Positions 1-37,926 of a stretch of DNA of 37,926 nucleotides are shown here, one piece after another (the stretch's first letter is position 1; every line of letters begins with the position of its first letter). A program made the position numbers and the translations under genes. Under the pieces are notes generated by a model. It worked only from the letters and a program-made list of their open reading frames with translations, was not told the origin of the DNA and searched no databases. This DNA comes from Vicinamibacteria bacterium (GTDB lineage: Bacteria; Acidobacteriota; Vicinamibacteria; Fen-336), in contig JAFGSN010000043.1 in assembly GCA_016934575.1 (NCBI GenBank), forward strand, positions 1 to 37,926. The letters run 5' to 3'.

Positions 1-23
1 CCAAGACCAAGACCAAGACCAAG
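1..23 (+). repeat. Hexanucleotide tandem repeat (ccaaga, nearly four copies)
   Basis: The unit ccaaga repeats three times and is followed by ccaag, in frame with rpmI, encoding alternating Thr and Lys. The array touches the window edge, so its full copy number is unknown. Because the period is 6 bases, changes in copy number would add or remove Thr-Lys pairs without shifting the frame. Confidence 0.8.
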
Positions 24-209
24 TTGAAGAGCAAGCGCGGCGCGGTCAAGCGTTTCAAGCTGAGCGCCACGGGCAAGATCAAGCGCGCGCATTCCATGAA
101 AAGTCATATACTCACCAAAAAGACCCGATCGCGTAAACGAAGCCTGCGTAAGTCGACGCTGGTCTCGCCGGCCGAAAACAAGAACGTTCGACAGATGTTG
201 TTAGGGTGA
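1..209 (+). CDS. rpmI: 50S ribosomal protein L35, 5' end outside the window
   Basis: L35 is a small basic protein of the large ribosomal subunit. The reading frame is already open at base 3 and runs to the TGA at 207-209, so the true ATG lies just upstream of the window. The body carries the family hallmarks: KRGAVKRFK, then [17 protein letters not shown], then RKRSLRK. The visible N-terminus is [13 protein letters not shown], where L35 proteins normally read close to MPKMKTKRG, so a few extra Thr-Lys pairs appear to be inserted. A TTG at 24 could serve as a start but would remove the usual N-terminus, so I prefer a start outside the window. It is followed by rplT, the standard order after infC. 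Confidence 0.9.
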
Positions 210-257
210 TCGGCGCTCGCCGCGCCCGATCGTCAGGGAGCGGTCGTCGAACCGCTC
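208..257 (+). promoter_or_regulatory. Two tandem hairpins in the rpmI-rplT spacer
   Basis: GATCGG (208-213) pairs with CCGATC (226-231), overlapping the rpmI stop codon. GAGCGG (238-243) pairs perfectly with CCGCTC (252-257). The spacer between rpmI and rplT is 118 bases. L20 is known to control its own operon through RNA structures in E. coli, but whether these hairpins do so is only a guess. Confidence 0.3.
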
Positions 258-327
258 GGGCTTTGTCGCCGCCCGGAAGCGCGACGGGCCGGCCAATAGC
301 GGCCGCGTCATCGAAACGATCAAAGCA

Positions 328-684
328 ATGCCGAGAGTCAAGCGTGGCAGTAAACGTCGTGAAGGACGCAAGAAGATACTCCGATCAGCCAAAGGCTTCT
401 TCCTCACGAAGAGCAAGCTGCACCGTTCGGCCAAGGAAGCCGTGGACCGCGCCGGACAGTTCGCATATATCGGCAGACGCCGGAAAAAGCGTGATTTCCG
501 ACGTTTGTGGATCATTCGTATCAACGCCGCCGCACGCTTGAACGACCTTTCCTATAGCCGCTTCATCGCGGGACTGCGGAAGTCGGGAGTCGAGCTGGAC
601 CGGAAAACGCTGGCGGATCTTGCCGTTCGCGATCCACAAGCCTTCGCGCGTCTGGCGGAATCGGCCAAGGCGGCCGCGGACTGA
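328..684 (+). CDS. rplT: 50S ribosomal protein L20
   Basis: L20 binds 23S rRNA early in assembly of the large subunit. The 118-residue product has the standard length and opens with MPRVKRG, followed by the basic RRREGRKKI-like segment (here [10 protein letters not shown]). It also carries GFF (residues 24-26), the [16 protein letters not shown] block and [17 protein letters not shown]. The ATG at 328 gives the canonical N-terminus. It lies downstream of rpmI on the same strand and 14 bases upstream of the ZapB-like gene, so it could be cotranscribed with both. Confidence 0.97.
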
Positions 685-698
685 AGTCGGAGCAGACG

Positions 699-986
699 AT
701 GGAAGACAGCTTCAAGCTGCTCGAAGGGCGGATTCGCGGCGCGGTGGAAGAGATACAGCGCCTGCGCGGCGAGAACGCGGCGCTCGCGCAGAAGCTCGAA
801 GACGCTCTCAGGCGCCAAATCGACGCAGAGACCGAGTCGCAAGACGCGGCCAAGAGGCAGGCGGATTCCGTTGCGCGTCAAGCGGAGACAAACGCTCACC
901 GCGAGTTAAAAACCCTGAAACGCGAGCGGGAAGAGATCAGAGCGCGGCTGGCCAAGATGCTTGAAGTGCTCGAGGAGCTAGGATAA
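699..986 (+). CDS. zapB: ZapB-like coiled-coil cell division protein
   Basis: This 95-residue protein is almost entirely heptad-like and rich in Glu, Lys, Arg, Ala and Leu, with no Pro, as expected for one long coiled coil. Conserved-looking ends are MEDSFKLLEGRI and LAKMLEVLEEL. ZapB in proteobacteria is a short coiled coil that bridges ZapA at the Z-ring to the chromosome terminus. The assignment rests on size, coiled-coil character and its place directly before zapA, because the family has little sequence signature. A GGAG motif lies 6 bases before the ATG. A generic coiled-coil protein cannot be excluded. Confidence 0.7.
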   Translation: MEDSFKLLEGRIRGAVEEIQRLRGENAALAQKLEDALRRQIDAETESQDAAKRQADSVARQAETNAHRELKTLKREREEIRARLAKMLEVLEELG

Positions 987-1086
987 AGATCGATGACGTC
1001 TTGACAACCAGGCCGGACCGAGGCGCAGGTTCACGCCGTCGGAGCGGCGATTGCCATGGCAGACGACCCATGCTCAAATCTGTGCG

Positions 1087-1362
1087 ATGGGTGAAACGCT
1101 GAATACGGTTCAAGTCGAGATCTTCGGTCAAGTTTACGCCATCAAAGCCGAGGCTGATCCAGCGCAGGTGGAAGAGGTCGCATCGCGCGTCGATTCCGAA
1201 ATGCGCGCCCTGAGCCGTTCCATTGGGGTGGTGGACTCGCTGCGCATTGCCGTGCTGGCGGCGCTCAATATCGCCGATGAGTGCGTGCGTTTACGCGCCG
1301 AGGTTCGTCGATTGGAGGAGCGTGCGACGGCTTTGTCGGGAGAGATCGAGGACATTCTCTGA
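1087..1362 (+). CDS. zapA: Cell division protein ZapA
   Basis: ZapA binds FtsZ and promotes bundling of protofilaments at midcell. From the ATG at 1087 the product is 91 residues, the family's usual size, opening with MGETLNTVQVEIFGQVYAIK. This matches the ZapA N-terminal strand pattern (VxIxGxxYxIK). The segment EADPAQVEEVASRVDSEMR is the typical helix, and RIAVLAALNIADE leads to a C-terminal coiled coil. An in-frame ATG at 1051 would add 12 residues that do not resemble the family, so I reject it. The gene sits between the ZapB-like gene and a 6S RNA, an arrangement seen in many proteobacteria. Confidence 0.9.
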   Translation: MGETLNTVQVEIFGQVYAIKAEADPAQVEEVASRVDSEMRALSRSIGVVDSLRIAVLAALNIADECVRLRAEVRRLEERATALSGEIEDIL

Positions 1363-1391
1363 TAATTGAGGACGGCTCCTTCCCATTCTTG

Positions 1392-1608
1392 CCTCGTCTC
1401 CCGCCTGCGGCTATGATCCCGAACCGGAGGTCCCTGCGGCGTTCGTGATGGGCAAGGAAACCGTGAACCAACGTCTAATATCATGGGGACTCGGAGTCGC
1501 GAAGCGGTGTGCATGCCTCCGCAACGAGGAAGCCTAAAGCGGCGCGCAGGGTTCCCACCTTGTGACCAGGTTCAGGTCACCCTCCACACGGCGTTTGCGG
1601 GGGCCTTC
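1392..1608 (+). ncRNA. ssrS: 6S RNA (SsrS)
   Basis: 6S RNA mimics an open promoter and sequesters the housekeeping RNA polymerase holoenzyme. The non-coding stretch after zapA shows the family layout. A closing stem forms between CTCCCGC (1398-1404) and GCGGGGG (1597-1603). The central-bubble strand contains GGTGTGCATGCCTCCG, then CGAGGAAGCCTAAAGC, closely resembling the E. coli GGTGAGCATGCTCGGTCCG and GAGAAGCCTTAAAACTGC. A terminal-side hairpin is formed by GTGACC (1562-1567) and GGTCAC (1575-1580), matching the E. coli TTGAACC/GGTTCAA hairpin. Location directly 3' of zapA is the classical site. The ends are approximate. In E. coli the next gene is ygfA; here it is thiL. Confidence 0.87.
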
Positions 1609-1649
1609 ATTCATGTTGCGAACCGTTCGTTGATGGAAGGGCGTCGGCA

Positions 1650-2717
1650 TTGATCGAGCAGCGGACTCCGATGAGCGACATTGGGGAGAAGGCGATATTG
1701 CGCCATATTCGCTCGCGGATTCCATCCTGGGGCGTAGGGCTGGTTCTGGGCGTGGGAGACGACGCCGCGGTCGTCGAGACGGGTCCGCGCACGCTTGTCA
1801 CGACCGATTCCCTGGTTGAAGGGATCGACTTCCGGAGCGAATGGACGCCGCCCACGCTGCTCGGTCGCCGCGTCCTGACGATCAACGCTTCCGACATCGC
1901 CGCCATGGGAGGCGTTCCACGCCATGCCACGGTGAGCCTGTGCCTGCGACCCGACGTGACGTTCGGATTTGTCGATGCGTTTTATGACGGACTGCTGGAG
2001 CGCTGCGCCGAGCTGGGAATCAACCTTATCGGAGGAAATCTGTCCGCAACGCACGGATCGATCGTCATCGACGTGACTCTGATCGGAGAAGCCCATGAGT
2101 GCCTCCTCCGTTCCGGTGCGCTGGCCGGCGACTGCGTCGCCGTGACAGGCACTCTGGGCGCGGCGGCCGCCGGCGCGCGACTTCTCACTCAGGGCGCGCG
2201 ACTGAACGCCGAGGGCGGCCTCTCTTCGACCGGGCTGTGGACCGAATCGTCGAGCGCCGCGGTGCTCCATTGTCTGCGTGCCAACCTCGATCCGGCCCCT
2301 CCGCTGACCGTTGCGCGGTCCCTCGCCGAGCGAGGTTTCGTGCACGCCGCCATTGATCTCTCCGACGGATTGTCAGGCGACCTCATGGCTTTGTGCGCCG
2401 AGAGCAATCTCTCCGCCTGGATCGATCCGGAGCGGATTCCCCTGAACCAGCATGCCGTGAACCTTGAAAGGGCTCGCGGCGGCGACGCGCTCGCGCTTGC
2501 CTTGCATGGAGGCGACGACTACCAACTGTTGGTCGCCGTTCCGGCGGAAAAGGTCGAGGACGCCGTGGCCGAAGCCATGATGTGGGACGTCAAGCTGACA
2601 TGCATCGGCGGTTTCGAAGCGGGAGAGCCGCTGGTCTCTCTCAAGATGGACCAAACATTGACCGCGCTTTCCTGTGTCACGCAAGATCACTTCAAGGGCG
2701 TCAAACGGCCGGGATGA
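1650..2717 (+). CDS. thiL: Thiamine-monophosphate kinase
   Basis: ThiL phosphorylates thiamine monophosphate with ATP to give thiamine diphosphate, the last step of cofactor synthesis. It is a cytosolic AIR-synthetase/PurM-fold enzyme. Visible motifs in order are GVGDDAAVV, TTDSLVEGIDF, TINASDIAAMGG, LIGGNLSATHGSIVIDVTLIG, DLSDGLSGDL and HGGDDYQLL. The last is GGEDYEL in most homologues, a conservative change. The TTG at 1650 has GGAAGG about 9 bases upstream; an ATG at 1671 is the alternative and would give 348 residues. The gene follows the 6S RNA and is 7 bases from the DUF2062 gene. A YjbQ homologue, whose family has thiamine-phosphate synthase activity, is encoded near 18 kb. Confidence 0.95.
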   Translation: MIEQRTPMSDIGEKAILRHIRSRIPSWGVGLVLGVGDDAAVVETGPRTLVTTDSLVEGIDFRSEWTPPTLLGRRVLTINASDIAAMGGVPRHATVSLCLRPDVTFGFVDAFYDGLLERCAELGINLIGGNLSATHGSIVIDVTLIGEAHECLLRSGALAGDCVAVTGTLGAAAAGARLLTQGARLNAEGGLSSTGLWTESSSAAVLHCLRANLDPAPPLTVARSLAERGFVHAAIDLSDGLSGDLMALCAESNLSAWIDPERIPLNQHAVNLERARGGDALALALHGGDDYQLLVAVPAEKVEDAVAEAMMWDVKLTCIGGFEAGEPLVSLKMDQTLTALSCVTQDHFKGVKRPG

Positions 2718-2724
2718 GCGGACG

Positions 2725-3210
2725 ATGGCGCATCGATTGCAACGGTTTGGACAGCTCCTTCTTCGGGTGAACGACTCGCCGCATCGAACGGCGCTGGCTT
2801 TCGGTGTCGGCGTCTTCATCGCCTTTTTCCCGGTGATCGGAGTTCATACGGCCATGGCTTTCGCAATCGCCTTTTTTTTTCGCCTCAACCGCGTCGCGCT
2901 GTTGCTCGGAGCGTACATCAACAATCCCTGGACGCTGGGCCCGTTGTTCAGCCTGGGAACCCTCATCGGTTGCTTCTTGACCGGCGTTTCGCCCAACGAG
3001 ATCTGGAGCATCGACTGGAGCCTTGCGGGCCATGGATTCTGCTCCGAGATGCTTGATTTGGCCAGACAGTTCATATGGCCGTTCATCGTCGGGAACTTGA
3101 GCGCGGGTCTGATCGCGTCGCTGCTGAGTTACGGCGTGGCACGGCGGATTCTCACGCGCGGACGCGTGTCTGTCGTCAGCAGCCGGGCGACGGCCGATTC
3201 TTCCTCGTGA
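2725..3210 (+). CDS. DUF2062 family membrane protein
   Basis: The 161-residue product has the DUF2062 pattern: an opening helix (RLLLRVNDSPHRTALAFGVGVFIAFFPVIGVHT), then FRLNRVALLLGAYINNPWT, a very characteristic segment of the family, and a final membrane helix (WPFIVGNLSAGLIASLLSYG). At least three hydrophobic segments are visible, so it is an inner-membrane protein. Members are often found with lipid or polysaccharide genes but have no established activity. The ATG at 2725 lies 7 bases after thiL; upstream in-frame codons overlap thiL and are not needed. Its last 35 bases overlap the convergent hydrolase gene. A run of nine T at 2872-2880 encodes Phe-Phe-Phe. Confidence 0.85.
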   Translation: MAHRLQRFGQLLLRVNDSPHRTALAFGVGVFIAFFPVIGVHTAMAFAIAFFFRLNRVALLLGAYINNPWTLGPLFSLGTLIGCFLTGVSPNEIWSIDWSLAGHGFCSEMLDLARQFIWPFIVGNLSAGLIASLLSYGVARRILTRGRVSVVSSRATADSSS

Positions 3211-3997
3211 TTCGTCGAATTCTTCGCGTCGTGATGAGGCGCATGATCGGCGCCATGGACGAGAAGAAGGGACGACGTCGCCCTGCGATCGTGATCCGGC
3301 TTTCGCGCGACATCAAGAGTCGACGTAGGCTGGACGCCGGATGCGTCGGATCGAATTCTCCGCGGGCGACGATCCCATAGCTACCGATCCAGCGCTCTTC
3401 GCCGGCGAAGGGGAGCGGATCGGATCCGGCGATCAAACGAAAACCTCGCTTTTGCGCCAGCGACATCAACTGGGGTTCGGGCCAGGCACGCGGCCGGAGC
3501 GAGGAGTCTCCGACGAGAAACGAGCCGACGGGAAGCCGGTTGATTGCGTCGCGCACATGATTCGCGCGTCCAAAGGACCACTTGCCGGGCGACCAGTTTA
3601 GAACGGGCACGGCGCCAGCCGCCGAGATTTGACGCAGCGTGTGATCGAGCGGGAGGCCGTCGTTCGTCGTCTCGTTCGTGGCGAGCGCCAGCGCTTCCAG
3701 GCCCTCCAGAGTGGCGATCTGGCGACCCGCGACGAGTATCAGCGGCGTGAAAAGCCCGGACACTCGGACGGCGTTCTCGTCGTCCAAACGCTCGATGGCG
3801 CAATCTTCCAGAATGATTTCGCCGGCACGGAGCCGGGCGAAGCAGCGCATTCCATGAGGCTCGGTCAGGATGAGAACGCTGGCGAAGGGTTCGTCCGATT
3901 GTACGTGAGCGCGGAGGTTGCGTGCGCCGTTGCTCAGCGCCGACAGCGGATCGAAACACTGATAGAGATGAACGTGCGTGTCGATGACGACGATCAC
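3176..3997 (-). CDS. Predicted amidohydrolase-like metal-dependent hydrolase
   Basis: The 273-residue product begins with [16 protein letters not shown], where the HVH pair after a hydrophobic strand is the N-terminal metal-binding motif of TIM-barrel amidohydrolases. Later segments are [41 protein letters not shown] and [21 protein letters not shown]. The HGM and GSD elements could supply further metal ligands, but I cannot assign a named family or substrate. The start is the GTG at 3997: it overlaps the gatA stop as GTGA, implying translational coupling, and it removes 43 residues that look untranslated. The tail is very Arg-rich and overlaps the end of the DUF2062 gene, so it may be non-essential. 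Confidence 0.7.
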
Positions 3998-5451
3998 AGC
4001 GGGGGTCGCCGGAGATGGTGCTCGGTAAGCCGTTCGAAAGCATGACCCGCGCGGAGCAACATCGACTCGTCGAACCAACGGCTCATGAGCTGCAATCCTA
4101 CGGGCAGGCCGGCGCTCAATCCGCAAGGAATCGAGAGGCCGGGAAGACCGGCCAGATTCGCCGGCACCGTGAAAACGTCCTCGAGATACATTTTGAGCGG
4201 ATCGTCGGTCTTCTCCCCGATCTTGAACGCCGGAGACGGCGTCGTCGGCGTGGCGATGACGTCGCAGGACTCGAATGCCGCTTCAAAGTCGCGCCGGATC
4301 AACGCGCGCACCTTCTGCGCCCTCAGATAGTAGGCGTCGTAGTACCCGGATGAGAGAACGAAGGTTCCAAGAATAATCCGCCGCTTGACCTCGGCGCCGA
4401 AGCCTCGATCGCGCGTCTCGCCGTACATTTGGTCGAGGTCCGTCGCGCCTTCCGCTCGTCGTCCGTATCGCACGCCGTCATAGCGGGCGAGATTGGACGA
4501 CGCCTCGGCCGTGGCGACGATGTAATACGTCGCGACGGCATGCGCGAGATGGGGCAGAGAGACGTCGCGCAAGAGAGCTCCGCATGCTTGTAGCTGATCG
4601 AGCGCTTCACGGAACGACGTCATCACGCCGGCGTCGACGCCGCGCTTCAGGAACTCCCACGGAACGCCCACGCGCAATCCCCGCGCGTCTCCATCCGTTT
4701 CGGCGTGGGCGTCGGGAAAACGCCTTTCGACGCTCGTGGCATCATGGTCGTCGCGGCCGCTGATCGCGGCGAGGACGACAGCCGCGTCCTGAACAGTGCG
4801 GGCGAACGGGCCCGCCTGATCGAGCGATGAGGCGAAAGCCACCAGGCCATAGCGGCTGACGCGGCCGTAGGTCGGTTTGATCCCGACGACGCCGCAGAAA
4901 GCGGCCGGCTGCCGGATCGATCCTCCAGTGTCCGTGCCCAGAGCGATCGGCGCCATTTGCGCGGCGACCGCCGCCGCCGATCCGCCGGACGATCCGCCGG
5001 GAACATGCGCGGCGCTCCAGGGATTACGAGTCGGTTTATAGCCGCTGTTTTCCGTTGACGAGCCCATGGCGAACTCGTCCATGTTGGTCTTTCCCAATAT
5101 GATCGCGCCGGCTCGCTCCAGACGCGCAACGCATGTCGCGGTGAACGGCGGCACGTAGTTCCGCAGTATTTTCGACGCGCACGTCGTCGGCATGTTTGCG
5201 ACATGAAGAACATCCTTGATCGCCGCCGGCACCCCGGCGAGCGGAAGATCGACGGAGCCTCTTGAAACGGCCGAGTCGATGGACCGCGCTCGGGACAGCG
5301 CGTGCTCGTTGACGTGGAGAAACGCGTCGATGCGCGGCTCCAATTTCTCGATGCGCGACAGATGCGCGCGCATTACCTCGACGGCGGAGACTTCCCGTTT
5401 CCTGACTTTTTCGGAGATTTCCCGCGCGTTCAAACGCCACAGATCCGTCAT
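3994..5451 (-). CDS. gatA: Glutamyl-tRNA(Gln)/aspartyl-tRNA(Asn) amidotransferase subunit A
   Basis: GatA is the glutaminase of the GatCAB complex, releasing ammonia that converts Glu-tRNA(Gln) or Asp-tRNA(Asn) to the amidated form. The 485-residue protein has the amidase signature: Lys79 in GVPAAIKD, cis-Ser154 in [10 protein letters not shown] and Ser178 in [16 protein letters not shown] form the Ser-cisSer-Lys triad at the positions known in Staphylococcus Gat[13 protein letters not shown] and [24 protein letters not shown] are family blocks. The start ATG overlaps the gatC stop as ATGA, and its own stop overlaps the next gene as GTGA. No gatB is present in the window, so it must lie elsewhere. 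Confidence 0.97.
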
Positions 5452-5735
5452 TGTATGATACGCGGCACGCGGAACAGCCCTTCCGAAGCGTCGGGTGCGA
5501 CGGCCAAGACGCTCTCTTGATCGAGGCCGTCATGGGGCGTATCGTCACGAAGGACGCCCGGCAAACCCGCGTGGCTCATGGGATCGATTCCGGTCGTGTC
5601 GAGATTCTGGATCGACTCGGCGTAGTCGAGTATCTCTTCGAGCTGGCGCGTGAAAACCCGCCGCTCTTCCTCGGAGAGCGACAGACGGGCAAGGCGTGCA
5701 ACGTGCTCGACGGTTTCTTCGGTGACGCGCGGCAT
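5448..5735 (-). CDS. gatC: Asp/Glu-tRNA amidotransferase subunit C
   Basis: GatC is the small subunit that wraps around GatA and GatB and stabilises the complex. From the ATG at 5735 the product is 95 residues, normal for the family. It opens with [24 protein letters not shown], followed by [28 protein letters not shown] and the acidic [33 protein letters not shown], all standard GatC blocks. The longer frame reaching 5939 adds 68 residues with no family support. AGGAG lies rather far (about 18 bases) upstream of the ATG. It is the first gene of a gatC-gatA-hydrolase operon. Confidence 0.95.
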
Positions 5736-5972
5736 TCGATTACTATAACGCGTCTCCTCTTGGCTCGCGAACAGGCCGGCAGGCTGCTCGTGCGCATGAA
5801 CACGATCAGCCCCGAACATGCATGGATACGAGCCATGCGACACCCGTGATCGGAACCGCCAGCGGAGTCGTCTCTCGATCCGTTCGTCCCTGTCCCGGCG
5901 AACGATTGCAGCGCGCCGAAGCGTCATGACCGCCAACAACGCGTTTCGTTGAAAGGGCCGTGGCGCTCAAGC

Positions 5973-6001
5973 TTGACCCGCCGCGGTCGCGGCCCTAGAA
6001 T
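5973..6001 (+). promoter_or_regulatory. Sigma70-type promoter for the FHA gene
   Basis: TTGACC (5973-5978), a 17-base spacer, and TAGAAT (5996-6001). The predicted transcript would start near 6008, only about 15 bases before the ATG of the FHA gene. The remaining 5736-5972 between this promoter and gatC holds no gene I can see and presumably carries the gatC promoter. Confidence 0.6.
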
Positions 6002-6022
6002 CCGATCCATCCGGATCACGGC

Positions 6023-8833
6023 ATGATGGATTCAACGATCACATCGACGCTCACTGTTCTCGGCGGACCGCTCGCCAAAAGGGCCTTTCCGCTGGCCAGC
6101 GGCGGGCTGCTCAGAATCGGATCGGATCCCGATTGTGAAGTGCGGCTGTCGTTGCCGGGAGTGGAACGGATTCACGCCAGAATCACATTACAGATCGGCG
6201 GCGGCGCCGTCGTCGAAGACGCGTCCAGCCGAGTCGGCGTCTATGTCAACGACAATCGTGTCAGCCAGGCGACGGTTCTCCACGACTCCGATATTCTGTG
6301 GCTGGGCGCGCCGGGAGCGCCGGAAAGCGTCATGCTGCAGTTCGGGAGCGACCGGCCGGCGACGTCAAAGCGCGGCGAATCGCTAGCGGCGCCTGCAACG
6401 CCTCCTCCCATCGAGGACTTTTTCGTTGCGGAAGTGGCCGAGATCCCGAAGGTTGTGGATCGTCCCGCGACAGAATCACCAAAGGAGTTCATGATCGACG
6501 ACTCCGGCGTCGATTTCGAGAGCAAAGCGCCTCTTCCGAAGAAAACGGATACGCAGCCGATACCTTCGATCGCGCCAGACGAGTTTTTTATCTCGGAAGC
6601 CGAGACACCGGCCGTCTCGGCTGGCGAGAACATGTTCATGGCTGACGAAACCGACGGCGCCTTTTCGATCGATGAAAAGGCGACGCTCGCGGAAGCCAAG
6701 CCTGAGGAACGACCCCCAAGGCCTTTGGCGGAGGTCGGCGGCGCGGCCGGGGCTTCGACCGGGAAAAAACCGGAGAAAGCGACTCCGCCGCCAGCGAGGA
6801 TTCCCCCAGGCGCTCGACAGAGCGCTGCATCGGCTCCGGCCGCTCGAAACGCCGGAGCGACGGCGCATGCAACTCCCGTTCGGAAAGCGCCGCCGATCGT
6901 TCCGGGATCCGAACGCATGCGCGGCCCACGGGCGCCTTCGCGGCCGGCTTTTTCGCAGCGCGCGACTCCGAGGAGCGTGCCAGGCCGAGCAAGACCGCTT
7001 CAACGACAGGCGCGACGCACGACTTCGCCGGCGCGTCTTGCGGCTCTTCTCGTGATCGTCGCTGTGATCGTGGCCGCGGTCGCCTATCTGGCCTTCCAGC
7101 ATCTCGAAGCGCCGAAGATCGAAACCGTAACTCCCTCGCCGGCGAGAGTTGGCGAAGAGCTCACGATCGTGGGACGGAACTTTTCGTCTGATTCGGCGGC
7201 GAACGCGGTGTTGTTCGGCGAACAAGCCGCCGACGTCATTGATGCACGCCCGACACGGCTCGTCGTGAAAGTGCCGGAAATGCCGTTGTCTCCGGGGCAT
7301 GTGTCGACGGTCGCGATTCGAGTGCGATCCGGCGCGCGTGAATCATCATCTCTGGACGTCTCGGTCTATCTACCGCCGAGAATCCGAGGCATTTCGCCTG
7401 ACGTCGGCATGCCCGGTGAAGAGGTCGTGATCGCCGGCGCGGGATGGACGAGTGTTGTGGGCGTTTTCTTCGGAAACGCTCCCGCGGAGGTCCTCGCGGC
7501 TGAAGCGACTTACGTGCGTGTGCGGGTGCCCGCGATCATCGTGTCGCAGGGCACGTCCATTCCGGTCGTCATCGCGGCCGGCGAGGAGCGATCGAACAGC
7601 GTGCCGTTCATCATGGGGAAGCTGCCCCTCATGATCGGAACGGATCCGGAGAGCGCGGCGGCTGGCGACGTCGTGACCCTGATGGGTCGCGGTTTCCGAT
7701 CATCGCCGGCGGATAACGTCGTCAGAGTCGGTGGCGTGCGCGCGCTGATCCTTGAAGCTCGGGAGGACGCCGTTCAGTTTGTCGTGCCGCGTCTGGATCT
7801 TGCGGGACGGATTCCGATCGAGGTGTTGGTGCCGGGCCGCGGATCGTCGGCGTTGGGAATTCTCGACGTACGGCCATCGATTGATCCCGTTCCCTTCCAG
7901 TTCATACCGGAGCCGTTCGTGGATGAGGCCGGGCATTCCCACGCCGTGCTCGTGACGGGAGTCGGACCCGCGTTCGTGATCTCGGCTTCGGGCGGTATGA
8001 CGGCGGCGCAGCGTGCCTTGAAAGCCGCTCAGCGTTTTAACGCTGCCGCCAGCCTGATTCGAGCCTCGCGCGACATCGACATCGAGATCGCGGATATGGA
8101 ATCCGAGCCGCGCTTGTTGCTCACTGGACGATCCGATCCGCTCATCGAGGTCACTACTGAAGACGTCATGGCCTACACCAAGGACTGGACGGGCCAGAAG
8201 GGACAGGGCGGATTGATAACGGCGGCGAGACTCGCCACCTGGTGGCGGGCTCTAGCGCGCGACCTCGTCCTGATGCTCGTTCGCGCGGAGCCGCCGCGCC
8301 ATGCCGCAGCGATCGCTTCCGAAGGGCGAATTCTCGTGGATCTCTATCAGAGAGCAGTCGCTCGCGGAGGTTACGGAGTGACTCGCAGCATGCTCGCGGA
8401 GTTGAGCCCGGCGGAACAAGACGCGCTTCGCGTCCTCGCATACAGAGTGCCTTCGTCCGTCATGGCAGACAGCGGGACCGCAGCAACTGTCACGGAGACG
8501 ATGACGGAAACGACAGAAACGACAACGGCTCCAACAGCTTTGCGTCTCGATCGCCAGTGGAGAGGCAAGGAAGTCGCGGAGGGTCGCACACGAGCCATCT
8601 CCGTGGTTTTCGAAGGAAACGCCGGCACGCTCACATATGAAGGCGGAGTCGCCCTGAGCGTTCCCGTGCTCGACCTCGAACAGCCGAGGCCCGACGCCGT
8701 GACTTTCATGGCCGAGGCCGGCGGAGGCGTTCGATATTATGCGGGACAATGGGACGGCCGGAAGGTCCGCGGAACGATCTCCTCACAGCCGTCGGGAACC
8801 GGAGATCTAGGCACCTTCGAGCTAGCTTGGTGA
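6023..8833 (+). CDS. FHA domain / single transmembrane / triple IPT-TIG protein
   Basis: A 936-residue protein in four parts. Residues about 8-110 form an FHA domain (LRIGSDPDCEVRLSLPGVERIHARI, then VVEDASSRVGVYVNDNRV), a phosphothreonine-binding fold with the GS, H and N positions kept. Residues about 110-335 are an acidic then Pro/Ala/Arg-rich disordered linker. A single hydrophobic segment at about 339-360 places the rest outside the cytoplasm. Three IPT/TIG immunoglobulin-like repeats follow, starting near residues 364, 450 and 533 (each with a variant of PxxxxxGxxVxIxGxGF). The last 300 residues contain a helical region, a Thr/Glu-rich linker (about 820-840) and a final beta-rich piece. 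FHA presumably reads a kinase signal in the cytoplasm while the TIG stack reaches outside. ATGATG gives two possible starts, 6023 or 6026. It is coupled to the ParA-like gene. Confidence 0.85.
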   Translation: MMDSTITSTLTVLGGPLAKRAFPLASGGLLRIGSDPDCEVRLSLPGVERIHARITLQIGGGAVVEDASSRVGVYVNDNRVSQATVLHDSDILWLGAPGAPESVMLQFGSDRPATSKRGESLAAPATPPPIEDFFVAEVAEIPKVVDRPATESPKEFMIDDSGVDFESKAPLPKKTDTQPIPSIAPDEFFISEAETPAVSAGENMFMADETDGAFSIDEKATLAEAKPEERPPRPLAEVGGAAGASTGKKPEKATPPPARIPPGARQSAASAPAARNAGATAHATPVRKAPPIVPGSERMRGPRAPSRPAFSQRATPRSVPGRARPLQRQARRTTSPARLAALLVIVAVIVAAVAYLAFQHLEAPKIETVTPSPARVGEELTIVGRNFSSDSAANAVLFGEQAADVIDARPTRLVVKVPEMPLSPGHVSTVAIRVRSGARESSSLDVSVYLPPRIRGISPDVGMPGEEVVIAGAGWTSVVGVFFGNAPAEVLAAEATYVRVRVPAIIVSQGTSIPVVIAAGEERSNSVPFIMGKLPLMIGTDPESAAAGDVVTLMGRGFRSSPADNVVRVGGVRALILEAREDAVQFVVPRLDLAGRIPIEVLVPGRGSSALGILDVRPSIDPVPFQFIPEPFVDEAGHSHAVLVTGVGPAFVISASGGMTAAQRALKAAQRFNAAASLIRASRDIDIEIADMESEPRLLLTGRSDPLIEVTTEDVMAYTKDWTGQKGQGGLITAARLATWWRALARDLVLMLVRAEPPRHAAAIASEGRILVDLYQRAVARGGYGVTRSMLAELSPAEQDALRVLAYRVPSSVMADSGTAATVTETMTETTETTTAPTALRLDRQWRGKEVAEGRTRAISVVFEGNAGTLTYEGGVALSVPVLDLEQPRPDAVTFMAEAGGGVRYYAGQWDGRKVRGTISSQPSGTGDLGTFELAW

Positions 8834-10077
8834 GAAGAGAAAAACGCATCATCCCCGTTTCCTCGGGCAAGGGCGGAGTCGGCAAGACCACGATCGCCCT
8901 GAATCTGGCGCTGGCCCTGTCTCGTCATGGACGCACGCTGCTCATCGATCTCGACATGGGAACGTCGTCGGTGCGAAACTGCGTCGATGTTCTCGTGCAG
9001 CGCGACCTGTATCATTTTTTCAAAAAGAACTACTCGCTGTCGGATTGCGCCACGACCTTGAGCACGCGGATCGATCCCAAGGGCGAGTACAAGAACTTCG
9101 CCTTCGTGGCGGCGCCTCAGCACCTGATCGAGGACGTCACGAATTTCGACCGCGCCAAGCGCGAGCGGCTTATCGACGCCATCAACCGGCTGGACGCCGA
9201 CTTCATCGTGCTGGATCTCAAGGCCGGACTCGATCCGTCCGTCACCGATTTTCTGCCGCATTCAAACAGCGGCATTCTCATTTTCACGCCGCATCTCATT
9301 GCGGCCACAATGGCGGCCGCGGACATAGTCAAGGCCATAATGTTCCGGAAGCTGCGGACGGTCTTCGCGCCCGATTCTCCGTTGTATCACGAGATGAAAG
9401 GCGTGCCGCCGGCGCTGATCAACGCCCTGATAGACCGGGTCGAGGATCCATACGATTCGCCGATTCATGATCTCGACGCCTTTATCGACGATTTGCATCA
9501 CGCGCTAGGCGACCATCCGATCATTCGATACGTGGCTTCCGCCATCGACTCATTCGTTGTCCATTTCGTCATCAATCGCTTCAACGGCATCCGCGAGTCG
9601 TATGAAACCGCCATCAAACCCTTCGCCAGGGCGCTGGCGGAAAACGTGACGGCGCACCTCGCGATAGAGCATCTCGGATGGGTTGTCTCGCATGCGAAGA
9701 TCGACGAGTCCAACGTGCGCCGGGTGCCCGTGCTCATCGCGAAAGAAGATCGCGCGCCCGCGCGCGCCGACTCGGCCATGAACGAGCTGTCGCGTCTGGC
9801 GGCGCGATATGGAAAGCCGCGGCCCGCGCCGGCCCGCAAGCCGAAAGCCGCTCGGGCCGACGGCGCGCACGTCGCCGCTCCATATCTCGACGGACAACTC
9901 GACATGCTACGCCGGATGCAGGACGATCTCGGAGGCGTGACGTATCGCGAAAATTTCCTCTACATCGCCTATCGCGTGTTGCACATGATCGACAGCCGTC
10001 GGCCGGGAGATTTCGGCGACACGAGGCTTTACAAGCGTTCCGAAATCGCTCAGGCGCTTGCCCGCCGCGGACGTTGA
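8830..10077 (+). CDS. ParA/MinD-family P-loop ATPase
   Basis: The 415-residue product has the deviant Walker A SSGKGGVGKTT with the signature Lys14 and Lys19, the switch-I motif LLIDLDMG and a Walker B strand IVLDLKAGLDPS. This is the MinD/FleN-like branch of SIMIBI ATPases that dimerise on membranes or DNA to position cell components. The C-terminal quarter (after an Ala/Pro/Arg-rich linker) ends in YRENFLYIAYRVLHMID and KRSEIAQALARR, possibly a partner-binding module. I chose GTG 8830 because its GTGA overlaps the stop of the FHA gene. The open frame begins at 8749 but the extra 27 residues lie inside the FHA gene. The tight coupling suggests it works with the FHA-TIG protein. MinC and MinE genes are absent, so it is unlikely to be MinD itself. 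Confidence 0.88.
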   Translation: MRREKRIIPVSSGKGGVGKTTIALNLALALSRHGRTLLIDLDMGTSSVRNCVDVLVQRDLYHFFKKNYSLSDCATTLSTRIDPKGEYKNFAFVAAPQHLIEDVTNFDRAKRERLIDAINRLDADFIVLDLKAGLDPSVTDFLPHSNSGILIFTPHLIAATMAAADIVKAIMFRKLRTVFAPDSPLYHEMKGVPPALINALIDRVEDPYDSPIHDLDAFIDDLHHALGDHPIIRYVASAIDSFVVHFVINRFNGIRESYETAIKPFARALAENVTAHLAIEHLGWVVSHAKIDESNVRRVPVLIAKEDRAPARADSAMNELSRLAARYGKPRPAPARKPKAARADGAHVAAPYLDGQLDMLRRMQDDLGGVTYRENFLYIAYRVLHMIDSRRPGDFGDTRLYKRSEIAQALARRGR

Positions 10078-10081
10078 TCTT

Positions 10082-11275
10082 TCAGCGGAATTTATCGAGT
10101 CGTCGAAAGACATGAATAAGACGCCTTGTCGCCTTCCGAAGCGATGAAAGCGTCGTGAGCCGCTCATCCGGTTCTCTGGGAAGAAGAGTCAGCTTGACGA
10201 GCTCGATCCTCCGTCCGGTAGCCAAGGACCAGCGCATCGAAGCGAGCGGCGGACGGGATGGAACGACGAGCGCGAGAGGATGAGCGGCGCGCTTTTTGAG
10301 ACGACGATGCAATCCACGATGGCGACTGAGGGACGGCGTTTCCAGGGCGCGCAAGGTGGAAGCGTCGCCGAAGACGATCGCGACCGACGACAGAGCGCTT
10401 ACGAGAGCCGTCGTAGCGCGCGAGCGAGAGGCAAGAACGAGCAACCGTTCAACGTCAAGCGCGGCGGCGGTGACGATCCTCGTGAAATCGAGATACTGAG
10501 AAAGCGTGAGCACGAGTCCATGTTGAAAGGCCGCGTGCGCCGCCATGGAAACAAGCGTGTCCTCGACGGAAGGCAAAAAGGGCACTTGCCCCGGACCCGG
10601 AGCGCTGCGCGACCACCAGCCGTCTTTGTCAACGCGGAAGAAGCTGGGACAGGACGTCAGCGCATGATGTAGCTCCACGACGTTGCCGGAAGCGTCGTCG
10701 ACGAAGACCACGGCATGATCTCCGCGGCCTCCGGCCAAAAAACCATTCTCGATCATGGCGGCGTACGTGGCGCGCCAGTCGTCGAGCGCCAGCAGGTCGA
10801 CGTCGCCCATCGGGCGGTGAGCGACCGAGCCATAGCATCTTTCCACCACGGCGGCGCCCTTGAGAGGCAGGGCGCGAAGGCCGCGCTTCAGAAGCAGATC
10901 CTGAATCCGGCGGACGAGATCGAGCTGGCGCACGCCGCGTACGAGAGAGGCGCGCTCGATTGCCTTGAGTCGCGCTCGCGCCGAGCTGGACCATGACGGC
11001 GACATGCGCACGGCTGACGAAAGCAGCGGAGCCAGGCCCTGGGGCAAGGCGCTTTCGATGAGAAGTGATTCGTCGTCAGAACCATGAGCCTCCGGCGGAT
11101 CGCCGCTTTGAAGCCAGAGCCGCAGTCGATCGCGCGCGTCCGGAGCAGGCGCGGCGCCTTCTCTTGCCGCTGATGAACCCATTGGTGCAAGGGTATTCGG
11201 ACCTTCGTCGTGGAGCAAACCCGCGGCAATTGTCGAAGAGACGGCAGAGAAAGTCCTGAACAGAGGCGAGGCCAT
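10082..11275 (-). CDS. Nucleotidyltransferase-family protein (NTP_transf_5-like)
   Basis: The 397-residue product contains LRALPLKGAAVVERCYGSVAHRPMGDVDLLALDDW (around residues 135-170), the hallmark of the uncharacterised nucleotidyltransferases of the PF14907 type. LKG, the RPMGDVDLL aspartates and the following helix form the active-site core. Then come VVELHHAL and PSVEDTLVSMAAHAAFQHG, also typical of the family. Such proteins often accompany exosortase or polysaccharide loci. It lies 9 bases after the SGNH-HEAT gene on the same strand, so the two are probably an operon. The C-terminus is strongly basic. It converges with the ParA-like gene, leaving 4 bases. Substrate unknown. Confidence 0.78.
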   Translation of the reverse strand: MASPLFRTFSAVSSTIAAGLLHDEGPNTLAPMGSSAAREGAAPAPDARDRLRLWLQSGDPPEAHGSDDESLLIESALPQGLAPLLSSAVRMSPSWSSSARARLKAIERASLVRGVRQLDLVRRIQDLLLKRGLRALPLKGAAVVERCYGSVAHRPMGDVDLLALDDWRATYAAMIENGFLAGGRGDHAVVFVDDASGNVVELHHALTSCPSFFRVDKDGWWSRSAPGPGQVPFLPSVEDTLVSMAAHAAFQHGLVLTLSQYLDFTRIVTAAALDVERLLVLASRSRATTALVSALSSVAIVFGDASTLRALETPSLSRHRGLHRRLKKRAAHPLALVVPSRPPLASMRWSLATGRRIELVKLTLLPREPDERLTTLSSLRKATRRLIHVFRRLDKFR

Positions 11276-11284
11276 ACGGTTGTG

Positions 11285-13198
11285 CTACTGCGAGGCGTGG
11301 ATGCGGCTCAGAGCCTTGCGGACCTCCCGCGCCACGCGCGGACTGTCGTCATGAAGCGCCGCGTTCAGCTCGGGAACGGCGGCGGTCGCGCCGGGAATGA
11401 AGCCAAGCGCCCGGGCCGCCATCGCGCGTACTTGTTCGTCCGTGTCGGAGAGCAGCCGCGCCAGCGCAGGGACGGCCGGCTCGGCGGTGACGCCGATGCG
11501 GCCGAGCGCCCGCGCCGCTTCGGAGCGCACCAGGCCCTGGTCATCCGAGAGCGCAATCACGAGCTCTTCGACCGCCTCGCGGGAGCCGATTCTTCCAAGC
11601 GCCCGTGCGGCGTTCGCACGCGTATGAAGATCTTCGTCGCGGAGCGAAGAGATCAGCGTCGGCACCGCCCGAACGGCCTGGGATCCAATATGTTCCAGGG
11701 CGCGTGTCGCGATTTCGCCTGAGTCACGGCCGCGTTCAATCATCGCCATGAGCGCTGGAACGGCGTCCCGCGCATCAGGGCCGATTTCCCCCAGTTTCCA
11801 AGCGGCAAAACCGCGAACGTCCTGGTCCTCGTTCTCAAGAGCTTCGACGAGTCGCGGAACGTCCGGCATCGGATCTGGAGCGATACGCCAGAGCGCTCGC
11901 GACGCCTCGTGACGAACGTGTTCGCTCTCGTCGTTAAGCGCCATGAACAACATGGACTTTGCGGAACGCGCGGCGTTTGATTGCTCGCCGAGTGAACGTG
12001 CGGCCCTGGCGCGCACGCCGCGTGAGCTGTCGGACGACAGCGCTGCCGTCAGGACTCTGACGACCTCTTCGGAGTGATCAGCGACTCGACCCAGAGCCCA
12101 CGCCGCCGCTTCGCGCAGGGCCGGATCCGGCGAGGTCAAAAGCGCCGTGCTCAGGTCTTTCGTCGTTACGGTTCGAGCCAGTCCGGTTTCAAGCCGCCGG
12201 AAGTCTTCGTGATACGAGTATCCGGCAGGAAGCCAGCCGCTCCTCTCGATTTCGTCGGCGACATGACGGGAACCCGTGGCGCTCAGGTGGTCATAATCGA
12301 TGAAGGCGGATGGGCCGATTCGTCGTAACGCCGGAAGAAGATCGAGACACGGGATCGATTCATCTTGGCAGAAGCCGACGATGCGTCGTTGGACGAGCGG
12401 AGGAGGCGCGCCGGTTTCGACCTGGAAGCGAAAAGGAAAGACGAGCATGGCGAACATGGCGCCATCGGAGAGAACAGAGTCGCGAAGAAGACGGATTTCG
12501 GAGAAAAAGCGCTCGAAACCCTGGCGCGCCCCGCGACTGTCCGGAGCATGGAAGAGCTCTTCCACGTTCGCGATCTCGCGTCCTTGAGCGTTCGTCAGCC
12601 AGCGAACGAAGGCCGAGTGCTGGAAGAGAAAAGAAATCCATGCGGGCGGGCGGCCAAGGTTGTTCTGTAGCTCCGGTATGTCGTTCAGGCAGACGCCGAC
12701 GACCACAAGATCGGGACGAAAAGGACGGGCCAGGCGTTCATAAGCGATTCGCTCTTGCCGTGTCGACCAGCCCCAGAGCGCGACGTTGAAGACCTCGATG
12801 CGTCGGCCATGCGCCTCGAGGCGCGCCGCGAGCGTCTGGGGATAGGCCTCGTGCGCTTCGATCTTGTCGCCCATCGTCACGCTGTCGCCAAGGAACGCCA
12901 TGCGCCATGCACGCTCCGGCTTTTCTTGAGAATGCGTGCGATCGCGCAAGCCCATTCCGTTGAACTCCTGGGTCGGAGGCCAGCCGGCCGCTCGCGAGCT
13001 GACGGTGTAGAAGTCGCCGTCCCACATGCGTTGCCAGTCCCAGATGTACTGCGCGACGCGCCGGATAGGACGCTGTCCTTCGAGAAACCTGCCGGCGATT
13101 TCCACGACACCCAGAAGAAGCGTTAGTACGAGCAGGGATAGCAGGATGTTGGCGAGCAGCGATTGGGGTTTGTCGAACGACGCTTTCGACTCGGACAC
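11285..13198 (-). CDS. Membrane-anchored SGNH hydrolase fused to HEAT repeats
   Basis: From the GTG at 13198 the product has 637 residues. A membrane segment near residues 14-33 is followed by an SGNH/GDSL hydrolase: block I FLGDSVTMG (Ser106), block II NVALWGWST, block III VVGVCLNDIPE (Asn172) and block V DYDHLSATG (Asp301, His304). From about residue 350 to the end run eight or nine HEAT repeats, each close to PALREAAAWALGRV or VRARAARSLGE, giving a protein-binding solenoid. SGNH enzymes deacylate or acylate lipids and sugars. The open frame extends to an ATG at 13315, but that start would leave only 10 bases to the divergent acyltransferase, so GTG is preferred with moderate certainty. The domain order suggests an extracytoplasmic enzyme with a built-in scaffold. 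Confidence 0.82.
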   Translation of the reverse strand: MSESKASFDKPQSLLANILLSLLVLTLLLGVVEIAGRFLEGQRPIRRVAQYIWDWQRMWDGDFYTVSSRAAGWPPTQEFNGMGLRDRTHSQEKPERAWRMAFLGDSVTMGDKIEAHEAYPQTLAARLEAHGRRIEVFNVALWGWSTRQERIAYERLARPFRPDLVVVGVCLNDIPELQNNLGRPPAWISFLFQHSAFVRWLTNAQGREIANVEELFHAPDSRGARQGFERFFSEIRLLRDSVLSDGAMFAMLVFPFRFQVETGAPPPLVQRRIVGFCQDESIPCLDLLPALRRIGPSAFIDYDHLSATGSRHVADEIERSGWLPAGYSYHEDFRRLETGLARTVTTKDLSTALLTSPDPALREAAAWALGRVADHSEEVVRVLTAALSSDSSRGVRARAARSLGEQSNAARSAKSMLFMALNDESEHVRHEASRALWRIAPDPMPDVPRLVEALENEDQDVRGFAAWKLGEIGPDARDAVPALMAMIERGRDSGEIATRALEHIGSQAVRAVPTLISSLRDEDLHTRANAARALGRIGSREAVEELVIALSDDQGLVRSEAARALGRIGVTAEPAVPALARLLSDTDEQVRAMAARALGFIPGATAAVPELNAALHDDSPRVAREVRKALSRIHASQ

Positions 13199-13325
13199 AT
13201 CCAGATGATAGCCGTGATGGGAGCGCGATGTCGCGCCCAACGTGCACGGCGACGGCGTCTCCGGAACGCTGTACGGAGGCGCCGGGATCGAGGCGGAAGA
13301 AGCATCTGTTACCATAACGACGCCG

Positions 13326-14141
13326 ATGGAGGCGGCGGGCGTGGAGAGCTTCTTCCCTGGAGACGGCTACGATACGCCGGAGAACACGCCGCGTTATCTG
13401 GGCGACCGGCTGGCGTTCGGAACACGATGGTTTTTCCATTTCCATTTTGCGCGCATCGTGCTCAAGAGTCGCCGTTTGGCCGTGCGCGGCGTCTATGACG
13501 ACGAGCAATGGGCCAGGTCTTCTCTCGAGCATATGCGCGACGCCGAGGGCTGTGGCGCGCGCCTTCATTTTCGCGGCATGAATCTGGTCCGGAGCGCCGG
13601 CGGGCCGCTGGTCTTCATCGGCAATCACATGAGCACTCTCGAGACATTCGTTCTACCGTGCGTGCTCGAGCCGATCCTGCCGGTCACCTTCATCGTCAAG
13701 GAAAGCCTCGTCCGTCATCCGTTTTTCGGTCCGATCATGCTCTCACGCCGGCCGATCGTCGTCGGACGCAAGAATCCTCGAGAAGATTTGCAAAGAGTGC
13801 TGATACAAGGGCCCAAGATCCTCGGCCAAGGCACTTCGATCATCGTCTTTCCGCAGGCCAGCCGAAGCGAGGTTTTCGATCCATCGCTGTTCAACACACT
13901 CGGCGTCAAGCTGGCGCGTAAAGCCGGAGTCGGCGTCATTCCTGTCGCGCTGAAGACCGATTTCCTGGGCAACGGCAGGCTGTTCAAGGACTTCGGCCCG
14001 CTGCGGCGCGATCGGCCGGTCCACATCGAGTTCGGCGAGCGGATGGAGATACAGGGAACGGGCGAGGCGCAGCATCGAATCATCGTGCAATTTATCGAAT
14101 CCCGACTTGAGTCATGGCGCCACGCGGACTGCGCGACATGA
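13326..14141 (+). CDS. Divergent PlsC-like acyltransferase
   Basis: The 271-residue product has the order of lysophospholipid acyltransferase motifs. FIGNHMSTLETF is motif I (HX4E instead of the usual HX4D), ILPVTFIVKESL precedes LSRRPIVVGRKNP (motif II region), IIVFPQASRSEVF takes the place of FPEGTRS (motif III), and GVIPVALKTD is motif IV. Two of the four blocks are changed in a recognisable way, so it belongs to a sub-branch and its acceptor may not be lysophosphatidate. The ATG at 13326 gives a sensible N-terminus; an earlier codon at 13242 would overlap the divergent gene. It is transcribed away from the SGNH-HEAT gene and precedes GH127, so a role in envelope lipid or glycan modification is an inference. 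Confidence 0.82.
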   Translation: MEAAGVESFFPGDGYDTPENTPRYLGDRLAFGTRWFFHFHFARIVLKSRRLAVRGVYDDEQWARSSLEHMRDAEGCGARLHFRGMNLVRSAGGPLVFIGNHMSTLETFVLPCVLEPILPVTFIVKESLVRHPFFGPIMLSRRPIVVGRKNPREDLQRVLIQGPKILGQGTSIIVFPQASRSEVFDPSLFNTLGVKLARKAGVGVIPVALKTDFLGNGRLFKDFGPLRRDRPVHIEFGERMEIQGTGEAQHRIIVQFIESRLESWRHADCAT

Positions 14142-14280
14142 GAATTCCGAGATGACGCATGCCGCGGCGCGCAAGAGGAGCAGTGGTCCATGAAGCTGAA
14201 GATATTCGACGGAAGATGGCTGGGCGAGGCGGTGAATGCCCGCGCATTCGCCTATTTTGCAGAGTCGCGGCCGGTAAACG

Positions 14281-14385
14281 ATGACGGAAGACTCGCCGGG
14301 CGCGGGCAAGACGACGCTTGCCAAGGCTCTCGCGCAATGCATGCGTTTGAACGTGAATTGGGGGCGGCGTATTCTCCGCGCATGA
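14281..14385 (+). pseudogene. Short ORF with a Walker A motif, probable gene remnant
   Basis: ATG 14281 opens a 34-residue frame containing SPGAGKTTLAKALAQ, a textbook P-loop with its following helix, then MRLNV and a stop. The TGA overlaps the GH127 start as ATGA. A stop codon lies two codons upstream of the ATG in the same frame, and no Walker B or other kinase motif follows. It therefore looks like the surviving start of a small P-loop kinase or ATPase gene, or a coupling leader peptide. The different-frame ATG at 14190 has a good GAGGAG site, so the 14142-14381 interval may hold scrambled coding DNA. Confidence 0.35.
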
Positions 14386-16385
14386 AACAAGCGCGGATTC
14401 CGCCTCGCGCCTGCCTTGGCGCCGCTATCGTCATGTCAGTGGCAGTCGCGACCACGGCCAATGACGGTTCCGTCCAGTACCCGATCTCCGCCGTGCCGTT
14501 CACTCGAGTGAGACTCACGGACACGTTCTGGTCCACGCGCCTGGAGACGAATAGAACCGTGACGATTCCCTTTGGTTTCGAGAAGTGCGCGGCGGAGGGC
14601 CGCATTCGCAACTTCGAACGCGCGGCAGGCGTGCGCGACGGCGCTTATGAAGGCAAGATGCCGTTCGACGACACCGACGTCTACAAGCTGATCGAAGGCG
14701 CGTCGTACTCGTTGCTGAGTCGCCCCGATCCGGAGTTGGATCGTTTCCTCGACGGGATCATCGACAAGATCGCCGCGGCCCAGGAGCCCGACGGCTATTT
14801 GACAACATACAAAACGATCGATTCGACCCGGAGCCCGGCGCCCTGGCTCAAGCCCGGACCGCGTTGGGAACTGGTGCTCGACGGCAGTCATGAGCTCTAC
14901 AACTCAGGCCATCTTTACGAGGCGGCCGATGCGCACTTCCGAGCCACGGGCAAACGCGGCCTGCTTGACGTGGCGCTGAAGAACGCGGACCTCGTCGCGC
15001 GCACGTTCGGCCCCGGCAAGCTCCTGATCCCGCCGGGCCATCAGATCATCGAAACCGGGCTCATCAAGCTGGCGGCGTACGCCGGCGAGAAGCGCTATCG
15101 TGAGCTGGCCCGATTCTTCCTTGATCAACGCGGCAACTCCCATGGGCGCAAGCTGTACGGCCCCTACAACCAGGATCATCTTCCCGTCGTTGAACAGCGC
15201 GAGGCGGTGGGGCATGCCGTGAGAGCGGCGTACATGTACTCCGCCATGGTGGACGTCGCCGCGCTCGACAATGACGCGCGCTATCGCGCGGCGATTGAAA
15301 ACATCTGGCACGACGTCGTCTCACGCAAGCTCTACGTCACGGGCGCCATCGGCGCGCGCCATGATCGCGAGTCGTTCGGCGACGCCTTTGAGCTGCCGAA
15401 CCGCACGGCCTACGGCGAGACCTGCGCGTCGATCGCGAGCGTTTACTGGAACCAGCGTCTGTTCCTGCTGTCCGGCGACGCCAGGCACGTCGACGTGATC
15501 GAGCGCACTCTCTACAACGCCGTTCTCGCGGGCGTCTCGCTTTCCGGTGATCGGTTTTTCTATCCCAATCCGCTCGAGTCGGACGGTCGCTACGCGTTCA
15601 ATCAGGGCGCGCTCACGCGCAAACCGTGGTTCGATTGTTCCTGCTGCCCTACGAGCCTGGCGCGTTTCATGCCGTCGATTCCGGAATACGTTTATGCCGT
15701 GCGTCCCGGCGTGTTGTTCGTCAACCTCTTCGTCGCCAGCGAGGCGTCGATCGACTTGGGCGCGGGCGAGATGGCGGTCGCGCAGACGACCGATTATCCG
15801 TGGGACGGCCGCGTAGAGCTGCGGTTGACTCCCAGCCGGCCGCGTACATTCGAGGTGCGGGTGCGCATTCCCGGCTGGGCGCGCGGACGCCCCGTGCCGA
15901 GCGCTCTGTATCGGTACGCTGCCGCCGAGACGACGCCTTACAAGCTGAGCGTGAACGGCGAGCCCGTGGACGCCGGTCTCATGCATGGTTATGCCGTGCT
16001 TTCCAGGACCTGGTCTCCGGGCGACATGATTGCTCTCGATCTGCCCATGCCTATACGGCGGGTTGTCGCCGATGAGAGAGTGGAGGACGACAAAGGCAAG
16101 ATCGCGCTGGAGCGCGGGCCGCTCGTTTACTGCGTTGAAGGCGCTGATAATGACGGATCGGTTCTCGATCTCATCGTGCCCGACGCGGCGCGTTTCTCCA
16201 CCGAAATCCGTCCGGATCTGCTGGGCGGCGTCACGGTGTTGCGAGCCGACGTGCTGAATCGGCAAGGACGGGCAAAGAGATTGACGGCCGTTCCTTACTA
16301 TGCATGGTCGAACCGCGGGCCGGGCGAGATGGCGATCTGGTTGTGGCGACAAACAGCCACGAAAGCGAGGACTCGGGAGGAGTGA
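14382..16385 (+). CDS. Secreted GH127-family beta-L-arabinofuranosidase-like glycosidase
   Basis: Starting at ATG 14382 the 667-residue protein begins with a signal peptide (MKQARIPPRACLGAAIVMSVAVATTA). An (alpha/alpha)6 barrel follows with VRLTDTFWSTRLETNR, QEPDGYLTTY and LYNSGHLYEAADAHFRATGKR, all GH127 hallmarks. Glu346 and Cys348 in YGETCAS, with Cys421 and Cys422 in CSCCPTSLAR, match the zinc-binding Glu-Cys-Cys-Cys site in which one Cys is the nucleophile. The C-terminal beta domain contains VRIPGWARG and ALERGPLVYCVEG. These enzymes remove beta-L-arabinofuranosyl units; the substrate here is not provable. Frames upstream (from 14190) would place 64 residues before the signal peptide, so I reject that start. 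Confidence 0.9.
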   Translation: MKQARIPPRACLGAAIVMSVAVATTANDGSVQYPISAVPFTRVRLTDTFWSTRLETNRTVTIPFGFEKCAAEGRIRNFERAAGVRDGAYEGKMPFDDTDVYKLIEGASYSLLSRPDPELDRFLDGIIDKIAAAQEPDGYLTTYKTIDSTRSPAPWLKPGPRWELVLDGSHELYNSGHLYEAADAHFRATGKRGLLDVALKNADLVARTFGPGKLLIPPGHQIIETGLIKLAAYAGEKRYRELARFFLDQRGNSHGRKLYGPYNQDHLPVVEQREAVGHAVRAAYMYSAMVDVAALDNDARYRAAIENIWHDVVSRKLYVTGAIGARHDRESFGDAFELPNRTAYGETCASIASVYWNQRLFLLSGDARHVDVIERTLYNAVLAGVSLSGDRFFYPNPLESDGRYAFNQGALTRKPWFDCSCCPTSLARFMPSIPEYVYAVRPGVLFVNLFVASEASIDLGAGEMAVAQTTDYPWDGRVELRLTPSRPRTFEVRVRIPGWARGRPVPSALYRYAAAETTPYKLSVNGEPVDAGLMHGYAVLSRTWSPGDMIALDLPMPIRRVVADERVEDDKGKIALERGPLVYCVEGADNDGSVLDLIVPDAARFSTEIRPDLLGGVTVLRADVLNRQGRAKRLTAVPYYAWSNRGPGEMAIWLWRQTATKARTREE

Positions 16386-16428
16386 CGTCTCGCGCGGCGT
16401 TTGTATGGGAGCCCGAAATGGCGGTGTC

Positions 16429-17142
16429 TCAGCTCATCGCTGCCACGCTGACACGGCGACTCTGGCGCGAGCGGATTATTGCGAGATTGGCGCGCAGATC
16501 CTTTGAGAGCGTTCGCGGCCGGGGGAGCCGCCGGCCGAGAATGACGATGCGATGATCGAAGTCTTTCGGGATGATGATGCGCGTGTCATACCCGGGGATC
16601 TGAAGACGCTCGATCAGCGAGCGCCAGCCGAGCGAACCCGGCGAGAAGGCGTTGAAGACGACCACGCCACGATGCGTCAATCGGCGCGGGATGAGAGCGG
16701 GGAGACGAATGAAGCACACGTCTGGCATGACGAGGTCGCCGGCAACCGGCATGGAGAGGTCCACGACGATCATGTCGTGGCGGCGACGCCGGCGGGCGAG
16801 CCAGGCGGAAGCTTCGGCGCGGGCGAAGCGCAAAGGCTCGATCCATCGTCCGGCGATGGAGCGGAGCACGGACAGGCCTTCGGAGGAAAGATCGACGGCG
16901 TCGACGGCGTGCGGCCAGAGAAGCGCGCGCAGCGGCGCTAGGACCGCTCCGTATCCGAATCCGAGAAGCGCTACCCGCGGTCCGGGAGACAGGGAGGGAA
17001 TGCACGCGGCCATCACGTCGAACAGGCTGTGCGACGCCTGAGGCCGGGCGAGCGCCATGCTCACGATATTCCGGCCGTGCAGCAGGCGGACGGAGCGCCG
17101 GTTACGAACGATGCGAAATGTCTTGTCAGGATGGGGAGACAT
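16429..17142 (-). CDS. Spermidine-synthase-fold methyltransferase-like protein
   Basis: The 237-residue product carries RVALLGFGYGAVLAPLRA (motif I, the glycine loop binding S-adenosyl compounds), VDAVDLSSEGLSVLRSI (acidic residue binding ribose) and HDMIVVDLSMPVAGDLVMPDVCF. The third resembles the D-x-x-D region of spermidine synthases and their PF01564-type relatives. Its length is about 50 residues below that of full enzymes and it ends in an Arg-rich tail, so a polyamine synthase activity is uncertain. The ATG at 17142 gives MSPHPDKTFRIV, 13 bases after the PHP gene. It is last in the five-gene minus-strand cluster and converges with GH127, with only 43 bases between them. Confidence 0.68.
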   Translation of the reverse strand: MSPHPDKTFRIVRNRRSVRLLHGRNIVSMALARPQASHSLFDVMAACIPSLSPGPRVALLGFGYGAVLAPLRALLWPHAVDAVDLSSEGLSVLRSIAGRWIEPLRFARAEASAWLARRRRRHDMIVVDLSMPVAGDLVMPDVCFIRLPALIPRRLTHRGVVVFNAFSPGSLGWRSLIERLQIPGYDTRIIIPKDFDHRIVILGRRLPRPRTLSKDLRANLAIIRSRQSRRVSVAAMS

Positions 17143-17155
17143 TCGTGATGAGGCG

Positions 17156-17887
17156 TCAGTTATCGGCGGCCGAATGAGCGAGCTTGAGCGGACGGCGCCG
17201 CTCGATAAAGGCAAGAGCCTCTTCGGCGGTGCGATTGATGATCAGTTCCTCCGGGAAATGCATCGAGCTCATGACCGACCGAATCGCCTCGTCGCGGCCG
17301 ACTTCGTCCAGTGTGTGGGCGTCGCTGGCGACGACCACCGGACAGGCTTCCCGGATGCAGGCCGCGATGAGAGATTCCGTAACCGCCGGCGCAACGCGGC
17401 CGAGAGCGACCTTGGAGTTGTTCAGCTCGACGGCGCGTCCGAGATCGCGTGACGCACGCGCCAGTCGGCGGTAATCGAGCGGATACTCCCGGCTGTTGGC
17501 GTGCGTCACGACGTCAAGAAAGGGATTGGCCTCGAGCGCGGAGACGAGGAGATCGGTGTAATCGGCCGCGCTACGCCCCTTCGGCGTGTTGGCGTGAAGG
17601 CCGACGAGGACCACGTCGCAGTATCGCAGGTAGTCGAGGGGCAGGTCGATCGCTCCCGGGCTTTCGTCGAGATTACATTCCATTCCCTTGAGAAGACGCA
17701 CTCCGGGGACGGGATCCAGGAGGCGCTCGAAAAAAACGCTGTTGAGACGGCCGCCGAGAGCGGGTCCGTGATCCGTAATGGCGAGCGCCGTCATGCCCAG
17801 ATCGCGCGCTCGCGTCAGCATTTCGACCACGGTGTGAACGCCGCAGCGTGATGCGAGCGAGTGGGAGTGAAGATCAACCGCGATCAT
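17156..17887 (-). CDS. PHP-domain phosphoesterase (YcdX-like)
   Basis: The 243-residue protein has the complete PHP metal-binding pattern. AVDLHSHSLAS holds the HxH, ALAITDHGPAL the TDHG, LLKGMECN the Glu, DVVLVGLHANT and DVVTHANS further His, and VVASDAHTLDEVG the final SDxH. This is the trinuclear-metal class of phosphatases, most like the E. coli YcdX group. The length is the family's. It is 27 bases downstream of yjbQ. The window encodes a second, unrelated PHP protein near 26 kb, so the two should not be merged. Substrate is unknown. Confidence 0.86.
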   Translation of the reverse strand: MIAVDLHSHSLASRCGVHTVVEMLTRARDLGMTALAITDHGPALGGRLNSVFFERLLDPVPGVRLLKGMECNLDESPGAIDLPLDYLRYCDVVLVGLHANTPKGRSAADYTDLLVSALEANPFLDVVTHANSREYPLDYRRLARASRDLGRAVELNNSKVALGRVAPAVTESLIAACIREACPVVVASDAHTLDEVGRDEAIRSVMSSMHFPEELIINRTAEEALAFIERRRPLKLAHSAADN

Positions 17888-17914
17888 ATGGACTATCCAA
17901 CAAAATGAGCACGA

Positions 17915-18358
17915 TCATTGCCGCGCTCGCGAGTCGTTCCGCTCTCCGGTCATCTGGACGACGACATGCCGGTCGCGGGAGCGATTGTCGAAATCGACGA
18001 GCACGATCTGCTGCCAGGTGCCCAGCAGCAGGCGACCTTCCTTGAACGGAACCGTGAGCGAAGGGCCGAGAAGGCTGGCGCGGACGTGCGAGTGCCCGTT
18101 GCCGTCCTGCCACTGCTCATGATGAGCGTAGCGCGCGGATCGCGGAGCGATTCTCTCGAACGCCTCGGGAAGGTCTTCGAGCAGACCGGGCTCGTACTCG
18201 ATCGTCGTCAAGCCGGCCGTCGAGCCCGGAACGAAGACGAGCGCCTGGCCTTCCCGGAATCCGTGCTTATCCAGCAATTCCTGGATTCGGAGAGTGAGGT
18301 CGATGATGTCCGCATCGCCGCGGGTCTTGAGGTGGATGGAATCGGTGACGATTGTCAT
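17915..18358 (-). CDS. YjbQ/UPF0047 family protein
   Basis: The 147-residue product matches the UPF0047 fold: GQALVFVPGSTAGLTTIEYEPGLLED, RYAHHEQWQDGNGHSHVRASLLGPSLTVPF and GRLLLGTWQQIVLVDFDNRSRDRHVVVQ, which hold the conserved His residues and the GTWQ turn. Members of the family include the enzyme with thiamine-phosphate synthase activity in E. coli (YjbQ), although the cellular role is unclear. Start ATG 18358 (MTIVTDSIHLKT) matches homologues; the open frame up to 18433 lies inside the upstream VKOR-DsbA gene. It could link to thiL at the beginning of the window, but that is inference. Confidence 0.9.
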   Translation of the reverse strand: MTIVTDSIHLKTRGDADIIDLTLRIQELLDKHGFREGQALVFVPGSTAGLTTIEYEPGLLEDLPEAFERIAPRSARYAHHEQWQDGNGHSHVRASLLGPSLTVPFKEGRLLLGTWQQIVLVDFDNRSRDRHVVVQMTGERNDSRARQ

Positions 18359-18371
18359 GCGGTTCTCGATT

Positions 18372-19676
18372 TCACTGCGCGGATTCCTCGGGGGGCATGG
18401 CGCCCGAGCGTTCGAGTTCGTGCTGGACGACAAGGAGGACGTCCGTGGCCTGCGCCAGGCGGCGGCCGTTCACCATGACGGTGGGAGTCGCGTCGATGCC
18501 GAGACGGCGGGCCTCGGCAATCTCGGCGAGGAGACGCGCATGCGCGTCCGGTGAGCGCAAGCAAGAGCGGAAGGCGTCGAGATCGAGGCCCGAATCGCTC
18601 GCCGCTTGTAGCACGTCGCGCTCGGCGGCCTGCTCGAAATCGTCTTCGTAGACGCGATCGTGGTACTCCCAGAATCGGCCTTGATCGTGAGCGCAAACGG
18701 ATCCGAGCGCAAGCAGGCAGGCCGAAGGATGCAGCGAGTGATCGAGAGCGTCATTGCAGGATTCGTCCAGCGGAAAATTGACGAACGAGACGCGCGCCCA
18801 CTTCCTCAGCGCGGGCATGTGTTGCTTGAAGGACAATGCGAAGCGGCGGCACCAGGGGCACAGGAAGTCCGAGAATATGACGATTGCGACCGGCGCCGAC
18901 GGCGGTCCCAGAACTGGAGCGCGAGCGATATCGGGTCGCAAGACCGGCGCGCGCTCGAAGTCGCGCAGCGTTTTGCGAACGAGATAGGCGTTGAGCGATT
19001 CCGGATCATCGAGAGTTCGCCGGAGAAGCCGCACTTCACGGCGAGCTTCGTCAAGATTCATCGTATCGACGGCCTTCTCTTCGGAAACAGTCGCGCGGGG
19101 CGCTTGAGCGGACAGCCTGAGCGCCCAGTCGCCGACGCCGACGGCCATGGCAAGGGTCGCGCTGCCCAGGAGCCATGAAGCGCCGATCAAATGGAGGTTC
19201 GCCATACGAGCGATCAAGCGTGGCGCGCCAATAAGGCGACGAGCGGGCCATAGCAAGGCGACGGGAGCGACGCTCGCGAGATAACTGAGAAGGCAGAGCT
19301 GGCAGAAAGTATTCAAGTGGAACGCCTGGATGCAGAACAACACGAGATCCACGGCGACTCCGAGCGTCGCAAGAAGCAAGGTCAGGGCCGTGGCCGCCTC
19401 ACGACCGGCCTGGTCGCCGAAGAACGACAGAGTGAGAAGCAACGCCAGCGAAAGATAGAAAAGCAGGCCGAGAGCCGCCAGCGAAACTCCGCCCACCTCG
19501 GAGAAAGCGCTGCGGTTCACGGTGTCGCAACCGCCTCCCTGCCCGCCGCAAACGGAGTGTACGAGAGCGCTGGCGCGGGGCGTATCGTGATGCTGGAGCA
19601 GGAGAGTGAACGAGAGAACGGCGCCGGCGACAAGAAAGGCCAGCGCCAGACCTGCGCGCCAGGGACGCGGCGTCAT
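18372..19676 (-). CDS. VKOR-DsbA fusion, disulfide-forming membrane protein
   Basis: The 434-residue protein joins two halves of the oxidative folding system. The N-terminal half is a vitamin K epoxide reductase homologue: a membrane helix, then Cys43 and Cys50 in the loop CGGQGGGCDTVNRSAFSEVGG, and the quinone-facing Cys125-X2-Cys128 (CQLC). Four to five hydrophobic segments are seen. After a linker, a DsbA-like thioredoxin domain carries FSDFLCPWCRRF (Cys273/Cys276) and ends with ATPTVMVNGRRL, where the Thr-Pro is the cis-proline. Thus it can reoxidise its own DsbA domain using quinone. TTG 19679 and ATG 19676 are both possible starts; GGAGG lies just upstream. Next to the SEC-C gene with 3 bases between. 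Confidence 0.93.
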   Translation of the reverse strand: MTPRPWRAGLALAFLVAGAVLSFTLLLQHHDTPRASALVHSVCGGQGGGCDTVNRSAFSEVGGVSLAALGLLFYLSLALLLTLSFFGDQAGREAATALTLLLATLGVAVDLVLFCIQAFHLNTFCQLCLLSYLASVAPVALLWPARRLIGAPRLIARMANLHLIGASWLLGSATLAMAVGVGDWALRLSAQAPRATVSEEKAVDTMNLDEARREVRLLRRTLDDPESLNAYLVRKTLRDFERAPVLRPDIARAPVLGPPSAPVAIVIFSDFLCPWCRRFALSFKQHMPALRKWARVSFVNFPLDESCNDALDHSLHPSACLLALGSVCAHDQGRFWEYHDRVYEDDFEQAAERDVLQAASDSGLDLDAFRSCLRSPDAHARLLAEIAEARRLGIDATPTVMVNGRRLAQATDVLLVVQHELERSGAMPPEESAQ

Positions 19677-19679
19677 CAA

Positions 19680-19967
19680 TCAGCTTCCTCCCGAGCGACG
19701 CGGAAGGTTGAAGTGCGGAAAGATCCGATTGTCCCGTTGTCGCCAGGGCTGCCATGGCTTCTTGGACGGCTTGGCGGCATGCTCGCCGCCGCGAGGCGGC
19801 GCGGGGGCGGAAGAGGCGGCGGAAGCGGAGTCTCCTGGAGTCTCCTCCGACGACGCGCTTGATAGCTCGCTTCGTCGCGCGGCTTCGTCCTTGACGAGGC
19901 AGCAATGCTTGTACTTTTTTCCCGATCCGCAATGACACGGCTCGTTCCGACCGAGAGAACTCGACAT
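19680..19967 (-). CDS. SEC-C zinc-motif small protein
   Basis: A 95-residue protein with an N-terminal SEC-C motif, RNEPCHCGSGKKYKHCC (Cys11, Cys13, Cys22, Cys23). The CXCX8CC pattern binds zinc and is known from the SecA tail. The remainder is Ser/Ala/Pro/Glu-rich and probably disordered, ending in a basic, Trp-containing tail (KPWQPWRQRD). The ATG at 19967 has an ideal GAGGAG site 6 bases away, so the frame up to 20003 is not used. Its stop abuts the VKOR-DsbA start, and GGAGG of that gene lies inside this one. It is the first gene of the minus-strand cluster, so it may act with export or disulfide formation, which is inference. Confidence 0.85.
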   Translation of the reverse strand: MSSSLGRNEPCHCGSGKKYKHCCLVKDEAARRSELSSASSEETPGDSASAASSAPAPPRGGEHAAKPSKKPWQPWRQRDNRIFPHFNLPRRSGGS

Positions 19968-20016
19968 GGGTTGCTCCTCTTCTTTCGAACCCGTCACGCC
20001 CATCCGGGAATCAACT

Positions 20017-20043
20017 CAAACCGGTTTGCGCCGTTTGACGGCG
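20017..20043. promoter_or_regulatory. Two palindromes in the divergent SEC-C / aminotransferase region
   Basis: CAAACCGGTTTG (20017-20028) is a perfect 12-base palindrome. CGCCGT-TTG-ACGGCG (20029-20043) is a perfect 6-base inverted repeat right behind it and overlaps the -35 element of the plus-strand promoter. Adjacent palindromes at a promoter are what repressor sites look like, and they could act on both genes. No regulator gene is adjacent. Confidence 0.4.
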
Positions 20044-20063
20044 TGAACGAGCGCAAGTAATCT
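20035..20063 (+). promoter_or_regulatory. Sigma70-type promoter for the aminotransferase gene
   Basis: TTGACG (20035-20040), a 17-base spacer, and TAATCT (20058-20063). Transcription would begin near 20070 and leave a leader of about 90 bases before ATG 20159. Confidence 0.5.
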
Positions 20064-20158
20064 ACGAATCTTAACAGAGACTACGCGGCGCGGCCGAATC
20101 GGGACGCCGGCCGCCTCCAGGTGATTTTACGACATGTAGAGGAGAAGGAGAGGGTCAC

Positions 20159-21253
20159 ATGCCCGAGCTCAAGCAGATCAATTTCACGCGGGGCGTGCCG
20201 GCGGTGGAGTCCTTTCCGATCGACGACGTCATCGACGCGGCCAAGTCCGTGCTCAACGAACATGGCCGGACCATGCTTCAGTACGGCCCGTCCTTCGGTT
20301 TCCTGCCCTTGCGCGAATGGGTCGCCCGCTGGAAAGGCGTGAAGACAGAGCAGGTGCTCATGGGCAACGGCTCGCTCCAGCTCCTTGATTTTCTCTGTTG
20401 GCACATGCTCAAGCCAGGCGACGTCGTCTATACCGAAGCGCCCAGCTACGATCGTTCGATCACGCTCTTCAGGCGCCATGGAGCGGATGTCGTCGGCATA
20501 CCGCTCGATTCCGATGGACCGAACATCGAGGCGCTCGAACAGGAGCTGGCGAGGCGTTCGCCCGTGCTATTTTATCTGATCCCCGATTTTCAGAATCCGT
20601 CCGGCGCCACGTGTTCAGGCGAGAAGCGAAGGCGTCTGGCGGAGATGTCGGAAAAGCACGGATTCCTCATGGTGGAGGATGCGCCGTATCGGCCTCTCCG
20701 GTACCGGGGGAAGGAAGAGCCCACGATTCTCGAGCTTGCCCCGAAAAAGACGCTGCACATGAGCTCCTTCAGCAAGCTCATCGGTCCCGGACCACGAGTT
20801 GGCTTCATGATCGGCGATCCGGAGCTGCTAAAAAACGTGGCCAGGATCGCGGAGGACACGTACATCTGTCCGAGCTATCTGGCGCACGGGATCGCGTACG
20901 AGTGGTGCCGGCGGGGTTTGCTCGATCCGCAGATCGAGCGACTTAAAGCCCTTTACGCCCCCCGACTCGACGCCTGTCTGGCCGCTCTCGAGCGCCACAT
21001 GCCCGAGGCGCAGGCCACGCGACCGGACGGCGGCTTCTTTCTTTCCGTGACGTTGCCCGAAGGCGTCCTGACGACGGCCGTGCGCGCCGCCGCATCCAGA
21101 CGGCGGCTCAATCTGGCGGATGGAACGGCGTTTTTCCCGTCCGAAGGAGGCGAGCGATTCCTGCGTCTGCCTTACTGCGCTCTGACTCCCGGGGAGATCG
21201 AGGAAGGCGTGCGCCGCCTCGCCGCAACGGTCGAAGAAGTCGCTTCGGCTTGA
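20159..21253 (+). CDS. Class I/II PLP-dependent aminotransferase
   Basis: The 364-residue cytosolic enzyme has the fold-type I layout. It contains YGPSFGFLPLREWVARWKG, MGNGSLQLLDFLCW, FYLIPDFQNPSG (Asn147), FLMVEDAPYRPLRY (Asp174), MSSFSKLIGPGPRVGFMIG (Schiff-base Lys206, Arg213) and DGGFFLSVTLPEG. This is the LysN/2-aminoadipate and aromatic-like branch, related to the C-terminal domain of MocR regulators, but without the regulator half. The amino donor cannot be told from sequence. A strong AGGAGAGGG site lies just upstream of ATG 20159, and the gene has its own promoter. The FmdB-like gene is convergent downstream. Confidence 0.93.
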   Translation: MPELKQINFTRGVPAVESFPIDDVIDAAKSVLNEHGRTMLQYGPSFGFLPLREWVARWKGVKTEQVLMGNGSLQLLDFLCWHMLKPGDVVYTEAPSYDRSITLFRRHGADVVGIPLDSDGPNIEALEQELARRSPVLFYLIPDFQNPSGATCSGEKRRRLAEMSEKHGFLMVEDAPYRPLRYRGKEEPTILELAPKKTLHMSSFSKLIGPGPRVGFMIGDPELLKNVARIAEDTYICPSYLAHGIAYEWCRRGLLDPQIERLKALYAPRLDACLAALERHMPEAQATRPDGGFFLSVTLPEGVLTTAVRAAASRRRLNLADGTAFFPSEGGERFLRLPYCALTPGEIEEGVRRLAATVEEVASA

Positions 21254-21283
21254 TGACATCCGGCCGCGAATCCGCTCCGGAAG

Positions 21284-21787
21284 TCAGAGTTCGTACAGAT
21301 TCGGATCGACACTGGGAGGAAGCGCTCTACGGCGCAGGCTGGAGAGCGTTTTCTTGCTCTCGGCGGCGCTGAAAGGATCCTCGCCAAGGACGTCTCCTAG
21401 CTCCTGCTCGACTTTTTCGGGATCCTCGCCGGCTTCCATGCGTCGCAGGGCTTCTTCCATTCCCGAGACGACGGGGAGACCGGCGGCGTCGAATAATCGA
21501 CGCATCACGCGGGCCGCCTGTCTCGGATCCTCATCGCTCATCTTTTCGGCCTCGGGGCCCAGTTCCTCCATGATGCGCATGAGCTTGGTCTCGTCGATAT
21601 TCGGCATCGCCTCGTCGCCGGCTTCCGATTCCTTGCGTCCCTTGGATATGGCGAAGGGAGAGACCCGCCGGGCGAGACCGGCGCGGCCGCAACGCGGGCA
21701 ATCCGGGATCCGGTTCGTGTCGATGGTTCGCGAGAGGAAGCTGAATATCCGATGACAGTTGTCGCAATAAAACTCGTAGATCGGCAT
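21284..21787 (-). CDS. FmdB-type zinc-ribbon protein
   Basis: The 167-residue product starts MPIYEFYCDNCHRIFSFL and continues CPRCGRAGLARRVSPFAIS. Cys8, Cys11, Cys30 and Cys33 form the FmdB (CxxC...CxxC) regulatory zinc ribbon. The C-terminal 110 residues are acidic, with PNIDETKLMRIMEELGPEAEKM and VEQELGDVLGEDPF, and form helices of unknown role. ATG 21787 has an AAAGGGAAA site just upstream; the frame to 22003 runs into the divergent gene and is rejected. FmdB-type proteins are thought to be small nucleic-acid- or metal-responsive regulators. The gene diverges from the DUF218 gene with 73 bases between. Confidence 0.85.
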   Translation of the reverse strand: MPIYEFYCDNCHRIFSFLSRTIDTNRIPDCPRCGRAGLARRVSPFAISKGRKESEAGDEAMPNIDETKLMRIMEELGPEAEKMSDEDPRQAARVMRRLFDAAGLPVVSGMEEALRRMEAGEDPEKVEQELGDVLGEDPFSAAESKKTLSSLRRRALPPSVDPNLYEL

Positions 21788-21860
21788 TTTCCCTTTAAAG
21801 AGGCGCGAGGAAGGCGCCATCAGTGCGTCGTCTTCGGTGAAATCATGACACAATAATGCG

Positions 21861-22481
21861 ATGTTCGAAAGGGTTGCGCGGCTGTCGAGAGCGATCGGGA
21901 TCGCGGGGATCATCGCGTTCGGCCTCGCGTCCTTCACTCCATTGCCCAACTGGGCGCATCGCCGGATGAGAGGCGCTTCCGGAGTGGGGCCGGCGGACGC
22001 CATCGTGGTGCTCGGGGCAGCGGTCTATCGCGACGGCTTGCTCGACGAGGCGTCCCTCCGCCGGACCCTCGAAGGTATTCTGCTCAAGCGCAGGGGCCTG
22101 GCGCCGGTCATTATATTTCTGGGAGCGCCGAAAGGCGACGCCGTGGAGGCCCTCGTGCGGGCCGACATGGCGCGAAAGCTGGGGATCCCGGCCGAATCGA
22201 TCTTGACGGACTCGCACGCCCTGACGACGCAGCAGGAGGCCGCGCGCGTCGCTGCCTTGTTGCATCCACGTGGAGCGAGAAGGGCGCTGCTCGTCACAGG
22301 TTCGCACCATATCGAGCGTGCTCGGCGTGTTTTTACACGTGCCGGCCTCGATGTGCTTCCGGCGCCCGTCGACGAGGTTTCGGCGGAAGCGAGTCTTCCG
22401 ATGGAACGACTCGCCACGACGAAAAAGCTGCTTATTACGCTCGCTGCTCGCATTTATTACCGCGTGCTCGGCCGCATCTGA
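21861..22481 (+). CDS. YdcF/DUF218 family membrane-anchored protein
   Basis: The 206-residue product has an N-terminal membrane anchor (AIGIAGIIAFGLASFTPLP) and then the DUF218 core: DAIVVLGAAVYRDGLLDE, VIIFLGAP, ILTDSHALTTQQEAARVAALL and ALLVTGSHHIERARRVFTRAGLDVLPAPVD. Proteins of this group (ElyC, SanA, YdcF) are linked with cell envelope and polysaccharide carrier homeostasis. The active site is thought to be periplasmic or membrane-adjacent. No clear SD precedes ATG 21861. The small membrane protein gene begins 11 bases after its stop, so the two are likely cotranscribed. Confidence 0.88.
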   Translation: MFERVARLSRAIGIAGIIAFGLASFTPLPNWAHRRMRGASGVGPADAIVVLGAAVYRDGLLDEASLRRTLEGILLKRRGLAPVIIFLGAPKGDAVEALVRADMARKLGIPAESILTDSHALTTQQEAARVAALLHPRGARRALLVTGSHHIERARRVFTRAGLDVLPAPVDEVSAEASLPMERLATTKKLLITLAARIYYRVLGRI

Positions 22482-22492
22482 GGCATATCCAT

Positions 22493-22840
22493 ATGGATTC
22501 GCTTTTTTTACTGGCGGTCGGAGTCTTGACGTCCATCGTCGTTTTCGGCGGCTGTGCCCGGCGCCGCGGATGGTCGCGGTCCGATCTGCGCCGGGCCACG
22601 GGGAGCGTCTTCGAAACCGTGGGCCTGATCCTGTCGTTCTACGCGCTGAATGTCTCGATTGGCCTGGGCTTGGCCCTGCTCGTCAGAAGCACGGGCGTGG
22701 CTTTCATTTCTCTTTACGTCAACGCCGATCTCTCGCTTTTCGCCTTTGCCCTCATTCAGGGCTTGGCCTTCGAGTTCTTGTGGCGCCGAAGCGGCGTGCG
22801 TGAGAAACGGGTGGGAGACGCGGAAGCGGAAGGTCATTGA
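22493..22840 (+). CDS. Small hypothetical membrane protein
   Basis: A 115-residue protein with three hydrophobic segments: LFLLAVGVLTSIVVFGG, VGLILSFYALNVSIGLGLALLV and LSLFAFALIQGLAFEFLW, and a charged C-terminal tail. No family is recognisable. It starts 11 bases after the DUF218 gene on the same strand. It could be a partner of that protein, but only position supports this. No clear SD precedes the ATG at 22493. Confidence 0.6.
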   Translation: MDSLFLLAVGVLTSIVVFGGCARRRGWSRSDLRRATGSVFETVGLILSFYALNVSIGLGLALLVRSTGVAFISLYVNADLSLFAFALIQGLAFEFLWRRSGVREKRVGDAEAEGH

Positions 22841-22860
22841 CGATGGTATGATGCGCGGCG

Positions 22861-23031
22861 ATGACAGCGACGCCGCTGGATGGAGCCACGTTGGCGAGTA
22901 CGCTTCAGGAAGAGTCGCGGGAAGAAGTCGCGCGTCTCGGTCGTTTCGTTTTTGAAGAACACGGTCCAAGCCGCCAGGCTTCAAACGGCGGCGGATTGAG
23001 ATCGCTCCAGCAGTGTTACGCGTCGGCCTGA
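22861..23031 (+). CDS. Possible small ORF upstream of coaE
   Basis: ATG 22861 opens a 56-codon frame with an amphipathic, acidic N-terminal half (LQEESREEVARLGRFVFEEHGPSR) and a Ser/Gly/Gln-rich end. It overlaps the coaE start by 19 bases in another frame. No ribosome-binding site or known family is apparent. A translated leader or a chance frame are both possible. Confidence 0.22.
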   Translation: MTATPLDGATLASTLQEESREEVARLGRFVFEEHGPSRQASNGGGLRSLQQCYASA

Positions 23032-24272
23032 CCGGAGGAATCGCCTGCGGCAAGAGCCGCGTTCTGGAGCGCCTCGGACGCGCGGGCTGTCATTCGATTG
23101 ATCTCGATGAAGTTTCGCACGCCGTGATGGCGTCCGGCGGTTCCGCGCACGCGGAGGTCGTCGCGACGTTTGGCGACTCGATCGTGGGACCCGACGGCGG
23201 CGTCGACCGGCGCGCGCTGGCCGCGATCGTCTTCTCCGACGAATCCGCGCGCCTGCGGCTGAACGCGATCGTTCATCCTCATGTGCGTGCCGAGGAAGAG
23301 CGGCGCGTTGACGGCGCCTCCGTTGTTCGTGACGCCGTTATCGTCACGGACGGAGCGCTCCTGATCGAAGGCGGCGCGCATTTGCGATACGACCGCCTCA
23401 TCGTGGTTCACTGCGCTCCGGAGATCCAGATCGATCGTCTTATGCGAAGAGAGGGAATGGATCGTGGCCGGGCGCTGGATCGCGTCGCCGCCCAGATGTC
23501 CCAGGAGGAGAAACGTCGTTTCGCCAGCTTTGAGGTGGAGACTACGGGAAACTGCGCGCTGGCCGATCGGCGGATCGAGAAGATGGTCGAGCGCTTGTTC
23601 GAAATCAGCGCGGCGCGCCGCTCCTCGTTCACGTTGTCGCTTGCGCGAGCGATAGCGTGCCTCGGAAGCGGACCGACGACGGGACCGGCGGATCTCCGTC
23701 CGCTCGACGTGATGAACGAGATCGAAGCCGCGGGAGTCGTCGATCTCATGCGTCTCGCGCGGCGCATGCGGCCGCCTCACGACGGTCCATGGTACACGGC
23801 CGCGCGGAATGAGATACCGAAAGGGCCGGGCCCGGAGGCGCTCACGGCGCCACTGGTCGTCTGGATCCTAGCGCGTGGCCGCGCCGATCGTGAGCGCGTC
23901 GTCGCGGCCGCGGCGAGCCTGGCGCGCCTCACGCATCGCGATTCCAGCGCCATCGCCGGCGCGTGCCTTTTCGCCGAAGCGTTGTTCGAGGCGGCGACCG
24001 GCGACCGCGGCGGCCATCCTGAGTCCTGGACTTGCTGGAAAACAGAGTCGGAGAAATGGGGCGGCGGCGCGCCGCCGCCGCGCGTCGTTCATGCCGTCAA
24101 CGCCGCATGGCGACATATGATCGATGCGGGCGCGGCCGTTTCGGTCTGCGCGCGAATTCCTCACGCCGCGGAGTTGGCGGCCTGTGTCGTGGCGCTGCGA
24201 GCTGGAGATCCGTCGCGATCCATGGAATCGATCTGGAGCGCGCCGCTTCGCCGCGTCGGCCTGGGCCGCTGA
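23013..24272 (+). CDS. coaE: Dephospho-CoA kinase fused to an ADP-ribosylglycohydrolase-like domain
   Basis: CoaE uses ATP to phosphorylate the 3'-OH of dephospho-CoA, the last step of CoA synthesis. Residues 1-200 are a standard CoaE: P-loop LTGGIACGKS, DLDEVSHAVM, DGGVDRRALAAIVF, LNAIVHPHV, and RLMRREGMDRGRALDRVAAQMSQEEKRRFA. Typical CoaE is about 200 residues, yet this protein has 419. The extra part includes LARLTHRDSSAIAGACLFAEALFEA, the helix pattern of ADP-ribosylglycohydrolases (DraG/ARH). The metal-binding Asp motifs of that family are not visible, so this half may be a pseudo-enzyme. GTG 23013 is the only sensible start. Confidence 0.85.
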   Translation: MLRVGLTGGIACGKSRVLERLGRAGCHSIDLDEVSHAVMASGGSAHAEVVATFGDSIVGPDGGVDRRALAAIVFSDESARLRLNAIVHPHVRAEEERRVDGASVVRDAVIVTDGALLIEGGAHLRYDRLIVVHCAPEIQIDRLMRREGMDRGRALDRVAAQMSQEEKRRFASFEVETTGNCALADRRIEKMVERLFEISAARRSSFTLSLARAIACLGSGPTTGPADLRPLDVMNEIEAAGVVDLMRLARRMRPPHDGPWYTAARNEIPKGPGPEALTAPLVVWILARGRADRERVVAAAASLARLTHRDSSAIAGACLFAEALFEAATGDRGGHPESWTCWKTESEKWGGGAPPPRVVHAVNAAWRHMIDAGAAVSVCARIPHAAELAACVVALRAGDPSRSMESIWSAPLRRVGLGR

Positions 24273-24317
24273 ACCGGGAGCTTGCTCGCCGGCCCGGCGC
24301 GCGTCAGCCGCGCTGCT

Positions 24318-25790
24318 TCAGCGAGGCTGAAGACGTCGCGGCAGCTTGGCGCATGCGGCCGAAATCTTGCCCTCGCAGGCTTTGATGAACAACTCCTGCG
24401 CGCGCGCGCGGTCTCGGGCCACGCCTTCTCCCTTTTCATGCAGGGTCCCGAGAGCAAAGCACGACGCCGGGAAATCGCCGTCGCAAGCGCGGCGGAAGAG
24501 CTCGACGGCTTTCTGGATGTCGCGGGATATGTAACGTCCGTCGTAGTGGTAGACGCCGAGATCATGGCAGTTCGAAAAGAAGCTCGCCTCGCAGGCTTGC
24601 CCGTGAAGCGACATGGCCTTGTTGATGTCGCGATTGACGCCGCTCGCGGCTTCGTAGATCTTGGCCAGACGACCGCAAGCATCCATCAGTCCCTTGGAGC
24701 ATGCTTCGTCGATGAGCGAAGCCATGAGACGCAGATCCTTCACGACTCCTTGACCGCCCTCGTAGAGAAGACCAAGCGCCAGGCACCCGCGGGGTTCGCC
24801 GTGAGTGCACCCGTCTCGATAAAGCGACATCGCCTGGGCGAGGTTCCTTTTCACGCCGCGCCCCGTCGCGTTGAAAACGCCGAGCTCGTAACAGCCGCCG
24901 CCGACATTGCCCTGGCACGCCTTGGCGAACAGCGTGGCCGCGTCTGTGAAGCTTTGGGCCGTCGCGGCGCCGTCGCGATGCATGAGGCCGAGCTGATAAC
25001 AGGAGCGATACTCGTTCGCGCCGCACGCTTTGGTGAAGAGCTCACGGGCGAGAGACGCGTTCTTAGAGACGCCCTCGCCGCGGGCATGCGCAAGCGCGAG
25101 GTCGTGACAGGCCGGATGGTATTCGCCGTCGCAGGATTTCTTGAAAAGCGTGACCGCTCGAGGGCGGTTAACGGCCATGCCTTCACCGCTCCAGACAAGA
25201 GATCCCAGCGAACCACAGGATGGGAAATCGCCGCCGGAACAGCCCTTTTCGAAGAACTCGGCGGCCTTTTTCGCGTCGCGCGGCATGGGAGCGCCCTTAA
25301 GATATATGGCCCCCAGGCGACCGCATGATTTGGCCAGCGCATTCTGGCAGGCGCGCTGGTGATAATCGACCGCCTGTCGGAGATCCATTGGAACTTCAGC
25401 GCCGATCTCGTAGATCTCGCCGAGAAGTCCGCAACCGCCCGCGTCCTGCATGTCGCACGCGGCTTTCATGTACTCGACGGCGCGCTCGATGTTCGGCGAC
25501 ATGCCTTCACCCGCGCGGAACATCGCGGCCAGCTCCAGGCATGCGCGTGAGACGCGCAACTCGCAGCCCTTCTTGTAGTATTCCGCCGCCTTTTTCGCGT
25601 TTTTCTGGACGGCGCGTCCTTCGCGATAAGCGCTCGCGAGCGCGAGACAGTCCTGTCCCTGTCCCTTGCCGCAGGACTTCTTCAGCTCCTTCTCGATCGA
25701 GTCTTCGGCGGGCCATGAAGAAGCCGTCAGCGCCAAGACGGCCAGAACGCCGTGCAGCGCCGTGATTCGTGTCCAGGATCGTGGCCTCAT
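24318..25790 (-). CDS. Secreted Sel1-repeat (Hcp-like) protein with 12 repeats
   Basis: The 490-residue product begins with a signal peptide (SWTRITALHGVLAVLALTASSWPA) and then consists of about twelve Sel1-like repeats of 35-37 residues. Each unit has the pattern AxxLxxxYxxGxGVxxDxxKAxxLFxKACxxG plus a Cys pair (e.g. GCxLG...KACxxG). The regular Cys spacing resembles the Helicobacter cysteine-rich proteins, where each repeat holds one disulfide, suggesting an oxidising location outside the cytoplasm. AAGGAG 5 bases before ATG 25790 fixes the start; the open frame to 26033 is a shadow inside the PHP gene. A VKOR-DsbA is encoded at 18.4 kb. Such solenoids bind partner proteins. Confidence 0.92.
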   Translation of the reverse strand: MRPRSWTRITALHGVLAVLALTASSWPAEDSIEKELKKSCGKGQGQDCLALASAYREGRAVQKNAKKAAEYYKKGCELRVSRACLELAAMFRAGEGMSPNIERAVEYMKAACDMQDAGGCGLLGEIYEIGAEVPMDLRQAVDYHQRACQNALAKSCGRLGAIYLKGAPMPRDAKKAAEFFEKGCSGGDFPSCGSLGSLVWSGEGMAVNRPRAVTLFKKSCDGEYHPACHDLALAHARGEGVSKNASLARELFTKACGANEYRSCYQLGLMHRDGAATAQSFTDAATLFAKACQGNVGGGCYELGVFNATGRGVKRNLAQAMSLYRDGCTHGEPRGCLALGLLYEGGQGVVKDLRLMASLIDEACSKGLMDACGRLAKIYEAASGVNRDINKAMSLHGQACEASFFSNCHDLGVYHYDGRYISRDIQKAVELFRRACDGDFPASCFALGTLHEKGEGVARDRARAQELFIKACEGKISAACAKLPRRLQPR

Positions 25791-25842
25791 GAGTTCTCCT
25801 TCCAAGACTGTTTTCGCGATCATAACATCATCGATCGTCAGG

Positions 25843-26961
25843 TCATGTTTTGGCTGCTTGCCGCCTGGACGACGTTTGCTCGGGGAATGCTTGGGACATG
25901 TCGCGAGCATCGTCGCTGACGCGAATGGCGTTCGAGAAGATCCAGGCGCGCGTGCCGCCCAGCATCCGCGACCGGCGAACCTCGACGCGATAAGAGCCGG
26001 CCTGGCGCGCCGCCAGCTCCGCGGACCGACCATGATTGACGGAGATCGTCCGGCCGTCGCGGATGAAGCGAATCATGCCGCGCGTCGGTGATTGAACGCG
26101 AAGAACGGGCGTATCGCCCAACAAGACCTCGTCGCCCATGACGAAACGGCCGCGGCGCGTTTCGGCCTCGAAACGGAACCCTCGTGGATCGTCGAAGAGG
26201 TGCAGGGCCACGAAACAACGGCCTTCGGCCAGCGCCTCGATGATCGCCGCCTTCGCCGCCTTGAAGGAAACGGGTAAATCGTCGTGAAGCAACACATGCG
26301 TATGAACCGAGCGCAACGCGGTTCGATAGTCGAAAAGCCTCACTGGGATGAGCCCTCCCAGCGTCCGCATTCTGAATCCATGATTGTCCGAGCCGCCGAT
26401 GGCCACGACCTTTCTGGCGCGGCTCAACAGATCCCAGACGTCGAGAGTCTCGCGTAGGGGGTCGAGCCGGGCGGCGCGCAGGAAATAGTAGCGAAGAAGC
26501 GCCAGAGGAACGTTGCGAGCGTTGGCGCGAAAAAGCGAGGAGAAGTTCCAGATCTCGATTCCGGTGAAACCGTGCGCCTGCCAGTCGGTCCACCCGAACG
26601 TCCGTCCCCTGTCCCACAACGGGCTGCCTTTTTCGAACGGATGGGCGATGAAACCCAGTCCGCCCTGCGCGCGAACCGCGTCGATGACGGCCTGAGGTCG
26701 CGCCGCGTCGCCTTTGACCTCACGATCGATGTTGTAGGCGAGATAGTGGTTCTCTAGATCGTTGATCTCGCATCCGACGAGCGCCGCGACGCCCTCGATC
26801 CAGCCTTCCTTGCCGTGGTAAAGGCCGTCGAGATGATGATGGTCGTTTATGCCGATGAAAGACAGGCCGGCCGAGCGCGCCTCGGCGGCGATCTCCTCGA
26901 TGGTCGCGGTTCCATCGGAATAGGTGGAGTGCAGGTGCAGATGACCGACGTACTCGCGCAT
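25843..26961 (-). CDS. PHP-domain hydrolase with C-terminal beta domain
   Basis: The 372-residue product contains a PHP core: YVGHLHLHSTYSDGTATIEE (HxH), FIGINDHHHLDGLY, ALVGCEIND, GLGFIAHPFEKG, and VVAIGGSDNHGFRM. The last 100 residues (from about ALHLFDDPRGFRFEAET) are beta-rich with Gly-x-Asp turns, probably an Ig-like or beta-sandwich domain typical of extracytoplasmic PHP proteins such as the CehA/McbA group. There is no clear signal peptide. Start is ATG 26961 (MREYVGHLHLHST); a TTG at 27003 with GAGAAGG upstream would add 14 residues. The Sel1 gene follows after 52 bases on the same strand. Confidence 0.85.
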   Translation of the reverse strand: MREYVGHLHLHSTYSDGTATIEEIAAEARSAGLSFIGINDHHHLDGLYHGKEGWIEGVAALVGCEINDLENHYLAYNIDREVKGDAARPQAVIDAVRAQGGLGFIAHPFEKGSPLWDRGRTFGWTDWQAHGFTGIEIWNFSSLFRANARNVPLALLRYYFLRAARLDPLRETLDVWDLLSRARKVVAIGGSDNHGFRMRTLGGLIPVRLFDYRTALRSVHTHVLLHDDLPVSFKAAKAAIIEALAEGRCFVALHLFDDPRGFRFEAETRRGRFVMGDEVLLGDTPVLRVQSPTRGMIRFIRDGRTISVNHGRSAELAARQAGSYRVEVRRSRMLGGTRAWIFSNAIRVSDDARDMSQAFPEQTSSRRQAAKT

Positions 26962-27097
26962 GATGCGATGAATCCTTGGGAACCGCAGGAGAATCCTGGC
27001 CAAGCGCGGCCTTCTCGACGGCTGAGGCTATCACGAACGAGCGACGAATCGAGCGGTTCGATGAACGATCCGCGCTAAAGGAGGAGCGTTTCCGTGC

Positions 27098-27126
27098 TTC
27101 AATCGGCAATCGTGGTGACGTATATT
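27098..27126 (+). promoter_or_regulatory. Candidate promoter for nicotinate phosphoribosyltransferase
   Basis: TTCAAT (27098-27103), 17 bases, TATATT (27121-27126). The -10 matches the consensus at five of six positions. The start would fall near 27133, immediately before the stem-loop at 27135-27189. Confidence 0.4.
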
Positions 27127-27134
27127 GGCGCAAG

Positions 27135-27189
27135 CAAAGGCGCGCAATCGCGAAAGCTCAACGGGTCAAGCATGAAGCCGGCGCCTTTG
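27135..27189 (+). promoter_or_regulatory. Structured 5' leader (inverted repeat) ahead of the NAD-salvage gene
   Basis: CAAAGGCGC (27135-27143) and GCGCCTTTG (27181-27189) are a perfect 9-base inverted repeat separated by 37 bases. Inside lies GCGAAAGC (27150-27157), a well-known stable mini-hairpin sequence, and CGG/CCG (27162-27164 and 27178-27180), which can stack on the outer stem. The 5' end of the predicted transcript falls 2 bases before this stem and the start codon lies 63 bases beyond it. I could not match it to a named riboswitch class. No uridine run follows, so it is not a terminator. Confidence 0.45.
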
Positions 27190-27252
27190 AATAATTGTTC
27201 CGTTTCCTTTCTCATGGCGGCTGTATTCATGGATGTGCAAGGAGAGTCGAAG

Positions 27253-28722
27253 ATGACGCGACTGCATGATGTTTATCGGCCTTCGCTGGCGTTGTTGACG
27301 GACCTGTATGAGCTCACCATGGCGCATGGATACTGGAAAGCGGGCGTCGAGGAGGATGCTGTTTTTCATCTCTTCTTCAGGCGGCATCCTTTTTCCGGCG
27401 GCTTTTCCGTCGCTTGCGGATTGGCTGAAGCGGTCGATTACATACGAGAGTATCGTTTCTCGGAAGAGGACATCGAATATTTGTCGACGCTGACCGGCAA
27501 CGACGGCGCGTCGCTCTTTGAAAAGGAATTTCTGCAAGCGCTTCGAGGGCTCGATCCGTGTTGCGATGTCGACGCGATTCCCGAGGGCACGATCGTGTTT
27601 CCGCACGAGCCGCTCATTCGCGTGAGCGGGCCGTTGCTTCAATGCCAGCTCTTGGAGACCCCCTTGCTGAACGTCGTCAACTTCCAGACGCTCGTTGCGA
27701 CAAAGGCGGCGCGCATATGCCTGGCCGCCCAGGGCGATCCGGTGCTCGAGTTCGGTTTGAGACGCGCACAGTCCGCGGGAGGCGGGCTTGCGGCCTCGCG
27801 CGCCGCTTTCATCGGCGGATGCGAGGCGACTTCGAACGTCCTAGCCGGCAGGCTGTACGGCATACCGGTGCGGGGCACTCACGCGCACAGTTGGGTGATG
27901 GCCTTCGACGGCGAGCTCGAGGCGTTCGACGCCTACGCCCGGGCGATGCCGAATAACTGCATCTTCCTGGTCGACACCTATAACACGCTCAAGGGCGTTC
28001 GCAACGCCTTAACGGTGGGCCGTCGCCTGCGCGAACAAGGCTACGACCTCGGCGGCATACGGCTCGACTCGGGAGATCTCGCCTATTTGAGCGTCGAGGC
28101 GCGGCGAATGCTCGACGAAGAGGGTTTTGTACGGACGGCGATCGTCGCCAGCAACGAGCTCGACGAGCGCATCATCGCCAGCCTGAAGGAGCAAGGCGCC
28201 GCTGTCGGCGTCTGGGGAGTGGGAACGAGGCTCGTGACCGGCGGCGACGAGCCGGCGCTCGGAGGGGTCTACAAGCTCGGCGCCTTGAGACGTCCCGGAG
28301 GCGAGTGGCGCCCGAAAATCAAGCTCTCGGAGCAGGCCGTCAAGACATCCAATCCGGGCGTGCTGCAGGTGCGTCGATATGTCGGATCGGAGGGATTCGT
28401 CGCGGACGTCATATACGACGAAACTCTCGGGATCGAGCACGGCCGGACCATGATCGATCCCCTCGATTCCACGCGACGCAAAAAGCTGCCGCCGGCGCCC
28501 GGTTACGCGGATTTGCTTGTGCCGATATTCCGATCCGGCCGCGTCGTTTACCAATCTCCCGAAATTCATGCGATACGTGAGCGCGCTCGCTCACAAATGT
28601 CGCTGTTGCATTCCGGCGTCAAGCGTTTCGTCAATCCGCATCGATACCCGGTCGGACTCGAGGAGCGTCTGCACGAGATGAAAACGCGTCTGATTCTCGA
28701 GGCGCGGGGATTGACGGGCTGA
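27253..28722 (+). CDS. pncB: Nicotinate phosphoribosyltransferase
   Basis: NAPRTase joins nicotinate and PRPP to form nicotinate mononucleotide, feeding NAD salvage. The 489-residue cytosolic protein shows [16 protein letters not shown] near the N-terminus, [35 protein letters not shown] (with the candidate catalytic His), [15 protein letters not shown] and [13 protein letters not shown], all typical of the family. Start ATG 27253 has AAGGAGAG just upstream and gives the canonical N-terminus. A GTG at 27094 with a perfect AGGAGGAG would add 53 residues of no family meaning, and is probably inside the leader. The terminator at 28739 follows. Confidence 0.93.
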
Positions 28723-28738
28723 GCGCGGGCGAACTCGG

Positions 28739-28761
28739 CCGGCCGGCGCCGGCCGGTTTTT
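28739..28761 (+). terminator. Intrinsic terminator after pncB
   Basis: CCGGCCGGCGCCGGCCGG (28739-28756) is a perfect 18-base GC-only palindrome immediately followed by TTTTT (28757-28761), a strong rho-independent signal for the plus strand. It lies 17 bases after the pncB stop and 21 bases before the convergent smc stop. Confidence 0.85.
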
Positions 28762-28781
28762 CTCAGTTTTACGCCCGTTAC

Positions 28782-31700
28782 CTAGGTAAAGCGGACGCTC
28801 ACGAGCTTGCTGACTCCCGGCTCTTCCATCGTCACGCCGTAGAGATGATCGGCGATCTCCATCGTTCGGCGCGAATGCGTGATGAGGACGAACTGCGTCT
28901 CGTGCTTGAGTCCGTCGAGCATCTTGACGAAGCGACCGATGTTTGCGTCGTCGAGAGGCGCGTCGACCTCGTCCAGGATGCAAAAGGGAGAAGGCTTGTA
29001 CTGGAAGATCGCGAACAGGAGCGATATCGCGGTCAAGGCTTTCTCGCCGCCCGACAGGAGCATGACGTTCTGCAGGCGCTTGCCCGGGGGCTGGGCCATG
29101 ACGTCGATGCCGCTTTCGAGGACGTTCTCCTCGTCGATCAGGGACAAGCCCGCCGTGCCGCCTCCGAAAAGCTGGCGGAAAACCTCGCTGAAATGATGAT
29201 TGATCGTTTCAAAGGCCTCCTGGAAACGCTCGCGCGAGGTGCGGTCGATCTTCTTGATGGCGTGATCGAGCTCGGCGATCGAGTCGAGCAGGTCCTGTCT
29301 CTGGGTCGTCAGAAAATCGCAACGCTGATCCTGCTCTTCGAGCTGTTCCACGGCGAGCACGTTGACGGGCCCCATGCGGTCGAGACGCTGGCGAATCGCA
29401 TCGATCGCGGCGGAGAGGCTCTCCGCGTCTTGCGCCAGATCCTCCTCGCTCAGCGAGGCCGCGGCCTCGGCCGCGCTCTGCTGCAGCGACTGCCAGCACT
29501 CGCGCGCGAGATGGTCCATGTCGGATCCGGCGCGCGCTTTCTCGACTCCCAGCTCCGAGATGACGTCCTTGAGCATGTCATGCTCGCGGCGTCGCTCACG
29601 GATCGCGTGCTCGCGGCCTTCAAGCTCGTTGCGCAGATCCCGTACGCGATCCTCGCGCGCGCTCACTTCCTTCAGCAGACGTTCGCGCTCGATCAGGCCC
29701 CGGCTGACGCGCTGCTCCGATTCGGCCAGATCCGCGCTCAGTTCTTCTCGGCGACGTGACAGGCCGTCGGCGCGGAGACGCGCGGAGGCGATACGTTCCA
29801 CAAGCTCATCGTTGTCCTTCTCGATACGGCGGAGCTCCGTTTCACAGGCGTTCAGACGCTCGCGAAGCGCGGCCACGGAGCTGCGGGCGTCCGAGGAGAG
29901 CGCCTGCGCGTTCTCAGTGGCGGCGCGACACTGCACCACCGCGTCTGCCAATTGTGAGAGTTTCTGAGCGCAATCCTCGCGCTCGACCTGTGACGAAGCG
30001 AACGCACGTTCGATTTCCTCTCCACGCGCCAGCGCCGCGGAGCGATCGTTTTCCGCCTGCTCGATCTCGGCGCGAAGAACCACGGACTTGCGTTCGAGAC
30101 GCACGCATTCCTCGGTCGCCGCGGCGAGATCGTGGCGGATCGCGACAAGATCCTTTTCGGCGCAATGAATGCCATCCTCGATTACACGGATCTCGTCTTG
30201 CGCGGCCTTGGCGCGCGAGCGATGCTCCTCCACGCTTAGACGCATCGCATCGAGAGTTCCGGACAGCTCCTCCAGTCGCGAGCGGACTTCTCGGATCTCG
30301 CGGCGCGGAGACAGAAGCCCCTTGATTCCGCGACCGCCCTCGATGAGACCGCCTCGCAAGGTCTCTCCCGACAACGTGACGAAGGGCAGAGGGCCTTGTC
30401 GAGACGCGATCTCGAAGGCCTGCTCAAGCGTTTCGACGAGAAGCGCGTCGGGCAGTATCGCGCGAATCTCCGCGGAGTGCGGACCGTCGACGCGATAGAA
30501 ATCGCTCAGGAGGCCCTTGACGGCATGCTCTTGGCGCGCGATTTCGCGAAGCATGGAGCATCCGCTGCTGAATCGAGCGGCAGGCAGGGGCAGGAACGTG
30601 CCGCGACCGGTGCCGGATTCCTCGAGATACCGAACGCCGCACAGGGCGTGATCGGCGTCGGGCGTGAGCAATGCCTGCAAGCGATTGCCGAGGAAGGCCT
30701 CGAGAGCGCGCTCGTGGGTCGAATCCGTTTCGACGGAGTCGGCGACGACCCCAAGGATCGTCGGCGCCGTCGCGTCCCCATTGTCGCGCCGCGTGAGCAG
30801 CATCCGGACGCCTTCGTCGAACATCGAATGCGTCGCCACGATTTCCTCCAGGGAGGCGAGTCGGCCCGCAAGGCTGTCGCGTTCGCTCTGGAGCGCTTCG
30901 ATTTTGTCGGCCAATCGATCCGCTTGTGCGCGAGCTTCGGAGTCACGAACGGCGGCCTCTTCCTTGCGCTGTCTCATGTCGAGCAGATGCGCTTCGCCTT
31001 CCTCCTCGCGCCGGCGAGAAGCGGCGACGAGATCGTCCGTTCGTGTGCGCTCGTTTCGCAGGATTTCGATTTCCGAGCCAAGCTTGACGAGAGCGCTGGA
31101 CGCGCGCTCGGCGGACGCGCGCGCGGTTTCCATGGAGTTCTGTAAAGCGGCGATGCGGCTCATCAGCTCGACTTGCGCGATGCGTGATTCATCAAGCTGG
31201 GCTTCGATCGCCGTTTGTTGAGCGACGCTCCGGGCGACGAAAGCCTCGGCCTCGGCGCAACCGGATTCCGCTTCGCGGAGATCCGTTTCGATGCGGCGGA
31301 GCTCCTCACGTTTGGTCGTGAGAGCATCGGCCATGGGGGCGATGCGGGAGGAGAGCTCCTCGGCCTCGCGCAGCAAATCGCTTTCGCGATTCGTGGTTTC
31401 GGAGATCTGCTCCTTGCAGAAGCCGGAACGTCCCTGCTGCCGATCGATGCTCAGCGTCAAATCGTTGAGACGCCCGCGTTGGTCCTCGAGGCCGGATTCT
31501 TCATCGTAGAGCGCCGCGCGTCGGGCCGCCAATTGAGCGTCCTCGGTCTCGAGCACCAAGCCGGCGGATCGCTCGCGATCGGCCTCCTCGCGGACTTGTC
31601 CGTCGAGGAGGCGTGCCTTCTGATCGAGATCGAGGAAACGGCGCCCGTAGTGAATGCGTTCGAATCCGCGCATTTCGTCGCGCAGCGCCCGATAACGACG

Positions 31701-32342
31701 CGCCTTGCTCGCCTGTCGCTTGAGGTTGTCGAGCTGCTTCTCGACTTCGTGGATGATGTCGTTCACGCGCAGGAGGTTTTGCTGGGCGGCTTCGAGCTTG
31801 AGCGCCGTCTGTCGTCGCCGAACCCTGTATTTCGTGATGCCGGCCGCCTCTTCGATGAGCGCGCGGCGGTCGGTGGGTTTGGATGAAAGGATCAGTCCGA
31901 TCTTGCCCTGCTCGATGATGGAATACGCCTTGGAACCCAGGCCGGTGTCCATGAACATCTCGTGAATGTCGCGCAGGCGGCAGATCTGGCCGTTCATCAG
32001 ATATTCGCTTTCGCCGTTACGGTAAAGCCTGCGGGTGACGATACATTCCGAACGGCCGTCGGGACTGTTGCCGTTGAGGCCCGAGACTCGAAGGTTCACC
32101 TCCGCCAAGCCGAGCGGCTGGCGCGTCTGACTACCGGCGAAAATCACGTCTTCCATCGAGGCGCCACGCAGGCTCTTCACGCTCTGCTCGCCGAGAACCC
32201 AGGATATCGCATCGGAGATATTGCTTTTGCCGCAACCATTGGGCCCGACGATACCCGTCACTCCCCCCGTGAAAGAAAGGGCCTGCTTGTCGCAGAATGA
32301 CTTGAAACCCGTCAGTTCAACGCTTTCGAGACGCATCTGCAT
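28782..32342 (-). CDS. smc: Chromosome segregation protein SMC
   Basis: SMC dimers with ScpA and ScpB load at the origin, extrude DNA loops and help separate sister chromosomes. The 1186-residue product has a head-coil-hinge-coil-head layout. The N-terminal ATPase half begins MQMRLESVELTGFKSF and has Walker A IVGPNGCGKSN (residues 32-41). Long coiled coils follow, with a central hinge region (around GVVADSVETDSTHERALEAFLG and GLIEGGRGIKGLL). The C-terminal half has the signature LLSGGEKAL and Walker B FCILDEVDAPLDD. The start is ATG 32342 or 32336 (MQMRLES or MRLES); the codon at 32402 is too far upstream. No scpA or scpB is in the window. Confidence 0.96.
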   Translation of the reverse strand: MQMRLESVELTGFKSFCDKQALSFTGGVTGIVGPNGCGKSNISDAISWVLGEQSVKSLRGASMEDVIFAGSQTRQPLGLAEVNLRVSGLNGNSPDGRSECIVTRRLYRNGESEYLMNGQICRLRDIHEMFMDTGLGSKAYSIIEQGKIGLILSSKPTDRRALIEEAAGITKYRVRRRQTALKLEAAQQNLLRVNDIIHEVEKQLDNLKRQASKARRYRALRDEMRGFERIHYGRRFLDLDQKARLLDGQVREEADRERSAGLVLETEDAQLAARRAALYDEESGLEDQRGRLNDLTLSIDRQQGRSGFCKEQISETTNRESDLLREAEELSSRIAPMADALTTKREELRRIETDLREAESGCAEAEAFVARSVAQQTAIEAQLDESRIAQVELMSRIAALQNSMETARASAERASSALVKLGSEIEILRNERTRTDDLVAASRRREEEGEAHLLDMRQRKEEAAVRDSEARAQADRLADKIEALQSERDSLAGRLASLEEIVATHSMFDEGVRMLLTRRDNGDATAPTILGVVADSVETDSTHERALEAFLGNRLQALLTPDADHALCGVRYLEESGTGRGTFLPLPAARFSSGCSMLREIARQEHAVKGLLSDFYRVDGPHSAEIRAILPDALLVETLEQAFEIASRQGPLPFVTLSGETLRGGLIEGGRGIKGLLSPRREIREVRSRLEELSGTLDAMRLSVEEHRSRAKAAQDEIRVIEDGIHCAEKDLVAIRHDLAAATEECVRLERKSVVLRAEIEQAENDRSAALARGEEIERAFASSQVEREDCAQKLSQLADAVVQCRAATENAQALSSDARSSVAALRERLNACETELRRIEKDNDELVERIASARLRADGLSRRREELSADLAESEQRVSRGLIERERLLKEVSAREDRVRDLRNELEGREHAIRERRREHDMLKDVISELGVEKARAGSDMDHLARECWQSLQQSAAEAAASLSEEDLAQDAESLSAAIDAIRQRLDRMGPVNVLAVEQLEEQDQRCDFLTTQRQDLLDSIAELDHAIKKIDRTSRERFQEAFETINHHFSEVFRQLFGGGTAGLSLIDEENVLESGIDVMAQPPGKRLQNVMLLSGGEKALTAISLLFAIFQYKPSPFCILDEVDAPLDDANIGRFVKMLDGLKHETQFVLITHSRRTMEIADHLYGVTMEEPGVSKLVSVRFT

Positions 32343-32377
32343 AATCGAGAATCCCCAACATCTTGTGAACCGAAAGC

Positions 32378-32407
32378 AATCTAGCACAAGATTATGGGCC
32401 ATGTAAA
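32378..32407 (-). promoter_or_regulatory. Candidate smc promoter
   Basis: Read on the minus strand: TTTACA (32407-32402), an 18-base spacer, TAGATT (32383-32378). The transcript would start near 32371, about 30 bases before the smc ATG. Confidence 0.4.
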
Positions 32408-32412
32408 GACCA

Positions 32413-32441
32413 TTGACGCTTCAGTGGATGAGGCATATGAT
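32413..32441 (+). promoter_or_regulatory. Sigma70-type promoter for the lipoprotein gene
   Basis: TTGACG (32413-32418), 17 bases, TATGAT (32436-32441): five of six matches in each box. It stands back to back with the smc promoter. The transcript would carry a leader of about 95 bases before ATG 32543; I see no structure of note in that leader. Confidence 0.65.
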
Positions 32442-32542
32442 CCTTAAGTCGATGAAAAACAGCGAGATAGGGTGACGAGGTTGTCCGTGAAGCCCAGGGG
32501 GACCTCGGATTGAGCGGGTCCGAAGAGAAGGAGAGAGCCGCG

Positions 32543-32881
32543 ATGAAGCGTGGAACTTGGGTCTTGATGATCGTCATGCCGTGGATAGCGGCGTGTAGCG
32601 GCGGGAAAGACTCCGGATCGGGGGAAGTACGGAATGGTCGCAAGAATCAGGACTCCCATCTCATCCTGGTGGAACACGACAAGCGCGTGATGAGCAAGGC
32701 GAGCGCGGCGGTCAACGAGGTTGTTCGCGGCATTCCAGATTGCGAGGCGGTCAATGCCGCTCTACCCGAGGCGGAGCGCGAGATCGAGCAGGCGCAGCGA
32801 CGCGTGCGCACGTCGGTGGGACGACAGATGCTCGAAGCGATGCAACATCAGTTGCGCAAGGCGCGGACATTCTGCCCCTGA
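32543..32881 (+). CDS. Small predicted lipoprotein
   Basis: The 112-residue product opens with a lipoprotein signal MKRGTWVLMIVMPWIAAC, where Ile-Ala-Ala-Cys18 is a good lipobox. The mature part is short and charged, with NQDSHLILVEHDKRVMSKASA and a helical C-terminal half (PEAEREIEQAQRRVRTSVGRQMLEAMQHQL), probably a coiled coil. The tail has a further Cys (RTFCP) that could pair with the Cys in GIPDCEAV. AAGGAGAG lies 7 bases before ATG 32543. No family is recognised. The gene has its own promoter and is upstream of the OMP-kinase-EAL operon. Confidence 0.72.
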   Translation: MKRGTWVLMIVMPWIAACSGGKDSGSGEVRNGRKNQDSHLILVEHDKRVMSKASAAVNEVVRGIPDCEAVNAALPEAEREIEQAQRRVRTSVGRQMLEAMQHQLRKARTFCP

Positions 32882-32950
32882 AAGAATCGGGCGCATGGGC
32901 GAGACATGGAGACGGCAAGGATTCGCTGCCTCGCTCTTGACATGTGAAGA

Positions 32951-32979
32951 TTGACAGCTTTAGGGCCGGCGGCTAGAGT
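32951..32979 (+). promoter_or_regulatory. Sigma70-type promoter for the OMP-kinase-EAL operon
   Basis: TTGACA (32951-32956), a perfect -35, 17 bases, and TAGAGT (32974-32979). Another TTGACA sits at 32937-32942 with a poorer -10. The transcript would start near 32986, about 23 bases before ATG 33009. Confidence 0.6.
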
Positions 32980-33008
32980 GAGTCGGCGGGCAATCTCGGG
33001 CCTTGGGA

Positions 33009-34526
33009 ATGGACGCAAAGCGGGTCATCATCACCGCCATGTGCTGGTTTGCGCCACACTTCGTGTGGGCGCAATCGCTGCAGAATGTCGTCTTGCGCAA
33101 TTCCTTCAACCCCATCGGCGCCGGAGCGCGGGGGGCGGGCATGGGAGGCGCGTTCATTGCCGTTGTCGACGACGGCACCGCCGCCTCGTTCAATCCGGCG
33201 GGACTCGCGCAACTCCGCAGGTCGGAAATCGCTCTGGTCAGCTTCGCCACTTGGTCCGCCGCCAAGCTTGCGCGTCCGGACGCGCCGGTCACCGAAGTGG
33301 AAAAAGCGCGCGAGAACGTTCCGGAGTTCATCGGCCTGGCGCTTCCGCTCGAAGCCGGCGCGCGGCGTTTGACCCTGCAACTCTCCTATCAGCGCTCTGT
33401 CGATCTTTTCGGCAGAGGCGACGCAACGGTGGTTCTGCCGAACGACTCCTGGGAGGCATCGGGCCCGGAGAGTCGCCTGATCCCGGTCTCGCCGCTTGTC
33501 AGAGTCGACTCCAATCAATCGGGAGCGTTTCATACGTTCAGTCTCGCGGCGGGTCTCGAGCTCACGGATGCGGTGTCGGTCGGCGGATCGATCAACTCAT
33601 GGATCGGCGAATGGCAGGCGTCCGGCATGCAGGTGCTCAGCTTGCGTTCTCTGGACGCGAGCGCGTCCGGCGACGTGTACAACGCGAGGGCTTTCTTCGA
33701 TCAGGATCAGAGCTTGCGCGGCATGAACGCGAACCTCGGCATTCTGCTGCGTTATCCGGCGGTGAGCATCGGGGGAGTGATGCGACTGCCGTTCGCCGGC
33801 AGTTACAAGCTCGAGGAGACCATCGTCGAGTGGTCTTCCGCCCGAATGGAGTCGACCGACAATCGAGACGTATGGATGAACAGCCGCCTGAGGTGGCCGC
33901 GCAGCGGCGGCGTGGGGATCGCCATACGGCCGTTCCGCGGATTGACCGTCGCCGCCGACTATTCATACGCCGAATGGGCGCGGGCCGTCATCGAGGACGT
34001 TCCCGGCGACGCCTTTCTCCCGATGTCGCTGGGCTTCACAGGCGGCGACTCCGAGGCGCGGCCGTACATCAATCGCAACTTCTTCGATCTTTCGCCCGCC
34101 TCGGAGACGTTGACGAAGAACGCCGGTCAATTCAGATTTGGCGCGGAGTTCCTGCTCTCGTTTCCGCGTTTCGTCGTTCCGCTTCGTTGCGGGGCTTTTC
34201 AAGAGAGATCGCCGGTGCCCGACCTCGGCACAATGACGCCAGATCCTGAAACGGCCAAGGGCCGAAAGATCAGGGGGCTGACGTTCGGGACGGGCGTCAA
34301 CTTCGATCGGATCGTCGTCGATCTGGCATACGAGATCCGTCACAGCGAGGGCGCCGTGGGCTTCAGGCTGGACGAGGTCGGGGATGCGGCGGAACAACCA
34401 AGTTACCCGCGCGAGAAAGTCAAGCAAAGTCGTATCGTGGCGTCCATTATCTTGAGACTGGGCAGCGCGGCCGACGATCCTATCAAGCGATGGCTCCGCT
34501 CGATCTTCGTGGGGTCCAAGGGTTGA
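33009..34526 (+). CDS. Outer membrane beta-barrel protein (PorV/FadL-like)
   Basis: A 505-residue protein with a signal peptide (RVIITAMCWFAPHFVWAQS). GARGAGMGGAFIAVVDDGTAASFNPAGLAQL (around residues 38-68) is the signature N-terminal segment of the PorV/FadL-type outer membrane barrels. The remainder alternates polar and hydrophobic residues as in transmembrane beta-strands, and ends in SRIVASIILRLG before a short tail. FadL-like proteins transport hydrophobic compounds, whereas PorV-like proteins act in secretion, and I cannot tell which this is. ATG 33009 is preferred over the TTG at 33003. The stop TGA overlaps the kinase start as TTGA. Confidence 0.78.
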   Translation: MDAKRVIITAMCWFAPHFVWAQSLQNVVLRNSFNPIGAGARGAGMGGAFIAVVDDGTAASFNPAGLAQLRRSEIALVSFATWSAAKLARPDAPVTEVEKARENVPEFIGLALPLEAGARRLTLQLSYQRSVDLFGRGDATVVLPNDSWEASGPESRLIPVSPLVRVDSNQSGAFHTFSLAAGLELTDAVSVGGSINSWIGEWQASGMQVLSLRSLDASASGDVYNARAFFDQDQSLRGMNANLGILLRYPAVSIGGVMRLPFAGSYKLEETIVEWSSARMESTDNRDVWMNSRLRWPRSGGVGIAIRPFRGLTVAADYSYAEWARAVIEDVPGDAFLPMSLGFTGGDSEARPYINRNFFDLSPASETLTKNAGQFRFGAEFLLSFPRFVVPLRCGAFQERSPVPDLGTMTPDPETAKGRKIRGLTFGTGVNFDRIVVDLAYEIRHSEGAVGFRLDEVGDAAEQPSYPREKVKQSRIVASIILRLGSAADDPIKRWLRSIFVGSKG

Positions 34527-36529
34527 TAAGGACGGGAGCGTCGAGACGCGCCGTCAGGATCTGGCTTGTTCTGACACTGGTTCTGGCCCGACCGTCGACG
34601 GCCGAAGAGTGGTTTGACGCCTATACGCGCGGCGTGGACGCGCTCAGGAACAAGGACGGGCGCACGGCCATGGGATTGCTCCAGCGGGCGATCCGGCTGC
34701 AGCCCGAGCCGGGAGCGAATGTCATCACATATGGGACGAATCGGATCGACTACTATCCTTATCTGCGTCTCGCCGAGGCTTGCCTTCTCGCCGGGGAGCT
34801 GGATCTGGCGCGCAAGGCGCTCGATCAATCCGGCCGAAAGGGCAAGGAGCCGGCCGGGCAGAGAAGGCAGGTCGAGGCGCGACTGGCGGACCTGAGACAA
34901 CAGGCGCTTCTCGCCAGAGTCACCCCTCTTCCGCCGACTCCGGCGCCGAGCGTGGCGCCGACGGGCACTCCGTTTCCGACGCCTCATGCCGTCGTTTCGG
35001 CGGCTCCAGTCTCGGGAACGCTCGATCTGCGATCCGAGCCAGCCGGCGCCATGGTCTTGCGCGAGGGCCGTCTGATCGGTATAACGCCGCTCACCATCGA
35101 GCTTGAGCCTGGACTGTACAAGTTGACATTGCGCATGGAGGGCTTCACCGAGGAAATCGTCGCCGTGCGCGTGACATCAGGTCGCAAGATCGTTGAAAGA
35201 CGCAAGCTCAACGCCATCGACGTCAAGCCGACCCCGTCTCCCTCGCCGCCGATTCACAGCGCGTCGCTTTTCGTCTACTCCATTCCGCCCGGCGCGCTTG
35301 TATACATTGATGACGAGCCGATGGGCGTCACCGATCCTCATTCCGGACGATTGGTCAAGGGCGCGATCTCGCCCGGGACGCATCGTATCCGACTCACACG
35401 ATCCGGTTATCGCGACGTGATCGAGCGCATCGAGGTCGCCGGACCCGGGCCGATCGTCTTTCGTGGAAAGCTTGAGGCGGCGTGGCGCGACGGCGCCGTT
35501 TATGTCACGGCCGCGGCGGTCGTGTTGCTTCTGCTGTCGATGCTCGTCGTTTACTATATAAGGCGGCGTGCGCGCTCCGCGACGGCGAACGCGAGGCTCG
35601 AGACGCCTTCTCGCTCGGCGGCGGCATCGCGATCGTTGATTCGCTGGCCGGCTGGTTCGAGCGGGGCGTCCAACGCCGGTTTCAACGAACCCGCGTTGTT
35701 CGGAACTCCGCCCGAGGGCGGCGAGATTTTCGGCGAGTACTTATTGTTCGAGCAGATCGGCAAGGGGGGCATGGCCGCCGTATATAAGGCCGAGCGGCAC
35801 GGCGAGGTCGTCGCTCTCAAGCGGCCGCTCGCCGGCTTGCTCGACGACCAAGAGTTCCTGCAACGATTCATTCGCGAAGCCGAGATCGGCCGGACGCTGC
35901 ACCACCCCAACATCATTCGCATTTTCGAGCGCGGTGAGGCGCTGGGGGTCCCGTTTTTCACGATGGAACTTATCGACGGCGAGAACCTTGGCCGTCGTTT
36001 GCGGAATCAGGGCCGGCTCGATCCGACGCTCAGCGCTTCTTTCGTTTACCAGATTGCCGAGGCGCTCGATTACGCTCACCTCAAGGAAGTGGTGCATCGC
36101 GATGTCAAGCCGTCGAACATCATGATCACTCGCGAAGGCACGGTCAAGGTCATGGACTACGGCATCGCGCGCGCGCGCAGCTTTGACGGCCTGACGGTGA
36201 CCGGCGCTTTCCTCGGCACGCCGGATTATGTCGCGCCGGAAACGGCCGAAGGCCGCGGCACCGACGGCCGTAGCGACCTCTACTCGCTCGGCGTCGTTTT
36301 CTACGAGATGGTGACGGGTCGCAGGCCGTTCGTGGGGGACACTCACTATGCAACGCTAAAAAAGCATTGCCTGGAGCCGCCGACTCCCCCATCCGACCTG
36401 GAGCCGGGAGTTCCCGAGGAGATCGAGGCGATGATTCTTCGCCTGCTTCAAAAGGATCCCGCCGAACGCTACGCGACCGCCGGAGAGTTATTGAGCGATC
36501 TGCGTTCCTTCCTGAACCGGCCCGCGTAG
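34523..36529 (+). CDS. Transmembrane Ser/Thr kinase with N-terminal TPR and PEGA sensor, C-terminal kinase
   Basis: Residue numbers count from the TTG at 34523 (668 residues). A signal-like segment (WLVLTLVLARPSTAEEW) leads into a TPR-like region (about 25-110), a Pro-rich linker, and two PEGA repeats (about 164-230 and 246-306; DLRSEPAGAMVLREGRLIGITPL and VYSIPPGALVYIDDEPMG). A membrane helix (about 323-347) precedes the kinase (about 400-665). The kinase has GKGGMAAVYKAE, VALKRP, HRDVKPSNIM, MDYGIAR (DYG for DFG) and GTPDYVAPE. All catalytic residues are present, so it is probably active. Most bacterial Hanks kinases put the kinase first; this one is reversed, with the sensor probably periplasmic. 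ATG 34490 is an alternative start. TTGA overlap with the OMP implies coupling. Confidence 0.9.
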   Translation: MIRTGASRRAVRIWLVLTLVLARPSTAEEWFDAYTRGVDALRNKDGRTAMGLLQRAIRLQPEPGANVITYGTNRIDYYPYLRLAEACLLAGELDLARKALDQSGRKGKEPAGQRRQVEARLADLRQQALLARVTPLPPTPAPSVAPTGTPFPTPHAVVSAAPVSGTLDLRSEPAGAMVLREGRLIGITPLTIELEPGLYKLTLRMEGFTEEIVAVRVTSGRKIVERRKLNAIDVKPTPSPSPPIHSASLFVYSIPPGALVYIDDEPMGVTDPHSGRLVKGAISPGTHRIRLTRSGYRDVIERIEVAGPGPIVFRGKLEAAWRDGAVYVTAAAVVLLLLSMLVVYYIRRRARSATANARLETPSRSAAASRSLIRWPAGSSGASNAGFNEPALFGTPPEGGEIFGEYLLFEQIGKGGMAAVYKAERHGEVVALKRPLAGLLDDQEFLQRFIREAEIGRTLHHPNIIRIFERGEALGVPFFTMELIDGENLGRRLRNQGRLDPTLSASFVYQIAEALDYAHLKEVVHRDVKPSNIMITREGTVKVMDYGIARARSFDGLTVTGAFLGTPDYVAPETAEGRGTDGRSDLYSLGVVFYEMVTGRRPFVGDTHYATLKKHCLEPPTPPSDLEPGVPEEIEAMILRLLQKDPAERYATAGELLSDLRSFLNRPA

Positions 36530-36533
36530 ATCC

Positions 36534-37760
36534 ATGGTCGATGTCCCGTCAATCACCGGCGTGCAGTCTCGTATCGGGTCCATGCTCCGCGAACAGGGCG
36601 GGCTTGGCGCGATCGTCATCGATCTCGTATCGTTGATCGAAATCGAGCGACGCTTCGGAACAGAAGCCTATCTGACGGTCCGGCAGCACATCCAGCCGTT
36701 GCTCGACGATCTCCGTGGACGGTTGAGAGATGAAGACGTTCTCGCGGTGGATGCGCGTGAAGGCGACCGATTCGTGTTCTTCCTCTCCGCGGCGCGGAGC
36801 CCGCGAGGCAATCTGGCGATGAAAGACCTGAAAGGCCTGGCGCGGAGAATGGAGGATTCTCTGCAGCCGAAAGTCTTCAGGGTGGCTCACCCGTACGGTC
36901 GCGAGCGCCCGGCAGTGGACGTCGGGTACGCTTTCGTGCTTTACAGTCCGCTGGCCAGCGAGGAACGTCAGATCGCCCAGCTCATCGAGGAGGCGCGCCG
37001 GACGGCCGAGCTCAGTCGCGTATTGCGCGAGCGTCAGGAGCGCGAGCGGCTGCTGCAGATCATCTTCAATCGAACGCTGTGGACCGCGTTTCAACCGATC
37101 GTCGAGATCGAGAGTCGCCGTGTCATGGGGCACGAGGCGCTTTCTCGCGGACCGCGCGCCTCCGAGTTGGAGCCTCCGCTCGTGCTGTTCGACGCGGCCT
37201 CTCGGCACGGATTGGTCGCGGAGCTGGAACGCGCTTGCCGCCGCCGGATTTTTCAAGACTGGGCCGATTTCGGCGCGCCGGGACGGTTGTTCCTCAACAC
37301 CGTGCCGTCAACCATCCGCGATCCGTCTTTTCGAGGACGGGGAATGATCGACATGCTCGGCGAGTCGCTCTCGCCGCGTCTCATCACTCTCGAGATCACG
37401 GAACGAGAGGTCATCGAGAACATAGGTCTTTATCGGGAAGCGATGCATTCATTCCTGGAGATGGGTTTCAGCTTCGCAATCGACGATCTCGGCGCGGGAT
37501 ATTCCGGCCTCGAGACGCTGGTCACGCTCGGAGCGAGTTATCTCAAGATCGACATGGGTCTCGTGCGTGACGTGCATCTGAAGCGGATCAACCAGCAGGT
37601 CGTGCGAGCCATTGCGGAGATGGGCGCCGCCGTAGGCGCCACGGTGATCGCCGAGGGCATCCAGACCGGGGAAGAGGCGGAAACCCTGTTCGATCTCGGC
37701 GTCCATTACGGTCAAGGATACTTCTTCGGGCGACCCATCGAAGCGGACGTGTCTTCATAG
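36534..37760 (+). CDS. Degenerate GGDEF + EAL c-di-GMP phosphodiesterase
   Basis: The 408-residue product has an N-terminal GGDEF-like domain (about 1-165) where the catalytic motif is replaced by AREGDRFVF, so cyclase activity is probably lost. The C-terminal EAL domain (about 180-408) retains the residues for c-di-GMP cleavage: GHEALSRG (the EAL motif), FLNTVPSTI, LEITEREVIEN, FAIDDLGAGYSG, LKIDMGLVR, VIAEGIQT and QGYFFGRP. No membrane segment is seen, so it is probably cytosolic. It starts 4 bases after the kinase gene and is likely in the same operon, so it could link kinase signalling to c-di-GMP levels, which is inference. Confidence 0.9.
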   Translation: MVDVPSITGVQSRIGSMLREQGGLGAIVIDLVSLIEIERRFGTEAYLTVRQHIQPLLDDLRGRLRDEDVLAVDAREGDRFVFFLSAARSPRGNLAMKDLKGLARRMEDSLQPKVFRVAHPYGRERPAVDVGYAFVLYSPLASEERQIAQLIEEARRTAELSRVLRERQERERLLQIIFNRTLWTAFQPIVEIESRRVMGHEALSRGPRASELEPPLVLFDAASRHGLVAELERACRRRIFQDWADFGAPGRLFLNTVPSTIRDPSFRGRGMIDMLGESLSPRLITLEITEREVIENIGLYREAMHSFLEMGFSFAIDDLGAGYSGLETLVTLGASYLKIDMGLVRDVHLKRINQQVVRAIAEMGAAVGATVIAEGIQTGEEAETLFDLGVHYGQGYFFGRPIEADVSS

Positions 37761-37926
37761 GACGCGTCTCCCGAGCGCAAGAGCGCACGGATTGACGACG
37801 TCAGGTGGGCGGGCTTTCCTACGAAAAAGTGGTGGCGTTTTTTTACGAAGGCATTGGGGATTTAATTAAACTAGATGTTCGGCTGGTTGCTGAGCGTCAA
37901 CCCGCAAGTCCATGCTCTCGCGACGC
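37761..37926 (+). other. AT-rich spacer and start of a possible next gene
   Basis: The last 166 bases hold no complete gene. A run of seven T (37838-37844) and TTAATTAA (37862-37869) form an AT-rich island unlike the rest of the window and are probably a promoter region. An ATG at 37875 opens a frame reading MFGWLLSVNPQVHALAT that is still open at the window end; no SD is visible before it. Confidence 0.35.

Follow-up and report, generated by a model that had tools for sequence, protein, structure and literature searches.

The window, by which we mean the whole stretch of DNA analysed (37,926 nucleotides of contig JAFGSN010000043.1 from a Vicinamibacteria bacterium), carries a coaE gene whose product continues into a second, C-terminal domain related to the ADP-ribosylglycohydrolases (ARHs). 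The gene and its parts were assigned as follows:

23013..24272, + strand: coaE with a C-terminal pseudo-ADP-ribosylglycohydrolase domain; single open reading frame of 419 codons with a GTG start.
23022..23546, + strand: dephospho-CoA kinase domain, residues 4-178, assigned from PF01121 (1.5e-43), fold matches to CoaE crystal structures and invariant residues.
23625..24269, + strand: pseudo-ARH domain, residues ~205-419, all-helical, assigned from PF03747, hhalign, AlphaFold2 and PDB fold matches.
23925..23936, + strand: RLTH motif, R305-H308, the putative counterpart of the ARH LTH histidine in alignments.

The GTG is the earliest start codon in this open frame. The preliminary description had contrasted the 419 residues with the usual CoaE length of about 200; the single frame was confirmed, and CoaE proteins from the same order and class are indeed about 200 residues long. 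Its statement that the kinase half keeps the P-loop and family motifs also held. The Pfam family PF01121 matched residues 4-178 at 149 bits (cut-off 27), and the NCBIfam model TIGR00152 scored 122 bits (cut-off 65.6). The P-loop GLTGGIACGKS occupies residues 5-15, and the DxD motif, the catalytic motif of CoaE (PMC2765170), is D30-L-D32; the G, K and D positions of both motifs are invariant across the aligned relatives. The gene was the only coaE match in the source genome, which is 98.4% complete, so its product presumably supplies the cell's CoA. From these motifs and the single copy, the protein is predicted to phosphorylate the 3'-hydroxyl of dephospho-CoA.

The UPF0157/GrpB tail of the known CoaE fusion was the candidate expected first for the C-terminal half. 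It was rejected: Pfam gave no GrpB match, and NF002879 covered only residues 1-191, ending there with 146 bits (cut-off 215). PF03747 matched residues 250-369 of the window protein at 28.8 bits, or 30.9 bits with the tail alone (cut-off 26.2), the match being partial and spanning profile positions 106-215 of 287. When the tails of eight family members were scanned alone, all eight matched PF03747 at E-values up to 1, the best being 8.6e-10. A profile of seven tails was then compared by hhalign with 17 ARH-family proteins of the same class and scored 51.3 (92%, E 5.9e-7). Forty column shuffles reached about 18.6-18.7 at most and the reversed alignment 10.5, which argues that the match is not due to chance.

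The full-length model had a pLDDT of 87.1 and a pTM of 0.86, and by the latter value the predicted relative placement of the two domains looks confident. The fold search with this model returned mainly P-loop kinases, with 6n39 as the top match, and the tail was therefore modelled separately. AlphaFold2, run on eight family tails, gave a confident model of the tail, which was all-helical (pLDDT 86.9, pTM 0.88). Its best eight PDB matches all had the ARH fold, at modest E-values (0.03-0.17, prob 0.77-1.00, TM 0.37-0.53 by query), and the ninth had a prob of only 0.13. The matches included DraG-type glycohydrolases, ARH3, a component of a toxin/immunity complex (6dre) and related structures. ARHs also ranked first in a viral structure library, with weak E-values. 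Among PDB sequences, a single-sequence search with the tail found no match, and only ARH3 matches short of significance (E 1.3-1.8) came from a profile search; a tblastn search of plasmids with the tail found none. The preliminary description had proposed a degenerate ADP-ribosylglycohydrolase-like domain and had named a lack of ARH-fold similarity as the result that would speak against it. Sequence profile, fold comparison and conservation agree that the tail is a shortened relative of the ARH/DraG fold.

The binuclear metal site of active ARHs is formed by E, [TS]DD[TS] and D[TS]D[TS]; an ARH with even one Mg ligand mutated is inactive (PMC6309922). As had been noted from the window protein, these Asp motifs are missing: [TS]DD was found in none of the 14 family tails, and the DxD of the C-terminal site occurs only as GGDPD in a single tail, that of genome G007. 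There it adjoins DLAGILVGTAVGA, which resembles the ARH helix GGDTDTNAAIAGALLGA; this pair is probably a relic and suggests that the tail's ancestor was an active enzyme. With [TS]DD absent from every tail and DxDx surviving only as one relic, hydrolysis of ADP-ribosyl bonds by the tail is very unlikely.

The most conserved block of the tail is RLTH, which lies within LARLTHRDSSAIAGACLFAEALF, the helix-like stretch quoted in the preliminary description and present in the tail. In active ARH1 and ARH3 the LTH histidine touches the ADP-ribose pyrophosphate (PMC6309922), and the alignment suggests that H308 is its equivalent. RLTH is kept in 10 of the 14 members. W260, Y261, R288, D292 and R305 are invariant in an eight-member alignment. 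The N-terminal part of the tail is shortened relative to ARHs; the cleft segment NGxxMR is replaced by GPExLAxP, and the GDxxG/TDD segments are replaced or deleted. The adenosine- and distal-ribose-binding segments of ARHs were not recognisable in the tail. Four members stop before the last helices, the segment that contains the C-terminal metal site in ARHs.

The fusion was present in all 14 searched genomes of one Vicinamibacteria family of the Acidobacteriota. The 13 other than the source genome are metagenome-assembled genomes representing nine other genera, and each encodes the fusion as a single open reading frame. Full-length members share 38-48% identity with the window protein, and three copies are cut off by the end of their contig. 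Shorter tails occur in genome G008 and in genus g6, all three genomes of which have also lost RLTH. Plain CoaE of about 200 residues, with no tail, was found in members of the same order (G014, G016) and in other families of the class. These tail-less relatives carry coaE at a corresponding locus, with folD in front of it and lapB or kdsC a short distance behind on the opposite strand, which leaves no room for a tail; in L017, for example, only 18 bases separate coaE from the next gene.

Of 396 genomes searched across the phylum, only four matched the tail profile, and these four belong to the fusion-bearing family. When a single peptide pattern was run against 84,980 species genomes, a search that would miss strongly diverged tails fused to CoaE outside the phylum, it returned seven loci, all in genomes named as Acidobacteria or Vicinamibacteria MAGs. 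Presence throughout the family, absence elsewhere in the phylum and the exclusively acidobacterial scan loci make a single origin at the base of this family most likely. The trees of tail and CoaE agree only in part (distance correlation 0.57), which is not surprising given how short the tail is and how fast it evolves.

The surroundings of coaE differ in the source genome. Directly upstream (window positions 22861-23000, + strand) lies a folD relic, at the position where relatives carry an intact folD. Its N-terminal part of about 26 codons (MTATPLDGATLASTLQEESREEVARL) is 50% identical to the FolD of a relative (E 3e-4); after it, in a different frame, comes a C-terminal end resembling that of FolD, FLKNTVQAARL. 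The only other folD found in this genome, at G000:C136, is divergent (41-44% identity). In relatives a lapB-like TPR gene converges on coaE; in the source genome this gene is on another contig, at G000:C239:21889-23061 (L074, L078), adjoining kdsC- and kdsD-like genes; the 3' flank of coaE has thus been rearranged. Apart from the pseudo-ARH tail, nothing in the source genome matched PF03747, while most relatives also have free-standing ARH genes with intact metal motifs. A free-standing ARH-family protein lacking DD and DxD (IGATGE, SSPYSD) is encoded in the order-mate G015 (L048, 217-990, + strand) and is another possible ARH pseudoenzyme.

Three known systems provide a comparison. Actinobacterial CoaE-UPF0157/GrpB proteins (M. 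tuberculosis; 6n39 of M. paratuberculosis; NF002879) likewise begin with CoaE and end in an accessory domain of about 200 residues, but that domain is UPF0157/GrpB there and has the ARH fold here. DraG, ARH1 and ARH3 (PF03747) share with the tail a homologous central segment, comprising the LTH helix and the following helices, and the overall helical fold; unlike them, the tail is shortened at its N-terminus, lacks [TS]DD and DxDx and is fused to a kinase. Vertebrate ADPRHL1/ARH2 also has the ARH fold and has been retained despite the loss of metal ligands and activity (PMC7390403). In contrast to the tail, it is free-standing, full-length and vertebrate heart-specific and keeps one site Asp, and no close kinship is implied.

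Simple Nei-Gojobori estimates, near saturation for distant pairs, gave tail dN/dS values of 0.32-0.68 over five pairs versus 0.21-0.30 for CoaE in the same pairs, the genus-level pair G011/G013 being too close for a useful CoaE value. Within genera the tail values were 0.32 (G003/G010) and 0.39 (G005/G011), rising to 0.68 in more distant pairs, and change accumulates about 2.8 times (two to three times) faster in the tail than in CoaE. The tail is under purifying selection and is constrained less than the kinase. Its faster evolution, the shortened tails of G008 and the g6 genomes and the lost motifs could also be those of a functionless passenger, fused by read-through and now eroding. We regard this as quite improbable, since the frame is intact through at least 148 tail residues in all 14 members, tail dN/dS is under 0.7 for each informative pair and under 0.4 for pairs from one genus, and the blocks GPWY, LWxLAR, ASLARLTH and WGG persist. 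Far less credible still is a frameshift or misassembly that joined two genes in the source genome. The rearranged flanks of coaE, with the folD relic and lapB elsewhere, would suit such an error, but the 13 other family genomes, which span nine other genera, have the same single frame, and this refutes it; the preliminary description had raised the case of relatives lacking the tail for this reason, and all 13 family relatives carry it.

Among functional roles, we lean towards a structural one in cis, with the tail acting on CoaE as a pseudoenzyme domain; ligand sensing ranks next as an unlikely second, and partner binding follows with a still smaller chance. A structural role is favoured by the ARH-fold pseudoenzyme ADPRHL1 and by the M. 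tuberculosis precedent, where CoaE is insoluble when the UPF0157 domain is missing and a C-terminal GST can substitute for it (PMC2765170). An ADP-ribosylglycohydrolase-type domain would have been joined to the CoaE C-terminus, most likely once, in the family ancestor, and would then have lost its binuclear metal site and shrunk. The non-catalytic tail may now pack against the kinase and support its folding, stability or oligomeric state, in parallel with the unrelated UPF0157 tail of mycobacterial CoaE. Against this role, class-mates work with plain CoaE and show no obvious need for a folding aid. The RLTH histidine is conserved beyond the needs of a pure scaffold, though nearly all ARHs retain LTH, and the short, RLTH-less tail in g6 suggests a dispensable or shifting role.

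The preliminary description had proposed an ADP-ribose- or CoA-like ligand and sensing of NAD/CoA balance, which is possible but was not supported. A sensing tail would bind CoA, dephospho-CoA, ADP-ribose, NAD or ADP with no hydrolysis and tune CoaE allosterically. It would make use of the counterpart of the pyrophosphate-contacting histidine (ARH1/ARH3, PMC6309922), and the five invariant residues could line a pocket. The ARH cleft segments are nevertheless replaced or deleted, four members have lost the histidine, four end before the last helices, and the UPF0157 tail, which is comparable in function, did not regulate its kinase in response to ligands: control through the tail by substrates, products and phospholipids was sought and excluded in M. 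tuberculosis CoaE (PMC2765170). Ligand binding or sensing is no more likely than a structural, folding or protein-contact role. Inactive enzyme relatives often recruit partner proteins, and the tail might bring CoaE to another protein, for instance an ADP-ribosylated one. The non-catalytic but important role of ADPRHL1/ARH2 (PMC7390403) and the match to 6dre are consistent with this, yet no family-specific gene lies beside coaE, the neighbours folD, lapB and kdsC being common to tail-less relatives.

A literature search returned no paper naming dephospho-CoA kinase, ADP-ribosylglycohydrolase and a fusion together, and the CoaE-pseudo-ARH architecture appears to be undescribed in the literature searched. 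It joins two known families in a combination not found elsewhere here, with the second domain dead. After actinobacterial UPF0157, this is a second, independent case of a bacterial CoaE with a large C-terminal domain, which suggests that accessory domains have been recruited repeatedly to the C-terminus of CoaE. The two cases can be compared to learn whether tails of this kind serve to fold, stabilise or regulate the enzyme. The fusion also provides a bacterial ARH pseudoenzyme whose covalently attached partner is defined, making a non-catalytic role of the fold testable. It is rather doubtful that the tail is a repurposed ARH pocket for an ADP-containing cofactor, through which the final step of CoA synthesis would be regulated in cis; if it were, an ARH pseudoenzyme would control a cofactor kinase to which it is covalently joined.
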